Shown here one piece after another: positions 1-58,415 of a stretch of DNA of 58,415 nucleotides. Within the stretch, counting starts at the first letter, position 1, and the number at the start of each line of letters is the position of its first letter. A program made the translations under genes and the position numbers. A model generated the notes under the pieces. That model was not told the DNA's origin. It ran no database searches and saw nothing but the letters and a program-made list of their open reading frames with translations. Location: contig CALINO010000080.1 in the NCBI GenBank assembly GCA_938045295.1, positions 1 through 58,415 on the forward strand, in the 5' to 3' direction. The DNA is from an uncultured Arenicella sp. GTDB taxonomy: Bacteria > Pseudomonadota > Gammaproteobacteria > Arenicellales > Arenicellaceae.

Positions 1-1
1 G

Positions 2-316
2 CCACCGATGTACCGAGATATGCGAGTGTACGTTGCGCATTTACAAGATAAGGTGGGCGAATTGGTTGACGTTCGCGCCATGGAAGACCTGCATGAAACC
101 GACAACTACGCGGCGTCACAAGCCTTGGCTGACACCTTAAGGCTGCAAAATGAGTATGGGGTGCTGTATAACTCTGTGCGCCGATTAGGCGGCTTGTGCG
201 TGGCTATTTTTAGGCCGCCAATACTGGCGCCAGTCATGCAAACTAAGCACCTGCGCTACCATTGGAACGGTGAGCGCATAGATCGAGTGGATGAAATCAC
301 CAATATTGCCATTTAG
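2..316 (+). CDS. RES-domain protein, C-terminal part (5' cut by window)
   Basis: The reading frame is open from the first base and ends with TAG at 314-316, so only about the last 104 residues are present. The stretch SVRRLGGLCVAIFRPP matches the conserved core of RES-domain proteins. Members of that family act as NAD+-degrading toxins, normally paired with an Xre/MbcA/ParS-type antitoxin encoded just upstream. The partner would lie outside the window. The family call rests on this one motif and on overall length. Confidence 0.7.
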   Translation, partial: PPMYRDMRVYVAHLQDKVGELVDVRAMEDLHETDNYAASQALADTLRLQNEYGVLYNSVRRLGGLCVAIFRPPILAPVMQTKHLRYHWNGERIDRVDEITNIAI

Positions 317-352
317 CTTTTGGTTGGGCTGTGTGGATAGTGAGTTTGCGAG

Positions 353-1585
353 CTAATCGAAAAAATACTCTATGCCAACTTGCACAAAACTACTGTCTCT
401 AATCGCAAAAGCGGGGTTGGCTGGGTCTTTCGCATCAAAATAACGCGCTTCCACATTGAGCGATAAGGCGTTGTTAATGCGAGTAGCGCCCTCTAAAAAC
501 AGTGATTTGCTGTCACTAAAATCAAAGTCTTCCGATATGCCAAATAAGAATTGCGAATCGGCGATGTCATTGAGGGTTAAACGCCCACCGATGGTGGCGT
601 CGTTTTGAAAGAAAGCACCGCCGGTTTCGCCGCGTTCATCCCACGAGTATTCCACCAACAACCCTAGGTCGTATTGTGAGCCAAACACGCCCACAAAGGT
701 GTACTCAAAGCCCGCCGTGGCCGCACTGTAGTCTTCAAACATCGGCAAATCAAAGTTGCGCTGTATGGCTTCTAACTTAAGTAGCCAACTGCCGAGTGTT
801 AATTGAATGTCGGCCCCTAATTGATCAATTTGAGGGTAAAAAGGGCGCGTTGATTGATTATTGAAGTCGAAGTTTAAAAATAAGTCCGGCTCTCGTGAGG
901 TGCCTGAAAACCAAGATAAGCCCAAATCCAGAGCGCCAAAGGTATTAGCGTAACGCAGCGCCCAATCCACGTGATTTTCTTCGCTAGAAGACTGGTAAAC
1001 CGGGTTGTCGGTATCAATGTTCAGCGCGCCGCCTAAGCGCCCATTTTCACCTTCAAACGTGCGCTCGCGAAAATAGGGCAGTAAAAACGCTTCAAACGTA
1101 CCAAAGTCTGTAAACTGTTGATATCTGAGCATGGGCTGGCCCAATTTGTCTTCGCCGTCTATGTTTTCCACCAAATCGGTTTGGTTCACAATATCAACCA
1201 AATGCTGCGTTTCAGTAACGCCCCAAAACACGCGGCCTAAGCCTGCTGAAAATTCATAATTGTTGCCGTAATGGGTCCATAGCAGCTGCCGGATGTCGGT
1301 GTGGGTACGCTCGCTGTCAGCGCCATCAAGACGGCCAAAGAGCTCAGCTTCAAGGCGATCATCGCCGTTGTTCCACTCCTTAAAATACTCCACATTCAAT
1401 GCCATTGATGTTTGCCCAGAAATGGCGTCAAGCTGAGCAATATCGGGGCTATTGAAAAAATGGCGGTGTTGTATTTCAAGCTTTCCATCCACCGTGCCAG
1501 ACAGCAGTTCGGCGGCAATACTGGATTGAGACAACAGCAAGCAGAACAGGCCAACGGCACTGCGCCGCAAAGATAAGTACATCAT
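353..1585 (-). CDS. Putative outer-membrane beta-barrel protein
   Basis: This 410-residue protein has a signal peptide ending near SSIAA (about residues 20-25). The rest alternates polar and aromatic residues in short strands and ends in VQVGIEYFFD, a typical aromatic-rich barrel C-terminus. It starts 39 bases after the LolA-like gene on the same strand, so the two are probably one operon. Such pairs often accompany RND/MMPL exporters, but no exporter is visible here. It may be a porin-like or assembly partner for the LolA-like protein. The function is not recognised; the location in the outer membrane is inferred. Confidence 0.7.
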   Translation of the reverse strand: MMYLSLRRSAVGLFCLLLSQSSIAAELLSGTVDGKLEIQHRHFFNSPDIAQLDAISGQTSMALNVEYFKEWNNGDDRLEAELFGRLDGADSERTHTDIRQLLWTHYGNNYEFSAGLGRVFWGVTETQHLVDIVNQTDLVENIDGEDKLGQPMLRYQQFTDFGTFEAFLLPYFRERTFEGENGRLGGALNIDTDNPVYQSSSEENHVDWALRYANTFGALDLGLSWFSGTSREPDLFLNFDFNNQSTRPFYPQIDQLGADIQLTLGSWLLKLEAIQRNFDLPMFEDYSAATAGFEYTFVGVFGSQYDLGLLVEYSWDERGETGGAFFQNDATIGGRLTLNDIADSQFLFGISEDFDFSDSKSLFLEGATRINNALSLNVEARYFDAKDPANPAFAIRDSSFVQVGIEYFFD

Positions 1586-1624
1586 ATTAATAGCGGTAAT
1601 AGAATAGGCGGTTAAATCGTTAAT

Positions 1625-2449
1625 TTAACGTGCGCGGTTCAAGCGTTTTTCATTAAAATCAGCGTCAGTTAAATCAATGCCAAACTCTAAGTTTTTGATT
1701 TCAATGTCGGTTGACTTGCCAGACTTGTGATTTACCATCATTTGCTTGTCAGCACGCCAAAACTTGTCTTTATACAGCTTGTAGCCAGCAAAGGTGAGCG
1801 TTTTCAACAGGGTGTCGCGGCGGTCATAGAAATCAATTTTCTGCACTCGGTAATGCTCTTGGTCAATCCAAACGTGTGATTTGGTGTAACCTGAGTATTT
1901 ATCCGTTGGAACCATTTTCACAACAAAGGTGTTTTGACCGGCGAACTCTTCATCACGCAGATAGTCGTAGGTGAACTTTTCAACTTCGAATGACGACAGA
2001 TCTTCAAATGCGAATTCACTGCCTAAAAACGGGCCCGACTTATTGCGTGAGGCAATGCGTTTAACGCGCTTTAATGCCGGCAAGAATATCCACTGATCGT
2101 CATTTTTCTGCGTGTGTGAATGGTTTAAAAACGCCGTGCCTTTAACATCTAACGGGGTATCAAAAATGGTGAGTGCTTTATCGCCATCGTCTAATACTTC
2201 CAGTGACTTGCTGCGCATTTGGCGCACAACTTCGTCGCCTTTTCGTGTGCGTAGCACCATCACCATGTCACTTTGTGAACTTACCCAGCCTTCATTCACC
2301 TGTTTCATTTTTTTGGCAATGGCCAAGCCTTTGTCTTGAGTATTTTCAATCTCAGCAGGCTCGTTAGCAACCGCGCTGGTTTGAAAATTAAATGCAACGC
2401 TTACTAACAGCAGTACGAAATATGCTTTTTTGAACATGGTTTTATACAC
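1625..2449 (-). CDS. Outer-membrane lipoprotein-sorting (LolA-like) protein
   Basis: This 274-residue protein has a cleavable signal peptide (about residues 1-28, ending SAVANEPA). The body resembles the LolA/LolB-like fold family annotated as 'outer membrane lipoprotein-sorting protein': repeated beta-strand text such as WIFLPALKRVKRI, GSEFAFEDLSSF and YRVQKIDFYDRRDTLLKTL. It differs from canonical LolA in length and lacks a lipobox. It is first in a two-gene operon with the barrel protein. It probably carries a hydrophobic ligand (lipid or lipoprotein) across the periplasm; the specific cargo cannot be read. Confidence 0.8.
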   Translation of the reverse strand: MYKTMFKKAYFVLLLVSVAFNFQTSAVANEPAEIENTQDKGLAIAKKMKQVNEGWVSSQSDMVMVLRTRKGDEVVRQMRSKSLEVLDDGDKALTIFDTPLDVKGTAFLNHSHTQKNDDQWIFLPALKRVKRIASRNKSGPFLGSEFAFEDLSSFEVEKFTYDYLRDEEFAGQNTFVVKMVPTDKYSGYTKSHVWIDQEHYRVQKIDFYDRRDTLLKTLTFAGYKLYKDKFWRADKQMMVNHKSGKSTDIEIKNLEFGIDLTDADFNEKRLNRAR

Positions 2450-2579
2450 AGTGTTGGAACATTAAATTAATGGTCAATTTGTAAAACAGACTTAAGGGTA
2501 GCATTCTACATCCTTGCGTGACGATTTCATGAACCATTATCGCCATATTTAACAATCATACTGTTTAACAGCCGCCACT

Positions 2580-3581
2580 TCAAAGTTGGTTTGAAAGGGT
2601 GAATAGCTTGGCTCTTACCGAGCGGCGCCATTCTTTGGGCGTGACTCCTGAGCGTTTTTTAAACTGCTTGGTGAAGTAGCTGGTGTCTAAATACCCAACC
2701 CGAAACGCAATTTCACTAATATTTAAGTCGCTGTTTTTCAGTAAACTTTTTGCTTCTTGGTGGCGCTGCTCTTGTAAATATTGAAGCGCGGTGGTGCCCG
2801 TTGCCGAACTAAAACGCCGGCTGAAATTGCGTGTGCTCATACCAAAGTATTTTGCCAATGGCGCTAATGTGGTTTGCGGTTTACTCAAATTGTTTTGCAA
2901 CCACAGTTGAGCCTGTAAAATCACTTCATCGGGGTGAGCGTTTTCTTTTTCTTGGTCAAAGCTGAGCGTATCGTAGGGTTGGCGCACTTCATGAGAAAAA
3001 TGGCGAGATAAATGCTCAGAGGCCGATTTACCAATAAAACGGTGCACATGATGCAGCACCAAATCGGTTTGGGCATTAATGCTGGCGGCACAGAAGAGTT
3101 TGCCGGCACTGGTAATAAAGTGTTGGCGCTTTAAGTTGATGGCCGGGTAGTCTTTGCTAAACGCATCAAAGTAATGCCAATGAGTTGTTGCCGCTTGGTT
3201 ATCGAGCAGACCTGATTCGGCCACTAAAAACACGCCTGAGCCTGTGGCATTGATCACGGCGCCGTGTTCCCACTGTTTTCTTAACCACTGCACTGTGGCC
3301 GGGTTATTGCGAACCACTGGCCTTGGGTTGCGCCATAACGCAGGCACAAAAATCATGTCGTAATATTCGTCGGGATTTTGTAAGTCTTGATCTGGCTGAA
3401 CACTAATGCCCGAAGCAAACTCAACAGGCTGTAACGTGTTGGCCACTTTATACAGGTTGATCGAGGCTGTGTGATTATCACGCTCAGACTTTGCTTTCAT
3501 GCGTGCGGCAAACATGAGCTCGTACGCATTGAAAAAGCTCGTCACCAGCATGTTTTCCAAAACCAAATAGGCAATTTTCAT
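2580..3581 (-). CDS. GlxA-type transcriptional regulator (DJ-1/PfpI + AraC HTH)
   Basis: The N-terminal half (about residues 1-190) has the DJ-1/PfpI-like fold seen in GlxA regulators, with the elbow region NATGSGVFLVAESGLL where the catalytic Cys of true amidases is replaced. The C-terminal ~100 residues are an AraC double helix-turn-helix ending in ISEIAFRVGYLDTSYFTKQFKKRSGVTPKEWR. I chose the ATG at 3581 (MKIAYLVLEN), where the domain begins, over an upstream in-frame start at 3635. The gene is divergent from fabY. Its ligand and targets are unknown. Confidence 0.85.
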   Translation of the reverse strand: MKIAYLVLENMLVTSFFNAYELMFAARMKAKSERDNHTASINLYKVANTLQPVEFASGISVQPDQDLQNPDEYYDMIFVPALWRNPRPVVRNNPATVQWLRKQWEHGAVINATGSGVFLVAESGLLDNQAATTHWHYFDAFSKDYPAINLKRQHFITSAGKLFCAASINAQTDLVLHHVHRFIGKSASEHLSRHFSHEVRQPYDTLSFDQEKENAHPDEVILQAQLWLQNNLSKPQTTLAPLAKYFGMSTRNFSRRFSSATGTTALQYLQEQRHQEAKSLLKNSDLNISEIAFRVGYLDTSYFTKQFKKRSGVTPKEWRRSVRAKLFTLSNQL

Positions 3582-3686
3582 CAAAAGAGTCCGTAATAAA
3601 CCATTAAATGGCAATAATGACACAAAAAAAATCAATCTTCCGCATTATAATCCGCACTTTAATGCTAAATATTTAAGGTTTAAAAA

Positions 3687-5576
3687 ATGACAAACTTACC
3701 CGTGATCGTTGGCTTTGGCGGTTATAACGCCGCTGGCCGCAGTTCTTTTCATCACGCTTACCGAAGAACGGTATTAGACAGTTTAAGTACAGAAAAAATA
3801 CGCTCCACTATTGTAAGTCTTGCCTCATTGATGAAGTTGGTTCGTTATGAAAACGGGGTGTACATAGATACGCAAGAAGAGGCATTAACGGCCGATCAAG
3901 TGGTTGAAAAGTATCGCTCAACCATTGAAGAAAACACCTTAATTCGCCGCATTCATGAAGAACATTTTGACGTTAACAAAGTGCCGTCAACCAAAGACAT
4001 GCGACTGGAGTCGGATCACGCGTCAGAGTTCACTTTACGCCGTCGCGAGCTGCCCAACCCGGTACCAGCGAATTGGCTAATAGAGGCTCAAGACGATAAA
4101 ACGGTAAAAGTGACCATCAGCGGTGGCGTGTCGCTGAAAATGGAGTCATTTCGTGAATTTGATGTGCAATCAGCGGGAATATTGCCGACTGGGTTTAAGC
4201 CGCAAGACGAATACAATTCACGCTTTCATCCACGAGGCTTGCAATTGGCCATTTTGGGTGCGTCAGACGCGATTAATTCCTTAGGCATTACCTGGGATGA
4301 ACTCATGTCTAAAGTGAACCCAGATGAAGTGGCTGTGTTTGCCTCTAGCGGAGTAGGGCAAGCCGACGATGCTGGCGTGGGTGGCTATATGCAAGCGCGG
4401 TTAAAATCTGGCCGCCCAACCTCAAAACAAATGGCATTAGGCTTAAATTCAATGCCGGCTGACTTTGTTAATGCCTATGTGTGTGGCAGCGTGGGCACCA
4501 CCGGCGCTACCACCGGTGCTTGCGCTTCGTTTCTATATAATTTGCGCTTAGGTGTGGATGATATTAAAGCAGGGCGCCACAGAGTGGTGATTTGCGGCTG
4601 CAGCGAAGCGCCAGTTACCCCAGAGGTAATGGAAGGCTTTGCCGCCATGAGCGCCTTGGGTACCGATGAGCGTTTAGCCAAGTTAGACGATGCCGAAACC
4701 GCGGATCACCGCCGAGCATCGCGCCCGTTTGGTGAAAATGCCGGCTTCACGATGGGTGAATCAAGCCAGTATTTTATTTTAATGGACGACGCACTTGCAC
4801 TGGAGCTTGGGGCTGACATTTACGCCGCTGTGCCTGATGTGTTTGTTAATGCCGATGGCTTTAAGAAATCAATTTCATCGCCTGGGGCAGGTAACTATGT
4901 AACGATGGCGAAAGCCGTTGCTTCGGCAATGTCTATTGTTGGTGAAGAGGCGGTAAAACAACGTTCGTTCATACAGGCACACGGCTCTAGCACACCGCAG
5001 AACCGCATTACTGAGTCTATGATTTTCGACAAAGTGGCTGACACCTTTGGCATCACTAATTGGCCAGTAACGGCCGTAAAAGCCTTTGTTGCTCACCCAT
5101 TAGGCCCAGCCAGTGGTGACCAATTGGCCAACACCTTAGGGGTATTTGCCGACAATCTGATACCGGGTATTAAAACCACTGAAAAAGTGGCCGACGACGT
5201 GTTGGATAAAAATTTAGACATTTTGTTGCAAGACAGACCGGTCGCCATGGATGTGGCATTTTTAAACTCCAAAGGCTTTGGCGGTAATAATTCTACCGCC
5301 ACGGTTATTTCGCCCACCATTGTTGAAGGCATGTTAGAAAAACGCTATGGCGATAAGGCATTTGCCGACTATGTCGCTAAGCGCGATAAAACACGCCAAC
5401 AAGCCAGTGAGTATGATGCCAAGGCAAGCCAAGGTGATTTGAACGTCATATACAACTTTGGTTCGGGCATTATTGAAGATCATGAAATCATCATTGGCAA
5501 AGATGGCGTTCAGATTGGTCAATTCGTAAATAAAATCTCGCTTGAGTTTGATAACCCATATCAAGACATGGTTTAA
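3687..5576 (+). CDS. fabY: Beta-ketoacyl-ACP synthase FabY
   Basis: This 629-residue thiolase-fold condensing enzyme is much longer than FabB/FabF (~410 aa). It opens with LPVIVGFGGYNAAGRSSFHHAYRR, the hallmark start of Pseudomonas FabY. The active-site Cys is at about residue 279 in TGACASF; histidines follow in QAHGSSTPQN and VAHPLGPASGD. FabY condenses acetyl-CoA with malonyl-ACP to start fatty-acid synthesis in bacteria lacking a housekeeping FabH. That fits the missing fabH in the fab cluster at 11.9-16.5 kb. The role is inferred by family; cytosolic. Confidence 0.92.
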   Translation: MTNLPVIVGFGGYNAAGRSSFHHAYRRTVLDSLSTEKIRSTIVSLASLMKLVRYENGVYIDTQEEALTADQVVEKYRSTIEENTLIRRIHEEHFDVNKVPSTKDMRLESDHASEFTLRRRELPNPVPANWLIEAQDDKTVKVTISGGVSLKMESFREFDVQSAGILPTGFKPQDEYNSRFHPRGLQLAILGASDAINSLGITWDELMSKVNPDEVAVFASSGVGQADDAGVGGYMQARLKSGRPTSKQMALGLNSMPADFVNAYVCGSVGTTGATTGACASFLYNLRLGVDDIKAGRHRVVICGCSEAPVTPEVMEGFAAMSALGTDERLAKLDDAETADHRRASRPFGENAGFTMGESSQYFILMDDALALELGADIYAAVPDVFVNADGFKKSISSPGAGNYVTMAKAVASAMSIVGEEAVKQRSFIQAHGSSTPQNRITESMIFDKVADTFGITNWPVTAVKAFVAHPLGPASGDQLANTLGVFADNLIPGIKTTEKVADDVLDKNLDILLQDRPVAMDVAFLNSKGFGGNNSTATVISPTIVEGMLEKRYGDKAFADYVAKRDKTRQQASEYDAKASQGDLNVIYNFGSGIIEDHEIIIGKDGVQIGQFVNKISLEFDNPYQDMV

Positions 5577-5596
5577 CGTAATAAGCGCAGTCGTTG

Positions 5597-6190
5597 ATGT
5601 TGAAACATTTAACAAGTCGCTTGGTATTGCGGGGTGAGTTTGTACAATTAGAACCCATGCAAACCGGCCACGCCTCAGCCTTGGCTGAGGCAGCGGCATT
5701 GGGTGAGCTTTGGAATCTGGAATACACCACGGTGCCAACCCCGCAACGCATGCCTGCAATGATTGAAGAAGCATTGCAGAAGCGTCAACAGGGCGAGCAG
5801 TTTCCATTTGTGGTTCGGTTGTTGAAAAATGACCGAATTGTGGGCGCTACGCGTTATTATTTTATTGAACCTGAGCATCGCAATCTGTCAATTGGCTACA
5901 CCTGGTATGCCGAAGACGTGCAACGCACGGCGGTTAATTCAGAATGTAAGCTGATGTTGCTTGAATACGCGTTTGAAACTCTAAATTGCATCAGCGTTCA
6001 ATGGCACACCGACCACCGAAATAAACGCTCGCAAGCGGCCATTAAGCGCTTAGGTGCGAAGTTTGAAGGCGTGTTAAGGAATCATAAAATCATGCCTGAC
6101 GGAGCCGTGCGCCATACCCATTGCTTTTCCATGCTCGATTCTGAGTGGCCTGCTGCCAAAGAGTTTTTACAACAGCGAATAAGCCGTTAA
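5597..6190 (+). CDS. GNAT-family N-acetyltransferase (RimJ/RimL-like)
   Basis: This is a 197-residue single-domain GNAT protein. It begins with the RimJ/RimL-type LTSRLVLRGEFVQLEPM and contains the acetyl-CoA-binding region NKRSQAAIKRLGAKFEGVLRNH. I start at the ATG at 5597; a TTG lies one codon earlier. It follows fabY by 20 bases and may be cotranscribed. The intrinsic terminator after it (6225-6252) ends the unit. The acetylated substrate cannot be deduced. Confidence 0.88.
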   Translation: MLKHLTSRLVLRGEFVQLEPMQTGHASALAEAAALGELWNLEYTTVPTPQRMPAMIEEALQKRQQGEQFPFVVRLLKNDRIVGATRYYFIEPEHRNLSIGYTWYAEDVQRTAVNSECKLMLLEYAFETLNCISVQWHTDHRNKRSQAAIKRLGAKFEGVLRNHKIMPDGAVRHTHCFSMLDSEWPAAKEFLQQRISR

Positions 6191-6224
6191 TTTAAAAAAT
6201 ACATTCAAAACAAGCATAAAAAAA

Positions 6225-6252
6225 GCCAACGTCAATAAACGTTGGCTTTTTT
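6225..6252 (+). terminator. Rho-independent terminator, probably bidirectional
   Basis: A perfect 8-bp stem, GCCAACGT with ACGTTGGC, has a 6-base loop. It is followed by six T on the + strand and preceded by a run of A, so it also reads as a terminator for the convergent gene at 6280-6888. Confidence 0.9.
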
Positions 6253-6279
6253 GTTTCGGCTTTATTCTGAAGTAACCCT

Positions 6280-6888
6280 TTATTGTTCAGCCTCAAGTTC
6301 TTTTAGCGTTTCGCGTATTTCAACACTGCGGCGCTGTAATTCAAGTTCTTGGCGTCTGAGACTTATTTTTTGTTGTTCAATTTCCAGTAACTGTTCGTCC
6401 AGCAAAAGTTGTTGTTGCCGCTGAGTTTCTTGCGCTCGCTTTTGAGTTTCGGCGGCTTCGCGCCTTTGTTTCGCTAACGCTTGTTGCTGCTGTGCTTCGC
6501 GCTGAGCTCGTGCTCTTGCTTCTTCTCGCTTCTTTTGTTCTTCGGCTTCGGCCTGTGCTTGTTTTTGGCTTTCGTTTTCAAAAAGGCTGGTCACTTCTTG
6601 CCCACAAACAAGGTCGGCGGCACTTTCTTTTGTGTCCGCGCAATACGAAGAAAATTGATCGTTACACCATTGAGTGCCGTCGGTTTTTCGCTGAACGATG
6701 CGTTCGTCACTGTTGCTATCGCAGCTAACGCTGACAACCCAATACGCTTCTTCTGGTGCGTACTCTTTGAACTTTTCTCCAGACATGGTCGCTGAGACAG
6801 CCAACCCGCTGTATAAAGCAACAACTGCAACAGAGGAGGTGGTGATTATTTTTTTAACGCTTTTAATGACATTATTCTGCATGGTCAC
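6280..6888 (-). CDS. Exported coiled-coil protein of unknown function
   Basis: The 202-residue protein has an N-terminal hydrophobic signal (about residues 15-33, ending LAVSA). A small region with four cysteines (SVSCDSN, TQWCND, SSYCADT, LVCGQE) follows, which could form two disulfides in the periplasm. Residues ~105-202 are a long Gln/Glu/Arg-rich coiled coil. It faces the GNAT gene across a shared terminator. I do not recognise a family; the name rests on composition and the signal peptide. Confidence 0.65.
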   Translation of the reverse strand: MTMQNNVIKSVKKIITTSSVAVVALYSGLAVSATMSGEKFKEYAPEEAYWVVSVSCDSNSDERIVQRKTDGTQWCNDQFSSYCADTKESAADLVCGQEVTSLFENESQKQAQAEAEEQKKREEARARAQREAQQQQALAKQRREAAETQKRAQETQRQQQLLLDEQLLEIEQQKISLRRQELELQRRSVEIRETLKELEAEQ

Positions 6889-7036
6889 TATTCTCGAATT
6901 AATTCGTACTCATTAACTGGTTTATAAAAAGTGCCTGGTTTGATCATTTTCGCTAAGTAAAGCAAATGCGAGCCAAGCACTAAAATACGGTAATTATTGA
7001 TGATGGAAACACACGGGTTCCATTTTTATCATAATT

Positions 7037-8128
7037 TTACTTATTACGTTGCTGTTCTTTTGCCTTCTGTTTCGCCAACCTGTGCTGGTCAGCGGCTTTT
7101 TTAGAATCAGAGCCAATGTGAACTTCGCCACGTTGCTTAGCTAACTGAACTTGTTTTTCTCGCTCTTGAAACCGGTCGCGTTGTTCTTCGGTTAACTGTT
7201 CAAAGCAACGTGGGCAGCTTACTCCCGGTATGTACTGAGGAGTGCTTTTTTCTTGTTCTGTAATAGGGTGGCGACACGCATGACATTGATCATATTGACC
7301 TTTTTCCAAATCATGATTAACCGCCACTCGGTCATCAAACACAAAGCATTCGCCATTCCACAGGGTGTTTTCTTGCTCAACGTCTTCCAAGTATTTAAGA
7401 ATGCCACCTTTTAGGTGAAACACTTCTTCAAAGCCTTGTTCTTTCATGTACGCCGACGCTTTTTCGCAGCGAATGCCCCCAGTGCAAAACATCGCTACTT
7501 TTTTGTTTTTTTTCGGGTCCAGCTCTTTGGCCACATAATCTGGAAATTCACGAAACGTTTCAGTATTGGGGTTAACCGCGTTTTCAAACGTGCCTATGTT
7601 GTACTCATACTCATTACGGGTATCAATCAATATGGTGTCTGGGTCTGAAATTAATGCATTCCAGTCTTTGGCTTCCACGTAGGTGCCAACCACTTTATTG
7701 GGGTCAATGCCATCAACCCCCATGGTGACGATTTCTTTTTTCAGTTTTACCTTAGTACGGTGAAAGGGCTGCTCTGCGTGATAAGACAATTTGTAATCAA
7801 TGTCTTCAAACCGCTTATCGTCCTCTAACCAAGCTAAAAACGCATCAATGGCCTTATTGGTGCCGCTGATGGTGCCGTTGATTCCTTCACTAGCAAGTAG
7901 TAAAGTACCCCGTATGTTTAATTCATTTAATTGGCTAAGGAATTTAGGCCTTAACGCTTGGTAATTTTTCACCGTTACAAACTTATACAAAGCGCATACT
8001 GTTATTAGGCTTTCGGGCGAAGTATTTGTGTCTTGCACGGAGCCTGTATCGCTACTAGCTGGCACGCTTTTAGTCGTTGTCATTGAAGACAATGAAGGGC
8101 GCGTTTTTGAATCGTGGGTATTGTTCAT
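7037..8128 (-). CDS. trhO: tRNA uridine(34) hydroxylase, rhodanese-like
   Basis: This 363-residue protein belongs to the YceA/UPF0176 family. An N-terminal acylphosphatase-like region ([31 protein letters not shown]) precedes a rhodanese domain with the catalytic Cys in [12 protein letters not shown] Cys-rich segment ([16 protein letters not shown]) and a charged tail follow. TrhO makes 5-hydroxyuridine at position 34 of tRNAs using prephenate-independent, O2-dependent chemistry. The first ~38 residues are extra relative to the family, and the true start may be the ATG at 8083; neither start has a clear ribosome-binding site. Confidence 0.92.
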
Positions 8129-8189
8129 AACGGTAGCTGACCAGAACGTAAATCTGGCGCCTTGTGGTTAAACTTATACAGTAAAAAAA

Positions 8190-8240
8190 GAGTAAAACAC
8201 GGAGCTGTTTTAGATGTTGCGTAATCTATCAGTTTTACTC
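8190..8240. repeat. Nested inverted repeat between trhO and fadD
   Basis: GAGTAAAAC at 8190-8198 is perfectly matched by GTTTTACTC at 8232-8240. Inside lies a second inverted repeat, TAGAT (8211-8215) with ATCTA (8224-8228). It sits in the divergent promoter region and could be an operator or cruciform. There is no T-run, so it is not an obvious terminator. Confidence 0.5.
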
Positions 8241-8317
8241 GTTTAACAACAAGACATTTTGTTCGTTATCGTGTTAAATATAATCATAATTGATAATAAA
8301 ATTCTGGAGTGTGACTG

Positions 8318-9982
8318 ATGGAACCTGTTTGGCTAGACTCGTACCCTGAGGGGGTACCTCATGAAATTGACCCTCATGAGTTTTCTTCGGTGGCCGATAT
8401 TTTTCTTAAATCTTGTGAGAAATATGCAAGCAACCCAGCCTACGTCAGTTTTGATCACTCGGTTAGTTTTGCTGACGTTGAAAAGTTAACCGAGCAATTT
8501 GCCTGTTATTTACAGCATGATTTAGGCCTTAAGAAAGGGGATCGCATCGCGATCATGCTGCCTAATATCATTCAATACCCCATTGTTGTTTTAAGTGCTA
8601 TGCGGCTGGGGCTGATTATTGTCAACGTTGACCCAATGTACACGCAACGCGAGCTCAAGCTTCAATTTAATGATTCCGGCGCCGAGACTATTGTGGTGCT
8701 TGAAAATTTTGCTCGTGAAGTGGAATTGGCATTGGGTGAGTCAAAAATCAAGAATGTCATCATCACAAAAATAGGCGACTGCTTACCTTCAATGAAAGGT
8801 TTTATGGTGAACAGTGCGCTTAAATACCTGAAGAAAGCCATTCCTAGTTACTCCATTACCGGCGCTAAATGGTTCAAAAAAGGGCTCACTAAATACCGCG
8901 GTAATACGGCGAAATTACAAGACGCGCAGCTCAACCATGACGACTTATTGTTTTTACAATACACCGGCGGCACCACCGGTGTACCCAAAGGGGTAGAGAT
9001 CACACACGGCAATATGGTGGCCAATATTTTGATGTCTAAGGAGTGGCTTAAACCTGGGTACAACAAAGGCGGCGGTAACTTGGTGGTGGCGCCATTACCG
9101 ATGTACCATATTTTCTGTATGTCGGTTAATTTGATGGTCATGATGAGCCTGGGCGGCGCTAATTTGCTCATTGTAAACCCAAGAGACTTTCAAGGTTTTG
9201 TAAAGATTTTACAAAAACACCAAATCACAGGCATTACCGCAGTAAACACCTTATTGCGTAAGTTGTTGGACACGCCCGGGTTCGATGACATTGATTTTTC
9301 AAAGCTGAGTATTACCTTTGCCGGGGGCATGGCGGTTACCCATGACGTTGCCGAAGAGTGGCATAAAAGAACCGGGGCCGTGGTTATTGAAGCCTATGGC
9401 TTATCTGAATGCTCGCCCGGGGTTTCATCGGTTCCGATGAATGTGGAAGAGTTCACTGGCAGCATCGGGCTGCCGTTACCCAGCACCAACATCAAATTAC
9501 TAGACGACGATGACAATGAGGTAGGTATCAATACAGAAGGGGAGTTGTGTGTGTCTGGCCCTCAAGTCATGCGCGGCTACTGGAAGCGCCCTGACGCAAC
9601 CGACGAGGTGATGACCAGCGACGGTTACTTGCGCACAGGCGATTATGTTAGCGTAGATGAAAAGGGGTTTATTCGAGTGTTGGACCGTAAAAAAGACATG
9701 ATTTTAGTGTCGGGGTTTAATGTCTTTCCTAACGAAATTGAAGACATCGTTAATCAACATGACGGAGTGGTTGAGTCGGCCGCGATTGGCAAAGACGACC
9801 GTAATGCAGGCCAAGTGGTTAAATTATTTGTGGTGTCTAATGACGACAGTGTCGACGAGAAGGTGATTCTGGCGCACTGTAAAGAACACTTAACCGGTTA
9901 CAAATGCCCCAAAGAAATAGAGTTCACAAGTGAGCTACCGAAAACCACGGTCGGTAAAATTTTGCGCAAGGAGTTACGGTAG
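8318..9982 (+). CDS. fadD: Long-chain fatty acid--CoA ligase
   Basis: This 554-residue AMP-forming acyl-CoA synthetase has the P-loop-like motif YTGGTTGVPKG (about residue 215), the A5 motif YGLSECSPG, the A7/A8 region GYLRTGDYVSVDEKGFIRVLDRKKD, and the A10 lysine in LPKTTVGKILRKELR. It activates exogenous fatty acids with ATP and CoA at the inner face of the membrane. The ATG has a GGAG site 8 bases upstream, and a TATAAT-like -10 lies at 8279-8284. It stands alone, divergent from trhO. Chain-length preference cannot be told from sequence. Confidence 0.9.
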   Translation: MEPVWLDSYPEGVPHEIDPHEFSSVADIFLKSCEKYASNPAYVSFDHSVSFADVEKLTEQFACYLQHDLGLKKGDRIAIMLPNIIQYPIVVLSAMRLGLIIVNVDPMYTQRELKLQFNDSGAETIVVLENFAREVELALGESKIKNVIITKIGDCLPSMKGFMVNSALKYLKKAIPSYSITGAKWFKKGLTKYRGNTAKLQDAQLNHDDLLFLQYTGGTTGVPKGVEITHGNMVANILMSKEWLKPGYNKGGGNLVVAPLPMYHIFCMSVNLMVMMSLGGANLLIVNPRDFQGFVKILQKHQITGITAVNTLLRKLLDTPGFDDIDFSKLSITFAGGMAVTHDVAEEWHKRTGAVVIEAYGLSECSPGVSSVPMNVEEFTGSIGLPLPSTNIKLLDDDDNEVGINTEGELCVSGPQVMRGYWKRPDATDEVMTSDGYLRTGDYVSVDEKGFIRVLDRKKDMILVSGFNVFPNEIEDIVNQHDGVVESAAIGKDDRNAGQVVKLFVVSNDDSVDEKVILAHCKEHLTGYKCPKEIEFTSELPKTTVGKILRKELR

Positions 9983-10016
9983 TCACTGTTTTTATTGGTT
10001 TATTCTTGTCTTTTAA

Positions 10017-10502
10017 TCAATAAGCGCGTGAATAATCCCAGCTCATGCTGATTAGCTTCCAGTTTTCTTTTTCTAATGAAAAGACCGCCGAGACCGGTTG
10101 CGCATCTGCACGCAGGTTACTTAGAGGAAGTGCGCTTTGGTTTTGAGACGTTGCTTTTGATGCCATTAGAACACGCGCTTCTACGGCCGCTGTGGTAGCG
10201 CCGATATCTAAACCCTCAATGAGTTCGATACTTTTAATGTCCACAAGCAGTTCTATATTTTGATTGCGAAATAGATACAGTTGGGCAATTTTGCGCAACG
10301 CCTGTTTGTCGTTACCTTTGTGGTCTTTGTAGGCATCGCTCACATGCTGAAAAATATCATTAACACTGCGCTGCTCTATTGACTCTTCAATGCTTGATAT
10401 CGTTGCTTTTAGCTTCTCTTCTGGGCTTTGCTCAGGCGTGTCGGCACATGCGCCAAGCATAAAAATGATTACTACTGCCACAAAACGTTTTACACTGTTC
10501 AA
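10017..10502 (-). CDS. Putative lipoprotein of unknown function
   Basis: The 161-residue product has a short signal and the lipobox LGAC (Cys at about residue 19), so it is probably lipid-anchored. The rest (ATISSIEESIEQRSVNDIFQ, then a beta-rich C-terminus ending WKLISMSWDYSRAY) resembles the NTF2/SnoaL-like cone fold seen in small lipoproteins. The fold is an inference. It is convergent with fadD. Confidence 0.7.
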   Translation of the reverse strand: MNSVKRFVAVVIIFMLGACADTPEQSPEEKLKATISSIEESIEQRSVNDIFQHVSDAYKDHKGNDKQALRKIAQLYLFRNQNIELLVDIKSIELIEGLDIGATTAAVEARVLMASKATSQNQSALPLSNLRADAQPVSAVFSLEKENWKLISMSWDYSRAY

Positions 10503-10577
10503 CCTAAACTTTCCTTACGTAATATTGGATTAACGAGCAAACGGTAACACACTGTTGTCGATAAATGCTGCCTGTGT

Positions 10578-11180
10578 ATGAATTATTTAAGCCACCTGTT
10601 TTTTTCACAACGAACGCCATATTCATTCACCGGCAACATGATGGGTGATTTTAAGCCCAACCTTGAGCTTAAAGCGAAATTGCCTCAAGCCGTGCTGTTA
10701 GGCATTGATAATCACCGTTTGGTAGACCGAGAGACCGATCAGTTTTTACCGGTTAAAGAGTTAAAAACACGCTTTCGCAAAGGCCGCAGGCGTTATGCCG
10801 GCGTGGTCACCGATATTGCTTTTGATTACTTTTTAATTAAGCATTGGCAAAAATTTGCCAAACTCGATTTTGCTGAATTTACCAGCATGGCGTATAAAGG
10901 CTTACATTCATGCCACCATCTTATGCCGCCTAGAATGCAGTTGGTTACCAACAGCATGATCGAGCACCAATGGCTTAATGCCTATTCAACGCTCGAAGGC
11001 ATTGCAACCACCATTGATCAAGTCAGTAAACGCATACGATTTGAAAATAACATGGCAGGCAGTGTGGTTGAAGTAGAGCGGCATTACGATGAAATTGAAC
11101 GAGTTTTTATGCTGCTGTTTGATCATTTAATAAACGCCGTTGAGCAGGCATCAATAGAAAGCGCTATATCGCAAAAATAG
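10578..11180 (+). CDS. acpH: ACP phosphodiesterase
   Basis: The 200-residue protein starts MNYLSHLFFS and contains NMMGDFKP and IDNHRLVDRETD, the conserved His/Asp pattern of the AcpH (DUF479) HD-like family. AcpH removes 4'-phosphopantetheine from holo-ACP. It lies just upstream of the rpmF-plsX-fab block that encodes ACP, which supports the role. Confidence 0.88.
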   Translation: MNYLSHLFFSQRTPYSFTGNMMGDFKPNLELKAKLPQAVLLGIDNHRLVDRETDQFLPVKELKTRFRKGRRRYAGVVTDIAFDYFLIKHWQKFAKLDFAEFTSMAYKGLHSCHHLMPPRMQLVTNSMIEHQWLNAYSTLEGIATTIDQVSKRIRFENNMAGSVVEVERHYDEIERVFMLLFDHLINAVEQASIESAISQK

Positions 11181-11452
11181 CGTCACAAATAAAACCTAAA
11201 AAATGCCGATTTATCTTTGACACTAAGCCAGCCTATCTATATGATTCGGCCAAATTTTCATTGTGTTGCTTAACGCAGCGCATAATCCAAATCAAACCTG
11301 TTTTGGTATTGTTTGGGGTAGTTAAACCGGCATACGCTTTAATGAATGGTTGCTCAATTAAACACAGGCAGCCAAAGGTGAGGCGCATTATATTTAAATG
11401 CGTTTTAGCTTATTAAAACTTAAGCCAAAACAGATTTTCAGCGAGGTAGATC

Positions 11453-11635
11453 ATGGCTGTACAAAAAAGTAAGAAATCAAACTCTCGACGTGGCATGCGA
11501 CGTTCTCATGATGCAATGGGCGAGCCAACTTTGTCGTCTGATTCAATGACTGGGGAATTGCATCGTCGTCACCAAGTTACTGCTTCAGGTTACTATCGTG
11601 GCAAAAAAGTTGTAAACGTTAAGTCAGAAAGTTAA
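11453..11635 (+). CDS. rpmF: 50S ribosomal protein L32
   Basis: The 60-residue protein [20 protein letters not shown]... is L32, without the zinc-binding cysteines seen in some species. In most gammaproteobacteria yceD (DUF177) precedes rpmF; the 272 bases upstream here contain no yceD. An intrinsic terminator follows, so plsX probably has its own promoter or depends on read-through. Confidence 0.97.
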
Positions 11636-11656
11636 GGCTGTACAAAAAACGTCAAT

Positions 11657-11684
11657 AAGGCCTCGCTTACGGGGCCTTTTTTGG
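11657..11684 (+). terminator. Rho-independent terminator after rpmF
   Basis: An 8-bp stem (AAGGCCTC with GGGGCCTT, one G-T pair) has loop GCTTAC and runs into a T-rich tail (TTTTTT including the end of the stem). It lies 21 bases after the rpmF stop. Confidence 0.85.
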
Positions 11685-11888
11685 TTTTATACCAAATACT
11701 AAGGTTTTATTGGCTTAACTGGTTTAATACCGGATTAATGCCCATTGGCAGCATTTTAAATTTTACGGCCAGAGAAAAATAGTAAAACCGTCATCATTAC
11801 AATACCAAGAAGGGTTTAACATGCGCATTTACAGAGCCGTGCTCTGATTAAATATTCATGCAATAAAACCCCATTAACATTCGCATTT

Positions 11889-12953
11889 ATGAACTCAGTT
11901 TATCGCAAGGCTACGTTAGCAATTGATGCCATGGGTGGCGATTTTGGTGTTGACACCACGGTGCCGGCCGCCATTCAATTTTTGAATGAAGACAAAAGTC
12001 GGAATCACAAAATCATTCTCGTTGGTGACCAAGACAAGGTCAGCCAACAAGTCATGCAATCTAAAGGTGAGCGGCTATTAAAAAGCGGCTTATTGACCGT
12101 TCATCACGCCTCAGAAGTGGTGGGTATGGATGAATCTCCGGCGAAGGCGTTAAAACGAAAAAAAGATTCGTCTATGCGCGTCGCCATCAATTTGGTAAAA
12201 GAAGGCAAAGCGCAAGCTGCGGTCAGTGCTGGCAATACTGGCGCACTCATGGCCACCGCCCGATTTGTATTAAAAACCATCAAAGGCATTGATCGCCCGG
12301 CGATCATTTCAACCATGCCTTGCCAAGATGTGTCGCAAACCATTCACATGTTAGACCTTGGGGCAAATGTGGATTCAAGCCCTGAAATGCTGGTACAATT
12401 CGCTGTAATGGGGTCGGTGTTAACGCAATACGTTGACGATAAAAAGGCACCCAGAGTGGCCTTGTTAAACGTAGGCGCAGAAGAAATTAAAGGCAGTGAG
12501 AAAGTAAAAAAAGCCTCTGCTTTATTGGAACAATCAACCCTTAATTACGTAGGTTATATTGAAGCCGACGAAATATACGATTCTAAGGTTGATGTGATTG
12601 TTACGGATGGCTTTGAAGGCAATGTGGCGTTAAAAGCCAGCGAAGGAACCGCAAAAATGATTGTTACCGTGATGCAGGAAGAGTTTAAACGCAATATTTT
12701 CACCATGTTGATCGGCGCTGTGTGCATGCCAGTGTTGAAAGCCATGCGTCGGCGCTTAGACCCCAGAACGCACAACGGCGCGACCTTGTTGGGGCTTAAC
12801 GGCGTGGTGGTGAAAAGTCACGGCGGCACCGATTCGGTTGGTTTTTTACATGCCATTCACGAAGCATCGGTTCAAGCCAATTTAAATGTGGTTAATCATT
12901 TAAGTGAACAATTTGAGGGGGCTAGCAGCACAAAATCCGCTGTTAGCGCCTAA
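11889..12953 (+). CDS. plsX: Phosphate acyltransferase PlsX
   Basis: This 354-residue protein has the PlsX opening LAIDAMGGDFGVD and the motif SAGNTGALMATARF. The C-terminal part has TDGFEGNVALKASEG. PlsX converts acyl-ACP to acyl-phosphate for phospholipid synthesis as a peripheral membrane enzyme. Normally fabH follows, but here the next gene is fabD after 54 bases. Confidence 0.97.
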   Translation: MNSVYRKATLAIDAMGGDFGVDTTVPAAIQFLNEDKSRNHKIILVGDQDKVSQQVMQSKGERLLKSGLLTVHHASEVVGMDESPAKALKRKKDSSMRVAINLVKEGKAQAAVSAGNTGALMATARFVLKTIKGIDRPAIISTMPCQDVSQTIHMLDLGANVDSSPEMLVQFAVMGSVLTQYVDDKKAPRVALLNVGAEEIKGSEKVKKASALLEQSTLNYVGYIEADEIYDSKVDVIVTDGFEGNVALKASEGTAKMIVTVMQEEFKRNIFTMLIGAVCMPVLKAMRRRLDPRTHNGATLLGLNGVVVKSHGGTDSVGFLHAIHEASVQANLNVVNHLSEQFEGASSTKSAVSA

Positions 12954-13007
12954 CGTAATATTTGATCGCAATACTTTATATCGCAATACCATAATAGGAG
13001 CTGTAAA

Positions 13008-13934
13008 ATGTCGTTAGCCATTGTATTTCCAGGCCAAGGCTCGCAAGCCGTGGGCATGATGAGTGCTCTTGCAGAGCAATATAACGTTGTTAAAGATTTG
13101 TATGTTGAGGCCTCAGATGTGTTGGGCGTTGACATGTGGAAAATGACCCAAGAAGGCCCGATCGAACAATTATCGCAAACCGAAAATACGCAACCGGCGT
13201 TACTTATTGCTGGCGTGGCTGCTTGGCGTGTTTGGCAGGCCGAAGGGGGAGCGACTCCTTCTTTAATGGCTGGCCACAGCTTGGGCGAGTACACAGCACT
13301 GGTTTGCGCTGGCGCATTAAGCTTCGCCGATGGCGTTACGTTAGTGCGTGACCGTGGCCGCTACATGCAAGCCGCCGTGCCTGAGGGCGAGGGCGGTATG
13401 GCGGCCATTATTGGGCTTGATGACGATGCGGTAAAAAAAGTCTGTGCCGAAGTGGCCGGCGACGATGTACTGCAAGCGGTTAACTTCAATGCCCCGGGGC
13501 AAGTGGTTATTGCCGGCTCAGCCAATGCCATTGAGCGTGCCGCTGGCGCCATGAAAGAAGCGGGCGCAAAGCGCGCATTGCCGCTGCCGGTTTCCATTCC
13601 GGCGCACAGCAGCTTAATGTCATCAGCGTCAGCTAAGCTGGCTGAACGCTTGGCCGGTATTGACGTTCAACTACCAACCATCAACGTGCTGCACAACTGC
13701 AATGTGTCTGTGGCAACCTCAGCCGAACAAGTCAGCGCCAACTTAGTGACTCAATTAGATTCGCCCGTACGCTGGGTTGAATCGGTTGAAAAAATGCACG
13801 CCGATGGTATAACAACATTCGTTGAAAGCGGCCCAGGCAAAGTGTTAGGCGGCATGATTAAACGCATTGTGCGTGGAGCGAATGTGGCTTGCATTGACAC
13901 TCCACAAGCACTTCAATCTCAATTGAGCAACTAA
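13008..13934 (+). CDS. fabD: Malonyl-CoA:ACP transacylase
   Basis: The 308-residue acyltransferase has AIVFPGQGSQAVGM at the start, the nucleophile Ser91 in GHSLGEY, and the catalytic His in PAHSSLM. It loads malonate on ACP for the elongation enzymes. An AGGAG site precedes the ATG. It directly follows plsX, with fabG 19 bases after. Confidence 0.97.
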   Translation: MSLAIVFPGQGSQAVGMMSALAEQYNVVKDLYVEASDVLGVDMWKMTQEGPIEQLSQTENTQPALLIAGVAAWRVWQAEGGATPSLMAGHSLGEYTALVCAGALSFADGVTLVRDRGRYMQAAVPEGEGGMAAIIGLDDDAVKKVCAEVAGDDVLQAVNFNAPGQVVIAGSANAIERAAGAMKEAGAKRALPLPVSIPAHSSLMSSASAKLAERLAGIDVQLPTINVLHNCNVSVATSAEQVSANLVTQLDSPVRWVESVEKMHADGITTFVESGPGKVLGGMIKRIVRGANVACIDTPQALQSQLSN

Positions 13935-13953
13935 TAATTACACGGTACGTATT

Positions 13954-14700
13954 ATGTTTGATTTAACCAAAAAAGTTTGTCTTGTTACTGGCGCAACTCG
14001 CGGCATTGGTAAAGCAATTGCGGCGCAATTAGGTGCTCAAGGTGCCACCGTTATTGGTACCGCCACCTCACAAGGCGGAGCTGATTCGATTAGCGCCAAC
14101 CTTAAAGACGCAGGCATTAATGGTCGTGGCTTAGTATTAAACGTGGCTGACGGCGAATCAATTGATGCGGTCATTAAAGCCATTACCGAAGAATTCGGTG
14201 CCATCACTGTGTTAGTCAATAACGCTGGCATCACCCGCGACAACCTCATGATGCGCATGAAAGAGGAAGAGTGGGACGACATTATGAACACCAACTTAAA
14301 ATCGGTGTATCGCTTATCAAAATCAGTCATGCGCGGCATGATGAAAGCTCGAAACGGTCGCATCATCAATATTACTTCCGTGGTGGGCGTGTCGGGCAAT
14401 GCTGGCCAAGCCAACTATGCGGCGGCGAAAGCGGGTGTTATTGGTTTCACTAAGTCTCTGGCGCAAGAAATTGCCTCACGCGGTGTCACCGTAAACGCCG
14501 TTGCACCCGGCTTTATTCAAACCGACATGACCAAAGCATTAACAGAAGAGCAAACAGCCAAAATGACGGCCACCATTCCAGCTGGAAAACTGGGGCAGCC
14601 GGAAGATATTGCCGCTGGTGTGGCGTTCTTAGCGTCAGATGAAAGCGCTTATGTAACCGGCACCACCATGCATATAAATGGCGGAATGTACATGACTTAA
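13954..14700 (+). CDS. fabG: 3-oxoacyl-ACP reductase
   Basis: A 248-residue classical SDR: the cofactor site TGATRGIGKAIA, NNAGITRD, and the catalytic Ser-Tyr-Lys with YAAAK. It reduces 3-oxoacyl-ACP with NADPH. Its position between fabD and acpP and full identity of core motifs with FabG leave little doubt. Confidence 0.96.
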   Translation: MFDLTKKVCLVTGATRGIGKAIAAQLGAQGATVIGTATSQGGADSISANLKDAGINGRGLVLNVADGESIDAVIKAITEEFGAITVLVNNAGITRDNLMMRMKEEEWDDIMNTNLKSVYRLSKSVMRGMMKARNGRIINITSVVGVSGNAGQANYAAAKAGVIGFTKSLAQEIASRGVTVNAVAPGFIQTDMTKALTEEQTAKMTATIPAGKLGQPEDIAAGVAFLASDESAYVTGTTMHINGGMYMT

Positions 14701-14736
14701 GGGTTTGTCAGACTTTATTGCAACTTTCCCAATTAA

Positions 14737-14768
14737 TTGTTTTAAATGTGGTGTCTTTTTTATATAAT
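14737..14768 (+). promoter_or_regulatory. Candidate sigma-70 promoter for acpP
   Basis: A perfect TATAAT at 14763-14768 lies 131 bases upstream of the acpP ATG. The best -35 choices are TTGTTT (14737-14742, 20-bp spacer) or TGTTTT (14739-14744, 18 bp). A separate acpP promoter is expected because ACP is needed in excess over FabG. Confidence 0.45.
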
Positions 14769-14898
14769 GCGCCGCTAAGAATAACTGCTAACAGCAATGT
14801 TTCTTTGTTTAGAAATACGCTGTTGGTTTTTTCAAACCTGAATTTAAACGAAAGTTTGAATGATGGTAAATAAAGCTCCCTTTTTAAGAGGTATTCTC

Positions 14899-15135
14899 AT
14901 GAGCAGCATTGAAGAACGCGTAAAAAAAATTGTCGTTGAACAACTAGGTGTAGATGAAGACCAAGTTGTAAATAGTGCGTCTTTTGTAGACGATCTAGGC
15001 GCAGACTCGCTAGACACTGTTGAATTAGTTATGGCACTAGAAGAGGAATTTGAAACTGAAATTCCTGATGAAGAAGCTGAGAACATCACGACTGTTCAAC
15101 AAGCTATTGATTACGTAGTTAAAGCGTCTGCTTAA
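14899..15135 (+). CDS. acpP: Acyl carrier protein
   Basis: The 78-residue ACP begins [18 protein letters not shown]. Ser37 in [10 protein letters not shown] carries phosphopantetheine. I start at 14899, where AAGAGG lies upstream, rather than at an in-frame ATG at 14860 that would add 13 residues. It is the acidic fatty-acid shuttle for FabD, FabG, FabF, FabY and PlsX in this window, and the substrate of AcpH. Confidence 0.98.
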
Positions 15136-15163
15136 TCGTTTTCGATTTGAGATCAAACAAAAA

Positions 15164-15193
15164 GCCGCTCTGGTCTACCAGAGCGGCTTTTTT
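15164..15193 (+). terminator. Strong Rho-independent terminator after acpP
   Basis: A 10-bp GC-rich stem, GCCGCTCTGG with CCAGAGCGGC, has loop TCTA and is followed by six T. A run of A precedes it. It probably limits fabF expression relative to acpP. Confidence 0.93.
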
Positions 15194-15258
15194 GTTTCCT
15201 GCAGTGGGCTCTTAGCCTATAATAATATTGTTAATTATCATTATAATAAAATAGTCAA

Positions 15259-16500
15259 ATGAGTAAGCGTAGAGTTGTTGTTACAGGCATTGGCATTGTG
15301 TCGCCAGTTGGCCTGACTTTAGAAGAAAATTGGAAAAATATCGTCAATGGAGTGAGCGGCATCGATCGCATTTCTCATTTTGACCCAGAAGGTTTCCCAT
15401 GTTCCGTGGCTGGTGAAGTTAAGGGTTTTGACCCAACGGCATACATGTCAGCTAAAGAAGCACGCAAAATGGATCGGTTTATTCAGTTTGGCATGGCCGC
15501 CAGCCTTGATGCATTCAAAGACAGCGGACTTGAGGTCACTGAAGAAAACGCTGAACGCATTGGCGTTTACGTGGGTTCGGGCATTGGCGGTATTGAATCG
15601 ATTGAAAATGCCACACTCACCCTTGAAAACAGGGGAGTGCGCCGCGTTTCTCCATTTTTTGTGCCCAGTGCCATTATCAATATGATTTCTGGCCACTTAT
15701 CGATTAATTTAGGTCTTAAGGGTCCAAACCTTTCCATGGTGACGGCGTGCACTACCGGAACGCACGCGATTGGCGATGCTGGCCGCATGATCGAGTACGG
15801 TGATGCCGACGTTATGATCGCTGGCGGTGCCGAAGCGGCCATTAGGCCAACCTCTATTGCTGGCTTTGGAAACGCCAAAGCACTCACCGGCCGCGACGTT
15901 GACCCTGCGCAAGCTTCATGCCCTTGGGATGAAGCCCGCGACGGCTTTGTTATGGGCGAAGGCGCCGGTATTTTAGTGTTAGAAGAATATGAACACGCCA
16001 AGGCGCGTGGCGCTCGCATTTACGCCGAATTGTCAGGCTTTGGCATGAGTGGCGATGCGCACCACATGACCTCACCCAGCCCGGGCGGTGAAGGCGCTGC
16101 TCGCTGCATGGTTAACGCCATGCGTAACGCAGGCATTAACGCTGACCAAGTAGACCACCTTAATGCCCACGGCACATCAACCCCATTGGGCGATGCAGCG
16201 GAAACCAACGCCACTAAGTTAGCCTTAGGTGATCATGCTAAGAATGTCGCTATTACCTCAACCAAGTCGATGGTAGGGCACTTATTAGGCGCCGCGGGTG
16301 GTGTTGAGGCAGTTTACACGGCCATGGCGCTGCACACGCAAACAGCGCCGCCGACCATTAATTTGCATAACCCTTCACCAGATTGCGATCTTGATTATGT
16401 GCCCAATACTGCCAGAGAAATGAAGCTGGAATACGCCTTAACCAATTCGTTTGGCTTTGGCGGCACCAATGGCACATTAGCCATGAAGCGTTTTGTGTAA
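15259..16500 (+). CDS. fabF: 3-oxoacyl-ACP synthase II
   Basis: The 413-residue condensing enzyme has the nucleophile Cys164 in TACTTGTHAIGDA and the two histidines in NAHGTSTPLGD and KSMVGHLLGAAGG. It elongates acyl-ACP and tunes cis-vaccenate content. Length and start (KRRVVVTGIGIVSPVG) match FabF. Confidence 0.97.
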   Translation: MSKRRVVVTGIGIVSPVGLTLEENWKNIVNGVSGIDRISHFDPEGFPCSVAGEVKGFDPTAYMSAKEARKMDRFIQFGMAASLDAFKDSGLEVTEENAERIGVYVGSGIGGIESIENATLTLENRGVRRVSPFFVPSAIINMISGHLSINLGLKGPNLSMVTACTTGTHAIGDAGRMIEYGDADVMIAGGAEAAIRPTSIAGFGNAKALTGRDVDPAQASCPWDEARDGFVMGEGAGILVLEEYEHAKARGARIYAELSGFGMSGDAHHMTSPSPGGEGAARCMVNAMRNAGINADQVDHLNAHGTSTPLGDAAETNATKLALGDHAKNVAITSTKSMVGHLLGAAGGVEAVYTAMALHTQTAPPTINLHNPSPDCDLDYVPNTAREMKLEYALTNSFGFGGTNGTLAMKRFV

Positions 16501-16520
16501 CTGAGGCATTCTTTTCACTC

Positions 16521-17351
16521 TTGAATGTCATTGTAAACGGTGAGTTTGAAAATCAGGTCTCGGTTTTAGACCGAGGCTTGCTTTACGGGCAGTCTGTATT
16601 CGAAACCATTGCGGTTATTAACGGTAAGCCCAAGCTACTCAATGAGCATTTAGATAGGCTCATTTTAGGCTGCGAAACATTACCAATACCCATTGACATT
16701 CAAGAAGTTAAGAAAGACTTAGATAAATTACTTGAAGCCCAGTTAAGCACGTCAGATTACGTGTTACGCATTACGCTCACCATGGGGCACGGTGGGCGAG
16801 GCTATGCCAACCCTGAAAATGCGCAAGCCACACGCATTGCCTCTGTGCACGATTACCCCGCACACCCCAAACACTTAGCCACACACGGCATTGAGCTGGG
16901 CGTGTCTGAAGTCAGGCTGGCTGCACAGCCATTATTAGCTGGCATCAAGCATGGCAACCGGTTAGAGCAAGTGATAGCACGCTCGCAATGGCAGTCTAAT
17001 TGGAATGAAGCGCTACTGTTAGACAATAATGACCATGTTATTGAAGGCACCCAAAGTAACGTTATTATTATCAAGGGCTCACAGGCATTAACACCCAAAC
17101 TGGATCAATGCGGGGTTGATGGAGTAATGAAAAACTGGCTGTTTACGCAGTTAAAAAACCTTGGGTTTTCATGCAAAGCTGTGACATTATCCCTGTCAGA
17201 TATTGAACAAGCTGACGAAGTAATGATGACCAATTCAATTATTGGTGCATGGCCAGTAAAACGCCTATTAAATCGGGAGTTTACTGACTTTTCAAACACC
17301 CATCAGCTGATAAAAATAATACAAAAACATGACCTTATTTCGTGTAATTAG
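16521..17351 (+). CDS. pabC: Aminodeoxychorismate lyase
   Basis: This 276-residue fold-type IV PLP enzyme has DRGLLYGQSVFETI near the N-terminus and LLLDNNDHVIEGTQSNVIII near the C-terminus. It forms p-aminobenzoate for folate. The start is TTG at 16521 (MNVIVNGEFE); no ATG fits. Its 3' end overlaps mltG by 23 bases, suggesting coupled translation. Confidence 0.92.
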   Translation: MNVIVNGEFENQVSVLDRGLLYGQSVFETIAVINGKPKLLNEHLDRLILGCETLPIPIDIQEVKKDLDKLLEAQLSTSDYVLRITLTMGHGGRGYANPENAQATRIASVHDYPAHPKHLATHGIELGVSEVRLAAQPLLAGIKHGNRLEQVIARSQWQSNWNEALLLDNNDHVIEGTQSNVIIIKGSQALTPKLDQCGVDGVMKNWLFTQLKNLGFSCKAVTLSLSDIEQADEVMMTNSIIGAWPVKRLLNREFTDFSNTHQLIKIIQKHDLISCN

Positions 17352-18363
17352 GCTAACTTTCTATGCGGTTTTTCTCAGCTGCGTAGCCATTGCATATTAC
17401 GTCTACTCAGAGTCGGTTTCTAAACCGCTAAACAACCGCACCTACAAGCTTGAGATACCCAAAGGTGTGGGTGTGTCTTGGTTGGCAAACCACCTTGAAA
17501 AACAAGGCGTTATTGAAAGCCGCCATTTATTTCGAGCTTACACATGGCTGAATAAGCGTGACATTCAAATTAAAGCTGGCGAATACACACTGATTGACGT
17601 AGTCGACGTAACTGAGTTGGTGGAAAAAGTAGAACGCGGCGATGTTATTCAATACTCAATCACGCTGATTGAAGGGCAAACCTTTAAGCAATATTTAGCG
17701 CAACTTACGTCGCAAGAAAGGTTAGTCAGCGAACTGCAAGACATGACGCCAACTCAAATTATGCGTCGCCTTGGGGCCGCTGGCCAACACCCAGAAGGGC
17801 AGTTTGCGCCGCAAACCTATTTTTACCAAAACGGCGACAGTGATTTCGACGTGCTAGCCCAAGCTTACAAACGCATGCAAACCATCATGAATGACGCATG
17901 GGAGCAACGCGACACCAGCATTAAGCTTAGAAGCCCTTATGAGCTGTTGATTATGGCGTCGATTATTGAAAAAGAAACCGGCGCAGCCCATGAGCGAACC
18001 GAAATATCTGGCGTGTTTAATAACCGCTTAGGCATTGGCATGCGCTTGCAGACTGACCCCACCGTTATTTATGGCATGGGCGAAAAATACAAAGGTAATA
18101 TTCGCCGCAAAGACTTAACCACCGATACGCCTTACAATACATACACGCGCCACGGTTTACCGCCCACGCCAATTGCCATGCCTGGCGAAGCCGCTTTAAT
18201 GGCCGCCGCCAAACCGGCCACCACTAAGGCGCTGTATTTTGTGGGCAAAGGTGACGGCACACATTACTTTTCTAAGACACTAAAAGAACACAACAACGCC
18301 GTCATTAAGTATCAACTGGGTGGCAAACCTCGTAAATTTTCTTCAAACCCTAAGGGCGCTTAA
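17329..18363 (+). CDS. mltG: Endolytic murein transglycosylase
   Basis: A 344-residue YceG/MltG protein with one N-terminal membrane helix (about residues 8-26). The catalytic Glu is in ASIIEKETGAAHER, followed by LQTDPTVIYGMG and GLPPTPIAMPG. It cleaves nascent glycan strands and thereby sets their length. Confidence 0.96.
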   Translation: MTLFRVIRLTFYAVFLSCVAIAYYVYSESVSKPLNNRTYKLEIPKGVGVSWLANHLEKQGVIESRHLFRAYTWLNKRDIQIKAGEYTLIDVVDVTELVEKVERGDVIQYSITLIEGQTFKQYLAQLTSQERLVSELQDMTPTQIMRRLGAAGQHPEGQFAPQTYFYQNGDSDFDVLAQAYKRMQTIMNDAWEQRDTSIKLRSPYELLIMASIIEKETGAAHERTEISGVFNNRLGIGMRLQTDPTVIYGMGEKYKGNIRRKDLTTDTPYNTYTRHGLPPTPIAMPGEAALMAAAKPATTKALYFVGKGDGTHYFSKTLKEHNNAVIKYQLGGKPRKFSSNPKGA

Positions 18364-18372
18364 CCACTGTTT

Positions 18373-19014
18373 ATGACTATTGTACGAGGCAAGTTTATTA
18401 CCATTGAAGGCCAAGACGGCGCTGGAAAAAGCACCAACTTGGCGGTAGTAAAGCGAGAAATTGAGCAAGCAGGCCACCAGCTGGTGGTGACCCGTGAACC
18501 GGGTGGCACACCGTTTGGCGAAAAAGTGCGCGAGCTTATTTTGTCGTCAAACGACGAACACTTTGGTGGCATGGCCGAATTGTTAATGATATTTGCCGCC
18601 AGAGCGCAACACATTAAATCAGTGATTGAGCCCGCACTCAGTGCTGGGCAATGGGTGCTGTGCGATCGGTTCACAGACGCCACCTATGCCTATCAAGGCG
18701 GTGGGCGCGGCATTGACACCTCAAAAATACAAGCGTTAGAAGCATTAGTGCAAGGCTCACTGAAACCCGATCTTACCTTTTTGCTCGACGTACTGGTGGA
18801 AGTAGGGCAAACACGCGCGGGGCAACGCAGCACTCCAGACCGGTTTGAGCGCCAACAAAACGACTTTAAAGCCAAGGTTCGAGCCTGTTATTTAGACCGA
18901 GCACAGAGCGAACCAGAGCGCTTTAAAGTGGTTGACGCTAATGCCTCTATTGGCGACGTTGAAGCCGCTATTAGCGCGCAAATACACGCCTACTTAACCA
19001 ACCACTTAGGTTAA
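18373..19014 (+). CDS. tmk: Thymidylate kinase
   Basis: The 213-residue kinase has the P-loop GQDGAGKST (residues ~11-19), the DR(Y/F) motif CDRFTDATYAYQGGGRG, and the lid region AGQRSTPDRFE. It phosphorylates dTMP to dTDP. The gene is packed 9 bases after mltG and 10 before holB. Confidence 0.97.
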   Translation: MTIVRGKFITIEGQDGAGKSTNLAVVKREIEQAGHQLVVTREPGGTPFGEKVRELILSSNDEHFGGMAELLMIFAARAQHIKSVIEPALSAGQWVLCDRFTDATYAYQGGGRGIDTSKIQALEALVQGSLKPDLTFLLDVLVEVGQTRAGQRSTPDRFERQQNDFKAKVRACYLDRAQSEPERFKVVDANASIGDVEAAISAQIHAYLTNHLG

Positions 19015-19024
19015 AGTAAGGTCT

Positions 19025-20092
19025 ATGTCGCAAGCAACGTTTCAACCAACCATTCACCCTTGGAATCAAGAAGTTTGGCAGCAGCTAACACTTGAACCTG
19101 AACGTTCAAACCACGCCTTATTGTTTCACGGCAATCACGGTTTAGGCAAAAAAAGCCTGGCCACCGCACTGTCTCACTTTGTTCTAACAGACAACCATAG
19201 CCAGTCTGAAAACTTATTTTTGGCGGGTTCTCACCCAGATTTGCATGTCATCATGCCTGAAATCTTAATTGAAACGATTAAGAGTGCTGAATCAAAAACA
19301 AACGCTGAGCACGCATTAATGGCCAGCTACGCCGCGCGTTATAACGAACCTCACAGCGGCAAACCGCGTAAAACCATTACCATTGATCAAATCCGCAAGC
19401 TCTCAGGCGCATTGGCCACGCACCCTCACATCAGCCAGCACCGGGTAATCATTGTGTTTGCCGCCGACGCCATGAACCGAAATGCGGCCAACGCTCTACT
19501 TAAAAGCCTTGAAGAACCGCCATCCAATACCTTGTTTTTAATCGTTTCAGACGAAATTTCAACACTACCTAAAACAATACGCAGCCGTTGCAGTTTGGTA
19601 CCATTTAAAGCGCCAGAAAAAAACTTAGGGGCGTCTTGGTTAAAACAGCAAGCCGTAATGCCCGAGCAAGATTGCGACACCTTTTTAAGCATCGCCAATA
19701 ACCACCCATTGCAGGCTATTGAGCTGTTTGAAACCGATTACCTTACCAGCCTTAAGTCAGTATTAACCGACGTAAATCACCTGTGGATGCGCCGCATAGA
19801 CATCACCGCGGCGGCAAAAAAGTGGCAAGACCTTGATGCATCAACCAGTTTGGATATTCTGCAAAAACTAGGCACTGATTTATTGCGGCTTCAGTTAACC
19901 GACGAACCAAACGATTTGTTTTTTGTGGTGCAAAAGCCTTGGGTACAATCAAGCAGCAAAAAAGTAGGGCGCCAGTATTTAATTGAATTCATTGATGAAC
20001 TTATTCAAGCCAAGCGCATGCTGGCCACCACCGTTGACCCGCTTTTAGTCATGGAAACGGTGGCTCAAAAAGTATATAAGCTACCGAGCTAA
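19025..20092 (+). CDS. holB: DNA polymerase III delta' subunit
   Basis: The 355-residue clamp-loader subunit has the P-loop-like HGNHGLGKKSL and the conserved NALLKSLEEPPSNTLF and IRSRCSLV. In Escherichia coli delta' a four-Cys zinc module precedes HPD; here the corresponding part (LTDNHSQSENLFLAGSHPD) has no cysteine. About 25 extra residues lie between HPD and ITIDQIRKL. It supports loading of the beta clamp. Confidence 0.93.
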   Translation: MSQATFQPTIHPWNQEVWQQLTLEPERSNHALLFHGNHGLGKKSLATALSHFVLTDNHSQSENLFLAGSHPDLHVIMPEILIETIKSAESKTNAEHALMASYAARYNEPHSGKPRKTITIDQIRKLSGALATHPHISQHRVIIVFAADAMNRNAANALLKSLEEPPSNTLFLIVSDEISTLPKTIRSRCSLVPFKAPEKNLGASWLKQQAVMPEQDCDTFLSIANNHPLQAIELFETDYLTSLKSVLTDVNHLWMRRIDITAAAKKWQDLDASTSLDILQKLGTDLLRLQLTDEPNDLFFVVQKPWVQSSSKKVGRQYLIEFIDELIQAKRMLATTVDPLLVMETVAQKVYKLPS

Positions 20093-20172
20093 ATTTCGCA
20101 CTCCGAGAATATTTAACCAATAAATACAAAGATTTGTTGTACTAAGCTAGAAATGGCGGTATAAATCGGCTC

Positions 20173-20541
20173 ATGGCTAAAGAAAACGCAAAAAAGACCG
20201 ACGCATCTCGCAACTCCGTTATCTCTATCGCAATTAGAGATAAGCAAGCGTTGTATATGTCTTATATGCCGTTCATTGAGAATGGCGGTTTGTTTGTGCC
20301 AACCCAAAAAGACTATCACCTCGGTGATGAAATGTTTTTATTAGTCACCATCATGGATGAGCCCGACCCAACCCAAATATCTGGTAAAGTGGTATGGGTT
20401 ACTCCACCCGGCGCTATTGGTAACCGGCCAAGAGGGGTTGGTATTCAATTTTTAGGCGACAGCGCAATGAACACTGTTCGTTTAATAGAATCTAAATTAG
20501 GTGCGTCAATATCATTAACGCGCAGCACGCATACAATGTAA
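20173..20541 (+). CDS. pilZ: Type IV pilus-associated PilZ protein
   Basis: A small 122-residue PilZ-domain protein. It lacks the RxxxR c-di-GMP motif at its N-terminus, as the founding PilZ of Pseudomonas does, and carries ENGGLFVPT and the C-terminal GIQFLG. It occupies the conserved position between holB and tatD. It is required for type IV pilus assembly in its family, probably by protein contact rather than c-di-GMP binding. Confidence 0.88.
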   Translation: MAKENAKKTDASRNSVISIAIRDKQALYMSYMPFIENGGLFVPTQKDYHLGDEMFLLVTIMDEPDPTQISGKVVWVTPPGAIGNRPRGVGIQFLGDSAMNTVRLIESKLGASISLTRSTHTM

Positions 20542-20622
20542 GCTCTTATTTGTTGCCATGTACTGCGTGGTGACACTTCATATTTTCCTCGCTCCTAAAA
20601 ACCATTTTTTGACACAAAAACA

Positions 20623-21396
20623 ATGATGTTAGTTGACTCTCATTGCCACATCAATTTCGACGAACTGTCGGCTCGATTACCCGAAATATTGCAAAACGCG
20701 AAAGACAACGACGTTTCACACATGCTGTGCGTGTCAGTCACCTTAGAAGACTTTCCGCAAGTAAAAGCACTGGCCGATCAATACCCGCATATTTTTGCTT
20801 CCGTTGGTGTGCACCCTTGTTATCAAGAAGTAAAAGACCCCAGCGTCGAAGAACTGGTCGAAATAGGGCAGAACAGCAACATTGTGGCCATTGGTGAAAC
20901 AGGCTTAGACTACTTTCGCGTTGAAGACCAAGACATGACGTGGCAGCAGGAACGCTTTATACGGCACATTCACGCGGCAAAAACGGTGAATAAACCATTA
21001 ATTATTCACACGCGAAACGCCGCCGATGACACCATGCGCATGCTCAAAGAAGAGGGCGCCGACACCTGTAGAGGCGTTATGCATTGTTTCGCCGAAGACT
21101 GGGATGTGGCCAAAAAAGCCCTAGATTTAGGCTTTTACATCTCTTTTTCAGGCATTGTCACCTTCAAAAGTGCCACAAACGTGCAAGAAGTGGCAAGAAA
21201 ATGCCCATTAGGCCGCGTTTTGGTTGAAACCGATTCACCGTACCTGGCACCGGTTCCACTGCGTGGCAAAACCAATGAGCCAGCGTATGTTAGGCACACA
21301 GCTCAATTTGTGGCTGACCTAAAAGGTGTAGATCTACCAACATTAGCCGAAGCAACAAGTAATAATTTCTTTGAGTTGTTCCCCGCCCAGAGATAG
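20623..21396 (+). CDS. TatD-family metal-dependent deoxyribonuclease/hydrolase
   Basis: A 257-residue TIM-barrel hydrolase beginning LVDSHCHINFD (metal-binding HxH). Further ligands are the Glu in AIGETGLDY, the His in IIHTRNA, the His in GVMHCFAEDW and the Asp in LVETDSPYLAP. It closest resembles the YcfH paralogue that lies downstream of pilZ in Pseudomonas-like genomes. Biological substrate is uncertain. Confidence 0.92.
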   Translation: MMLVDSHCHINFDELSARLPEILQNAKDNDVSHMLCVSVTLEDFPQVKALADQYPHIFASVGVHPCYQEVKDPSVEELVEIGQNSNIVAIGETGLDYFRVEDQDMTWQQERFIRHIHAAKTVNKPLIIHTRNAADDTMRMLKEEGADTCRGVMHCFAEDWDVAKKALDLGFYISFSGIVTFKSATNVQEVARKCPLGRVLVETDSPYLAPVPLRGKTNEPAYVRHTAQFVADLKGVDLPTLAEATSNNFFELFPAQR

Positions 21397-21519
21397 CCTT
21401 TATACAACCACACCTGTAGAAAAAGCGTCTATCGAAAAAATAGAGGCTGGCGATAAAAAAATCATTCAAATAATGCTATAACCTGCGGTTAATAAAACCA
21501 AAAAGCAGGAAAGAGCTGA

Positions 21520-23166
21520 ATGAATTCACCGACCACTGAAAATTCCACCACTCAGAAAGGTTTTTTAGCTTGGGTTGAGCGCACAGGAAACGCGTTACCA
21601 GACCCGGTATTTTTATTTGTCTATTTAATACTGGCTATTATCATCATATCGGCGTTATCGGCGGCTTTTGGTGTGTCAGAAACACTCAGCCCGCAAATTC
21701 TTTCTGGCATGCCAGACGCACAAAAAGCCCGATTTGGAATAGGGGATGATGGCACTATCATGGCGCAAAGCATGTTGTCTGCGGCCAACCTTCAGCGCTT
21801 GTTCGTTGAAATGCCGAAAACATTCACCCATTTTCACCCATTGGGCATGGTGCTAACGGTCATGCTAGGGGCCGGTGTTGCTGAGCGAAGCGGGCTATTT
21901 GGAACCGCCATGCGAGCCGCTGTTGGTAACGCGCCTAAATACCTATTAACACCATTGGTGGCCTTTATTGCAATGATGGGCAACCTCGCAGCCGATGCCG
22001 CTTACGTGGTATTGATTCCACTGGCTGCGTTAGTATTTGTTGCCGCAGGCCGGCACCCAATCGCGGGCATCGCGGCTGCATTTGCGGGTGTGTCGGGCGG
22101 TTTTTCAGCCAACTTAGTGATGGGTCAGCTCGATGCGTTGTTACTTGGCATTACTGCCGAAGCCGCAAATATCTTAGTCGCCGATTACCCGGTTAATATC
22201 GCAGGCAATTGGTACTTTATTGCTGTAATGCTGCTTATTTACGTGCCCGTTATTTGGTACGTCACTGACAAAGTCATCGAACCAAAGCTCGCCCCCTGGG
22301 ACACCGATGCTCAGCAGACCAATTTAAATAATACCGAGGTAAAACAGAATCTTACTAATGAAGAGAAGAGGGGACTCAAGTGGGCTGGTTTAGCGCTTTT
22401 AGGGGTGATTTTGGTTTGGTTAGCGCTCACATTCGGCCCAGGCACACCGCTGGTAAATGAAGGTGCCTGCCCTGATGCACAATTAGCCGCCGGCGGATGC
22501 TCATTTCAGGCTCGCCTGACACCATTTTATCAATCACTGATTGGCGGTTTCTTCTTCTTGTTTATCGTCAGCGCTTGGGCTTATGGTGCGGCAGTTGGCA
22601 CGGTAAAAGGGCACAGAGACATTGTTAAAATGATGTCCGAAGCCATGAAAGACATGGGCTACTACTTGGTATTAGTGTTCGCCGCCGCACACTTTGTTGC
22701 CATGTTTAATTGGTCTAATTTGGGGCTAATTTTCGCCATAAAAGGCGCCGCGGCCATCGAGGCATCGCAACTGCCCATTTATGCCGTGCTCGGGCTAATG
22801 GTGTTATTTGCCGCCGTTCTTAACTTATTTGTGGGTTCGGCAAGCGCTAAATGGGCTTTTTTAGCACCCGTTGTGGTGCCCATGTTGATGCTGTCAGGCA
22901 TTAGCCCAGAGATGGCAACAGCCGCGTATCGGGTTGGTGATGGCGCCACCAATATCATTACACCACTGATGTTTTACTTTCCGCTAGTGCTCACGTTTGC
23001 TAATCGGTGGCAATCAAACTTTGGCATTGGCAGCTTAACCGCAACGATGATTCCATATTCAGTTTGGATGCTTATAACAGGCCTAATACTAACGATGATA
23101 TGGGCAGCGCTGGGGTTACCACTCGGTGGTGGCGCTACCGTTGAATTCAGTATGCCAACTCAATAA
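21520..23166 (+). CDS. AbgT-family transporter
   Basis: The 548-residue multi-helix inner-membrane protein begins GFLAWVERTGNALPDPVFLFVYL. Typical AbgT features are GVSGGFSANLVMGQLDALL and GDGATNIITPLMFYFPLVL. Family members import p-aminobenzoyl-glutamate or export p-aminobenzoate and sulfonamides. Which direction applies here cannot be read. A GGA ribosome-binding site precedes the ATG and a terminator follows the stop. Confidence 0.93.
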   Translation: MNSPTTENSTTQKGFLAWVERTGNALPDPVFLFVYLILAIIIISALSAAFGVSETLSPQILSGMPDAQKARFGIGDDGTIMAQSMLSAANLQRLFVEMPKTFTHFHPLGMVLTVMLGAGVAERSGLFGTAMRAAVGNAPKYLLTPLVAFIAMMGNLAADAAYVVLIPLAALVFVAAGRHPIAGIAAAFAGVSGGFSANLVMGQLDALLLGITAEAANILVADYPVNIAGNWYFIAVMLLIYVPVIWYVTDKVIEPKLAPWDTDAQQTNLNNTEVKQNLTNEEKRGLKWAGLALLGVILVWLALTFGPGTPLVNEGACPDAQLAAGGCSFQARLTPFYQSLIGGFFFLFIVSAWAYGAAVGTVKGHRDIVKMMSEAMKDMGYYLVLVFAAAHFVAMFNWSNLGLIFAIKGAAAIEASQLPIYAVLGLMVLFAAVLNLFVGSASAKWAFLAPVVVPMLMLSGISPEMATAAYRVGDGATNIITPLMFYFPLVLTFANRWQSNFGIGSLTATMIPYSVWMLITGLILTMIWAALGLPLGGGATVEFSMPTQ

Positions 23167-23198
23167 TCAATCAAACACGTAAATTTGGACTGCGAATA

Positions 23199-23219
23199 GG
23201 GCGCCTATGCGCCCTTTTT
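23199..23219 (+). terminator. Rho-independent terminator after the AbgT gene
   Basis: A 6-bp stem GGGCGC with GCGCCC has loop CTAT and is followed by five T. It lies 33 bases after the stop codon. Confidence 0.85.
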
Positions 23220-23480
23220 GCTGCTTAAATTTCAAATAAGCAAATCTAAAATAATCTCTATTTGACGCTAAAAAGCCCTAAATTGATCAAAAAAACGCTC
23301 AACTCTGGCATTTTCTACCTAAGAATATCGGTAAACACGCGCTGATATTCACGACACAGGCGCGCTTTTTAAGTCTTTTTGCGTTGAGACTAAGCCAAGA
23401 ACAAATCAGCCTCTGGGTTTTTCGGCTATACGATCCGCTGAAACAGACTCAGGTTTGCTGCGCATAATTGACGAAAAACT
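23220..23480. other. AT-rich non-coding stretch at the edge of the mobile region
   Basis: No supported gene is seen between the terminator and the small ORF at 23481. A + strand frame is open for about 57 codons up to 23467 but has no ATG or ribosome-binding site. From here to about 26.0 kb base composition is more AT-rich than the fab block. Confidence 0.5.
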
Positions 23481-23597
23481 CTAAGCTTCCACAAAAAGAT
23501 CATTCAGCCGACGCTGCATATTTACATCTCGCTTATACCTAAGACGTTCGTTCTTTTTTTCTTCGTAAACAAAATTTATTTCAAGCTGATGTGTCAT
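23481..23597 (-). CDS. 38-residue basic small protein (putative)
   Basis: The frame reads MTHQLEINFVYEEKKNERL... and ends LNDLFVEA, 38 residues rich in Lys, Arg and Glu. A very strong Shine-Dalgarno (GGGAGGG) lies just before the ATG, which is the main reason to call it. It lies in the region of gene fragments around the integrase. No family is recognised. It could be a phage-type small regulator or the remnant of a longer protein. Confidence 0.5.
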   Translation of the reverse strand: MTHQLEINFVYEEKKNERLRYKRDVNMQRRLNDLFVEA

Positions 23598-23807
23598 TGA
23601 CCCTCCCATATAAGTGTTTTTTATTTGATCTAAAATATTAGGTTGTTTATTTAAGTTCATGAAAAATATAAAAAATAACTTAATGTAACTTCTTATGTAT
23701 GGGTCAAGACTCCTATGAAATGCAAATATTCATATATGCGCATAATATATATTATGTTAAATAACTGATTTAAACAGTATTGAGTGACTGTACTTTTTGA
23801 GATTTTT

Positions 23808-23868
23808 CACATAGGTTTTGATTTTCTTTCCACATGGCTTTTGATTTTTCACATGGCAATTGATTACG
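23808..23868. repeat. Three imperfect direct repeats
   Basis: Copies beginning at 23808, 23831 and 23850 share CACATRGNTTTTGATTTT-like sequence (the third degenerates to CACATGGCAATTGATTAC). Spacing is 23 then 19 bases. They lie just before the ParS-like fragment and could be operator sites, recombinase arm sites or iterons. Confidence 0.5.
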
Positions 23869-23879
23869 TTGACCTCTAG

Positions 23880-24110
23880 CTGTTTCCCTCCTTCCAGTTT
23901 GAAAACGCGAAGCCGTTGAAGATTATTTCGAGAGTCTTGGAAAGATTTCCAGATGATATGACTCCGTGGCAGACAGCTTTTTGGTTCTCGACATCCAATG
24001 GCTATCTTGATGGCAAAATCCCGCAGGAGTGCCTAAATGATATTGGCGGACTTCTTTTGTTGCTGAGCAAGAAGCGGCCAAAATCTTTGGCTGACGACAA
24101 TTCGAATTAG
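23880..24110 (+). pseudogene. Fragment of an Xre/MbcA/ParS-type antitoxin C-terminal domain (putative)
   Basis: The frame is open from 23880 to a stop at 24108-24110, with no ATG and only a TTG at 23916. The translation contains KPLKIISRVLERFPDDMTPW and AFWFSTSNGYLDGKIPQECL, which resembles the toxin-binding domain of ParS/MbcA-type antitoxins (W..A.W....N.yLdG..P...L). The N-terminal helix-turn-helix part is missing, so I read it as a truncated relic. Those antitoxins neutralise RES toxins. The RES gene at the window start is 23.5 kb away, so they are probably not partners. Confidence 0.45.
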
Positions 24111-24162
24111 CTCGTCTCAATCTTAAATTTTTTCAGCGCATTGTTTTACTCCTGACCTTTGA

Positions 24163-24306
24163 CTACACTTCTGGGCCCAGTATTTCTTTGCCAACACTAG
24201 AGTCGAGCCATTCTCGATCCTCATTCTCCGTTTTATAGTCGTCAGATTTTAAGCCTTTTAACATTTGCTCTAAACTCAGCTTTGGGTCACTTTTATCGTC
24301 GCTCAT
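24163..24306 (-). CDS. 47-residue MazE-tail-like microprotein (putative)
   Basis: The frame starts ATG at 24306 with a GGG-containing site upstream and encodes 47 acidic residues. LSLEQMLKGLKSDD followed by EDREWLDSSVGKEI resembles the toxin-neutralising C-terminal tail of MazE/PemI antitoxins, without their AbrB-type DNA-binding domain. It starts 9 bases after the integrase stop on the same strand, so they are likely cotranscribed. It may be a free-standing antitoxin or a recombinase accessory factor; the similarity is by eye. Confidence 0.5.
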   Translation of the reverse strand: MSDDKSDPKLSLEQMLKGLKSDDYKTENEDREWLDSSVGKEILGPEV

Positions 24307-24315
24307 ATTTACCCT

Positions 24316-25293
24316 TTAGATTAATTTAGCCATCCCGTGAACAGCGTTATTTTTTAGCGAATTTCTTGTATCGTAGTATTTGACCATTTCGACCGTTGAG
24401 TGGCCCGTGGCGTTAATAATAGAAATGAAGTCTTCCTTGTTATTAAGTGCCATTTCAATAAATGATTTACGAAATGAATGTGGTGTCGCATTCTTACCAT
24501 TTGCGACTTTAGCTACGACTCGTTTAACCAAGGTGTAGACGTAAGAAGAATTCAAAGGTTTATCTAGCCGTTTTGTCGCATTATTTCTTACTGGTGAAAA
24601 TACGTAATCTGAAATATGGATGTATTCATCTCGATACCAGTTTAAATGATCCAGCAAGCTTTTTGGCAATGGTAAAAGCTTGTAAGAGCCGCCTTTTTGA
24701 AAAACGTTTACGCTGGAAGCGCCTTGGTCGATATCACTCCACTTAAGCCCCACCAATTCATTTCTGCGCAATGCTAATACTGATAAGCAACAGAACGCTA
24801 AGTAATCTCGAAACGCTGTTTGTGACTTTTTGCGACCTTTAGACATATGATTTAAGACATCTATGACTTCTGATCGCGTCAAACTTGGCGTCGTGCTTTT
24901 TCTATCGAATTTATGTGCTTGATACTGATCAAGCGGATTTTTAGGATAGTTATAAGCGTGCATCAGATATTTGAAAAAGCTCGATAATGAATACGCTTTG
25001 CGGTTAACCGTTTTTGAATTAATCGGCCTCCTCGTTTCATCATCATAATCGGTCGCGGTTTCTAGGAAGTCTTGAATTTGAGAGACGAGTTCAAAAAACG
25101 GTATCAGGCCTAATTCATTTAGCGTTTTTACATTAATAGACTCAAACAAGTCAGCAATATCTCGGGAATACGCGCGCCGCGTATTTTTTGAGCGCTTAGT
25201 AGCAACAAACTCATCAATTACGTTGTCTATGTCAATTGTTTCGCTATTTTCAACAATAGTCGTTTCAGAGCTTAAAATTAGGTCTTTTTTCAT
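24316..25293 (-). CDS. Tyrosine recombinase / phage-type integrase
   Basis: A 325-residue recombinase with an N-terminal SAM-like core-binding domain (about residues 20-130) and a catalytic domain. Catalytic residues visible are Arg in LRRNELVGLKW, His-x-x-Arg in TPHSFRKSF, the box II His in GHSTVEMVKYYD, and the nucleophile Tyr in that same motif. It is the only intact mobility gene here. No att site or element boundary could be identified. Confidence 0.9.
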   Translation of the reverse strand: MKKDLILSSETTIVENSETIDIDNVIDEFVATKRSKNTRRAYSRDIADLFESINVKTLNELGLIPFFELVSQIQDFLETATDYDDETRRPINSKTVNRKAYSLSSFFKYLMHAYNYPKNPLDQYQAHKFDRKSTTPSLTRSEVIDVLNHMSKGRKKSQTAFRDYLAFCCLSVLALRRNELVGLKWSDIDQGASSVNVFQKGGSYKLLPLPKSLLDHLNWYRDEYIHISDYVFSPVRNNATKRLDKPLNSSYVYTLVKRVVAKVANGKNATPHSFRKSFIEMALNNKEDFISIINATGHSTVEMVKYYDTRNSLKNNAVHGMAKLI

Positions 25294-25372
25294 GCTAAAA
25301 ATATAGCATAATTTAATGCTGATAATTCAAGTTATCAGTATTAAATATAGATCAGAATTTTTGAGGTGAAAA

Positions 25373-25669
25373 TCATCGCTGCGCCTTATAAACAAGGTCT
25401 TCACCACTTTCTACATCGATCGAACTTTGAATCGTCCAATGAGCATTTAGTCGGTATCTTAAAAAAGGCGCCTGCAAAGAACTTATAAAGTTATCGGCAT
25501 AACCAACATCAAGCTTAGAGCTAATCTTGGTCGCCAGTGATACCTTTTCTTTGAGCATATCAGTGTCAACTGACACATCTAGCTTGTCGACCTCAAGATA
25601 GCCGGCCACTGAGTCTTGAATAGCTTCGAACCGCGAGCTATTTGTCTGCCCTCCTCTTAGTGCGCACAA
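25373..25669 (-). pseudogene. C-terminal fragment of a TamB-like (DUF490) protein
   Basis: About 98 residues are open. LATKISSKLDVGYADNF, followed by FLRYRLNAHWTIQSSIDVE and EDLVYKAQR, follows the pattern of the extreme C-terminus of TamB, where the protein ends in a beta-taco repeat (GKyLs..lyvgY...LRYrLs..wtlq.esG...DLvY). TamB is normally above 1,000 residues and lies next to tamA; neither is here. No ATG or ribosome-binding site supports an independent gene, so it is likely debris left by a rearrangement. Confidence 0.6.
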
Positions 25670-26013
25670 ACAACAACAACGAAAAAAAACACCTCAGCCA
25701 AGTAAGTAGAGTTAAAAATAGCGATGCTGATCCGTTTGAACGCATCGGCGCTACTGAGTGGCTTCAACCGACAATTTAGGGTTTGAGATATCATGCCGGA
25801 GTAGATAGCCAAATGGCTTTAACGCGTTTTGGGCTTGAATCGGAGCATTCTCTAAGATTCAAAATCAAATCGTTAAATACAAGCTTTATCAACGAATTCT
25901 ATATTCTTAATATTCAAATAAATAGATTATCAATAAAGCTAAGCTTCTGTAAGCTGTGACTTTCAGTTATTTAGTCAGTTACTCAACTCTCTTCCTACCG
26001 TCAGGACAAAACT
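25670..26013. other. Intergenic stretch without a recognised gene
   Basis: The 344 bases hold AT-rich sequence and the promoter region of the SDR gene. A GGA before the ATG at 26014 is its likely ribosome-binding site. Nothing else was supported. Confidence 0.5.
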
Positions 26014-26850
26014 ATGAAACATGAAAAACTAAAAGCAACCGTTCTAATCACCGGTTCTACTGATGGTATTGGTAAGGCGACCGCAGAAGCTTTGGTAGAT
26101 CAAGGGCATAGAGTTTTGATACACGGCCGCAATCAAGCGAAACTCGATAAAGTCAAAGCTGAGCTAAGTGAGCGAAACTCGTCGGTCGACATCGATGCCT
26201 ATTCGGCAGACTTGTCTGACTCTGCGCAGGTCAAGCAACTCGCATCAACGATATCGGCCGAGCACAAAAGCATCGATGTGTTAATTAATAATGCGGGGGT
26301 ATTTAAAGTTCCAAACAAAAATTCCGATAACGGCATCGACATACGCTTTGCAGTCAACACCATCGCCCCTTACCTGCTCACACTAAAATTACTCGAGCGC
26401 TTAGGAGCATCAGGTCGAGTGGTCAACCTATCTTCCGCCGCGCAAGATACCGTCGACACTGCCGACATTGAAGCTTTAGGTGAAGCAAACCGCTTGAGTG
26501 ATAACAACGCTTATGCACAGAGCAAATTAGCACTGACCATGTGGTCACGTTACCTTGCTGAACAATTAGGCGACCAAGGCCCCGCTATTATTGCCGTGAA
26601 TCCGGCGTCTTTTTTAGGCAGCAATATGGTTAAAGAAGCGTACGGACAAGAAGGCAAGGACTTGCAAATTGGCGTTGATATTTTAATCAAAGCGTCTCTT
26701 TCAGATGAATTTTCTGCCGCCTCAGGTTTGTACTATGACAACGACAAAGGGGCATTCAGCGCCCCACACCCAGATGCGCTAGATCCTGTAAAGAATAAGG
26801 CCATTACTGACAAAATTGAAAAAATTCTGCGCCAAAAAGAATCCGCATGA
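26014..26850 (+). CDS. SDR-family NAD(P)-dependent oxidoreductase
   Basis: The 278-residue protein has the SDR cofactor motif TGSTDGIGKATA, INNAGVF, the catalytic Ser in VNLSSAAQ and Tyr-x3-Lys in YAQSKLAL. It belongs to the extended retinol-dehydrogenase/WWOX-like group by the motif arrangement. It ends two bases before the convergent LysR gene. Substrate unknown; it may respond to the LysR regulator or the nearby quinone reductase. Confidence 0.87.
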   Translation: MKHEKLKATVLITGSTDGIGKATAEALVDQGHRVLIHGRNQAKLDKVKAELSERNSSVDIDAYSADLSDSAQVKQLASTISAEHKSIDVLINNAGVFKVPNKNSDNGIDIRFAVNTIAPYLLTLKLLERLGASGRVVNLSSAAQDTVDTADIEALGEANRLSDNNAYAQSKLALTMWSRYLAEQLGDQGPAIIAVNPASFLGSNMVKEAYGQEGKDLQIGVDILIKASLSDEFSAASGLYYDNDKGAFSAPHPDALDPVKNKAITDKIEKILRQKESA

Positions 26851-26852
26851 AG

Positions 26853-27749
26853 TTAATGCACTTCCCAATACGGTCGATCACCATATAACTTTACAAAGAA
26901 GTCGATAAACGCTCGCACTTTAGGTGCGAGCAAGCGCGAACTTGGGTACACCGCCCAAATAGCGGTATCACTCACTAACGGAAAACCTTCAAGCACTGGC
27001 ACTAACTCACCACGCTTGAGCTCTTCATACGCACACCAAACCGAGCAGATGGTAATGCCTATTCCTCTGGCACAAGCATCTCGCACGGCCTCACCATTGT
27101 CCATGCGCAATAGGTTTCTGGGTTTTATTCTTTGCTGACCTTCGGGCGTCTCAAATGACCATTCCTCTAAGCCCATTAATCCAATGCAGTCTCTCGCTAC
27201 CAAGTCGTCAATCGATTCTGGCTCACCGTGCTTTTTTAAATAAGTGGGTGACGCACAAAGTATGCGGTTGTCACATGCAAGCTTGCGCGCGACTAATGAG
27301 GAGTCGTTTAAACTTGAGTTTCTGATCGCAATATCAAAGCCACCTTCAACCATATCGATAATCGAATCACTGAGCCGTAAGTCCAGCGTCAAATCTGGGT
27401 AGCATGCTAAGAAATCATTTAACGCTGGGACAATATGCATTCGCCCAAACGATGCCGGTGCGGTAATGCGAAGCGTGCCTTGAGGCGAAACACTGCCAGA
27501 CCCAATCGACGCCCGGGCGAGCTCAACACTGGCAATCACCTCTTGCGCGTGTGGCAAAAAATCAATGCCCTCTTCAGTTAAAGAAACTTGGCGCGTGGTT
27601 CGATGGATCAACCTGACCCCCAAGCCTTCTTCTAGCTTATTAATGTGTGCACTTGATACCGCTGGAGATAAGCCCAATTCTTTGCCTGCCATACTAATGT
27701 TATTGGTTACGGCAATTCGAACAAACAGCTTGAGATGGTCAATGTTCAT
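26853..27749 (-). CDS. LysR-family transcriptional regulator
   Basis: A 298-residue LTTR. The N-terminal wHTH is clear (LKLFVRIAVTNNISMAGKELGLSPAVSSAHI, RLIHRTTRQVSLTEEG), followed by a substrate-binding domain (GTLRITAPASFGRMHIVPAL). It resembles the AaeR/PgrR-like group. The ATG at 27749 is used; the earlier frame start is TTG. Divergent from the quinone-reductase gene, 107 bases away, which is its probable target. Confidence 0.9.
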   Translation of the reverse strand: MNIDHLKLFVRIAVTNNISMAGKELGLSPAVSSAHINKLEEGLGVRLIHRTTRQVSLTEEGIDFLPHAQEVIASVELARASIGSGSVSPQGTLRITAPASFGRMHIVPALNDFLACYPDLTLDLRLSDSIIDMVEGGFDIAIRNSSLNDSSLVARKLACDNRILCASPTYLKKHGEPESIDDLVARDCIGLMGLEEWSFETPEGQQRIKPRNLLRMDNGEAVRDACARGIGITICSVWCAYEELKRGELVPVLEGFPLVSDTAIWAVYPSSRLLAPKVRAFIDFFVKLYGDRPYWEVH

Positions 27750-27856
27750 TATCAATAAAAACTATAAATTGAATATCGAATAACCAATATTATCATTCAA
27801 AAGTTTTTAAATTATAGTTTCGGTGAAATAAACACACGTTAAGGGAAAGTTTTAAT

Positions 27857-28843
27857 ATGAAAGCAATGACACTAAAAACTTATGGTGACAGCGCCGTTTT
27901 TGAAGAGGCTGAGATTAGTAAACCTGTTATAAAACCTGGCCATGTATTGGTAAAAGTTGCCGCAACCAGCGTCAATACCGTTGACACAATGATAAAGCAA
28001 ATGGGTCAAAACCTGCCGTTTGCACCAGCATTGCCGGCCATACTAGGAATGGACTTCGCCGGCACCATTGAGGAAATTGGTGAAGGTGTTGATAAGTTTG
28101 CCATTGGCGATGAAGTTTATGGTTGCTCTGGTGGTCTTGCGGACCTGCAGGGTGTACTTGCGGAATTTATGTTGGCGGACTCAAGACTGATAGCACATAA
28201 GCCGAAAACAATTACGATGCGTGAAGCAGCGGCTCTGCCTCTCGTTGGTATTACCGCTTATGAGGGACTGATAAGAGCCGGCATTTCTAAAGGGCAGAAA
28301 GTACTTGTTCACGGAGGCTCTGGCGGTGTAGGTCATGTTGCAGTGCAGTTGGCAAACTATTTTGGGGCCGATGTCTATTCCACCGGGGGCGGTGATAAAC
28401 AGTTAAGTTTGATCAAATCTTTAGGTGCTACAGGAATAAATTATCGCTCAGAGAATGTCGCTGATTATGTTGAAAAGCACACAGATGGGCTAGGTTTTGA
28501 TGTTGTTTTCGACTCAGTTGGCGGCGAAAACATGTCTAAATCATTTGATGCTGCTGCCTTAAACGGTCATGTTACGACAACGGTTTCGATGCTGGAAATC
28601 GATTTAACCGTAGCGCATTTCAAAGGGCTTTCTTTAAACGTGGTCTTCATGTTGATCCCAATGTTGCATGACCATGGGCGGGATAAGCATGGTGAAATTT
28701 TAGCCTCGCTTGCGGACATAGTTGATGCTGGGAAATTAAAGCCAGTAATAGATACCAATCATTTTGACTTCCATGAAGTCGGGAAAGCTTATGACCACCT
28801 TACTGAAGGCATGGCAATAGGCAAGGTAGTTGTGTCAGTGTGA
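27857..28843 (+). CDS. Zinc-independent MDR / quinone oxidoreductase-like protein
   Basis: The 328-residue medium-chain reductase has the GroES-like N-terminus (VKPGHVLVKVAATSVNTVD equivalent) and the nucleotide fold VLVHGGSGGVGHVAVQLANYFGADV. It lacks the Cys/His pattern of zinc alcohol dehydrogenases, so it is closer to quinone oxidoreductases. An AAGGGAAAG ribosome-binding site precedes the ATG. Probably controlled by the divergent LysR. Confidence 0.88.
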   Translation: MKAMTLKTYGDSAVFEEAEISKPVIKPGHVLVKVAATSVNTVDTMIKQMGQNLPFAPALPAILGMDFAGTIEEIGEGVDKFAIGDEVYGCSGGLADLQGVLAEFMLADSRLIAHKPKTITMREAAALPLVGITAYEGLIRAGISKGQKVLVHGGSGGVGHVAVQLANYFGADVYSTGGGDKQLSLIKSLGATGINYRSENVADYVEKHTDGLGFDVVFDSVGGENMSKSFDAAALNGHVTTTVSMLEIDLTVAHFKGLSLNVVFMLIPMLHDHGRDKHGEILASLADIVDAGKLKPVIDTNHFDFHEVGKAYDHLTEGMAIGKVVVSV

Positions 28844-29088
28844 TGGCTATAAGTTTATAGACAACTATCAAAGCCACAGGCACTCACTAACAGGTTGATG
28901 TTTACCAAGGTGAAACCCTTCGTTCACCCTGATTCCGTATTTCTAGTTCTGATAAGCGATGAAAAATGATTCGATAATAACTGATTATTTTTACGTTAAC
29001 ATCGAAATAACAAGTTACGCTTTTAGACGTTTTTTATACCCAACTTTGAATAGCATAAGCATATCAACTTAACCAAGAGGAAATTAAA

Positions 29089-29163
29089 ATGGAAATCATG
29101 CTTATAGTTACCTTAGTCTTGTTGGGTTTAGTCGCTTACACTGACACTGAAGCAGCTCGATAA
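29089..29163 (+). CDS. 24-residue single-helix membrane microprotein (putative)
   Basis: The frame encodes MEIMLIVTLVLLGLVAYTDT and ends EAAR. One hydrophobic helix (residues 3-17) fills most of it. A strong AAGAGGA ribosome-binding site lies 7 bases before the ATG. A 16-bp inverted repeat follows. No family is recognised. The combination of ribosome-binding site and membrane helix is typical of real small proteins. Confidence 0.55.
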   Translation: MEIMLIVTLVLLGLVAYTDTEAAR

Positions 29164-29213
29164 TCGTTATCAGTATTTTCGAGTGCCGCTCAAGCACACA
29201 ATTAAGCGATCAC

Positions 29214-29247
29214 TTCATTGCGAGTTTGGTTCCAAACTCGCAATGAA
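29214..29247. repeat. Perfect 16-bp inverted repeat
   Basis: TTCATTGCGAGTTTGG (29214-29229) is matched exactly by CCAAACTCGCAATGAA (29232-29247) with a TT centre. No T-run follows on either strand. It may be a structural terminator for the microprotein gene or a protein-binding site. A shorter perfect palindrome, TTCGTGCACGAA, lies at 29334-29345. Confidence 0.7.
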
Positions 29248-29436
29248 TAAGGTTTGAGCAACAACGGAACAACAAGCTTGACATCATGATTGAATGAAAA
29301 GGCTTGTATTGCTCATACCTCACTGAGCATTCGTTCGTGCACGAAAATTACGGTCTGAAGTCTTAATTCGTATTCCGTTTCACTCACTCTCCTTAAGCTG
29401 TATTAAATTTTCTAGCACTGTTTTGAGTTTGCGAAA

Positions 29437-30336
29437 TTAGTCTTTTAGTAGCTTTTCAGCCGATGCTAATACCGAAGCTACAGCCGGGTGTTTAATTTTT
29501 CTTTCGGGTGCAATCGCGTAGTAACGATCTGAAACCGAATCGATTTTTCCTATAACAGCCACATCAAATTGCTCTAAGACGTCTTGCTCTACGGCACTTG
29601 AGACGCAGAAAATCCCTCGCCCTATTTGACCAAAAAACTTGAGTAGAGCGCTGTCATCAAATTCAGCAACAACTTTGGGTGTAATTTTAGATTCAACGAA
29701 CCAAGATGCTAAATTCCGATGCTGAGCTGAATCTCTGCCTGGCATTAGAAACGGGGCCTGATGCAATGAATAAGGAAAGTTATTTATGTATTGATCACAT
29801 CTATCCTTAGCTGCGAAAAAAGTCACGCCAGATTGACCTAAATAATGACTGGTAGCCCTGACACTGACGGTGGTTGGCAATGGCTGATCAGAAATAATTA
29901 AATCCAGCTTATTAATCGATAAATCAGGAAGCAGCGCTGATAAGTCACCTTCATGACACTCTAAAATGAATCGACTGTCTAAGTCGAAACAATCATTGAG
30001 CATTTCAAACACCATTACTTTAGGTATTGCGTCAACAATGCCAACATTAAAATTAGCGAGTTTACCGACATCATGAGATCCCAAGGTGCGCGACAGCTCA
30101 TTGCCAAGATTAAAAATATCGTCTGCGTAACGCAACGCCATTTGACCAAGGCTGTTTGGTTCTAGACGCTTACCATGACGCTCAAACAGAGGTGCACCAA
30201 TATATTCTTCAAATGTAGCCAGCTGACCACTAACGGTTTGCGGAGTTACGTGCATGACTTCCGCCGCCCGGGTAACTGACCCCTCTTTTGCAACTGCGTA
30301 AAAATACTGTAAGTGATTAAAGTTTAGCTGTTTCAT
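29437..30336 (-). CDS. nhaR: LysR-family activator NhaR
   Basis: A 299-residue LTTR with LNFNHLQYFYAVAKEGSVTRAAEV and VTPQTVSGQLATFEEYIG, the NhaR-type N-terminus. NhaR activates the Na+/H+ antiporter gene nhaA in response to sodium. Here it is divergent from nhaA with 121 bases between, unlike the tandem arrangement of E. coli. Confidence 0.88.
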   Translation of the reverse strand: MKQLNFNHLQYFYAVAKEGSVTRAAEVMHVTPQTVSGQLATFEEYIGAPLFERHGKRLEPNSLGQMALRYADDIFNLGNELSRTLGSHDVGKLANFNVGIVDAIPKVMVFEMLNDCFDLDSRFILECHEGDLSALLPDLSINKLDLIISDQPLPTTVSVRATSHYLGQSGVTFFAAKDRCDQYINNFPYSLHQAPFLMPGRDSAQHRNLASWFVESKITPKVVAEFDDSALLKFFGQIGRGIFCVSSAVEQDVLEQFDVAVIGKIDSVSDRYYAIAPERKIKHPAVASVLASAEKLLKD

Positions 30337-30457
30337 TTATACATATTACAACGACTGTGAAAATTTTTCGATAAAACCTGATAATAATTAAATTTAGCTC
30401 GAATTAAATTTCAATCCTTTTGCTTCATACTTTAGGTTCTTACATTATGAGGATCTA

Positions 30458-31669
30458 ATGAACATCCAAAAAATCATTCATCACGAATCATTCAGCGGTG
30501 GCCTTTTGGTCTTTTCCGCGGCCATTGCAATGATACTCGCCAACTCTGCAGGCAGTGAGCTATATGAAAGCTTTCTAGCATTACCGGTTGAAGTAGTTTT
30601 CGGAGGGTTAGAGATTGCAAAACCCTTATTACTCTGGGTCAATGATGGCTTAATGGCTTTATTCTTTCTGCTTATAGGCCTAGAAATAAAGCGCGAAATT
30701 CTTGATGGCAATTTATCCTCTCCTAAGCAGGTTGTGTTGCCTGGCATAGCCGCCGTAGCGGGCATTGTATTCCCTGCCCTCATTTATGTATTCTTTAATA
30801 TTAATGACGCCATTGGCCTACGTGGCTGGGCAATACCATCCGCTACTGACATTGCGTTTGCCTTAGGTGTTTTCAGTCTGTTTGGAACCCGCCTGCCTCT
30901 GTCATTAAAGCTATTTTTACTAAGCGTTGCTATTTTTGATGATATAGGCGCGATTGTGATAATTGCTTTATTTTATTCCGCTGAACTATCGTCCACGTCT
31001 CTGTTCATTGGCTTGTTCGGCTTAGCTGTATTATTTCTATTAAATCGATTCAAAGTAAACATTCTCTCGCCTTATGTTCTTGTCGGGCTCATTGTTTGGA
31101 TTGCCGTTTTAAAATCAGGTGTACACGCAACTCTGGCCGGGTTTGCGATAGCTTGGTTTATTCCACTAAAACTCAAAAACCAGCATGGCGACCACATGTT
31201 GCCAGCAGCCGAAAATGGACTACACCCTTGGATTTCATTTTTAGTGCTACCGTTATTTGCATTTGCCAACGCGGGAATCAATTTAGGTAATATCAGCGTA
31301 GAAGATTTAACCAGCCCGATCACTATGGGCATTGCTCTGGGCCTCTTTGTCGGCAAGCAGATTGGAATTTTTGGGCTTTGTTGGTTAGCAACGAAGCTTA
31401 AGATATCTGAACTGCCTGAAGGTGCAACATGGCCTCAATTCTACGGTGTGTCACTGCTATGCGGTATTGGCTTCACGATGAGTCTATTTATTGGCACGCT
31501 CGCCTTTGAAAATCAAGGATTAAACTATCAAACAACCGTGAAGCTCGGCGTATTAATTGGTTCCTTAGCTTCGGCAATGGTTGCGATAGTCGTTCTAAAA
31601 GCATCACAAAACACGCTGCCGCAAACCCACTCAACCTTGGAGTTTAACCATGAAAAAGTGTATAGCTAG
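30458..31669 (+). CDS. nhaA: Na+/H+ antiporter NhaA
   Basis: A 403-residue 12-helix antiporter. Diagnostic features are MALFFLLIGLEIKREIL, PSATDIAFALGV, the paired aspartates in SVAIFDDIGAIVIIALFY, and CGIGFTMSLFIG. It exchanges Na+ or Li+ for protons across the inner membrane. A GAGGATC site precedes the ATG. Its 3' end overlaps the Rap1a-like gene by 20 bases. Confidence 0.96.
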   Translation: MNIQKIIHHESFSGGLLVFSAAIAMILANSAGSELYESFLALPVEVVFGGLEIAKPLLLWVNDGLMALFFLLIGLEIKREILDGNLSSPKQVVLPGIAAVAGIVFPALIYVFFNINDAIGLRGWAIPSATDIAFALGVFSLFGTRLPLSLKLFLLSVAIFDDIGAIVIIALFYSAELSSTSLFIGLFGLAVLFLLNRFKVNILSPYVLVGLIVWIAVLKSGVHATLAGFAIAWFIPLKLKNQHGDHMLPAAENGLHPWISFLVLPLFAFANAGINLGNISVEDLTSPITMGIALGLFVGKQIGIFGLCWLATKLKISELPEGATWPQFYGVSLLCGIGFTMSLFIGTLAFENQGLNYQTTVKLGVLIGSLASAMVAIVVLKASQNTLPQTHSTLEFNHEKVYS

Positions 31670-32102
31670 TAACATCATAATCATTGTCGCGATGGCAATC
31701 ACCACAATAACGCAAGCGCAGCAAGCTGACTTGGATTCTAAAATTATCGCTATAGATTCTGGTGAACCTGGGCGGCATCAATGTTCTGACAATGCAGGAG
31801 CAATGTCGGCATGTCGCTCTTTTATAAAAGGCTTTATTCAAGGCGCACTGCTGACTGATACGGCTATTATAGAATCCATAGAAAAAATCGAGTCTAGTTA
31901 CGCTGAGCGTGCAATTCGAACCCGTTTGGGAACACGTGCGACCTCACCAACAGCGTTAGCTGGCTTTTGTTTACCCGACGATCGAACAGTGCTGGAATTA
32001 GCCGAAGAAACCTTAGAACACGTCAAAGATTCTAAGAGAAACTCAGTTGAGCTCGCGGAAAACGTTTATCGCTCGCTTAAGGTTGATTACCCTTGTGACT
32101 AA
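31650..32102 (+). CDS. Rap1a/Tai-type immunity-fold protein
   Basis: A 150-residue protein with a signal peptide (ending TITQAQQ). The remainder fits the Rap1a/Tai fold: CRSFIKGFIQGALL, then FCLPDDRTVLELAEE, and a terminal Cys in YPCD. The four cysteines (HQCSD, SACRS, GFCLP, YPCD) would form disulfides. Rap1a-family proteins protect the periplasm from T6SS amidases, but many act outside toxin context. It overlaps nhaA, with no effector gene nearby, so the immunity role is doubtful here. Confidence 0.65.
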   Translation: MKKCIASNIIIIVAMAITTITQAQQADLDSKIIAIDSGEPGRHQCSDNAGAMSACRSFIKGFIQGALLTDTAIIESIEKIESSYAERAIRTRLGTRATSPTALAGFCLPDDRTVLELAEETLEHVKDSKRNSVELAENVYRSLKVDYPCD

Positions 32103-32476
32103 GTGGTTTTTTGTCATTTTTTTCATTTCTAGATTATCTACGATTTAGTCTCCCCCATTGCATATTGTATGGGGGGGGCTTTTTATAAAATCTACAAATA
32201 AGACGTTAACCAGAGCAACGTCAAACGCATTTTTGTTGCAAGGACGCATCTTTGTATTTTCAAATGACCGGTAAACTAAAAATAGAACCATAAATTGGCT
32301 CATACCTTTGCTCCTTAGTGAGACTTCATTCATTATATAAAAATCTCACGCACAGAGTTTTAATACACACAGCAAAGGTTTATCGTTCTTTCTTTTAAAC
32401 TTGCGATGTCAAAGCCATAGCTGCTTGTTGCTTAACTCGATATGACTGATTTACAGTTACCGAAAATATTCAAAAA
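32103..32476. other. Intergenic region with terminator hairpin and mscS leader
   Basis: The 374 bases carry a hairpin terminator at 32152-32184. A sigma-54-like sequence near 32295-32312 has wrong spacing (see rejected items). No supported gene was found. Confidence 0.5.
32152..32184 (+). terminator. Hairpin terminator after nhaA/Rap1a unit
   Basis: CCCCCAT at 32152-32158 pairs with ATGGGGG at 32169-32175, followed by GGG, C and five T. The G-run of eight makes alternative registers possible. Confidence 0.6.
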
Positions 32477-34174
32477 ATGACTATAAATAAAAAAACACTC
32501 AGACAAGTGCTTGTTGTGGCGTTCTTAAGCGCTACCGTTTCCCCTTACTCTGCAAATGCACAAGGCGATAACGAAGCACCACAAGTCGACAGGGCTGATA
32601 AAGTTTCTTTGAGTGTTGAAAAAGAATTGAGCCAACAACTTGATGAACTCAGTCAATCGATTATTGAAAAGAGAAAGGAGTTACAAAAGCTCAAATCAAA
32701 AAGCCCTAAGACTGGTACGAATCCAGATTTAGACAGTGAAATTGATGTAACAACTCAACAGTTAGAAGTATTAAATAAAAGCTTTGAACAGCTGGCGGTC
32801 GGTTATATTGACTTAGAAATTAATTCAAAAGATGAACCAGAACTTACTTGGCAAGAAGAATTAACCTTAGCAATTAAACCTTTATTGGAAAACCTCCGGG
32901 GGCTGACGGAAGAGCCTCGAAAAAAAGAAAATCTACGTCAAATAATTGCATCGCAAGAAGCAACATTGTCTCGATCTGAGAAAGCCTTGCTTTCGATAGA
33001 AAAGTTGATCGAGAACAACCCATCAACAAACCAAAAACGGATTCTTCAGTCAGTTCAGAGTAAATGGCAACGTATAAAAGAAAACGCAGAAAGTGAAAAA
33101 CAACTTGCGGTTTTTCAGCTTGAAAGCCTATCAAACTCAGACAGTAATTGGTTGGTCGATTTAAAAAAATCAACCGTTGCCTTCTTTCAAGACAGAGGAG
33201 TAACCATCGCGTTGGCGGTGCTTGTATCGATTGCTATTTGGGCTGTACTGACTGGATTTCATAAGCTCATAGATCGAGTAAGTAGCGCAAAAATAAAACA
33301 CCAACGCCGCACAACTTACCGCATTGTTGCCTATGCTCGACGACTATTAACCGTTGCGCTGATTGTTATTGGTATCTTGACCGTTTTCTTCGTCCGCGGC
33401 GACATACTGTTACTTATCATTACGTTGGCATTACTTTTCGCTGGTGCTCTTGGGCTAAAAAGCTTTCTTCCTCAATTTGTTGCTGAGAGTAGATTGCTAT
33501 TAAATATTGGCAGCGTTAGAGAGCAAGAACAAGTTGTGATCGATGGTGTGCCATGGCGAGTTGCCACCATCAATATTTTTTCCAAATTGACCAACCCCTA
33601 TATTCAAGGTGTGTTGAGACTTCCAATGTCTGATATCAAAGAAATGGTATCTAGACCCGTTAAGGAAGAGAAATGGTTCCCAAGTTCTATCGGTGACTGG
33701 GTGGTGGATAATGACGATAATTTGTACGAAGTCATTCGTCAAACCCCCGTTGTGGTCGAACTGCAAAGCGCACAGGGCACCAACAAGCTTGTACCCACAC
33801 CAACCTATTTTTCATCGGGCGTTGTCAATCTCACGAAGTCGAAACGAATAAGAATTACCAGCACATTCGGCGTTGGATACGAACTACAGAAAAAGTGTTT
33901 AACTGACGTTCCTTTGGTTCTAAAAGAAGTAGTCTCGGAGTTTTTGCTTGCGGCGTCTCTGGATACGGACCGAATAGATGTTCGGGTTGAGTTCGCTAAC
34001 GCGGGCGAGTCGTCGCTTGACTATATTATAATCGCGCATATCGATTCTATTGCATCAAAACACTATTACCGAATAAAGCGTGTTATTCAACAGGCATGCG
34101 TAGAAGCATGTAACCGCAATGATTGGGGAATTCCGTTCCCGCAATTAACCGTGCACCATTTGCCAGCTGAGTAA
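32477..34174 (+). CDS. MscS-like mechanosensitive channel with periplasmic coiled coil
   Basis: The 565-residue protein has a signal peptide (ending NAQG), a long coiled coil (about residues 45-230), then transmembrane helices at about 235-330. The MscS pore helix and beta-domain follow (FAGALGLKSFLPQFVAESRLLLNIG, then VIDGVPWRVATINIF, RLPMSDI, MVSRP), corresponding to the Gly-rich TM3, beta-domain and PNxxI region of MscS. The pore sequence is divergent. The gene is a paralogue of the one at 42731-44473. It should release osmolytes under membrane tension. Confidence 0.82.
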   Translation: MTINKKTLRQVLVVAFLSATVSPYSANAQGDNEAPQVDRADKVSLSVEKELSQQLDELSQSIIEKRKELQKLKSKSPKTGTNPDLDSEIDVTTQQLEVLNKSFEQLAVGYIDLEINSKDEPELTWQEELTLAIKPLLENLRGLTEEPRKKENLRQIIASQEATLSRSEKALLSIEKLIENNPSTNQKRILQSVQSKWQRIKENAESEKQLAVFQLESLSNSDSNWLVDLKKSTVAFFQDRGVTIALAVLVSIAIWAVLTGFHKLIDRVSSAKIKHQRRTTYRIVAYARRLLTVALIVIGILTVFFVRGDILLLIITLALLFAGALGLKSFLPQFVAESRLLLNIGSVREQEQVVIDGVPWRVATINIFSKLTNPYIQGVLRLPMSDIKEMVSRPVKEEKWFPSSIGDWVVDNDDNLYEVIRQTPVVVELQSAQGTNKLVPTPTYFSSGVVNLTKSKRIRITSTFGVGYELQKKCLTDVPLVLKEVVSEFLLAASLDTDRIDVRVEFANAGESSLDYIIIAHIDSIASKHYYRIKRVIQQACVEACNRNDWGIPFPQLTVHHLPAE

Positions 34175-34190
34175 AATTTTTATATTGACC

Positions 34191-35165
34191 TTACATCCAT
34201 CGCATTTTTTTAAAGCCAATCACTATTGACACAGCTAGCCCAATTAACAGCAATACAACAACCCAAAACGCAATCTGGCTTTCCACTCCAGGCAAGCCTC
34301 CTACATTAATACCTAGCAATCCAGTGATAAAACCCAGAGGTAAAAATATCGCTGTAACAATAGAAAGAACGTACATACGGCTGTTTTGTTGCTGAGCAAT
34401 TTGCGATAAAAAAGCCTCTTGCAATACAACAGCCCTTTCTCGAGCTAAATCTAAATCTTCTAAATAGCGTGAGACACGGTCCGATTCTTCACGAAGGCGC
34501 ATTCGCTCACGTTCTGATAGTAACGAAGTATCAATATGATTAAGCCGATCTAGAGCATCTCTCTGAGGAGCTAAGTAGCGTCTTACAGTTGCAATTTGTC
34601 TGCGAAAAGAACCTAGCGAGTGTCTTATTTCGGTGGCTTCCATTTGTTCAATATTTTCTTCAACATGGCTCAACTCGTCATCTAAGGTGTTCACAAAATC
34701 GCCAATTCTATTTGCCAATTTGTCGACTAGTTGAGTTAAAAATTCACCTGAATTTTTCGGTCCATCTCCAGAGGATAGGTCCTCGACAATATCATCTAAA
34801 GAAACGATGGAGCGCCTGCTAACCGAAATTACTCTCTTAGATTCGACCCAAAGTCTGATTGACACCATGTCTTCAGGGTCGTGACCGGGGTTTAAATTAA
34901 CACCACGCAGAATCACCATTAAGCCATTTTTACCCTTGAATGACCGCGGGCGAGTTTCTTCTGCAGTTAAAGAACTTACCGTTGCCGCTTCTAACTCAGC
35001 ACTATTTTCAAGCCAAGATTGCGCCGCCGGATCACTTAAATCAATGTGTAGCCATATTGTTTCATCGGGCTCTGTTTGATGATGTTGGCCAGGCTCAATT
35101 TCATCACCTGTTCTGTCTCCATTAAGAACATAGTGATGAACAAAAGCAGGGGTAATATCAACCAT
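34191..35165 (-). CDS. zntB: ZntB/CorA-family metal transporter
   Basis: The 324-residue protein has a cytoplasmic N-terminal domain (WLHIDLSDPAAQSWLE), a long helix (about residues 150-260), and two C-terminal membrane helices. The signature loop is GLLGINVGGLPG, the ZntB variant of the CorA GMN motif. ZntB moves Zn2+ (import or efflux is debated). Convergent with the first mscS gene. It could be the last gene of the leftward csbD-pldA set, but a 206-base gap separates it. Confidence 0.85.
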   Translation of the reverse strand: MVDITPAFVHHYVLNGDRTGDEIEPGQHHQTEPDETIWLHIDLSDPAAQSWLENSAELEAATVSSLTAEETRPRSFKGKNGLMVILRGVNLNPGHDPEDMVSIRLWVESKRVISVSRRSIVSLDDIVEDLSSGDGPKNSGEFLTQLVDKLANRIGDFVNTLDDELSHVEENIEQMEATEIRHSLGSFRRQIATVRRYLAPQRDALDRLNHIDTSLLSERERMRLREESDRVSRYLEDLDLARERAVVLQEAFLSQIAQQQNSRMYVLSIVTAIFLPLGFITGLLGINVGGLPGVESQIAFWVVVLLLIGLAVSIVIGFKKMRWM

Positions 35166-35371
35166 GGCGAATTTCCTTCGGGTTTTCGGTATTAAGTATT
35201 TTTACTTTCTGTCTGCGATAAAACGGCACTTTCAAATGCTATCACTGTATCCTCTTTTTCAAAACACAGTCACGAATACACAGTATCTCATGACATTCAC
35301 ACAACCTTAACACGCTAAAATGATATACCAAATAGTTACAACAAAACTGTCAAATACGAACTAATGAGTGA

Positions 35372-36352
35372 TTAGTTTCCTAACTTAAAACCCAGACCTA
35401 GACGTTGGCTCTTTATGTCGAAATCAATCAAGCTTTCTCCATAACCGTCAAAGTATTGTACGAAGAATTGTAAATCATCACGGCCAGCAATAGGAAAGCT
35501 CCAATCAAACTCCACAGATCCACGACTTTCACTCTCTAAGTTATGGCGTGCTTTCCAGTTTAGGGTGTGTTTGCCTATGTGATGCAGGCCTTCTAGTTGA
35601 AATTTACCACTAAACTCATCAATGTTTGGATTGTCTTCGATATCAGAAATAGTATTCCATGGCTTAAATCTGATTTCATTAAATTCATTACTAATCATCA
35701 GCTCAGCGTAGACTCTATTCCATGTTCGCGATGCCGCTCCGGAACGGCCGTTCGACGTGTGATTTATGCCTAAACGTAGATTAGCCAATTCCCAACCGGC
35801 ATATCGCAGGCCCGATGGTATATCAAGAAACAATTCTGGTTGGTGATTCGTCTCCCGAAAGGGGCTCGATTCGTCTTTGTTATAAGCCTGCCACCACGAT
35901 GTATTTGTGTAGCCTGCGTAAAGCCTAGCATTAGTATCAAACGGCCTGTTCCATAGTAGACTTTTAAAGCTTAGTTGGAACTTGAACTCTGTCGCGTCTA
36001 ATTCACGAGCATCTCCGGGCACGCTCTCGACATCTATGTTCTCAGACTTAAAGTTGTAGGCAACCGGTAATACATAATTAGTCTTATGTTGCAGCAGCGT
36101 CCATGGGTTTTCCATCACTACCCGCTCTGCAGCCAGGCGTTCTTCGGTGTTGGTATCTACAGTGCTTCCATTATTAATTTCGGCAACACACAAAGCATGT
36201 AAGTCTCCAACCGTAGTATCAACACTCGCACCAACAACTACGCGTTTCAAGCATTCATTAATTGATTGAGCTTGCACATTAAAAGTTGCTGATACAAACA
36301 CTACAAAAGTAACCAATAACGAATTTAAGTATTGTGTGATTTTCATTGTCAA
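35372..36352 (-). CDS. pldA: Outer-membrane phospholipase A
   Basis: A 326-residue OMPLA with a signal peptide (ending NVQAQS). The catalytic site is INHTSNGRSGAASRTWNRVYAEL (His and Ser of the His-Ser-Asn triad, in HxSNG). The C-terminus ends RLGLGFKLGN, barrel-like. It hydrolyses outer-leaflet phospholipids when asymmetry is lost. It lies 9 bases after the SOD gene on the same strand. Confidence 0.92.
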   Translation of the reverse strand: MTMKITQYLNSLLVTFVVFVSATFNVQAQSINECLKRVVVGASVDTTVGDLHALCVAEINNGSTVDTNTEERLAAERVVMENPWTLLQHKTNYVLPVAYNFKSENIDVESVPGDARELDATEFKFQLSFKSLLWNRPFDTNARLYAGYTNTSWWQAYNKDESSPFRETNHQPELFLDIPSGLRYAGWELANLRLGINHTSNGRSGAASRTWNRVYAELMISNEFNEIRFKPWNTISDIEDNPNIDEFSGKFQLEGLHHIGKHTLNWKARHNLESESRGSVEFDWSFPIAGRDDLQFFVQYFDGYGESLIDFDIKSQRLGLGFKLGN

Positions 36353-36361
36353 TTTTTCAGT

Positions 36362-36979
36362 CTAAAAATTATATTGTTGCGGAACTTTTTGTGCGTAGTT
36401 TTTACTCACAAAGTTCCAGTTAACGACGTTCCAAAAGTTTTCTAAATATTGTTTTCTACATTCGTGATAATCAATGTAGTAAGCATGCTCCCAAACATCG
36501 ATATTCAGTAATGGAAATGTATTTACATCTAATATTGGTGTGGTGATTACGTTTGTATTGATAATAACTAATTTGCCACTGGCCTCTTTAAGTAACCACG
36601 TCCAACCGGAACCATGACTAGACAGTGCAGACGCTTTAAATAATTTCTTGAATTCATCAAAACTACCAAAATTGCTCTCTATCGCCTTTAATAAATCAGG
36701 GTTAGGCAAGATGGGTTGGTTGCAAGACTTAGGTTTAAGGCATTTCCAAAAAAAGTTGTGATTCCAAATTTCTGCTGCATGAAGAAATAACTCGCCTTCC
36801 GATGTCTTTACAATTTCAGTTAAATTTTTATCGGAAAAAACAGTGTTATCAATTAATTCATTTAACCTATCATATTGTTGTTTCTGTAATTTACCGTGAT
36901 GCAACATCAGGTTCTGACTTGACAGGAATGGTTGCATTTCATCGTACCGGTACGGCAATTTACTTTGCTCGATAGACAT
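36362..36979 (-). CDS. sodB: Superoxide dismutase (Fe/Mn type), divergent
   Basis: A 205-residue SOD. Metal ligands are readable: His in LMLHHGK, His in WNHNFFW, Asp and His in DVWEHAYYIDY. Typical SodB also has HHxxY after HGK; here HGKLQKQQYD is altered. It lacks the usual fold-tight N-terminal motif EFHHGKHH. It scavenges superoxide in the cytosol. The metal (Fe or Mn) cannot be settled by eye. Confidence 0.85.
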   Translation of the reverse strand: MSIEQSKLPYRYDEMQPFLSSQNLMLHHGKLQKQQYDRLNELIDNTVFSDKNLTEIVKTSEGELFLHAAEIWNHNFFWKCLKPKSCNQPILPNPDLLKAIESNFGSFDEFKKLFKASALSSHGSGWTWLLKEASGKLVIINTNVITTPILDVNTFPLLNIDVWEHAYYIDYHECRKQYLENFWNVVNWNFVSKNYAQKVPQQYNF

Positions 36980-36987
36980 TAGAGTGA

Positions 36988-37581
36988 CTATGCAGCCTTA
37001 CTTCTGCCACCAATGTCCGCAGTAAGAATACGCTGCATGGCTTCTTGTTTTGAAATTTCAAGAGTTTCTAATTTTGACTCTGGTAAATAAACCAAATACC
37101 CGCCCATTTGATAGCTCATTGGTAAATAGACCGCACTGAGTTGTTCTTTTGAGTTCTCTGAAATGTCTGCGTTTTTCTGCGTAACAAAACCGATAAGCTT
37201 TGCTCCATTTTGCATATCAACTAACACTACGCGTTCCAACTCATCGTCTTTTTCACCCGACACAAAATCGGTCATTTCCCGAATATTGTTGTATATGACA
37301 TTCACCAAAGGGATGCGACGCAATGCTTCTTCAAGCCATTGAAAGAAAAAACGCAAAATTCGTTCATGAATTGCTAACCCAACCAAATAAATTATTCCTA
37401 TGGCAACAGCAATACCCATGCCTGGAAAATGCAAGGACTCAGGTAATAATGCCATCAGTGGTTGTGATAAAAAACCGTTAGTAGTTCTGACCAACCAAAT
37501 AAGAATCGTAATAGTCAAAAGGATTGGCAACGTGAATAAAAAGCCTTTGATAAATATTTTGCCATTTCTAGATCTAGCCAT
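36988..37581 (-). CDS. DUF502 inner-membrane protein
   Basis: A 197-residue protein with two membrane helices (about residues 10-32 and 53-75) and the DUF502 segments FLFTLPILLTITILIWLV, RIPLVNVIYNNIREMTDF, VYLPMSYQMGGYLVYLP. The family is common but uncharacterised. Here it sits between dps and sodB on the same strand. Confidence 0.85.
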   Translation of the reverse strand: MARSRNGKIFIKGFLFTLPILLTITILIWLVRTTNGFLSQPLMALLPESLHFPGMGIAVAIGIIYLVGLAIHERILRFFFQWLEEALRRIPLVNVIYNNIREMTDFVSGEKDDELERVVLVDMQNGAKLIGFVTQKNADISENSKEQLSAVYLPMSYQMGGYLVYLPESKLETLEISKQEAMQRILTADIGGRSKAA

Positions 37582-37615
37582 TATATGCCTCGGTTATTAA
37601 AAAGTAGTTAAGATT

Positions 37616-37647
37616 AATTGGTAGGCGCTCAACGTTGCCTACCAATT
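37616..37647 (-). terminator. Inverted repeat downstream of dps, possible attenuator
   Basis: AATTGGTAGGC (37616-37626) pairs with GCCTACCAATT (37637-37647), an 11-bp perfect stem. No strong T-run follows leftward, so read-through into the DUF502 gene is possible. Confidence 0.5.
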
Positions 37648-37679
37648 TAAAGGTGCTTATCCAATTTAAAGGTGCTTAT
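37642..37679. repeat. Perfect 19-bp tandem duplication at the 3' end of dps
   Basis: CCAATTTAAAGGTGCTTAT occurs twice in direct tandem (37642-37660 and 37661-37679). The second copy carries the dps stop codon. This is a recent slip or duplication event; the protein is unaffected. Confidence 0.9.
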
Positions 37680-38182
37680 TCAGCGATCAGCGACCTTAAC
37701 ATCCAGGCGTTTTCTTCATGCTGACCTATTCGTTCAGTCAGTAGGTCAGCTGTCTTTACATCATCGTGGGCTTCAGCCAATTTGACTACATCACGTATTT
37801 TTCGGCTAAGCGTTTCATTGTCGTTAACCAATACCTGTATCATTTCAACAGCGTTGGTGTAGTCAATATTGCTATCGATATAAGAAAGTTCAGACATTGT
37901 GCGCAAGCCGGCTGGCGCTTTAAACCCAAGAGCACGAATTCGTTCAGCGAGTTCGTCAATTGAATCGGCTAAATCCACATACTGCTCTTCGGTTAGCTTG
38001 TGAACACTGTAAAACATTGGTCCGACAACATTCCAATGCACGCCTTGAGTCTCAGAATAAAGTGCATAGCTGGTGGCCAAGATTAAGCCAAGTTGCTCAC
38101 TCAACTCCAAACGCTCATCACGCTCTATACCAGACTTGGTTGTTGTTTCTTTTAATGCAGCATTAATGTTGGGGGTTGTCAT
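37676..38182 (-). CDS. dps: Dps-family DNA-protection ferritin
   Basis: A 168-residue Dps with the ferroxidase helix GVHWNVVGPMFYSVHKLTEEQYVDLADSIDELAERI. I start at the ATG at 38182, where GGAG lies 6 bases upstream, not at an earlier in-frame start. Dps oxidises iron with peroxide and packs DNA in starving cells. It follows the DUF1328 gene within the sigma-54-linked csbD set. Confidence 0.9.
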   Translation of the reverse strand: MTTPNINAALKETTTKSGIERDERLELSEQLGLILATSYALYSETQGVHWNVVGPMFYSVHKLTEEQYVDLADSIDELAERIRALGFKAPAGLRTMSELSYIDSNIDYTNAVEMIQVLVNDNETLSRKIRDVVKLAEAHDDVKTADLLTERIGQHEENAWMLRSLIAE

Positions 38183-38224
38183 TTTTTCTCCGTAGTTAAG
38201 GTTATCTGATGATTGATTCACAAA

Positions 38225-38389
38225 TTACAGTTTGTTTTTTTTGCCTGTGATGAACAAAAAAATTGCAAAAATAATGCCAACCACAAACAGTCCGTATGCA
38301 ATTGACGATGCAGTACCAGCAATGCCTGAAAGACCAAGAGCGCCGGCGATGATAGCGATAATTAAGAAAATAAGTGCCCAATTAAACAT
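38225..38389 (-). CDS. DUF1328 (YtjA-like) small membrane protein
   Basis: A 54-residue protein, [22 protein letters not shown]..., ending [10 protein letters not shown]. It has two hydrophobic helices and the GLSGIAGTA hairpin typical of DUF1328. A GGAGG site precedes the ATG at 38389. Such proteins are often induced with csbD and dps in stress. It lies in the leftward unit driven by the csbD promoter. Confidence 0.88.
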
Positions 38390-38439
38390 GGAAAGCCTCC
38401 GTAATAAATTATAGGGTTGCGATAAGTTGGTTTATCCAA

Positions 38440-38640
38440 TTAAGAAATTTCTTTCAAAAATTCATCGATTCGTTCTTCAGCTTCTTCTTTAGTAATGCCG
38501 TATTTTTCTTGAACGACACCAGACAGTGAATCAATATCACCTTCTACTTGCATTAGCTCGTCGTCGGTCAACTCACCAAATTTAGACTTAAGATTGCCTT
38601 TAAGTTGCTTCCAGTTACCTTTAAGAATTTCTAAGTTCAT
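38440..38640 (-). CDS. CsbD-family stress protein
   Basis: A 66-residue CsbD protein beginning MNLEILKGNWKQLKGNLKSKFG. The short start at 38640 has GGAG 8 bases upstream; a longer frame adds 13 unlikely residues. CsbD proteins are general-stress markers of unknown mechanism. A sigma-54-type promoter lies 73-89 bases upstream, so this is likely the first gene of a leftward operon. Confidence 0.9.
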   Translation of the reverse strand: MNLEILKGNWKQLKGNLKSKFGELTDDELMQVEGDIDSLSGVVQEKYGITKEEAEERIDEFLKEIS

Positions 38641-38712
38641 GTTTATCTCCTGTATAAGATGTTGATCATGTAAGAGCAAAACAATTCATTACTCTCTGCT
38701 CAAATTACACTA

Positions 38713-38729
38713 AGCAGATACCGTGCCAA
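38713..38729 (-). promoter_or_regulatory. Sigma-54 (-24/-12) promoter for csbD
   Basis: The minus strand reads TTGGCACGGTATCTGCT. It has GG at -24 and GC at -12 with the required spacing (first G to first G 12 bases). It differs from consensus TTGGCACGNNNNTTGCT at one position. The predicted start is near 38702, giving a leader of about 60 bases. Confidence 0.8.
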
Positions 38730-38876
38730 CTCTTTCATTTTTGGATTGAAAAGAACATAAGATATTGTTTTATAAATATTTTTATTTTATCTTTTCAGTT
38801 TACTAAATCCTTTCTAACGTCACTCACAATCTGCATTTGGGCAAAACCCACGCCGTTTGTGGATAACCCCCAATTC

Positions 38877-38884
38877 ATTGGTGG
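38877..38884. promoter_or_regulatory. Possible activator site shared with the mscS-cti promoter
   Basis: ATTGGTGG here is the core of CCACCAATG on the minus strand. The same nine bases are at 44860-44868. Both are about 150 bases upstream of a -24 element, as expected for an enhancer site. Only two occurrences were noticed, so it is weak. Confidence 0.25.
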
Positions 38885-38955
38885 TAAGCAACCAGTATTT
38901 GAAATAGTTAAAAAGAAATTCGCCCTCACGCATTTGTTTAAGCCAATTTAAAACT

Positions 38956-38972
38956 TTGGCACGATGTTTGCT
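38956..38972 (+). promoter_or_regulatory. Sigma-54 (-24/-12) promoter for the yqjD-like operon
   Basis: The + strand reads TTGGCACGATGTTTGCT, an exact match to consensus TTGGCACGNNNNTTGCT. It faces away from the csbD promoter, leaving 226 bases of shared upstream DNA. The predicted start is near 38983 and the leader about 118 bases. Confidence 0.85.
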
Positions 38973-39101
38973 GATACTTAATCGAGAGCTAACATTAATT
39001 GCATGACCGTTCAAAAAATTAATTTATTTAACGTAGCGGCAACTCTCAAACATCAATATTTTTAACTTAACTAATTAACTTAACTAAATAGGAGAATAAT
39101 T

Positions 39102-39374
39102 TTGAGTAAACGAAACACCAACATTAAAGACGTAGCTGAGAAAGCACACAATGTAGTAGACAAAGCGGCAAGCGCAGCTGAAAAAGCAGAGCTAAAGGCA
39201 AGCCAAGCTTCTAACCAGGTGAAAGAGCGCGCTGAAGAAGCAATAGATTCAGTAAAAGAGGCTTCTGGTAATGCTCAGGATAAGGTGGTTTCTTATGTAA
39301 ATGAAAACCCGCTCAAATCGATCGGTATCGCCTTTGGCGCAGGTATCGTTGCCGCTGCGCTGCTACGAAAGTAA
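39102..39374 (+). CDS. DUF883/YqjD-ElaB-type membrane-anchored protein
   Basis: The 90-residue protein starts at a TTG (39102) behind AGGAG. It has an Ala/Lys/Glu-rich amphipathic helix (residues ~10-65) and a C-terminal helix ending in GIVAAALLRK, the anchor layout of YqjD/ElaB. In E. coli such proteins tether ribosomes to the membrane in stationary phase. It is the first gene after a consensus sigma-54 promoter. Confidence 0.85.
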   Translation: MSKRNTNIKDVAEKAHNVVDKAASAAEKAELKASQASNQVKERAEEAIDSVKEASGNAQDKVVSYVNENPLKSIGIAFGAGIVAAALLRK

Positions 39375-39425
39375 ACCACACACGTCTGACACGACTATCC
39401 AACCACAATTGTTTAGGTGACACAC

Positions 39426-39800
39426 TTGAGTGAAGACAAAAACATGACTGAAGATCAATCTGTCGATTTTTCATTTTTGCAACATACGAATGAAGCATAC
39501 AAATATGCTGTCGGTTACGCTTCGGCCTTGGTGACGCTTGTCGTCGCCGAGGCCAAACTCGCCTTAGCTAATATTATTTTAGTGGCAATGCTTTCCATTA
39601 TCGCCATTATATTAATTTGCTCGACATGGGCTTTAACCTGCTTTGCCGCTGCCTCTTGGTTAATTGCCATAGCAGGCCTGAGCACTTGGGCAGCAAGTTT
39701 GTGTGTCGCCTTGATGAACCTATTATTGCTTTTACCAACAACCTATATTGCCTTAAGCTTACTGAGAAGCATAAAAATTGAGGGAATATCAAATAATTAG
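39426..39800 (+). CDS. YqjE-like (holin superfamily-type) membrane protein
   Basis: The product (about 124 residues) has two pairs of membrane helices, near residues 30-70 and 75-115. Its place after the YqjD-like gene suggests the YqjE role. The start is probably the TTG at 39426 with AGGTGA five bases upstream; GTG at 39417 and ATG at 39444 are alternatives. Function unknown beyond membrane integration. Confidence 0.7.
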   Translation: MSEDKNMTEDQSVDFSFLQHTNEAYKYAVGYASALVTLVVAEAKLALANIILVAMLSIIAIILICSTWALTCFAAASWLIAIAGLSTWAASLCVALMNLLLLLPTTYIALSLLRSIKIEGISNN

Positions 39801-39835
39801 GGCAATTATAAACACAAAAAAAATCATCGACTATT

Positions 39836-40309
39836 ATGAAAATTTTTGAACTAAGAAACGAAATACGTGAAAGCCGGCAAAGAGCAGAGAGCGAACGCAC
39901 TGCGTTGCGAGACAGCATGGTTAGAGCTAAGCAAGCCTTGCATGAAAACGCAACATCGGGCACGACACTCGCCTCTTCTTTTGCGGCAGGTGCGATTACT
40001 GGTTGGCTAACAATGGGGGCTACTAAAAAGCAAACCATGAAAAATCCACCACCACAAAGCGTTAAAACCGACTCCAATAATGCTGACCCGATAAACGCCG
40101 AAAACATAAACGTTGAGGTTAAAAGCAATTCGTTTTTGTCTGATTTTTTTTCTCAAACTCAAGCCATGGTATTAAGCCTACTAGCCGCAGAAGCCAGCCG
40201 AGTGACTAGTGACTTTTTGAAAGACACGGATTTATCTGGTGCAACTAACAACAGTCGTGCTGAAGCCAGCCATAATCCTGGATCAGCTGGTCAAGAAATC
40301 AGCAAATAA
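39836..40309 (+). CDS. Third gene of the YqjD/YqjE module (unknown)
   Basis: A 157-residue protein. Its N-terminus (MKIFELRNEIRESRQRAESERTAL) is a basic helix, then a Gly/Ala-rich hydrophobic stretch (SSFAAGAITGWLTMG), then a low-complexity linker and a second weak hydrophobic segment. Its position matches yqjK of E. coli, but I see no clear sequence match. Confidence 0.55.
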   Translation: MKIFELRNEIRESRQRAESERTALRDSMVRAKQALHENATSGTTLASSFAAGAITGWLTMGATKKQTMKNPPPQSVKTDSNNADPINAENINVEVKSNSFLSDFFSQTQAMVLSLLAAEASRVTSDFLKDTDLSGATNNSRAEASHNPGSAGQEISK

Positions 40310-40365
40310 AAGGACAGTTAGTTTTGCTAGAAAAAGGTTTCGAGCCATAAATAAGATGCTTTGCT

Positions 40366-42756
40366 TTAGTGGTTTTCCAGCTTATTTAAATCTAAAACAC
40401 CATAATCAATATTACTGAATTTTTTAAAACCATGATCGAATCGGTCAAACACGGCCCAAAAATTCGGATCAGTCCGGTGTAAACCGTAAACGTCAAACAG
40501 TAATCGGTAGTCTTCATCCGTTTCCAGGCTTTGTAACTGTCGGCTAAAATCGCTGATTTGACTAATATCAAGTGTCATAAACGCATTGGGCCTGGGCCCA
40601 ACCATGCCAGGCAATACTGTCAAGCTGGTTTCATCGGGTTCGATGGTAAGCGTTTCAAATAAAATGGATGTGTTGTTCAAATGTCCCCGATTCTTAAGCA
40701 TTGTAAGGTAATACTGTTGACCCTCAGCTTCAATTTCTATCATCGTCACTTCTGGCAAATAATCAAAAGACGCGCTTTGTAGGGCCTGTAATTGCAAGAA
40801 TATGTTGATCATATCTTTGGGGTATTGGTATGCCGGATTGGTTATATCGAAACGTGATGAAACAACCGCTGATAACTGTTTTTCAATTTCATTTAATAAT
40901 TGGTCTTTTGCTTTATGACTTGCGATGTTTGTACGTTCTTCAATCGCCGGTTCTAATGCTTGGTTTAAATCGGTTAAGCTCAAAAAGTTTTCGATTCGAC
41001 TGTCCGCTCCACGATACCAATGCTTACGAAGATCAATACGTTGTTTATGGGGCAACATAAGCAAGAAGAGTGACTCCCCTTCCATGCGTAAGAAATCCAT
41101 GTAAATTCGAGACAATAAGTTGTGACTAATGTTGCCATACACATCGTAACCGGCCACTAAGAGATAGTGAATTCTCTCAAGTAGCGGATAATCGATGACC
41201 CAAACTGTTTTGGGTTTTGCACCGGAAAGCCCTTTGTGTACAGTCGCATTATCAAAATGTCGATATATCGTCAGAGCAGCATTACTATTCGTGCCGTCGC
41301 CATCCCATAAGACATTGATATTAAAAGCCCCTTCGTCATTGACGTTACGTTTAAGAAACTCACGGCGTTGTTTTAAGAACGCCTGCTCTTTGTCGGCAAA
41401 TTCATCCCATGAATCAAATAGGTCTAGCGTGTCTTCTTTCTCTGCAGGTAAATCTAAATTATTTTGCGCCAAAGTTAGAAACGCATTCATCTCAGGGCCT
41501 GATTGATATTCAGGGTCGATAAAAAACACCCAAAATTGCTCGTTAATAACATTAACCGCCGATTGCCCTTTACAAACAGGACCTTTTATAAATCCCTTAA
41601 CCGTATAATTGGCTTCGTCCAACATAAAGCGATAACGTGACTCAGCGGGTAATTCTTGAAAAGTGATGAACGGGTTTGATGCAGTTTTTATGTCGTAGCT
41701 CGGTAAGGTGGTCACATCAAAATCGGCTTGATAAAACCACTGCTGCCATTTATCAAACTTTGCCTCGTCTAGACGATATGGCATGTGTGTTTTAGCCACC
41801 GTTGTTTCTTTATTTAGACGAAGTCGGTAATAGACTTTGTCTACTCCTGGGTGATCAAATGGGCGACGTGTGGCGATGACATCAACAGGTTCGCCAACAT
41901 TAGTAGAAGACCGAACCAGTTGAAAGTATCGACCAGGCTCACCATTACCAAAATAGAGACTGGCAAGGAATAAGTGCTCATAAATATATCTTGCTATTAA
42001 CTGTGATTTTACAGTTGGTTGGTTGAGCAATGTTTCCCATTGATTAATTAACTTTTTCTCCTTCGGAGTTAAACTGTAGTCAGTGTCATCATTAGCTCCT
42101 TGTTTTACCCAATCAGATAATAAATTTGCCTGTTCTTCATTTAAAGAAGGCAAGGCATAAGGCATGCCTTGTTGAGGATAATCATGGGCATAATTCATAA
42201 ACTCTGAGTGATTACTCGCACACTGCCACTCTTGACTGTCATCAATAGGGACTTCGTAAGCGTCACCAGAGCGGATTGGCGCCTCTTTTGCCTTTAATTC
42301 AAGCATACCGAGTAAGGATGAAAAGCGTTGTGCTTGGCTAGAAGAGTCGCTTGCTGCCGGAGAATTCAATATTGAGTCAAACCCTTGTTCTCGCCATTGG
42401 CTTTCGCTCTTAGCGTCGAAAAACAAACGACTTAATTTGCCCTCTTTCAGGCTTTTATGTTGATAAACCCGTTGCTTGGTCGTGCCTCTCTCAATTCCCG
42501 CATGGGCGGTTAACTTGACCTGACAAGGTGCATCATAACAAGCATGACAGGCAACACAGCGTGAATCGAATATGGGTTTTACCTGATTTTCAAAGCTGAT
42601 AGCGGTCTTATTGATGGGCGCGTCTACCTCAATAAGACCAAGTTGGCGATCTTGTTCATCAGGGGATGAGCAAGCGGACAACATCAAGGCTAGAACAACA
42701 AGAATTGTATGTTGTTGTTTTAGAATTACGTTAACTATTGCTTTTTTTAATATCAT
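40366..42756 (-). CDS. cti: Fatty acid cis/trans isomerase
   Basis: A 796-residue protein with a signal and lipobox (LMLSAC, Cys29). A haem c-type motif CVACH (Cys67, Cys70) sits in DSRCVACHACYDAPCQVKL. Cti converts cis to trans unsaturated phospholipid acyl chains in the periplasm, stiffening the membrane under solvent or heat stress. The start at 42756 has GGAGA five bases upstream; longer frames to 42858 lack support. It overlaps the mscS gene by 26 bases, so the two are coupled behind one sigma-54 promoter. Confidence 0.92.
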   Translation of the reverse strand: MILKKAIVNVILKQQHTILVVLALMLSACSSPDEQDRQLGLIEVDAPINKTAISFENQVKPIFDSRCVACHACYDAPCQVKLTAHAGIERGTTKQRVYQHKSLKEGKLSRLFFDAKSESQWREQGFDSILNSPAASDSSSQAQRFSSLLGMLELKAKEAPIRSGDAYEVPIDDSQEWQCASNHSEFMNYAHDYPQQGMPYALPSLNEEQANLLSDWVKQGANDDTDYSLTPKEKKLINQWETLLNQPTVKSQLIARYIYEHLFLASLYFGNGEPGRYFQLVRSSTNVGEPVDVIATRRPFDHPGVDKVYYRLRLNKETTVAKTHMPYRLDEAKFDKWQQWFYQADFDVTTLPSYDIKTASNPFITFQELPAESRYRFMLDEANYTVKGFIKGPVCKGQSAVNVINEQFWVFFIDPEYQSGPEMNAFLTLAQNNLDLPAEKEDTLDLFDSWDEFADKEQAFLKQRREFLKRNVNDEGAFNINVLWDGDGTNSNAALTIYRHFDNATVHKGLSGAKPKTVWVIDYPLLERIHYLLVAGYDVYGNISHNLLSRIYMDFLRMEGESLFLLMLPHKQRIDLRKHWYRGADSRIENFLSLTDLNQALEPAIEERTNIASHKAKDQLLNEIEKQLSAVVSSRFDITNPAYQYPKDMINIFLQLQALQSASFDYLPEVTMIEIEAEGQQYYLTMLKNRGHLNNTSILFETLTIEPDETSLTVLPGMVGPRPNAFMTLDISQISDFSRQLQSLETDEDYRLLFDVYGLHRTDPNFWAVFDRFDHGFKKFSNIDYGVLDLNKLENH

Positions 42757-44473
42757 CGAATTCTCCAGCTTTGTCATCACTAACGTTAGCCTGATGCACT
42801 GTGAGTTGCGGAAAGGGTATTCCCCAACCGTGTTCATTACATACCATAACGCAAGCACGTTGAATTCGGCGTTTTATTTTATTGTAATATTGCGCGGCCT
42901 GCGTATCGAATTTGGCCAACATTAAATAATTTAATGAAGAGTCACCTGCAGAATGAAAATCGGCGTCGATAGCTATGACATGAGGCTCAATTTCTGTGTC
43001 TTTAAATGAAACCTCTATTCCCTCTTTGAAAGCATTTTCGATAACGCTTGGAGACACCGTCTGAGTGGCGTAATCGATCCCAAATGACACACTTATGCGA
43101 AAAGCGTCTGCGCGGCTTATATTTGGGAACCCACGCTCATAATATTCAGCTGTCGGCATTGTATAAGAAATAGAGTTCAAATCTCGCAGCTCAACCACAT
43201 CAATAGTTTGCTTTATAACTTGCTCAGGATTTCCATCCTCACCTAAGACCCAATCACCTTCCGAACTGGGGAACCACGGCTCATTGTTATAAGGCCGTGA
43301 GATCATGTCATGCATGTGGCTAATTGGAATGCGAATGCTGCCTTGTATCTCAGGATTAACAAACCTAGAGTTCACATTAATTGAATTAACTTTCCATGGT
43401 ATGCCGTTGTAAACAATTCTTTCTCGTTCACGAATACCGCCTACATTAAGTAAAATACGCCCTTCGGTTATATATTTTGGTAGTAGATTTTTTAACGCCA
43501 GCGCAAGCCCTATAAACACCACCACCATAACAGCCAGCAGCAATAAATCTTGACGAAAATACAAGACCAACATAACCGCTACTGCGATTAATATACCAGT
43601 AAGTAAACGGTAACCATACGCCGCCAATCGATAACGAGTTTTAACGCTGTTGCCTGAACTTTGTTTTGTGCGCTTTCGAATTAGCCACAAAAAAGTTTTC
43701 ATTAAACCCAGTACTGCGAACGCGGCCGCAAATGAAAATACTAATGTGAGCCCTCTACCAGACGCAAAGTCAGACAGGTTTTGTTTTAAAATCTCCATCC
43801 ATGAAATGTCTTTACCTTCAAGGCTATCTAACTGATAACTTGCCAGCTGGATTTCTCGTTCTAAATCTACTCGTCTATTCTCCCAGTCTTGTTGCACAGC
43901 AGCCAATTTCTGGCTCACTGTTTTCGAGTCAGCTTCGTTTAATAATTGTTTAACCGAACTAATGGCTTCTAACGAAGCTTGCAGAGCTGCCTCTTTATCA
44001 GAAATCACACGGCGGAGGTTCTCAATTTTTCTTGGCTTTTCAGTTAAACTTTTAACATTTTCGATAAGTGGTTTAACAATAGTAAGTAATTCCTCCCGCC
44101 AATTGAACTTACCTTCTTCCACTCCAAATACGGATAAATCAATACCTCCGATAGCAATTTGTTCAAAGGTTTTTTCTAATAACTCTATGTCTATTGCTAA
44201 GCTCTCTAACTCCGCTTTCAGCTGTTCTTGTTGTGCTTCAGAGCTTTGTTTAAGTTTTAGCCTTAGCGACCTCCTCTCTGAAATTTTAGCATCAAGCGAA
44301 GATTGAATATCACGCAACTGTTCAACAGCTTCAACATTTAGCTCATCTTTAAGCGACTGTTGAGTTGAATTGACGGCCGTAATCTCTTTACTGCTTTGCT
44401 CATCAGCAAAGACTGGGCAAGGAATAAAAGTAACAATTAAAACAGCTAAGAAAGAGTGAAAAATGTATTTCAT
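42731..44473 (-). CDS. MscS-like channel with periplasmic coiled coil (paralogue)
   Basis: A 580-residue paralogue of 32477-34174, same layout: signal peptide, coiled coil (about residues 35-215), membrane helices, MscS domain (GLALALKNLLPKYITEGRILLNVGG, IVYNGIPWKVNSINV, RIPISHMHDMISRP), and the shared C-terminal ending CNEHGWGIPFPQLTVH. It is the first gene of the mscS-cti unit. A tension-gated channel paired with a lipid isomerase is a coherent membrane-stress operon. Confidence 0.83.
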   Translation of the reverse strand: MKYIFHSFLAVLIVTFIPCPVFADEQSSKEITAVNSTQQSLKDELNVEAVEQLRDIQSSLDAKISERRSLRLKLKQSSEAQQEQLKAELESLAIDIELLEKTFEQIAIGGIDLSVFGVEEGKFNWREELLTIVKPLIENVKSLTEKPRKIENLRRVISDKEAALQASLEAISSVKQLLNEADSKTVSQKLAAVQQDWENRRVDLEREIQLASYQLDSLEGKDISWMEILKQNLSDFASGRGLTLVFSFAAAFAVLGLMKTFLWLIRKRTKQSSGNSVKTRYRLAAYGYRLLTGILIAVAVMLVLYFRQDLLLLAVMVVVFIGLALALKNLLPKYITEGRILLNVGGIRERERIVYNGIPWKVNSINVNSRFVNPEIQGSIRIPISHMHDMISRPYNNEPWFPSSEGDWVLGEDGNPEQVIKQTIDVVELRDLNSISYTMPTAEYYERGFPNISRADAFRISVSFGIDYATQTVSPSVIENAFKEGIEVSFKDTEIEPHVIAIDADFHSAGDSSLNYLMLAKFDTQAAQYYNKIKRRIQRACVMVCNEHGWGIPFPQLTVHQANVSDDKAGEFDDIKKSNS

Positions 44474-44686
44474 AATAGTTTTGATCTAAAGCTCTGTGAT
44501 TGGGTGAGTTACAAAATAAAACCGTTTATTGAATATCTGCGAAAGCATCAAAAAACGATGACACTGCGTTGGAAAACTCACAGGGTGGAATACCGTTGAG
44601 TCAATAAACAACCGAAGTATGTTATCCAGAGTGATTAACAGTTTTGATGGATTTCGTATAAAAGTAGGCATAGTCACTTTTTTAAA

Positions 44687-44703
44687 AGCAATACGCATGC
44701 CAA
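44687..44703 (-). promoter_or_regulatory. Sigma-54 (-24/-12) promoter for mscS-cti
   Basis: The minus strand reads TTGGCATGCGTATTGCT, with GG and GC at the correct 12-base spacing and one mismatch from consensus (ACG to ATG). The predicted start is near 44676, about 200 bases before the gene. Confidence 0.8.
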
Positions 44704-44847
44704 CTACACAGAGAGAACGGAGTTGATTTTTTATGATTAAAAATCAATAACTTAAAAATTAAATCGAATGCAATTTCGTGTAGTCGGTATCTTTTGATAT
44801 CGAATCGTTATTGAGTCGGTGAAAAATATTGGGGGATTTAAACTGCC

Positions 44848-44869
44848 ACTGGTTGAGAACCACCAATGG
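44848..44869. promoter_or_regulatory. Candidate enhancer site upstream of the mscS-cti promoter
   Basis: The sequence CACTGGTTGAGAACCACCAATG holds the inverted repeat TGGTT-GAG-AACCA and the nonamer CCACCAATG shared with 38876-38884. It is about 150 bases upstream of the -24 element. Confidence 0.3.
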
Positions 44870-44893
44870 TCTCATATTGCAACCCAATGGCTT

Positions 44894-46351
44894 TTAGGTG
44901 CCAATATCTAATTCGTACTTTTGAATTCTGTAGCGTAAGGTTTCTCTGGTAGCTCCCAGTAATTCAGCCGCTCTAGTAATGTTGTTTTGTGACACATCTA
45001 AAGCGCATTCAATGATTTTTCGATCCATTTCCTCTAATGAAATCGACCCATCAATTTCAAAGCTCACCACATTAGATTTTACAATTTGCAGTTGTGTGAT
45101 GTTGTCATCAAGCGCTGGCTCATCTGATACTGTTTGCTCATCGCCGCTCTCGATATCAGTTAGCTGCTCTTCAAGCAAGGTGTTGTTAAGTTTTAACCAA
45201 CAGGAATTGAGTGTTTCATTTTTCGATAGCAATACCGCACGCTCTAATGCATTTCTGAGCTCACGCACATTACCCGGCCAGTCGTAATCCATTAGATCAG
45301 CCCAAGCGTCATCAGGTATTATTCGAACGTTTTTACCGGCTTGAGAGTTAAAATCGGCAATAATTGCTGGCACCAATTCCAGCAAATCAGATTTATATTC
45401 ACGCAACGCAGGTACGGTTATTTCAAATACATTGAGGCGGTGATACAGATCTTCTCTGAACTCACCGTCAACGACCATTTGCTGAAGGTCTCGATTGCTG
45501 GCAGCAAACACTTGTACATCAACTTCAATTTCATGCTCACCACCAACTCGCCTAAAGCTCTGTTCTTCTATCGCTTTAAGTAATTTAGCTTGAACGTCTA
45601 ATGGCATTTCGCCAATTTCATCCAAAAACAAAGTGCCGCAATCAGCTTGTTCTAACAAACCACGGTGCCGCCCTTTTGCCCCAGTGAATGCTCCCGATTC
45701 ATGACCAAAAAGCTGCGATTCAACCAGCTCTTGTGGAAGCGCCGCACAATTCATTTCAATAAACGAGTATTCTTGTCGAAGTCCATTACTATGCAGGATG
45801 CCTGCAGCATGACCCTTACCAGTCCCTGTTTCACCCTTGATCATCAACGTGCTCATTGGCACCTTTGATAGCTCTTCAAGCACACGCCTGTGTTCAACAA
45901 TAACGTCACTGTGCCCAACAATAGATTCAAAGCTACTTCGTTGAAGATTGGATGATGAATACTGAGCTAAACGCCGCCGCACAATAGTAGAACGGACAGC
46001 TTTCTTGACCGCAATTTCAATCCGCTTGTACGAACATGGTTGCCGTAAACTGCGATAACTCAATTCCTCAAGTCTTTCAGAGAGGCTTTGCTCTAAATCA
46101 TAAGTTAAAAATACCCATTCATGTATGCCCAGTGACTCTTCAATGCTCTCAAGCATGTCCATTTGAGTTTCACTGATTTCGGGTATATCAACTAATATCG
46201 CACTCGGTTTTACCCCATGATCATCTATGTGTTGTATTGCTGAGCTGACGTCTTCGGTGTTGCGCAAATTATAGTGTAAGGATTTAAAGTGCGACACCAA
46301 GCCCTCATTGTCAGAATCAGGGTTTTGTATCAATAATAAGGTTGCGGCCAT
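44894..46351 (-). CDS. Sigma-54-dependent activator with a degenerate receiver
   Basis: A 485-residue enhancer-binding protein. The N-terminal domain (1-130) is receiver-like but degenerate: no acidic pair (LLLIQNPDSDN) and no switch lysine (RQPCSYKRI); the phospho-acceptor Asp (ILVDIPE) remains. The AAA+ domain has Walker A GETGTGKGHA, the sigma-54-contact loop GAFTGAKG and Walker B TLFLDEIG. The C-terminal Fis-type HTH ends RAAELLGATRETLRYRIQKYEL. No histidine kinase lies nearby. Likely activator of the three sigma-54 promoters here. Confidence 0.9.
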   Translation of the reverse strand: MAATLLLIQNPDSDNEGLVSHFKSLHYNLRNTEDVSSAIQHIDDHGVKPSAILVDIPEISETQMDMLESIEESLGIHEWVFLTYDLEQSLSERLEELSYRSLRQPCSYKRIEIAVKKAVRSTIVRRRLAQYSSSNLQRSSFESIVGHSDVIVEHRRVLEELSKVPMSTLMIKGETGTGKGHAAGILHSNGLRQEYSFIEMNCAALPQELVESQLFGHESGAFTGAKGRHRGLLEQADCGTLFLDEIGEMPLDVQAKLLKAIEEQSFRRVGGEHEIEVDVQVFAASNRDLQQMVVDGEFREDLYHRLNVFEITVPALREYKSDLLELVPAIIADFNSQAGKNVRIIPDDAWADLMDYDWPGNVRELRNALERAVLLSKNETLNSCWLKLNNTLLEEQLTDIESGDEQTVSDEPALDDNITQLQIVKSNVVSFEIDGSISLEEMDRKIIECALDVSQNNITRAAELLGATRETLRYRIQKYELDIGT

Positions 46352-46437
46352 AATGTAAACTCGGAAATTTGCGCGCAGCTCGGGCTGTTAGTGCTACTGT
46401 TTCAATAAACTTAATAATTAATTTCTAACTTGAAATA

Positions 46438-48228
46438 CTAAGAATGTTTTGGGGCGGCCAGATACAGTAATTTATCGCCTGAATCCGCCTCAATCTTTTG
46501 ATCAACCGTATTAAATACAATATCACCATTTGGCTGTAGATTAAGTAATAGCGTTGCATCTTCATTATCACGCTGCCAGTCTTGATGACTGTACTCATCA
46601 CTTAATTCAGTAACTTTTATAACACAGTTAGCGTTCATTTTATCTCGAATATCTCTATAAGATAAGCGTCGAGAAAATAGGATGCGCCCACTTATAAGCG
46701 GGCTAGAAACATGTTTACTAAACCTCTTCAGTGCTTGGTTTGGAGCCAAGGTAAACACATTCAGTGTTCCAAACTCGTCTCGAAACGCATTTGCCTGAGT
46801 AACGTTGTACTCAAAATGGTTTGATAAACCAAGCATGTAACCATAGGGGGAAATATTTAAGTGCATATTTGCATGCTCTGAACTGGGATTACCATAGTAA
46901 GTATTCAAACCATTTGACCTCACCAACTTTAAATCTTCCCAATTTGTATCGCAAATAATGGTTTGTACGCCCTGCTTTTCAAGCGCATCTGCAATAGCCA
47001 CTGAGAACGGGTTAGCCCCAACAATCAAAGCCCCGTGCGTGGCTGGCATGGCAACCCCCAACGCTTTTGCTAGTGGGCGAGAGGTTAAGCTTTGAAGTAC
47101 AACGGTGCCAATAATTATTGAGAACGCGAGCGGTACCAAGGTATCGGCGCCTTCTACGCCTAATTCACTTAAGCGCAATGCGAATACCGATGAAACGGCC
47201 GCGGCGACAATACCTCGTGGCCCAACCCAGGCAATCATCGCTTTCTCGCGCCAAGAAAAATCGGAGCCTAAAAAACTGGCTACTACTTTTACAGGGCGAG
47301 CCACAAACTGCATAAACAACAATAGAACAAGTGCCCCCCAACCAAGTGCAAGAAAGGCATCCATGTTCAAGCGCGCCGCAAGCACAATAAACAAAGCTGA
47401 AACAAAGATAACGGTTAAATCTTCTTTGAACTCTAAGATGGAGTCAATGTGTACGTCTTTCATATTTGCAAGTAACATCCCCATTACCGTTACTGCGAGC
47501 AATCCGGACTCATGCATTAAACCATCTGAAATTGCAAAAACAAAACAAACCATAGCCAATGAAGCAAAGTTATGCAGCTTTTCCGGAATCAGGTGGCGAC
47601 GTAACAATATCCCCAATAAATAACCACCAATGAGGCCGACCACAAGCCCAACTGCGATAGTACCAATAAAGACGGTGAAAATTTCACTGACTTCTGCTGC
47701 CGCATTTTGTACCGCGATCCATTCGAAGACGAGAACAGCAATTAACGCACCAATTGGATCTATTACTATTCCTTCCCATCGCAACACATCGGCAATTTTA
47801 GGGGTAGGCCTCACTGTTTTGAGCATTGGCATAATCACCGTAGGCCCGGTCACGACCATCAACGCACCAAACAGCGCCGATAATGACCAACTCAAACCAA
47901 GTAAATAATGGGTAGCAAATGTCATTAAACCTGCATTGATGACTACCCCTATCGTCACCATTCGCCTAACTGGTGAAGCTATACCCTTTAGTTCATTACG
48001 TTTAAGAGTTAAGGCGCCCTCAAATAAAATCACCGCCACCGAAAGTGATATGTAAGGAAAGAGCAAATCTCCAAACAAACTGTTTGGATCAAAAACTGAA
48101 AAAACGGGGCCAAGTAAAATCCCCGACAGTAATAAGAATAAAATCGCAGGTAGCTTAACTTTAGCGGAAAGCCACTGACACAAAAAACCAACAAAGCCAA
48201 TTAAACCAAGAGTAATAAGAGATGTCAT
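46438..48228 (-). CDS. CPA1/NhaP-type cation:proton antiporter with a TrkA-N-like domain
   Basis: The 596-residue protein has about 12 membrane helices (residues ~1-400; VILFEGALTL, GPTVIMPML, DPIGALIAVL, GPRGIVAAAVSSVFAL), typical of NhaP. A C-terminal nucleotide-binding domain follows (GALIVGANPFSVAIADALEKQ). It should exchange Na+ or K+ for H+. It is upstream of the activator on the same strand and may share its transcript. Confidence 0.88.
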   Translation of the reverse strand: MTSLITLGLIGFVGFLCQWLSAKVKLPAILFLLLSGILLGPVFSVFDPNSLFGDLLFPYISLSVAVILFEGALTLKRNELKGIASPVRRMVTIGVVINAGLMTFATHYLLGLSWSLSALFGALMVVTGPTVIMPMLKTVRPTPKIADVLRWEGIVIDPIGALIAVLVFEWIAVQNAAAEVSEIFTVFIGTIAVGLVVGLIGGYLLGILLRRHLIPEKLHNFASLAMVCFVFAISDGLMHESGLLAVTVMGMLLANMKDVHIDSILEFKEDLTVIFVSALFIVLAARLNMDAFLALGWGALVLLLFMQFVARPVKVVASFLGSDFSWREKAMIAWVGPRGIVAAAVSSVFALRLSELGVEGADTLVPLAFSIIIGTVVLQSLTSRPLAKALGVAMPATHGALIVGANPFSVAIADALEKQGVQTIICDTNWEDLKLVRSNGLNTYYGNPSSEHANMHLNISPYGYMLGLSNHFEYNVTQANAFRDEFGTLNVFTLAPNQALKRFSKHVSSPLISGRILFSRRLSYRDIRDKMNANCVIKVTELSDEYSHQDWQRDNEDATLLLNLQPNGDIVFNTVDQKIEADSGDKLLYLAAPKHS

Positions 48229-48335
48229 TGAGCATGCCCTGAAGAAAAGATTTGAATGGTCAGAAACTTCTCAATGAATAACGTTCAAAATTCTGACACA
48301 ATGATACCCACAAGACTAACAGCTTTTGATAACAG

Positions 48336-48803
48336 ATGCCCATGCAGATATTTGATCTTAATTTTGAACAGCTCTATACGCATTTACTACAGCTGAGTGT
48401 CGCTTTCATTCTACCTATATTCACAGCCTGGAACCGTGAAACGAAAGCGCGTTCAGCAGGCTTAAGAACCTTCCCACTTGTATCCATGGCTGCTTGTAGC
48501 TTCACAATACTGGCAATGTCCGTATTTAGTGACGCTAGTGCACAGGGGAAAATTGTTGCCGGAATCATCACTGGCATTGGTTTTATTGGCGGCGGCGCTA
48601 TTCTAAAAGACAAGTCACACGTTAGTGGTACTTCAACCGCCGCGGCTATTTGGTCGACCGGTGCAGTTGGCATTGCTACCGGCTTAGGTCATATTGAAAT
48701 AGCCATCGCTCTCAGTTTTATGACATTCATTACATTTAAACTTGCTGGTAAGGTAAAGCAAGAAGCCCAGAACAATTCAGTTAATGACCAAGATGCGAAC
48801 TAA
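48336..48803 (+). CDS. MgtC/SapB-family protein
   Basis: A 155-residue membrane protein with four helices and LRTFPLVSMAACS and GFIGGGAILKD, the MgtC signature. MgtC proteins influence F1Fo-ATPase and low-Mg survival. A second start 6 bases on is possible. It overlaps the next gene by 20 bases. Confidence 0.85.
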   Translation: MPMQIFDLNFEQLYTHLLQLSVAFILPIFTAWNRETKARSAGLRTFPLVSMAACSFTILAMSVFSDASAQGKIVAGIITGIGFIGGGAILKDKSHVSGTSTAAAIWSTGAVGIATGLGHIEIAIALSFMTFITFKLAGKVKQEAQNNSVNDQDAN

Positions 48804-49194
48804 TATTAACTTCAACTGGGAAGATGCAACTCAAGTTATGGTTGGCGCATTCATACTGGCTGTGCCTATTTCATTCTCAGAAGAAGCTTGGCGATTAGGT
48901 GAAACTCTTCCATTAATAAACCTAGTTACGTTATTAGCTGTATCGTTATTTTTTTTGTCGCTTTACACTTATCAAAGTGTTTTTCAGGGCAATATAAAAG
49001 AACGTTTTTTTAGCTATGGTATACGAATAGTTATTGCTTACGGCTTATCAAGCCTGGTAGTCGCTTTAACGCTCTTCTGCCTTAATAAATTCCCAATACT
49101 AGACGAACCCGTGATTGCGTTAAAACGATTACTTGTAATCACAATGCCTGCTTCGATGGGCGCCATCGTTGTTGATAGTTTTGATAAAGAATAA
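48784..49194 (+). CDS. DUF2391-family integral membrane protein
   Basis: A 136-residue protein with four hydrophobic helices and the motif FILAVPISFSEEAWRLGE of DUF2391 (TIGR02587). Function unknown. It overlaps MgtC by 20 bases, so they are a unit. An alternative ATG is at 48793. Confidence 0.8.
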   Translation: MTKMRTNINFNWEDATQVMVGAFILAVPISFSEEAWRLGETLPLINLVTLLAVSLFFLSLYTYQSVFQGNIKERFFSYGIRIVIAYGLSSLVVALTLFCLNKFPILDEPVIALKRLLVITMPASMGAIVVDSFDKE

Positions 49195-49574
49195 TTCAAA
49201 TTCGTTTTATAAACGCTTTCATGCTTCATTGTGTGCTTACTGTTTAGCTATGAAGTAAAAAGATAGCTGAAATTCGATTTTACTGATAACTCCCTGTTAC
49301 CACCTTTTTTTGATGCAATAAAAATATCTCTAAGCCACTAATTTTCAGGAAATTCATATCAGCAACGTGTAAAAGAAAATTTTTCTTTGAAAAATACGGC
49401 CAATACAGGCCATTTTCATTATTTAAAATGATCTACTTTGCTTTCAAATTAGTTGAGCGCGTGAAAAAGAGGTCGAGCGTTAAAACTCAATCTCTACCTT
49501 AAAACTTTCGCTTCATACTTTTACGGGAGCCATCCATAGTTTAAGTTTCTAATCCATCATCTTTGAGTGAATTT
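49195..49574. other. Intergenic stretch between the stress block and the exported-protein operon
   Basis: The 380 bases are AT-rich. No gene, strong hairpin or sigma-54 site was noticed. Confidence 0.5.
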
Positions 49575-51908
49575 CTAGAAACGGCTCAATTGGATCGAAT
49601 CAATTCTAGACAGATTTTGTGTATCAGTGGCACCCTTGATTAAACCTACATAATTAATACGCGATCCCTGAATTTTAATTTTCCTTAGCAAATCCCATTT
49701 CTTTCCGTTATCACTACGATATGCATACACTGAATTGCCGACTTTTTTTAGCCTCAACCATTCACTCATAAACACATTCGTTTGCAGTACATTTTTTTTC
49801 AGAGAATCTGAGTAGTTATGAGCACTAACGATACCCATTCCATGCTTGATATAAAAAGACAAAAATTTGCTGTCTGACTCAAGATTCTCTGACATCATAA
49901 AGCCAACAAAAGCTGTCTGGTCTTTCGTGTCTAAATTTCTTACTCGCATTCTTACATCAAAGTCGTCTCCGGCAATGTTTTGGTAAATGTACTGCATTTC
50001 CTTTGTGTCGTAAGCAGGTTCTCTCCCAGTACCGTTCAAGTTGACAACGCTGTTAAGAACAAAACTTTCTCCAGTAGAACCTGAATATAAACGTTCGCCC
50101 CACACATCAGGCAAGGGCTTCTTCAAATTTTCATTTGGAGTAAATTTGAGACTAGTTAACTCTAAATCTTTGGTTAAGCGATTTTTAACAAAACCGATGT
50201 ATTCATTATTCTCGTAAATTGATCGAACATCTAAACCAAGAAACTGTTGTTTTCTACCCGGGAGAAACAAGTTATAGCCATTCGAAAAATTGAAAGATCT
50301 ATGGACATGTCCTTGACCGGAATTTTGAATAAAAAGTGAAAGGCCATTAATATCCTCCATAACGTGTGTCCCAGCGATCCCTCTAGTTGGCTCTACCAGC
50401 GGAACCGACCAAGACCCTGTACCGCGATTGAAGCATTGGTAGCGCTGAGTCTGATACACTTCCGGAGCGCTAAAGCCAGAGTAGAGAATACAGGGATCTC
50501 CATTTTGTTTATTTGCTAAAAAGGCTCTTGAATATAGTCCATGTGTAAATGTAGGGATATCAGTATATTTAATGACGATGTCAGCTTGACCCTGCACAGG
50601 GTCTACTCGCAGTGGTAGAGCTGCGATTTTTTTGCCGGTAGCTTTTTTCCAAGTTTCGCCTAAATCTTCTGATTTTGCATATATGAGATGGGTTGCTTGG
50701 TGAGCCGCATTGTCATTATTAATCGTGCTGGCAACATGAATAACATTATTAGCGTCAAATTTCATACCAGCTGCAAATCCTTGATAACCACTGTTATTAT
50801 AACCATTATCTTCCCAGATAAAGGTTGTATACGGAGTAACCCCCTCGCCGAAAATAGGGCTCACAACTTTACCATGAATATCCTTCCAAAATGGTGACTG
50901 TGTCGAGGCATTATACCTATATAAGCCCCAACCTCTCTTGCCCGGATACCAGCCTCCTTGGGTCAGCGACATCCTAGCCCTTAAAAACAACTCTCCATTC
51001 ATTCCCGAAACAAAGTTAGCATAAGTAAAACCGCTACCAGAGGGTGCTTGATCGTTATTTTGGCCGGCGAATTCAAATGAATTTATATTTTCTGGGTGAG
51101 TACTTCTCCACAGCATCATTCTCTGGCCTTGATATTTCTTGGCCAAAAACTTTTCGTCTAGTGTCTTCGACAAACCTGTATAGCTGTGCATATCCCCTGC
51201 GACATGAATGTAGCCAAGTCTATCAATACCAATACTGAATTGATGATGCCCCTCCTCAAAAACCTTGTAGTTATCATCCGGATCAAGCCTTGCCAATGTA
51301 ATATTATCCTCTCTATCTACTTTTCCAATAATTGGATATAAGTTGTTATCGACATAAACGAAATATGTTTCACCTTTATGAGTTACAGTTGAATTTAAAA
51401 TACGAACAGGCTTGGTAGTTTCATTGAACTGACCAGCCGGAATCGTATGAAGTATCTTTGTTGTAATCGACTCATCCGTCTTAGCTATATTTCGGTTTTT
51501 TATTGGCCCCAAGAATGGTGTTGAGATTGAGAAGCCGCCATTTAAACTCGAAAGAAAGCACTGAATATAATTTCCATTATCTGCGGCTTGAATGGTATAG
51601 CTCGCGTTAACACTCAGCGGTATGAGAGTTGACCCACTAAAGCATTTTGTTTCGACCTCATCCGAAGATAAATTCGAATCAAGGACCAGCCTAATCTCAT
51701 TATAGATATTGGGCTCCCCTATTACGTTAAACTCTTTGATGTGATCAATCGAAATGCTGTCTACTTCGTCACTATCGTCTAATAAAAGATACAGCACGGG
51801 TGCAGTGATATCATTTCGGTTAACAGCCTGCGTAATACTTGGGAGCGCAAGTGCCATCCCAAGTATTAAAACTACAGCTACGGATATTTTCGATATTTTA
51901 TGATTCAT
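49575..51908 (-). CDS. Exported BNR-4 repeat protein, polysaccharide lyase-like
   Basis: The 777-residue protein has a signal peptide (to about residue 28), then the LLLD motif (39-45). An Ig-like region follows (about 50-150, with TIQAADNGNYIQCFLS). A BNR_4 seven-bladed propeller occupies about 160-600 (EGHHQFSIGIDRLGYIHVAGDMHS). A C-terminal DUF1349-like beta-sandwich ends it (EWLRLKKVGNSVYAYRSDNGKKWDLL). BNR_4 proteins include ulvan-type lyases of PL24/25. It is the last gene of the operon, 137 bases after the esterase. Substrate is unknown. Confidence 0.72.
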   Translation of the reverse strand: MNHKISKISVAVVLILGMALALPSITQAVNRNDITAPVLYLLLDDSDEVDSISIDHIKEFNVIGEPNIYNEIRLVLDSNLSSDEVETKCFSGSTLIPLSVNASYTIQAADNGNYIQCFLSSLNGGFSISTPFLGPIKNRNIAKTDESITTKILHTIPAGQFNETTKPVRILNSTVTHKGETYFVYVDNNLYPIIGKVDREDNITLARLDPDDNYKVFEEGHHQFSIGIDRLGYIHVAGDMHSYTGLSKTLDEKFLAKKYQGQRMMLWRSTHPENINSFEFAGQNNDQAPSGSGFTYANFVSGMNGELFLRARMSLTQGGWYPGKRGWGLYRYNASTQSPFWKDIHGKVVSPIFGEGVTPYTTFIWEDNGYNNSGYQGFAAGMKFDANNVIHVASTINNDNAAHQATHLIYAKSEDLGETWKKATGKKIAALPLRVDPVQGQADIVIKYTDIPTFTHGLYSRAFLANKQNGDPCILYSGFSAPEVYQTQRYQCFNRGTGSWSVPLVEPTRGIAGTHVMEDINGLSLFIQNSGQGHVHRSFNFSNGYNLFLPGRKQQFLGLDVRSIYENNEYIGFVKNRLTKDLELTSLKFTPNENLKKPLPDVWGERLYSGSTGESFVLNSVVNLNGTGREPAYDTKEMQYIYQNIAGDDFDVRMRVRNLDTKDQTAFVGFMMSENLESDSKFLSFYIKHGMGIVSAHNYSDSLKKNVLQTNVFMSEWLRLKKVGNSVYAYRSDNGKKWDLLRKIKIQGSRINYVGLIKGATDTQNLSRIDSIQLSRF

Positions 51909-52045
51909 AACTATTTAAAATTAGTGATTTACATCATCTCAGCGAAACAAACTTTAACTAGAAACACAGGCAAGATGATATTAGCCATCTATTTTTAAAA
52001 TTTATTTTTCTATTATTTTTTACAACCATTTATGCGAGCCAAATC

Positions 52046-53065
52046 TTATTGGCGGGTCTGCTCAAAAAGCCATTCCCACATTGGCGTATTAGCTTGTCCT
52101 TCTTGATTGTAAGCGCGGCTCCAAGCGTTATGTGAAGCGCCAGAGAAAACCGTAAAACGTGTTTTGCCAGTGGTGTTATAACGCCCTGGTTGCCAAACCC
52201 ATTGATCACCAACACGCGAAACCGCATAGTCTTGGTCACTACCTGGGTACGTAGACATGGGATCTGAACTAGATCCCATCACTGTTCCAGCAATCCGATT
52301 AATATTGCGAACAGAATTAGTTATAGGAACAACTCGATCTCCTGATGCATGAAATGCCCAAACTCCGATATTAGAAAGATCACTCATATTTACCCCACTT
52401 GTACCAACCCCACAAACTGGAACTACTGCAGCCACTTCATCTGCATAAAGCCGAGCATAGTTCCAAGCCCCACCACCACCCAGGCTTAAGCCAGTGATAT
52501 ATATTCGGTTTACATCGATATTGTATTGAGCAGTAACCAGCCTAACAAGGCGGTTCAGATCAGCTGGAATGTCAATACCATCTCTTTGTTTCTGCCAGCT
52601 GCCTATAGTCAGTTGTGGGCTAACAATAACTGCTTCTATTTTTTCACCACGCTCGATCATTCTTGGAGGCCCATTTCTTAGGACGCGACTTAGATTCGTA
52701 GTTCCATTCCCTATTTCACCTTGGCCATGAAGAAATAAAATTAATGGAGATTGCTTACGAGGGTCAAGCGTATGATCATCGGGTAGATATATGTAGTAAC
52801 CAAATGGAGCAGAGTTGGGTTCATCAGACAGTACTTTCGCTAAGTGCTTACCCGCATCAGGCGAAGTAATAATCGGCCTAGCTTCCTCATCTAAAAGTAA
52901 TAGATTCAAGGAAGGTTGTAGCCTTGAAAAAATAGATTGCTCTCGCGAATCCGCTGCCATGATTGTCGTAGTCACGGTGGCTGATACAGCAACGAAAGCA
53001 ACAATAAGGAGACCTCGAATAACCATGCTTTTAATTAGATTTTTAGTAAGTAAAGATATGTTCAC
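52046..53065 (-). CDS. Exported carboxylesterase/alpha-beta hydrolase
   Basis: The 339-residue protein starts GTG, three bases after the upstream stop. A signal region (about residues 15-37) and the LLLD motif (53-59) precede a prolyl-oligopeptidase/esterase fold: HGQGEIGNG, nucleophile Ser in GLSLGGGG (about residue 195), Asp in HASGDRVVP, and His in SGASHNAW. It probably removes ester groups (acetyl, feruloyl or methyl) from a polysaccharide. Its operon neighbours support that. Confidence 0.8.
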   Translation of the reverse strand: MNISLLTKNLIKSMVIRGLLIVAFVAVSATVTTTIMAADSREQSIFSRLQPSLNLLLLDEEARPIITSPDAGKHLAKVLSDEPNSAPFGYYIYLPDDHTLDPRKQSPLILFLHGQGEIGNGTTNLSRVLRNGPPRMIERGEKIEAVIVSPQLTIGSWQKQRDGIDIPADLNRLVRLVTAQYNIDVNRIYITGLSLGGGGAWNYARLYADEVAAVVPVCGVGTSGVNMSDLSNIGVWAFHASGDRVVPITNSVRNINRIAGTVMGSSSDPMSTYPGSDQDYAVSRVGDQWVWQPGRYNTTGKTRFTVFSGASHNAWSRAYNQEGQANTPMWEWLFEQTRQ

Positions 53066-53068
53066 AAG

Positions 53069-55597
53069 TTATTCAGCGGTAAGTATCTTGAAAGTTCTGA
53101 CCTCTCCCGGATACAAGTCAACCTCAAAAGCACTCGCTTGGTATTGCTGCTTTTTCAAAAGGTCGTAAGGCAATCCGTATGTAGCGAAATCGAGCTTTGC
53201 TGAAGAGATATGGTGTAGCGTTGGGTTTATGACGGCGAAATAGTGCGTGTTGCCATGACTGTAACGTCTAACTACCACCCCTGAGCTAGATGTTATTTTT
53301 AAATCAGACTCGGCAGCAATCGCTGGTAATGACAACAATGCTTGATTGAAACGGCGCACGTAAGCTGGAAAACCCCTACTCATAGAGCTTGACTCTAGGT
53401 ATCCAATATTGATTGGATTACCGTTTGCAAGAGCTCTGACTTCACTGATCACTGAATAAGGTCCGTTTCGTTCTACAGCCGCAGCCACGTAACCGACAAC
53501 ACCATCGAAGGGGTCAGCAAATTCTACATTCCAGCGTCTAGTATAGTCACATTCTCGATTCCTAAGACGATATGACTTTCCGTTATCTTCGTTTAAAGTG
53601 AAATGGTGGACTAATGACTGACCACCTGAAGCATTGCTGAAACGATTTATAAATGAATCGCTCGCCACTGAATGCAACGAATTATCAAACGAATATGTCA
53701 TGGCCACACCTTCGGCTCGATTATAGCTATCAGGATCAGCTGGAGGAATTCCATGAAACCTTTCCTCGATCACAGTGTCATTGAAACTTAAACTAAGCGG
53801 TGCTCTTCTCAAAACACCATTTTCATACATTTTTTCGCTAAACGCTTGGTCAGGTGAAGCGCTATTCCATTGATATTGATATCTCCTTCCTAGCGCTGTT
53901 CCATTGGCGAGGCTAGCGGTATAGTTTTTCCACCAAGCCGGATCATCAGTAATCAACTTAACAAATTTTTCATTTCCACTTGGTAGAATTTGATAGGTTA
54001 ATGGCGAGGGTTCAGTAGAATACGGCGTAAAGAGAATTTGCTCATCATGATCTTGATTTAATTCAGTTCTCATATGATCTCTGATTGCCGTTAGAAAGTT
54101 CTTGCGCTGATCAAACCACCATTGATAGTAAGACTCTCGTGATTGGGCATTAGTTTGCAATTGAAATAGTGTTCGCCTATTTCCTGGATTGTCAGCGTTG
54201 TAACGCGTGAGGGTCTGCTCTGAGAAACTCATCGGCAACTTACTCGGGCGTGTACGAAGCCAGATTCCTGCAAATTCAGCGTGGTTTTTGTATTTAATAA
54301 CACTCTTATCGAGTACACGCTTGAAATCTAGGAGCGTATCAGGGTCAGTTAGATCAGCAGAAATACCCTCTGTCCACCATATAGGGGTGTAATCTTTTTT
54401 CTCTGCACCCGGCCCATACTGGCCATAAAAAAGTTTTTTAGTGCGCCTCTGCGTCCCAAGACTGTTAACGTTTCCAGGGTCACTATTGTTTTGTTGAGGC
54501 CCCACGCTTCCGCCATATTCATAATAAGGCATTAAACTCAAATTTCGCACAGCAGCCGATGCAACGATATCTTTCCAAATGTTTGATCTTGGCGGCGGGG
54601 AATTATTGATCCAACGATTATCTTCACCATCAAACCCTTGATTGAAACCGAACTCCATTAAGTCTTTACCCACCGTATTAAAGCCAAGCACCAACCCCAT
54701 ATCCATTTTGAATTCGTACCACTTGGCTACCGAAGAAGTGGCGCGCCGGTCAACAACAACACTTGAAATAGCTTCGTCAGCCATCTCTTCGCGCCAGAAA
54801 ATATGTCGTTTAGGAAGATCTTTTGGATAAGAAATTGGAGCCTGAGCAGATTTCGGCCGGAGCACTTCATATAAGCGAATTTTTGAAACGGCTATACCCT
54901 CAGACTTGGGGTCATTATACTTACGACCTTGAAAAATGGTTACATCAAAGCCTTCACTTAGAGGAATGGAACGGTCAGCGCATTGATGCTCCCTCTGTGC
55001 ACTATCAGATGTTCTCTCATGAAGAAAAAAGAACTGATGATAAATCTCCCAATCACCAGTGAGTGGATAACTTGTGGAACTTAAAGTTGCGGGAGCATAT
55101 TGAGCACGTGAGTCACCGACAGCGGCACCGGTCGCGAACCCCCGAATAAAATCGGAGCCGCGGTTTGCGACAAACATAGAGCGCGATACGTCTTGAGGAT
55201 AATCGAACTCCAAAACATAGGCAGAGTGCGCTTTTAAACCTTTTCCTCTACCAATTCGGTATGTAATAAATGAGGCTGCCTCCTTAGGTTTAATAATTCT
55301 TGCGTCACGCCCGAGAATATTTCTTACCTCACTGGCATTTGCTGGGTATTCAGAGTTGGGGGGTATTCTTGTTGCATCCACCTCATCGATTAGTTTTAGT
55401 TCACCGAATGGCCTCTCCGAAAACGGAAGATCATACTGTTCAGTTTCATTGTCCAACAATAGAGAGATAATACTTGGAATATGTCTAGCTTCAGCCTCCA
55501 CCGCAGCGCCGATTGAAACCAAAAAGAAACTAAAGGGTACAAGCAAGAAAAAATAGAAGGCTCTCGCTTTAATGGTGATCACGGCTTCAAAAAACAT
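53069..55597 (-). CDS. Large exported protein, glycosidase-like, unassigned
   Basis: The 842-residue protein has an N-terminal hydrophobic segment (13-33), then the LLLD motif (46-49). A beta-rich jelly-roll part spans about 55-250. A barrel-like middle follows (RHIFWREEMADE, LVLGFNTVGKDLMEFGFNQGFDG, EFAGIWLRTRPSKLPMSFSE, YYQWWFDQRKNFLTAI), and a C-terminal beta-sandwich (THYFAVINPTLHHISS). This layout recalls TIM-barrel glycoside hydrolases, but I recognise no GH family and cannot name catalytic residues. AAGGA precedes the ATG. It is the second gene of the operon. Confidence 0.6.
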   Translation of the reverse strand: MFFEAVITIKARAFYFFLLVPFSFFLVSIGAAVEAEARHIPSIISLLLDNETEQYDLPFSERPFGELKLIDEVDATRIPPNSEYPANASEVRNILGRDARIIKPKEAASFITYRIGRGKGLKAHSAYVLEFDYPQDVSRSMFVANRGSDFIRGFATGAAVGDSRAQYAPATLSSTSYPLTGDWEIYHQFFFLHERTSDSAQREHQCADRSIPLSEGFDVTIFQGRKYNDPKSEGIAVSKIRLYEVLRPKSAQAPISYPKDLPKRHIFWREEMADEAISSVVVDRRATSSVAKWYEFKMDMGLVLGFNTVGKDLMEFGFNQGFDGEDNRWINNSPPPRSNIWKDIVASAAVRNLSLMPYYEYGGSVGPQQNNSDPGNVNSLGTQRRTKKLFYGQYGPGAEKKDYTPIWWTEGISADLTDPDTLLDFKRVLDKSVIKYKNHAEFAGIWLRTRPSKLPMSFSEQTLTRYNADNPGNRRTLFQLQTNAQSRESYYQWWFDQRKNFLTAIRDHMRTELNQDHDEQILFTPYSTEPSPLTYQILPSGNEKFVKLITDDPAWWKNYTASLANGTALGRRYQYQWNSASPDQAFSEKMYENGVLRRAPLSLSFNDTVIEERFHGIPPADPDSYNRAEGVAMTYSFDNSLHSVASDSFINRFSNASGGQSLVHHFTLNEDNGKSYRLRNRECDYTRRWNVEFADPFDGVVGYVAAAVERNGPYSVISEVRALANGNPINIGYLESSSMSRGFPAYVRRFNQALLSLPAIAAESDLKITSSSGVVVRRYSHGNTHYFAVINPTLHHISSAKLDFATYGLPYDLLKKQQYQASAFEVDLYPGEVRTFKILTAE

Positions 55598-55640
55598 AAG
55601 TTATCCTTTATAAGAGTTTGACTAAAAAATATCCAGACCA

Positions 55641-56582
55641 TCACTTGGAATGGTTCAACGAGTCTCTAATACTTTTTAAGGCAAAACTCAGAGCCTGTGT
55701 ACTAGTAGTTTCGATATCGGGTGTCACGCCAACGACTTCCCAGTTTGCACCTGTTTTAGTAGACAGCGGACGTGTTTCAGGAGTGTGCAGCTTGTAGCCC
55801 CCAAAAACATCCACTCCTTCACCCAGCATATGTGCGCCCCCACCGGTTCTCTCTCCAATAATTGTTGCTCTATCAACAGATTGAAGGATATATGCTATGG
55901 CTTCAGGTGCAGAAAAAGTATGTCTATCGACCAGAATGACGAGTGGCCGATCTGTTCCGTAGTGCTTCCACAACACAGGAGGCTTCTCTGTAACTTTAGT
56001 GCCGCCATCCCGAGAATATGTTAGCAGCGGTGATTCAGACTGCGGATCAAGAAATGTCCACAGTAAAGGTCTCTCTGTTTCAAGTGAACCGCCACCGTTT
56101 CCCCTGAAGTCTAGGATAAGCCCACTGGTATCTGACGTAACATCGAAAGCAGCACTGATTCGCTCAAATGCAAGCTCAAGCTCATAAAACGATGATATTT
56201 TTATTAAACCTATATTTCCTTCAAGAATTTCTACTCGACGAACACCATACCCATTTTCTTTACCCGCATTTATCCAATTAGCTATCCAATCACCATCATC
56301 ATTGTTTGAAATAGCTTCAAAGTAAAAATGCCGGTCTGCAGATGTGTCACGTAGAATGGAATTGATGAAAGATGAAAACTCATCTTTTGGACTACAAGAG
56401 CTCTCTAAGTTTTCAGCACCAGCATACTTTCTCAGAACCTCAGCAGTCATTATCGCTTTTTCTTCGATCACATATTTTTGCTCAACGATTTCAGCCACTT
56501 CAATCAAAGTCTTTCTTTCGGAGTCACACATTGGGACAGCAGCCAAATTTGCGTAAAGTGATAGAATTATCAGCAATTTCAT
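55641..56582 (-). CDS. Exported S41-family peptidase (IRBP-like, without PDZ)
   Basis: The 313-residue protein has a signal peptide (ending around NLAAVP), a small helical domain (20-60) and the S41 core. It has RDGGTK, VILVDRHTFSAPEAIAYIL (catalytic Ser) and GERTGGGAHMLGEG. The PDZ domain of Prc/CtpA types is missing, as in IRBP/tricorn-like members. It is the first gene of the operon, 43 bases before the glycosidase-like gene. It might process the exported partners; that is inference. Confidence 0.82.
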   Translation of the reverse strand: MKLLIILSLYANLAAVPMCDSERKTLIEVAEIVEQKYVIEEKAIMTAEVLRKYAGAENLESSCSPKDEFSSFINSILRDTSADRHFYFEAISNNDDGDWIANWINAGKENGYGVRRVEILEGNIGLIKISSFYELELAFERISAAFDVTSDTSGLILDFRGNGGGSLETERPLLWTFLDPQSESPLLTYSRDGGTKVTEKPPVLWKHYGTDRPLVILVDRHTFSAPEAIAYILQSVDRATIIGERTGGGAHMLGEGVDVFGGYKLHTPETRPLSTKTGANWEVVGVTPDIETTSTQALSFALKSIRDSLNHSK

Positions 56583-57203
56583 GAATTTTCAATCCAATCT
56601 CTAAATAGTTAGCGAAGTCTGCGTACGAACAAAATTACTTAAAAATGTCCCCCAGAAAACCGTTTTATTGTTCCAGATAAAATCAAAACTAATGAACAAA
56701 CCAATCCAACATTCAACTTTTCGGCAGTTACTTTAATAACATGAAAATGATGATTTAAAGCACACAGATATTGATATAATATTTCTACAGCGAGACTGGT
56801 CACTCGCCCTTACCATATACCGGCTTTTATTGGTGTCAGCTCAAATATTTTTGAACCTCTTTGACTAGCTAAAGAATGCCTTAAGCCATGCACTTAGACT
56901 CTCAACAATATAATTAAAAGAGTTCTACTTTGGGCGATCAGACTCTGCTTTGTTCTGTCAGATATGGCGAATAGATAATAGCGAAAATTAGAAATTGTGA
57001 TTTGTTTTTCCGTGCACAAATACACATCCCCCGTGACAAGACTTGCACTTTCTATTTAGATGATATTTATTGTGTATTTTTGAATACATAACTTACGAAT
57101 AGAAGGCTTGTAGAGACAAAACGCTGAGTGCTCGCCTGAGAGATCTTGCTGCAAAAGTGCCCTAGATACGTGAATAAGTCGAATCGTTGGAGCCCCTAGA
57201 ATA
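56583..57203. other. Divergent regulatory region, 621 bases
   Basis: The stretch between the AraC gene and the exported-protein operon is AT-rich. A TATAAT lies at 56775-56780 but no fitting -35 was found. No gene is supported. Its length suggests AraC-binding sites for both directions. Confidence 0.4.
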
Positions 57204-58232
57204 ATGAAATATATTAAAGTGCCGCAGAAGAGAGTTTCAATTGATGAAATTTTAAAATCAGAAAAACGAGAATTCTGGAACGAAGTGGTATGTCGAGAGT
57301 ACGTAAATATAGGCTGTGATTATCGTGAAGACACCTTCAGTGAGGGCAATATCAACTGGATAGGATTGGGAGACTTACGTATTTCGGAAGCCTATTCGAG
57401 TAGCCAAAAAATGTTTCGAGGTTCTAACCACATTGCCTCAGAAACTGAAAGAGGCTTGATTGTAAATCTTCATCTGTCGGGAATTGCACAGTTTACTCAA
57501 GCTGGTGCGCAACACACTTTATTACCCGGGGACATTGTGTTTAACGAAACCACCGAGACTTGCCTGTTAGACTTTGATACTCCATTTCATCAATTGTTGG
57601 TGCAAATACCTAAATCAGCGCTCTCGGAAATGGAGATCAAATCACGACATTTGTCTTACGCTGGTATCAAAATTCCAGGTCGATCATCATTAGGGGAGGT
57701 TATCTATAATTTTTTAACTGCTGTGATAATGCAGCAACAATTATCGGGGGACGATAGCCAAGAGTCTCTAAAACTATCGAAGCAAATCACAGAACTAATC
57801 ATGCTATCTGCTACCAATGCAACTGTTTCTAAAACTAGGCTACCAAACAATATTGTAAAAACTGCAACAAAAGCTAAAGTAGAGCGTTATATCGATAAAA
57901 ATTTAACTCAAACCAATTTGACGCTAACTAGTATTGCTGAAGCAAACAACATAAGTGTACGCTCGCTACATAAGTTATATGAAGATACTGAAACAACAGC
58001 CTACAGGCATATAAAACATCGTCGTTTGCAGATGGCAGCAAGCCTTCTTTCAACAAAGAATGAGGCAATTACGATGTCCATGCTAGCGCAGCTAGTCGGA
58101 TTCAATGATTTACCCTACTTTAGCCGATCGTTTAAAAATTTGTATGGCATATCCCCCTCACGATATCGAGAGCGTTGTCTAGACGATAGATCTATCATTG
58201 GAACGCCTCTTAATGTCAATATCGTAAAATAA
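57204..58232 (+). CDS. AraC-family transcriptional regulator
   Basis: The 342-residue protein has an N-terminal cupin-like AraC_binding_2 domain (about 1-210, LIVNLHLSGIAQFTQAGAQH, LLPGDIVFNET) and a C-terminal AraC HTH pair (ISVRSLHKLYED, SMLAQLVGFNDLPYFSRSFKNLYGISPSRYRE). Divergent from the exported-protein operon, which it probably controls in response to a sugar-derived ligand. Confidence 0.88.
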   Translation: MKYIKVPQKRVSIDEILKSEKREFWNEVVCREYVNIGCDYREDTFSEGNINWIGLGDLRISEAYSSSQKMFRGSNHIASETERGLIVNLHLSGIAQFTQAGAQHTLLPGDIVFNETTETCLLDFDTPFHQLLVQIPKSALSEMEIKSRHLSYAGIKIPGRSSLGEVIYNFLTAVIMQQQLSGDDSQESLKLSKQITELIMLSATNATVSKTRLPNNIVKTATKAKVERYIDKNLTQTNLTLTSIAEANNISVRSLHKLYEDTETTAYRHIKHRRLQMAASLLSTKNEAITMSMLAQLVGFNDLPYFSRSFKNLYGISPSRYRERCLDDRSIIGTPLNVNIVK

Positions 58233-58292
58233 TAGGGAGAGACCACACGTTTTTCTGAAACTGGGTAAATGTGACCTGCCCCTATTCCTTAT
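58233..58292. repeat. Imperfect REP-like hairpin
   Basis: AATAGGGAGAGACCACACG near 58234 pairs imperfectly with AAATGTGACCTGCCCCTATT near 58271-58290 across about 20 bases. The AATAGGG/CCCTATT ends and GACC..CAC centre recall REP elements mobilised by RAYT transposases in marine gammaproteobacteria. Confidence 0.45.
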
Positions 58293-58384
58293 TTTATGAG
58301 GCTAGAGCTTTTGTGTATATTCCCTATTCGTTGGTGCACCCAATTTACACACATCCTTTTTCTCGAAATCCCAAATTATTTTAG

Positions 58385-58415
58385 AGGCAAAAAGTCACAA
58401 CTTTTGACCCCGCTG
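58385..58415. repeat. Palindrome at window end, possible transposase flank
   Basis: AAAAGTCACAACTTTT (inverted arms AAAAGT/ACTTTT) followed by GACCCC resembles the ends of RAYT-linked repeats. The window ends before any gene can be checked. Confidence 0.3.

Follow-up and report, generated by a model that had tools for sequence, protein, structure and literature searches.

The phage-shock (Psp) response offers one of the closest described parallels to the locus reported here. There too, an enhancer-binding protein (EBP) without a phosphorylatable receiver, PspF, acts in membrane stress through sigma-54. However, PspF has no N-terminal regulatory domain and serves a different target operon, and our own EBP falls below the cut-off of the NCBIfam PspF equivalog model (253.9 bits against 443.55). 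The available part of PMC3162934 names PspF among the cases of membrane stress under sigma-54 and argues that this sigma factor governs the cell exterior. A second parallel, as far as the accessible text of PMC11841059 goes, is NmpR of Myxococcus xanthus, an NtrC-like EBP acting on tandem palindromes, although its site (GCGCA-N5-TGCGC) differs from ours, its copies lie mostly 14–15 bp apart, and it is part of a phosphorelay; the same text mentions universal stress proteins.

A further relative is found in the acid cluster of Sinorhizobium medicae. Its EBP falls into one clade with ours and shares the operator motif, present there at lpiA; however, its receiver pocket looks intact and it adjoins tcsA, annotated as a histidine kinase, whereas the EBP of our window has no kinase beside it and a different gene set. 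Tian et al. 2017 reportedly described acid-activated expression by RpoN and a novel enhancer-binding protein in Ensifer (Sinorhizobium), and from its position beside lpiA we infer that the S. medicae EBP is the one concerned. According to the part of PMC9048898 available, LpiA is a lysyl-phosphatidylglycerol synthase, a membrane-lipid enzyme.

Our work began from a sequence-only reading of the locus, which had called sigma-54 control of stress genes unusual. Such genes are indeed better known under other sigma factors: RpoS, SigB and EcfG, which govern the regulons concerned, are sigma-70-family factors, whereas the window promoters are of the sigma-54 type. CsbD, DUF1328 or YqjD are mentioned in the portions seen of papers on RpoS (PMC5437024), SigB (PMC2248587) and EcfG (PMC7083833). 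Nevertheless, sigma-54 stress control is less exceptional than first thought, because precedents exist; beyond those above, the available text of PMC12316311 has MscS and UspA genes as predicted enriched sigma-54 targets in Planctomycetia. The part seen of PMC10782981 mentions both rpoN and csbD. Among the titles of the matches listed, in a search with most subscription journals outside its reach, we found no report of sigma-54 control of csbD, yqjD or cti in Gammaproteobacteria, nor, within the same literature, of the present combination of EBP, upstream sites (UAS) and gene set.

The activator, its receiver and its family

The window is a stretch of 58,415 nucleotides (contig C80) from an Arenicella genome of 2,994,915 bases in 92 contigs, 99.4% complete, and it encodes the activator as follows:

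44894-46351, minus strand: sigma-54 activator (EBP) of 485 aa, with a degenerate receiver, an AAA+ domain carrying GAFTGA and a Fis-type HTH

That a sigma-54 activator with a GAFTGA loop lies at this place, as first proposed, was verified for both domains and loop: Pfam finds the sigma-54 AAA+ domain (PF00158, 206.8 bits), its lid and the Fis-type HTH (PF02954), and GAFTGA occupies residues 220-225. The claim that it has no kinase beside it also held among the neighbouring ORFs, judged from the ORF list and from Pfam on the upstream exchanger, and no histidine kinase was read among the genes adjacent to the EBP in the genus loci. RpoN (PF04552) is encoded on another contig. Our genome contains three strong EBP matches and four further weak matches to the sigma-54 AAA domain (24.8–33.4 bits). 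We read the second strong one, on another contig beside NtrB and glnA, as NtrC, and the third, beside NtrY and without GAFTGA, as NtrX. The EBP of the window itself scores 301.8 bits against the NCBIfam NtrC equivalog, below the cut-off of 558.6.

We searched 145 relatives, with a genus set of 18 genomes that includes our own. Orthologues of the EBP, with 67–76% identity, occur in 4 of the 17 other genus genomes (G005, G006, G008 and G015); the remaining genus matches, at about 1e-62 to 1e-67, are at the level of our own NtrC. The loop reads GAFTGA in our EBP and in G008, and GSFTGA in G005, G006 and G015, and the recognition helix (TRETLRYRIQKY) is nearly constant across the family. In all five genus EBPs, the acidic pair of the receiver pocket is replaced by Q or H followed by N, D or Q, and the lysine by Q or A; Asp55 is kept, and is invariant in 7 aligned sequences. 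The receiver fold is probably retained, since the N-terminal domain was modelled as a receiver (pLDDT 61, 2 rows) and its nearest solved structures are or contain receiver domains, although with so moderate a model these structure matches are support rather than proof. A Crp/Fnr-type gene lies directly upstream of the EBP in G005 and, judged by its sequence start, in G006, and is one possible input to the activator.

Beyond the genus, 20 of 369 genomes drawn from the class match the EBP at 1e-80, namely our own, G005, G015 and 17 distant ones with 44–53% identity in the aligned segment. A kinase is encoded directly upstream in 14 of these 17 distant loci, in one of them as a HisKA domain only; Pfam and NCBIfam searches of the upstream ORFs saw none at G246, G303 and G354. 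(A pattern-based kinase test, which gave 5/17, proved too strict and was replaced by these searches.) The E-D-D-T-K pocket is intact in 14 of the 15 readable distant homologues, the exception being G246, which is degenerate and has no upstream kinase. A maximum-likelihood tree, rooted at the midpoint, with 16 full-length EBPs from the control loci described below as outgroups and two truncated homologues (G286 and G354) omitted, places the 21 family rows apart from NtrC, NtrX and the 16 other EBPs at 100/100; within the family, our EBP groups with G246 at 92/86, under the 95/80 mark. A plasmid collection searched at 1e-80 returned only 13 records, all from S. medicae and 40–41% identical. The annotated one among them has the EBP beside lpiA-fsrR-tcrA-tcsA, with 40% identity over 99% of our EBP.

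Set against a kinase-paired family, the lost pocket and the missing adjacent kinase make a kinase-free branch apparent: an activator of the two-component type appears to have become independent of a kinase here. Could it still be a normal two-component regulator, with Asp55 phosphorylated by a kinase encoded elsewhere? The invariant aspartate and the predicted receiver domain would suit this reading, but we consider it improbable given that the acidic pair and the lysine are gone in every genus orthologue and kept in nearly all readable distant ones, that most distant homologues have a neighbouring kinase, and that the other degenerate member, G246, is again without one upstream. The comparison thus supports a predicted kinase-less branch within an already known type of activator that serves sigma-54 stress control.

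Gene units and sigma-54 elements

The predicted promoter elements and the genes of the three units are the following:

38713-38728, minus strand: -24/-12 element of csbD, TGGCACGGTATCTGCT, one mismatch against TGGCACRNNNNTTGCW, conserved
38440-38640, minus strand: csbD (PF05532)
38225-38389, minus strand: DUF1328 small membrane protein (PF07043)
37676-38182, minus strand: dps-like ferritin (PF00210)
36362-36979, minus strand: superoxide dismutase, with BLAST matches in or beside the csbD units of 4 relatives
38957-38972, plus strand: -24/-12 element of yqjD, TGGCACGATGTTTGCT, no mismatch against TGGCACRNNNNTTGCW, conserved
39102-39374, plus strand: yqjD-like gene, DUF883 C-terminus (PF19029)
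39417-39800, plus strand: yqjE-like membrane protein, after yqjD in 3 relatives, no Pfam or NCBIfam match
39836-40309, plus strand: third gene of the yqjD unit, unnamed, after yqjE in 3 relatives with weak similarity, no Pfam or NCBIfam match
44687-44702, minus strand: -24/-12 element of mscS-cti, TGGCATGCGTATTGCT, one mismatch against TGGCACRNNNNTTGCW, conserved
42731-44473, minus strand: MscS-type channel, family profile matching YnaI at E about 1e-4
40366-42756 (start inferred), minus strand: cti, cis-trans fatty acid isomerase (PF06934, 793 bits)

All three elements were found where the sequence-only reading had put them, except that its intervals were one base too long, and the view that they are real is borne out by their weighted sigma-54 scores (19.7, 17.7 and 17.6), the top three of the 58-kb window under a matrix modelled on the published consensus. 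The fourth-ranked score (16.7, at 11512) lies within a 60-aa ORF that we take to be rpmF. In 300 random windows with dinucleotide make-up matching the real one, sites at or above 17.5 numbered 0.12 per window on average, no window had three or more, and 10 had a site at 19.7 or better. We rely on the weighted matrix and on conservation because plain consensus counting in the window (up to 2 mismatches) showed no enrichment, with 14 matches against 22.4 expected and no significance.

The reading had also asked for conservation in relatives, and this was found. With our own genome counted, the csbD element is present before 6/6 genes in 5 genomes and the mscS element in 5/5 genomes, where the relatives' scores are only 14.0–16.0; the yqjD element is present in 4/4 genomes with a close yqjD, a gene not found in G006 (82% complete). 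Identity of the 12 core bases across orthologues is 0.97 for csbD, 0.92 for yqjD and 0.89 for mscS, as against 0.33–0.46 in the 4-base spacer and 0.31–0.35 in the 60 bp upstream.

As for the genes, CsbD, DUF1328, DUF502, CTI, the DUF883 C-terminus, the ferritin-like Dps and PLA1 all score above their Pfam cut-offs. The names first given to csbD, DUF1328, dps, DUF502, pldA (PLA1), yqjD and cti therefore stand, as does that of mscS by family profile, the MscS-like protein itself having no Pfam match. The remaining genes linked with csbD in that reading, DUF502-sodB-pldA, may lie outside the csbD transcript. The 94-bp gap before DUF502 contains a hairpin with an 11-bp stem (z only -2.0), which makes read-through to sod uncertain, and a terminator scan of the window listed nothing in this gap. 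The superoxide dismutase gene is nevertheless a possible member of the unit: in G005, G006 and G015, the csbD unit runs csbD, dps, sod and then a DUF2254 gene (called from its sequence start, with only the G015 copy confirmed), and the BLAST match of the window gene in one relative fits Fe/Mn SOD models. Linkage of EBP and mscS is kept in 5/5 genomes. In all four relatives, promoter and mscS are separated by a gene of 139 aa that matches no Pfam model; it is missing from the window (nothing better than E 3.3 by tblastn), and its absence would explain the long mscS leader there.

Across the 18 genus genomes, csbD occurs in five, the same five that carry the EBP, a coincidence with a chance of 1.2e-4 if genomes were independent, which, sharing phylogeny, they are not. 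CTI was found in these five genomes and in G007, and yqjD in four of the five, with a weak match in G012.

Tandem upstream sites and their distribution

Motif discovery returned one palindrome, TGGKGGATATCCMCCA, twice in each of 14 promoter regions from 5 genomes, with our own csbD and yqjD counted as one region. The two copies are spaced 20–24 bp from start to start, and the third-best site in these regions reaches 10.0 bits at most. In the window, the copies are:

38857-38872, no strand assigned: UAS 1, TTGTGGATAACCCCCA, common to csbD and yqjD, held-out pair score 35.3
38879-38894, no strand assigned: UAS 2, TGGTGGTAAGCAACCA, common to csbD and yqjD
44830-44845, no strand assigned: promoter-proximal, weaker copy of the mscS-cti UAS, held-out pair score 26.9
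44850-44865, no strand assigned: distal copy of the mscS-cti UAS, TGGTGGTTCTCAACCA on the minus strand

Measured from the -24 element, the proximal copy in relatives lies at -122 to -146 for csbD, -133 to -151 for mscS and -88 to -90 for yqjD. The window pair at 38857-38894 stands at -144 from csbD and -78 from yqjD, a rough fit to both distances, and the mscS pair at 44830-44865, which has one poor half-site (CAGTTTAAATCCCCCA), at -143. Because scoring the training genomes would be circular, the matrix was retrained without each genome in turn. With relatives only, the two pairs rank at the top of the window (35.3 and 26.9 bits) and the next reaches 14.2, whereas null pairs peaked at 21.4 across 200 random windows and at 20.5 over the 1.11 Mb of unrelated loci. 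For the four relatives, the known promoters again provide the top held-out pairs (23.1–36.3).

We also searched for the tandem site with a sequence model, for which the raw sites as aligned by MAFFT came out of register and were replaced by spacer-padded rows. With 150 candidates scored per genome, out of as many as 700, the model gave at least 28 matches in the 5 genomes with the EBP against at least 5 in the 13 without it. The 28 comprise 13 training sites, 5 repeat matches at the same places and 10 new ones; one training site, at G015 mscS, was missed. Six of the 8 new matches examined have a correctly oriented sigma-54 site at a distance of 66–171 bp; in genomes without the EBP, 1 of 5 matches has a sigma-54-like site nearby, and the random rate is 1.3%. 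These six amount to 4 distinct loci, including two orthologous pairs, and the candidate targets are a fumarase C-type lyase next to uspA in G006 and G015, an AI-2E-type permease in G005, a protein of 247 aa in G006 that matches no Pfam model, and one further gene in G015 and G006. No uspA orthologue was found in our genome at E 1e-10.

The motif reaches beyond the genus. In the 17 distant family loci, which span 269 kb, the motif trained on the genus scores at least 13 bits at 44 places. Of these, 18 adjoin a sigma-54 site, where random expectation is 0.92 on average and 4 at most in 50 trials; such linked sites occur in 11 of the 17 loci and are absent from 6. By comparison, the 79 loci around other EBPs that served as controls (1.11 Mb), taken from the best 80 matches of the EBP search, which also contained one close orthologue (L034, 68%), have 14 matches, none beside a sigma-54 site. 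S. medicae lpiA likewise has a sigma-54 site (15.5) and two UAS 22 bp apart (15.9 and 13.0). Genes beside the family sites encode cytochrome bd subunits, a DegP-like protease, a transaldolase and a SulP transporter; on regulators of cydAB, PMC10164946 was of no help. The link to csbD appears lineage-specific, since csbD occurs in only 4 of the 17 distant genomes with the EBP and none of their 5 csbD loci has UAS and a sigma-54 site upstream; csbD control is accordingly unsupported as an ancestral trait of the EBP family.

The tandem palindromes support the predicted tie of the three promoters to the adjacent EBP, an assignment made from the first and now backed also by co-occurrence and by the family motif in other families. 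The alternative that NtrC drives these promoters, as part of nitrogen control, has in its favor that, among the strong EBPs of the genome, NtrC alone shares GAFTGA with ours, and that other strong sigma-54 sites lie at glnA, glnK-amtB and apparent nitrate genes (judged from their sequences). We regard it as very unlikely, however, because the nitrogen loci L032, L166, L167 and L168 have no tandem UAS pair or one of at most 14.6 bits, because the tandem UAS occurs at loci of the orphan EBP family in other families, and because csbD tracks the orphan EBP across the genus.

Proposed regulation and its place among stress responses

None of the 18 genus genomes passes the cut-off of the NCBIfam RpoS model (378.7), and RpoS-like matches of 329–373 bits occur in 7 of them. 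Our genome has no RpoS-like match, only two lower ones (282 and 149.5 bits), whose scores and lengths lead us to read them as RpoD and RpoH; the same holds for G008. In G005, G006 and G015, the EBP coexists with an RpoS-like factor, and the sigma-54 system is therefore not just a stand-in for RpoS. That the elements resemble sigma-54 sites by chance, with the genes on sigma-70-type promoters, would agree with the unenriched plain consensus matches but is hardly credible, being contradicted by the conservation, the tandem UAS and the weighted-score null, by the RpoD- and RpoH-sized matches that alone answer the RpoS model in this genome, and by sigma-70-like sites at background (23 found, 31.4 expected).

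We therefore favor, with high confidence, a model in which the kinase-less EBP is the direct activator of three or more units: csbD-DUF1328-dps, which may extend to sod, yqjD-yqjE-orf3, and mscS-cti. EBP dimers would bind the tandem palindromes some 60–165 bp upstream of the -24 elements, the single pair between csbD and yqjD working for both divergent promoters. DNA-bound EBP hexamers would then touch RNA polymerase-sigma-54 through the GAFTGA loop, with ATP hydrolysis opening the promoter. Dimers, hexamers, ATPase activity and DNA looping are established properties of EBPs. With the acidic pair and the lysine lost and no kinase adjacent, activation probably proceeds without phosphorylation, and the amount of EBP, a ligand or a protein partner would be likelier signals. 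The regulatory wiring predicted by this comparative analysis is well supported; the physiological role we infer from the gene set, which suggests envelope or general stress as the inducing condition; the "membrane stress" of the sequence-only reading has the same basis.

More tentatively, and with doubt prevailing, it is possible that in this genome, which has no recognisable RpoS, the EBP shed its kinase, disarmed its receiver and took command of a general stress response under sigma-54, with csbD, dps, yqjD, mscS, cti and possibly sod as members, joined in relatives by uspA/fumC. If so, this would be a stress response without sigma-S, built on a sigma factor that is silent until activated; in three of the four relatives with the EBP, where an RpoS-like factor is present, the EBP would work alongside it.

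The analysis links an orphan activator to a concrete predicted operator and gene set from sequence alone, and it presents what is apparently a two-component type activator turned one-component switch. It also provides a natural case of predicted sigma-54 control over genes that are more familiar from the regulons of other stress sigma factors. Finally, the motif yields predictions in other Gammaproteobacteria, for cytochrome bd genes and a DegP-like protease, as well as for lpiA of S. medicae.

Sigma-54-like sites and repeats within the window

Three further features of the window are listed here.

11512-11527: fourth-best sigma-54-like score of the window, antisense, inside an open reading frame that we take to be rpmF
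32477-34174: another MscS-like gene, sharing 36% identity with the one at 42731-44473
37617-37680: inverted repeat and, by eye, short direct repeat AATTTAAAGGTGCTTAT, between dps and DUF502

The first of these is probably a chance match. Upstream of the second MscS-like gene, no sigma-54 score of at least 9 was found. The repeats in the dps-DUF502 gap could mark an end or an attenuation point of the csbD transcript. With regard to sigma-S, no RpoS-like match was found in the whole genome from which the window derives (99.4% complete), and such a match is present in 7 of the 18 genus genomes.

Additional sigma-54 elements in the genus

Relatives with the orphan enhancer-binding protein (EBP) and csbD carry elements facing other genes.

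L162:15584-15599 (G015), L172:5285-5300 (G006), L170:2439-2454 (G008): sigma-54 element divergent from csbD
L192 and L179, about 1394-1541 (G006, G015): tandem palindromes (UAS) with a sigma-54 element, flanked by uspA and a gene for a fumarase C-type lyase

The genes facing the divergent element include a putative amidoligase; membership of the amidoligase and glutamine amidotransferase families was confirmed for the G005 copies, where no divergent sigma-54 element toward the amidoligase genes was seen. The element beside uspA is oriented toward the lyase gene.

EBP homologues beyond the genus

L240:7960-9826 (G246): EBP locus, degenerate receiver, no kinase upstream
L253:3127-3231 and L253:10390-10505 (Sinorhizobium medicae pSymA): upstream regions of lpiA and of a DUF1003 gene

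Downstream of the more distant G246 homologue lie tandem sites spaced by 22 bp, then a sigma-54 element and a small gene. This homologue may represent a second instance of the change seen in the genus EBPs, namely receiver degeneration without a kinase, or one shared with them. On pSymA, both upstream regions contain a sigma-54 site and tandem copies of the EBP-family motif, 21-22 bp apart, and the EBP gene is located between them. On this sequence arrangement, lpiA and the DUF1003 gene would be ready predicted targets of the EBP encoded between them in Sinorhizobium medicae.
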